From contig JACPHL010000052.1 in the NCBI GenBank assembly GCA_016188625.1, positions 1 to 5,881 on the forward strand: a stretch of DNA of 5,881 nt, in the 5' to 3' direction. Shown here one piece after another: positions 1 through 5,881 of this stretch; position 1 is the stretch's first letter; each line of letters begins with the position of its first letter. Origin of the DNA: Candidatus Rokuibacteriota bacterium. Lineage in GTDB: Bacteria > Methylomirabilota > Methylomirabilia > Rokubacteriales > JACPHL01. Below the pieces are notes generated by a model. It was not told the DNA's origin and ran no database searches. It saw nothing but the letters and a program-made list of their open reading frames with translations. A program made the translations under genes and the position numbers.

Positions 1-225
1 AGGAGGCGGAAGGCGGGCGGGCTGTCAGACGAACGCCCCCGCGGGCCATCACCATGGCCCACGGAGGCGCCGGGATATTGTCCGGGGATCTTCCCCAGGA
101 GCATCAGGACCTCCCTTCAGAGGTCCGGACAAAGAACGACAGCAGCTCTGTAGCACGAAAGGGGGGGAGGGTCAATAGGGCAAAATGCTTCGTTTTCGTG
201 GGTCGGCCGCCAGCGCGGGTGGAAC
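1..225. other. Intergenic region with hairpins, no identifiable gene
   Basis: No reading frame here resembles a known protein. Perfect inverted repeats are visible: 43-49 with 54-60 (7 bp, 4-nt loop), 84-88 with 92-96 (5 bp, 3-nt loop) and 107-113 with 120-126 (7 bp, 6-nt loop, two further pairs outside a mismatch). There is also a longer-range 7-bp repeat, 154-160 with 194-200, around a G-rich run. None is followed by a clear T-tract on either strand, so I do not call a terminator. On the minus strand this is the 3' flank of the SDR gene ending at 226. A minus-strand frame open from 55 to the window edge could be the start of another gene, but it has no Shine-Dalgarno sequence and no recognisable residues. 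Confidence 0.5.
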
Positions 226-1137
226 CTAGACGAGGGGGTCGTAGGCGAAGTACTGCCCCGAGGTCTCCAGGGGGACGAGGTGGCGGCCCAGCGTCCCCGG
301 GAAGACCTCGGCCAGGCGCTCCGGCGTCCACCCCTCGGCGTGGTGGATCGAGCGGGTCGGGCGCGGCTGGGAGAAGACGAAGATCTCCTTCCCCCGGACC
401 CCGAAGATCTGGCCCGAGACCCCCTGGGCCGCCTCCGAGGCGAGGTAGACCGCGAGGGGGGCGATGTGGGCCGGCGACATCTTCTGGAACTTCTCGAGCC
501 GCGCCTTCTCCTCGGGGGTCTCGGCGGGGATGGTGCCGACCATGCGGGTCCACGCGAACGGCGAGATGCAGTTGGCGGTGACGTTGTAGCGCGCCATGTC
601 CAGGGCGGTGACCCGGGTCAGTCCCACGATCCCCATCTTGGCCGCGGCGTAGTTGGCCTGGCCGATGTTCCCGATCAGCCCTGAGGTGGAGGTCATGTTG
701 ATGACCCTCCCCCAGCGCTGCACCTTGAAGTGGGGCGCCGCGGCGCGCGTCACGGCGAAGGTCCCCTTGAGGTGGACGGCGATGACGGCGTCCCACTCCT
801 CCTCGGTCATGTTGAAGAGCATCCGGTCGCGGAGGATCCCCGCGTTGTTGACCACGATGTCGATCCGACCGAAGGCGTCGAGCGCCGCCTGGACGATCTT
901 CTGGCCGCCCGCCATGGAGGCGACCGAGTCGTAGTTGGCCAGGGCCTGGCCGCCGACGGTCTCGATCTCCCGGACCACCTCGGCGGCTGGAGTGGCCTCC
1001 GCCCCCGTCCCGTCCTCGCGCCCGCCGACGTCGTTGACCACCACCCGAGCCCCGGCCCGCGCCATCTGGAGCGCGATCTCCCGGCCGATCCCCCGGCCGG
1101 CGCCCGTCACCACCGCCACCCTGTCCTTGAGGAGCAT
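226..1137 (-). CDS. SDR-family oxidoreductase, (3R)-hydroxyacyl-CoA dehydrogenase-like
   Basis: This is a classical short-chain dehydrogenase/reductase of 303 residues. In sequence order it shows a TGAGRGIG nucleotide-binding motif (residues 11-18), an Asp at the end of the second strand (VVND, residue 36) that favours NAD(H) over NADP(H), NNAG (97-100), and the catalytic Ser150, Tyr163 and Lys167 (GQANYAAAK). The usual active-site Asn is replaced by His122 in an HLKG motif. That motif, the ND after strand 2 and the GN-GQANY segment resemble the dehydrogenase part of multifunctional enzyme type 2, so the likely reaction is oxidation or reduction of a 3-hydroxyacyl-CoA; the substrate is inferred. 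It carries about 50 residues beyond the usual FabG end (KEIFVFSQPRP onward), seen in longer SDRs of this type. The start at 1137 gives the conventional MLLKDRVAVV; a GGAGG lies 11 nt upstream. ATG at 1146 is possible but only 2 nt from that GGAGG. It is last in the minus-strand cluster and ends in TAG. Confidence 0.9.
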   Translation of the reverse strand: MLLKDRVAVVTGAGRGIGREIALQMARAGARVVVNDVGGREDGTGAEATPAAEVVREIETVGGQALANYDSVASMAGGQKIVQAALDAFGRIDIVVNNAGILRDRMLFNMTEEEWDAVIAVHLKGTFAVTRAAAPHFKVQRWGRVINMTSTSGLIGNIGQANYAAAKMGIVGLTRVTALDMARYNVTANCISPFAWTRMVGTIPAETPEEKARLEKFQKMSPAHIAPLAVYLASEAAQGVSGQIFGVRGKEIFVFSQPRPTRSIHHAEGWTPERLAEVFPGTLGRHLVPLETSGQYFAYDPLV

Positions 1138-1203
1138 GGTCCGCATCGCCTCCGTGAAGCTATCCGACGAGGTCGGGGGTCCGAAGCAAGGGGGGCGAGG
1201 AGC

Positions 1204-1220
1204 GAATCCGGGAGGGATTC
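1204..1220. repeat. Hairpin between selD and the SDR gene
   Basis: GAATCC (1204-1209) and GGATTC (1215-1220) form a perfect 6-bp stem with a 5-nt loop. It begins 19 nt past the selD stop on the minus strand, in the widest gap of the cluster. No T-run follows, so an intrinsic terminator is not supported; it may protect a 3' end or mark a processing site. Function is inferred from position only. Confidence 0.35.
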
Positions 1221-1238
1221 ACCGACGAGAGGAACCGC

Positions 1239-2285
1239 TCAGGGGACGACCTGGATCCCGCCGAGCGGGTCCTCTTCCACGATCTCGCCGATCAGGGCCG
1301 CCTCGGCGAGCCCGCGGGCGTGGAGGGCCGCCAGGAGCGCCTCGCCGCGGGGAGTGGCGATGAGGAGCCCGCCCGAGGTCTGGGCGTCCGCCAGGACGGT
1401 CCGGGTCGTCTCGTCGATCCCGGGGTCCCACTGGACCACCCCCCGGACGGCCCGGGCGTTGCGCTTCGTCCCGCCGGGGACGAACCCGGCCGCGGCCAGC
1501 TCGCGGACCTCGAGGAAGACGGGGACCTGCCCCGCCCGGATCCGGGCCCGGACCTTGGAGGCCGCGGTCACCTCGCGCAGGTGGCCGAGGAGGCCGAAGC
1601 CGGTCACGTCGGTGACCGCGTGGGCCCCCACCTCGGCGGTGGCCTCGGCGGCGTCGCGGTTCAGCGCCGCCATGGTCCGGGTCGCGGCCTCGACGGCGCG
1701 CGGCGGGGCCGCGCCCTTCTTGATCGCCGTGGAGATGATCCCGGTCCCGATCGGCTTGGTCAGGACGAGCCGGTCCCCCACCCGCGCCCCCACGTTCTTC
1801 CAGACCCGGTCGGGGTGGACGAGCCCCACTACCGCGTAGCCGATCTTGGGCTCCTGGTCGTCGATGGTGTGGCCGCCGACCACGCTCACCCCGGCTTCCT
1901 GTCCCTTCTCGGCGCCGCCCCGCAGGATCTCCCCGAGGAGCGCCAGGGGGAGCCGATCGCGGGGGAAGCCGACGATGGAGAGCATCGCCACCGGCCGCCC
2001 CCCCATCGCGTAGACATCCGAGAGGGAGTTGGCCGCGGCTATCTGGCCGAAGGCGTAGGGGTCGTCCACGATGGGGGTGAAGTAGTCCACCGTAAGGACG
2101 AGCGCCAGCTCGTCGCTCAGGCGGTAGACGGCCGCGTCGTCCGCGGTCTCGGTCCCCACCAGGACGTTGGGGTCCGCGACGGGCGGGAGCCCGCGCAGCA
2201 CCTGGGCCAGGTCCTCCGGACCCAGCTTGCAGGCTCAGCCGGCGCCGTGGCTCAGCGTGGTCAGCCGAACGGTCTCGGTCTCCAT
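1239..2285 (-). CDS. selD: Selenide, water dikinase SelD, selenocysteine-containing
   Basis: SelD makes selenophosphate from selenide and ATP, the selenium donor for selenocysteine and for 2-selenouridine in tRNA. The protein is 348 residues if the in-frame TGA at 2237-2235 is read as Sec. The N-terminus from ATG 2285 reads METETVRLTTLSHGAG-U-ACK, placing U17, C19 and K20 exactly on Cys17, Cys19 and Lys20 of E. coli SelD. Downstream the family residues are present: ADDAAVY (D49/D50), VDYFTPIVDDP with D67, NSLSDVYAMGG with D90, VVGGHTIDD (135-143), TDVTGFGLLGH with D226, and SGGLLIATP near the C-terminus. Without recoding, the first usable start is GTG 2201, which deletes the catalytic loop. 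An in-frame ATG also exists at 2294 (adding MDA); 2285 is preferred because it matches family numbering. No Shine-Dalgarno sequence is evident. The brkB-like stop is 15 nt upstream, so translational coupling or a leaderless message is possible. Function is very secure and Sec is strongly supported by position. Confidence 0.95.
2202..2237 (-). promoter_or_regulatory. UGA Sec codon and candidate bacterial SECIS hairpin in selD
   Basis: The Sec TGA occupies 2237-2235. Downstream on the minus strand, GGTCC (2222-2218) pairs with GGACC (2214-2210) around a GGA loop (2217-2215). CTGG (2225-2222) can pair with CCAG (2205-2202) as an outer stem in an alternative register. The apical loop begins 18 nt after the UGA and starts with G. 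This agrees with bacterial SECIS elements, which lie inside the coding sequence just 3' of the UGA, carry a G near the start of the loop, and are bound by SelB. The fold was derived by hand and not energy-scored. Confidence 0.75.
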
Positions 2286-2292
2286 GGCATCC

Positions 2293-2298
2293 ATTATA
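2293..2298 (-). promoter_or_regulatory. Possible -10 box just before selD
   Basis: A perfect TATAAT on the minus strand lies between the stop of the membrane-protein gene (2301) and the selD ATG at 2285. Transcription would begin about 7 nt downstream, at or next to the A of that ATG, giving a leaderless message. No -35 match is found 16-18 nt upstream; a TTGACG sits directly against the box, which is not a usable spacing. The call rests on one hexamer in otherwise GC-rich sequence. Confidence 0.25.
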
Positions 2299-2300
2299 CG

Positions 2301-3128
2301 TCAAGCCGGCTCTCCGCGCGCCGCCTCGAGGGCCCGGATCAGCGCGGCCCCGAGGACGAAGACGACGGCGGAGTAGTAGATCCACATGAACAGGGCCACC
2401 AGCACCCCGAGCGACCCATAGATCTCGCTGTAGACCCCCAGGCTCAGGATGTACCAGCGGAAGAGCTGCTTGGCCAGCTCCCAGAGGACGGCCGTGAGGA
2501 ACCCGGAGATCAGGACGAACCGCCAGGGGGGGCGCCGGGCCGGGACGTAGCGGTAGAGCAGGCAGAACATCGGGGTGTCGAGAACGACCACCAGCCCCAG
2601 CTCGGCCCATTCGAGGACCGCGCCCAGGGTCTCGGCCTGCCGGAGGAAGAGGAGGAAGGCCTTCATCCAGGCGAAGACCGCCGTCGCCGCCATGGAGAGG
2701 AAGAAGAGGAGGGTGATGAGGAGGAGCATCCAGAGGTCGAAGGCCACGCCGTGCAGGAACCCCCGCCCCTTCGGGATGCCGAGGATTCGGTTCAGGACCA
2801 GGCGGAGGGCGGCGAAGAGCTGGCTGGCGAAGAGGAGGAAGATCCCGGTCCCGAGCAGCCCGGTGACGCGCCGGGCCCGGACGACCTGGAGGAGGACCTC
2901 CTCGAGCTCGACCCGGTAGACGGGGAGGTGCTCGGTGAGCTGGGCGACCACGTCCTCGACCGCCCGCTCATCCGTGAGGAGGAAGCCCGCGGCCGCCACC
3001 AGGAGGAAGGCCAGGGGGACGACGCAGATGATGACGTAGAAGGAGATCCCGGCGGCGAGGAAGAACCCCTCCGCCCGGTAGAACCCGCTCAGGGTCCCGC
3101 GGAGGACGCGGGCCAGGGCGGCCATCAT
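2301..3128 (-). CDS. YihY/BrkB-family inner-membrane protein
   Basis: This 275-residue polytopic protein belongs to the YihY/BrkB (formerly 'ribonuclease BN' or 'virulence factor BrkB') family, whose molecular function is not settled. Hydrophobic segments are at about 24-50, 90-112, 130-152, 172-192, 203-223 and 238-263, giving the six helices typical of the family. Family features include the N-terminal AAGISFYVIICVVPL segment, LNRILGIPKGRGF after helix 2, YRYVPARRPPWRF before helix 5, and the C-terminal signature YGSLGVLVALFMWIYYSA. Length is normal. The start is one of two adjacent ATGs (3128 or 3125). No Shine-Dalgarno sequence precedes them; instead a stable hairpin fills the 37-nt gap from the upstream SDR gene. 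Its stop is 15 nt before the selD ATG, so co-transcription with selD is likely, though a functional link is not known. Confidence 0.9.
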   Translation of the reverse strand: MMAALARVLRGTLSGFYRAEGFFLAAGISFYVIICVVPLAFLLVAAAGFLLTDERAVEDVVAQLTEHLPVYRVELEEVLLQVVRARRVTGLLGTGIFLLFASQLFAALRLVLNRILGIPKGRGFLHGVAFDLWMLLLITLLFFLSMAATAVFAWMKAFLLFLRQAETLGAVLEWAELGLVVVLDTPMFCLLYRYVPARRPPWRFVLISGFLTAVLWELAKQLFRWYILSLGVYSEIYGSLGVLVALFMWIYYSAVVFVLGAALIRALEAARGEPA

Positions 3129-3129
3129 C

Positions 3130-3161
3130 CCGACCCGGCGGGCGACCCGCGGCCCGGTCGG
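3130..3161. repeat. Strong two-part hairpin filling the gap before the BrkB-family gene
   Basis: CCGACC (3130-3135) pairs with GGTCGG (3156-3161), and inside it GCGGG (3138-3142) pairs with CCCGC (3146-3150) around a 3-nt loop. Together they cover nearly all of the 37-nt intergenic gap and end 1 nt from the ATG at 3128. All stem pairs except one A-T are G-C. No T-tract follows on the minus strand. On the message it would enclose the ribosome-entry region of the membrane-protein gene, so a translational control or mRNA-stability role is possible. That role is inferred. Confidence 0.45.
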
Positions 3162-3165
3162 CGCC

Positions 3166-3957
3166 TCACCAGAGGCTGCGGACGAGGCCGCCGTCCACCT
3201 GAAGGGTCACGCCGGTGACGTACGAGGCGCGCTCCGAGGCCAGGAAGACCACCACGTGGGCGACCTCCTCGGGCTCGCCGATCCGCCCCAGCGGAACGGC
3301 AGCCACGTCCCGCTTCAGGAACTCCTCGAAGGGGAGCCCGGCCTGCCGGGCCCGGTGCTCCATGACGCCGCGGGAGCGGCCGGTGAGGATCCGGCCGGGG
3401 CCGACCGTGTTGATGGTGATCCCGTCCCGCCCTAGCTCTCCGGCGAGGGTCTTGGCGAGCCCGACCACCCCCGGGCGGATGGCGTTGCTCAGGAGGAGGC
3501 CGTCGATCGGCTGCTTCACCGAGGTGGACTGGATGTTGATGATCCGCCCCCACCGCCGCGCCCGCATGTGGGGGAGCGCCTCGCGGATCAGCCGGACGGT
3601 CGAGAGGAGGTTCAGCTCGAAGGCGGCCCGAAAGGCCTCGTCCGTCATCTGGTCGAAGGGGCCGGGCGGCGGCCCGCCCGCGTTGGTGACCAGGACATCG
3701 AGCCGTCCGAAGGCCCGCACCGCCGCCTCGACCAGGGCCTTGACGTCCTCCGCGCGGGTCACGTCGGCCGGGAACGCCAGGACCTCGGCCCCGGTCTTCG
3801 CCCGGATCTCCTCCGCGGCCGTCTCGAGGTCGGCCCGGGTCCGGGCGCAGATGGCCACTCGCGCCCCCTCGGCCGCCAGCCCGAGCGCGCACGCCCGGCC
3901 GATCCCCTTCGAGGCCGCGGCGACCAGCGCCCCCCTCCCCTTGAGCCCCAGCTCCAC
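3166..3957 (-). CDS. Atypical SDR-fold protein lacking the catalytic Tyr/Lys
   Basis: This 263-residue protein aligns end to end with FabG-like short-chain dehydrogenases but has altered key sites. The TGxxxGxG motif is AAASKGIG (13-20), with Ala-Ala for Thr-Gly. NAG is kept (92-94), as are the active-site Asn (N116, ELNLL) and Ser (S144, NIQS). The YxxxK positions are Ser157 and Arg161 (LLLSNAIRPG). The C-terminal YVTGVTLQVDGG is normal. The pattern matches a known SDR subgroup related to beta-ketoacyl reductases that departs from both the cofactor motif and the tetrad, so it is a recognised lineage and not simple decay. Whether it is a reductase, uses another proton donor, or only binds a ligand is unknown. 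The start is GTG at 3957, with GAGG 9 nt upstream exposed in a hairpin loop. It lies 39 nt after the folate-enzyme-like gene and 37 nt before the membrane-protein gene. Confidence 0.88.
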   Translation of the reverse strand: MELGLKGRGALVAAASKGIGRACALGLAAEGARVAICARTRADLETAAEEIRAKTGAEVLAFPADVTRAEDVKALVEAAVRAFGRLDVLVTNAGGPPPGPFDQMTDEAFRAAFELNLLSTVRLIREALPHMRARRWGRIINIQSTSVKQPIDGLLLSNAIRPGVVGLAKTLAGELGRDGITINTVGPGRILTGRSRGVMEHRARQAGLPFEEFLKRDVAAVPLGRIGEPEEVAHVVVFLASERASYVTGVTLQVDGGLVRSLW

Positions 3958-3960
3958 CTC

Positions 3961-3976
3961 ACCCGCCCTCGCGGGT
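3961..3976. repeat. Hairpin presenting GAGG in its loop ahead of the atypical SDR gene
   Basis: ACCCGC and GCGGGT form a perfect 6-bp stem with a 4-nt loop that reads GAGG on the minus strand. The stem ends 3 nt before the GTG start at 3957. The loop is the only Shine-Dalgarno-like sequence at a workable distance (9 nt), so the fold could display or modulate the ribosome-binding site. Chance pairing in GC-rich DNA is the alternative. Confidence 0.35.
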
Positions 3977-3996
3977 CCCGGATCGCGCCATGTCTC

Positions 3997-4710
3997 TCAG
4001 CGGTGACCGGCCCGGAGCCGGCCGAGCAGGGGGACCTCGGCGATCTTCTCCTCGGTCAGCGTCTCCCAGTAGATCCCCTTGGGTCGCGGGTACACCGGGG
4101 TCAGCCGATTCGGCCCGTCTGGGGTCACGACCCAGTCCACCGGGATGTCGTGGGGGCACATCTCGATCGCCTGGGGGATGAGCTGGAGGGAGTGGACGGT
4201 GGTCACGAGCGCCGTCCCGGGGCCCACCCGGCCGGCCTCGGAGAGGAGCCCGTACTCGAGGTCCGAGAACCCGCCCCCCTTGCCGACCCGCGCGCCCTCG
4301 CCGTTGACGGCCACGGAGCCGCAGACGATCAGGTCCACCTTGGGGACCTCCTCCAGGGGTACGCGGCGGCCGAGGCGATCGGCCCCCTTGATGCTCGCGG
4401 CCTGGGCGATCTGCTTGCCGAGCCGGGCCGGGTCCAGCTCGATGAAGCACTCGAGGGTCCTCAGGCGGGGGACCGCCATGTAGACGACCTTCCCCTCCTT
4501 GAGGGCCATCCGCCGCACCGGGAGCTGGGGGGCGTCCGGGTTGATCTTCACCACCCGGGCCTTCCGCCACGCCGGCAGGGACTGGAGCCCCAGCGCCGCC
4601 CGCTCCGCCCCCACGAAGTTCGGGATGCGCCCGCGGGTCCCGGGGAAGCGGGCGACCCCCTGGACCTCCATGGTGCGCCAGACCATCTCCCGGACGTCGG
4701 CCTTGGTCAT
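3997..4710 (-). CDS. 5-formyltetrahydrofolate cyclo-ligase-like protein (COG0212/MTHFSD type)
   Basis: This 237-residue protein belongs to the 5-formyltetrahydrofolate cyclo-ligase superfamily. The bona fide enzyme uses ATP to convert 5-formyl-THF to 5,10-methenyl-THF. Visible hallmarks are VVKINPDAPQLPVR (53-66), the strand VDLIVCGSVAVNGEGARVG (125-143) and the glycine-rich phosphate-binding loop GKGGGFSDLEYG (143-154), followed by TTVHSLQLI. The N-terminus (MTKADVREMVWRTMEVQGVARFP) and the C-terminal PRPKGIYWETLTEEKI resemble the longer paralogous branch that includes animal MTHFSD. That branch is not proven to be a cyclo-ligase and has been linked to thiamine metabolism. I therefore assign the fold firmly and the activity only tentatively. 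It has no Shine-Dalgarno sequence; its ATG overlaps the methyltransferase TGA (ATGA, 4710-4707), so translation is probably coupled. Confidence 0.88.
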   Translation of the reverse strand: MTKADVREMVWRTMEVQGVARFPGTRGRIPNFVGAERAALGLQSLPAWRKARVVKINPDAPQLPVRRMALKEGKVVYMAVPRLRTLECFIELDPARLGKQIAQAASIKGADRLGRRVPLEEVPKVDLIVCGSVAVNGEGARVGKGGGFSDLEYGLLSEAGRVGPGTALVTTVHSLQLIPQAIEMCPHDIPVDWVVTPDGPNRLTPVYPRPKGIYWETLTEEKIAEVPLLGRLRAGHR

Positions 4711-5351
4711 CGCTTGAGGCTGACGCTCACCCCGTCGCGGAGCGGCAGGATGACGGTGGACAGCTCCTGGGATCCGTAGAGCAGCCGCGTGTACGCCTGG
4801 ATCCCCCGGGTGGCGGCGTCCGCGGCGGGACGGACGACCGCGCCGCTCCAGAGCATGTTGTCGGTGATCAGGAGCCCGCCTGCGCGGAGGCGGGGGAGGA
4901 GCTTCGGGAAGGCCTCCGGGTAGGACTCCTTGTCGATGTCCATGAAGATGATGTCGAAGGGGCCGGGGTGGCGCTCCACCAGCTCCAGGGCCTCGCCGAC
5001 CTCGAAGGTGATCCGCTGGCGGATGCCCCCGCGGGCGAAGAACTGCCGGGCGCGCCGGGCGTTCTCCTCGGAGTACTCGGTGCAGACGATCTCCCCGTCC
5101 GGTGGCAGGCCCCGCGCGAACCAGTACGCCGAGTAGCCGTAGCCGGAGCCCAGCTCGAGGATCCGGCGCGCCCCGACCGCGAGGGCGAGGAGGGTGAGGA
5201 GGCGCCCGACGAGCGGGCCGACGATGGGGAAGCTCCGGGACTCGGCGAGAACCTCCATCTCCTTGAGGACCGGGTCCGGGTCGGGGGCGAGGCCCTTGAG
5301 GTACTCCTCGATGGCGGGGTGGACGATCTCGAGGGAAGGTCGCGCCGTCAC
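4707..5351 (-). CDS. SAM-dependent O-methyltransferase (caffeoyl-CoA OMT / COMT-like family)
   Basis: This is a 214-residue class I methyltransferase, the usual length for the metal-dependent O-methyltransferase family that includes caffeoyl-CoA and catechol O-methyltransferases. Motif I is ILELGSGYGYS (64-74), the SAM-binding glycine loop. An acidic TEYSE (91-95) follows strand 2 and would hold the SAM ribose. FMDIDKESY (136-144) and ITDNMLWSG (162-170) supply the expected metal ligands Asp138, Asp164 and Asn165, with Lys141 as the probable general base. The substrate, probably a catechol-type hydroxyl, cannot be told from sequence. It is the first gene of the minus-strand cluster. The start is GTG at 5351; an AGGAGG lies only 1 nt upstream, which is unusually close. 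No alternative start fits better, because TAG at 5363-5361 closes the frame just upstream. It overlaps the next gene by 4 nt. Confidence 0.92.
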   Translation of the reverse strand: MTARPSLEIVHPAIEEYLKGLAPDPDPVLKEMEVLAESRSFPIVGPLVGRLLTLLALAVGARRILELGSGYGYSAYWFARGLPPDGEIVCTEYSEENARRARQFFARGGIRQRITFEVGEALELVERHPGPFDIIFMDIDKESYPEAFPKLLPRLRAGGLLITDNMLWSGAVVRPAADAATRGIQAYTRLLYGSQELSTVILPLRDGVSVSLKR

Positions 5352-5461
5352 CCCTCCTATCTAATACAAACCCTCCGCGTTCGCAAGAGGCTTTGGCCGG
5401 GGAAGCACCGCCTCTACCTCATGCGCGCGGCGCCGCGACCCAGCCAGCTAGCACCGGCGTC

Positions 5462-5484
5462 GGGGATCCTCCCCTTTTCTTCTT
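5462..5484 (+). terminator. Terminator-like hairpin with T-rich tail
   Basis: GGGGA (5462-5466) and TCCCC (5470-5474) form a perfect 5-bp stem with a 3-nt TCC loop, followed directly by TTTTCTTCTT on the plus strand. This is the form of a short intrinsic terminator. No plus-strand gene ends before it in this window, so it would stop antisense or read-through transcription, or it is a chance fold. A near-identical hairpin (TCT loop) is at 84-96 without the T-tail. Confidence 0.35.
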
Positions 5485-5492
5485 GATCACCT

Positions 5493-5498
5493 TATAAT
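5493..5498 (+). promoter_or_regulatory. Possible -10 box of the nucleotidyltransferase gene
   Basis: A perfect TATAAT lies about 32 nt before the ATG at 5531. It would give a transcription start near 5505 and a 5' leader of about 25 nt carrying the Shine-Dalgarno sequence. No good -35 hexamer is present 15-18 nt upstream, where the sequence is a C/T-rich run, and there is no extended -10 TG. The position is right but the promoter would be weak or activator-dependent. Confidence 0.4.
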
Positions 5499-5519
5499 AC
5501 CGCCAAGGTATGACCCGAA

Positions 5520-5524
5520 AGGAG
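5520..5524 (+). promoter_or_regulatory. Ribosome-binding site fixing the nucleotidyltransferase start
   Basis: AGGAG sits 6 nt before the ATG at 5531 and lies downstream of the in-frame ATG at 5510. It therefore supports 5531 over the longer reading, which would add MTRKELT and has no comparable site close to it. Confidence 0.7.
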
Positions 5525-5530
5525 CTGACC

Positions 5531-5863
5531 ATGGAAACTGAGCTGCTCGAGCGCGATCCCAAGCTGGCCGAGATCGTGCGGCGGCTGGTCCGCGCATACC
5601 AGCCCGAGCGCATCTACCTGTTCGGCTCCGTCGCCCGCGGCGAGGGCGGGCCCGACAGCGACTACGACCTGCTCGTGGTGGTTCCGGACGACGCGCCGCC
5701 GGAACGGAAGGACAGCAAGCTGGCCTACCGGGTCCTGTGGGGCACCGGGACGGCCGCGGACGTGATCGTCTGGGAAAAGACACGCTTTGAGCGGCGGACC
5801 CGCGTGGTCTGCTCCTTGCCCGGGACCGTGCTTCGCGAGGGCAAGTTGCTCTATTGCGCATGA
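5531..5863 (+). CDS. Minimal nucleotidyltransferase, MntA-type antitoxin of an MNT/HEPN pair
   Basis: This 110-residue stand-alone nucleotidyltransferase-fold protein has the catalytic motif LFGSVARGEGGPDSDYDLLV. Gly32-Ser33, ten residues, then Asp44-x-Asp46 give the GSx10DxD signature of MntA proteins. A third acidic residue, Asp77 in ADVIVW, completes the expected metal triad. In characterised systems the MNT protein neutralises a HEPN ribonuclease by adding AMP to it, and the two genes are adjacent with the antitoxin often first. That arrangement fits here: the stop codon overlaps a new ATG (ATGA, 5860-5863). Length is typical. It reads opposite to the six-gene cluster and has its own Shine-Dalgarno sequence, so it is probably an independent accessory module. 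A stand-alone nucleotidyltransferase with another partner is the alternative. Confidence 0.85.
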   Translation: METELLERDPKLAEIVRRLVRAYQPERIYLFGSVARGEGGPDSDYDLLVVVPDDAPPERKDSKLAYRVLWGTGTAADVIVWEKTRFERRTRVVCSLPGTVLREGKLLYCA

Positions 5864-5881
5864 CCCTGAGCTGGTGGCCGA
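5860..5881 (+). CDS. Start of a downstream gene, possibly the HEPN toxin (truncated by window edge)
   Basis: ATG at 5860 overlaps the nucleotidyltransferase stop and opens the frame MTLSWWP before the window ends. Seven residues identify nothing. The call rests on the ATGA coupling and on the known habit of MNT genes to precede a HEPN-domain gene. Confidence 0.4.

Follow-up and report, generated by a model that had tools for sequence, protein, structure and literature searches.

A predicted selenocysteine-containing selenophosphate synthetase in an uncultured Rokubacteria-like bacterium

The selD locus and its relatives

The window, which is the whole 5,881-nucleotide stretch of DNA that was analysed, contains a minus-strand gene for selenophosphate synthetase (SelD) with a TGA codon inside its reading frame. 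The features that matter here are as follows:

1239–2285, minus strand: selD, selenophosphate synthetase of 348 aa with predicted Sec17 (translation, profile and domain matches, structure alignment)
2235–2237, minus strand: TGA predicted to be read as selenocysteine, at the catalytic position (Cys17 of E. coli SelD; translation, alignment, codon survey)
2200–2234, minus strand: putative bSECIS hairpin, with a core 9-bp stem (2226-2206) and the apical loop GGA 17 nt after the UGA
2292–2294, minus strand: alternative in-frame ATG start of selD, three codons 5' of ATG 2285
2301–3128, minus strand: gene of a yihY/BrkB-family membrane protein, directly upstream of selD

Read with TGA as U, the minus-strand frame from 2285 to 1242 encodes 348 residues; its only TGA is codon 17 (U17, 2237-2235), and a stop codon follows at 1241-1239. 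Standard ORF calling without recoding yields only GTG 2201 to 1239 (320 aa), and the sequence-only reading was right to treat this GTG as the apparent start. Its choice of ATG 2285 as the true start is possible, but the in-frame ATG at 2294 is equally so; the Sec residue would then be number 17 or 20, respectively.

The identity of the recoded protein was examined by profile, domain and structure searches. It matches TIGR00476 over its full length with 401.9 bits (curated cut-off 125) and NF002098 with 375.1 bits (cut-off 299), and both the AIRS and the AIRS_C domains were found in it. The best solved structure is E. coli SelD (3u0o), which aligns over nearly the whole length (E 3e-79, 269.7 bits). 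The recoded N-terminus, METETVRLTTLSHGAGUACK, runs against the E. coli protein without a gap through the active-site loop HGAG-U-A-C-K, so that U17 and K20 pair with Cys17 and Lys20. The catalytic placement of the in-frame UGA, first proposed from the letters alone, is thus borne out. By its profile scores and by Sec17 followed by Lys20, the window protein is a predicted selenide, water dikinase.

The surroundings of the gene are partly shared with its relatives. In L014, L015 and L043, too, selD is immediately preceded by a yihY gene, and the SDR gene downstream of selD also occurs in L014. Closest to the window's SelD are L014 (76% identity) and L015 (71%). Among named relatives the nearest is L043 (71%), a Candidatus Rokuibacteriota assembly that shares sequence with L015 and is therefore probably the same species. 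A tree built from 46 SelD proteins places the window's SelD with that of genome G003 (100/96) and then with that of G002 (100/97), both genomes of its own order. Family f2 of this order (L140-L142) falls in another well-supported clade than the family of the window (L013-L015), which suggests that selD was transferred or replaced within the order. Elsewhere in the window, a small nucleotidyltransferase at 5510-5863 (plus strand) shows a weak similarity, short of the cut-off, to the MntA antitoxin of type VII toxin-antitoxin systems; a partner may be encoded past the end of the contig.

Conservation of the UGA codon

The codon at the Sec17 site was surveyed in 109 SelD loci that cover it, the window's own included, with the motif located by tblastn. 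It is TGA in 56 loci, TGC in 45, TGT in 8 and nothing else in any. This is the comparison with Cys- and Sec-type SelD that the sequence-only reading had called for. A search of 195 related genomes, the window's own included, gave a SelD match in 139, and the 30 loci drawn from the best of these matches all carry TGA. Exactly one TGA is present in all but 12 of the SelD matches; among the 12 exceptions, several are incomplete or belong to long, fusion-length frames. In the window's lineage, almost every sampled SelD gene carries the TGA. An in-frame UGA that aligns with Cys in homologues and is kept as UGA in relatives is the pattern expected of a bacterial selenoprotein gene, and the window selD follows it.

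A TGA is one base away from both TGC and TGT, and errors do occur in metagenome-assembled genomes, so a sequencing error in an intact Cys codon, or a nonsense mutation that has broken selD, might be considered. Across the ten codons 5' of the TGA, the window differs from L014 by four synonymous and from L015 by six synonymous substitutions, with no nonsynonymous difference in either comparison. Because the TGA recurs at exactly this codon in independent genomes from the window's order and class, and because the codons upstream of it evolve synonymously, mutation or error is strongly disfavoured and has almost no probability left. The earlier statement that this is recoding and not a nonsense mutation agrees with all 109 loci. 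It might also be supposed that translation simply begins at GTG 2201, where the frame is open and where a standard gene caller places the start. The resulting protein would be without the catalytic loop and Lys20, and the 28 codons upstream of this GTG are conserved as protein in relatives, so that such a shortened SelD is extremely improbable. Recoding of the UGA as selenocysteine is the reading that we retain.

Two genomes contain a Cys-type SelD together with a separate Sec-SelD, namely G085 (C155:8787-9788 and C258:563-1603; L144, L145) and G139 (L143). The Cys-type SelD is part of a long frame (about 750-770 aa, the size of a fusion) and could represent the known NADH-dehydrogenase-like fusion.

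Selenocysteine machinery, other selenoproteins and the hairpin

The genome of the window (G000) comprises 344 contigs and is 84% complete and 2% contaminated. SelA, SelB and tRNA-Sec, which had been predicted for the organism, are all encoded on one 6.9-kb contig, C273:

C273 1401-1494: tRNA-Sec, anticodon TCA
C273 2978-4345: selA
C273 4374-6254: selB

The bacterial machinery for making a selenoprotein is thus present. Only one SelD was detected in G000, and a search for ybbB (selenouridine synthase) did not find it there; Sec is therefore the only use of selenophosphate detected in this genome.

Further genes of the same genome carry a TGA at a catalytic site:

C131, C130, C39, C256, C36 (two), C285 and C264 (L160-L166): eight AhpC-TSA/peroxiredoxin-like genes with an in-frame TGA
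C88:3887-4048, C110:4321-4479 and C217:3574-3720 (L167-L169): three AhpD-like (CMD) genes with TGA

The first set represents 8 of 20 AhpC-TSA matches, each with one TGA that is always at the catalytic position. Three show a peroxiredoxin-type motif (e.g., FYVLDWTPGUT) and five a U-x-x-C motif (e.g., FYRGKWUPYC). Among the CMD matches, 3 of 5 contain TGA in a C-x-x-U context (e.g., NRCHYU). Of these 11 genes, all but two have a hairpin in agreement with the bSECIS model as well. Together with SelD, G000 would hold at least 12 predicted selenoproteins, and the expectation that standard annotation truncates others besides SelD has been confirmed at these sites.

Other candidates did not extend the list. 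A Sec-type formate dehydrogenase was sought among 14 molybdopterin-domain matches, none of which carries TGA; the match on C58 breaks off with its contig, short of the site. The U-H-G-P pattern gave six matches, none within a formate-dehydrogenase-like frame. No TGA was found in 4 FlpD and 8 thioredoxin matches, and a rough search of the molybdopterin and selA/selB contigs for long frames interrupted by TGA returned only noise from high-GC shadow frames. Two molybdopterin oxidoreductase matches (C222:1342-2561 and C305:4185-5403) are each split over two frames, without TGA, which probably reflects frameshifts from assembly or sequencing.

The same genes bear on whether UGA is an ordinary sense codon in this organism, for example for Trp or Gly. 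The codon does sit in frame inside a gene. Against this, G000 has a full Sec system with a tRNA-Sec(TCA), the yihY gene upstream of selD terminates in TGA (2303-2301, in the same frame as selD), TGA falls only at catalytic Cys positions in the selD, peroxiredoxin-like and AhpD-like genes, and it is absent from the molybdopterin-domain, FlpD and thioredoxin matches. General reassignment of UGA therefore has a negligible chance of being correct, and its decoding as selenocysteine stays the preferred account.

In the published bSECIS model, a small apical loop lies 16-37 nt from the UGA and has a G in either of its first two positions (PMC13188914). The putative hairpin of the window fits this description, with its loop GGA at 17 nt and its 9-bp stem. 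The 38 nt from the UGA fold with -20.6 kcal/mol (z -2.19 against shuffles); the hairpin is strong, yet by itself only about 2 sd from shuffles. All 61 distinct TGA selD genes have a model-fitting hairpin with a stem of at least 5 bp (codon-shuffle mean 21.9, maximum 38), and 56 of them have one whose stem reaches 7 bp or more (mean 4.0, maximum 10); the sequences are related, so these counts, like those for the Cys-type genes, are not independent. The 56 Cys-type selD genes gave 31 at 5 bp or more (mean 22.2, maximum 31) and 4 at 7 bp or more (mean 4.5), and stems of at least 6 bp are no commoner in them than in shuffles. The contrast between TGA and Cys genes of the same SelD family is clear. 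The two groups were told apart by the model-based test but not by a fixed 4-bp stem at positions 15-27. An Rfam scan of 2100-2330 produced only sub-threshold chance matches, the best of them to CRISPR-repeat models.

The position of the hairpin varies. Most TGA selD genes have their loop 32-33 nt downstream of the UGA, but it is at 17 nt in the window and 20 nt in L014, and the window retains the family-wide 32-33 nt hairpin only in degraded form. It is conceivable, although we rather doubt it, that G000 and its relative G003 form a small group in which the selD hairpin was displaced relative to the UGA, from a distance of 32-33 nt to one of 17-20 nt; this would be a selenoprotein-rich lineage whose sole detected SelD is a selenoprotein, with a Sec system of strict self-dependence and a shifted signal.

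A predicted selenoprotein that would prepare its own selenium

The frame, the position and conservation of the UGA, the machinery, the other predicted selenoproteins and the excess of hairpins were all computed here, and in our view the window gene almost certainly encodes a Sec-containing SelD whose UGA at 2237-2235 is decoded through SelB, Sec-tRNA-Sec and the hairpin. We infer that SelB carrying Sec-tRNA-Sec would be guided by the hairpin just 3' of the UGA to insert Sec, so that the full-length enzyme is made with its selenol in a flexible N-terminal loop. There, Sec17 would have a catalytic role, helping to convert selenide and ATP into selenophosphate. SelA would then use the selenophosphate to make Sec-tRNA-Sec, which would serve SelD itself and at least 11 other predicted selenoproteins.

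Compared with the Sec-containing bacterial SelD proteins of TIGR00476, the fold family, the UGA codon and the Sec position in the HGAG-U-x-C-K loop are the same, and the downstream hairpin, selA, selB and selC are present alike. Nothing essential differs, except that the window hairpin lies at 17 nt and not at the 32-33 nt commoner in the relatives examined. From E. coli SelD (3u0o) the protein is distinguished at the active site by Sec17 in place of Cys17. Bacterial Sec-SelD genes are common and well documented, and the window selD adds one more: they rank second in size among the prokaryotic selenoprotein families (PMC13188914), 38 were reported among bacterial selenoproteins by Zhang et al. 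in 2006 (PMC1794560), and Sec was found in 19% of reference-prokaryote SelD genes, always at the same position, by Mariotti et al. in 2015 (PMC4561486). A literature search turned up no paper dedicated to selenoproteins in Rokubacteria.

The enzyme would depend on itself, provided that no Cys-type SelD exists, and G000 is a fragmented assembly, 84% complete, from which such a second SelD could be missing. Any Sec-SelD-only system restarting from zero might do so, for example, by rare Cys insertion or by readthrough at the UGA. The self-dependence suggested by the sequence-only reading is real in logic, but it is common to every organism with Sec-SelD only and not special to this locus; SelD as a single, self-supporting selenoprotein had already been discussed by Zhang et al. 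(PMC1794560).

The biology of Sec-SelD as such is already known. For annotation, standard gene calling truncates selD and would likewise break eleven further genes of G000, eight of them peroxiredoxin-like and three AhpD-like, which points to a rich and probably mostly unannotated selenoproteome in the lineage. This agrees with a Methylomirabilota assembly of 63 predicted selenoproteins from a recent report, as cited in PMC13188914. There is strong support for the prediction that, in this uncultured Rokubacteria-like bacterium, the enzyme that readies selenium for selenoprotein synthesis is a selenoprotein too.
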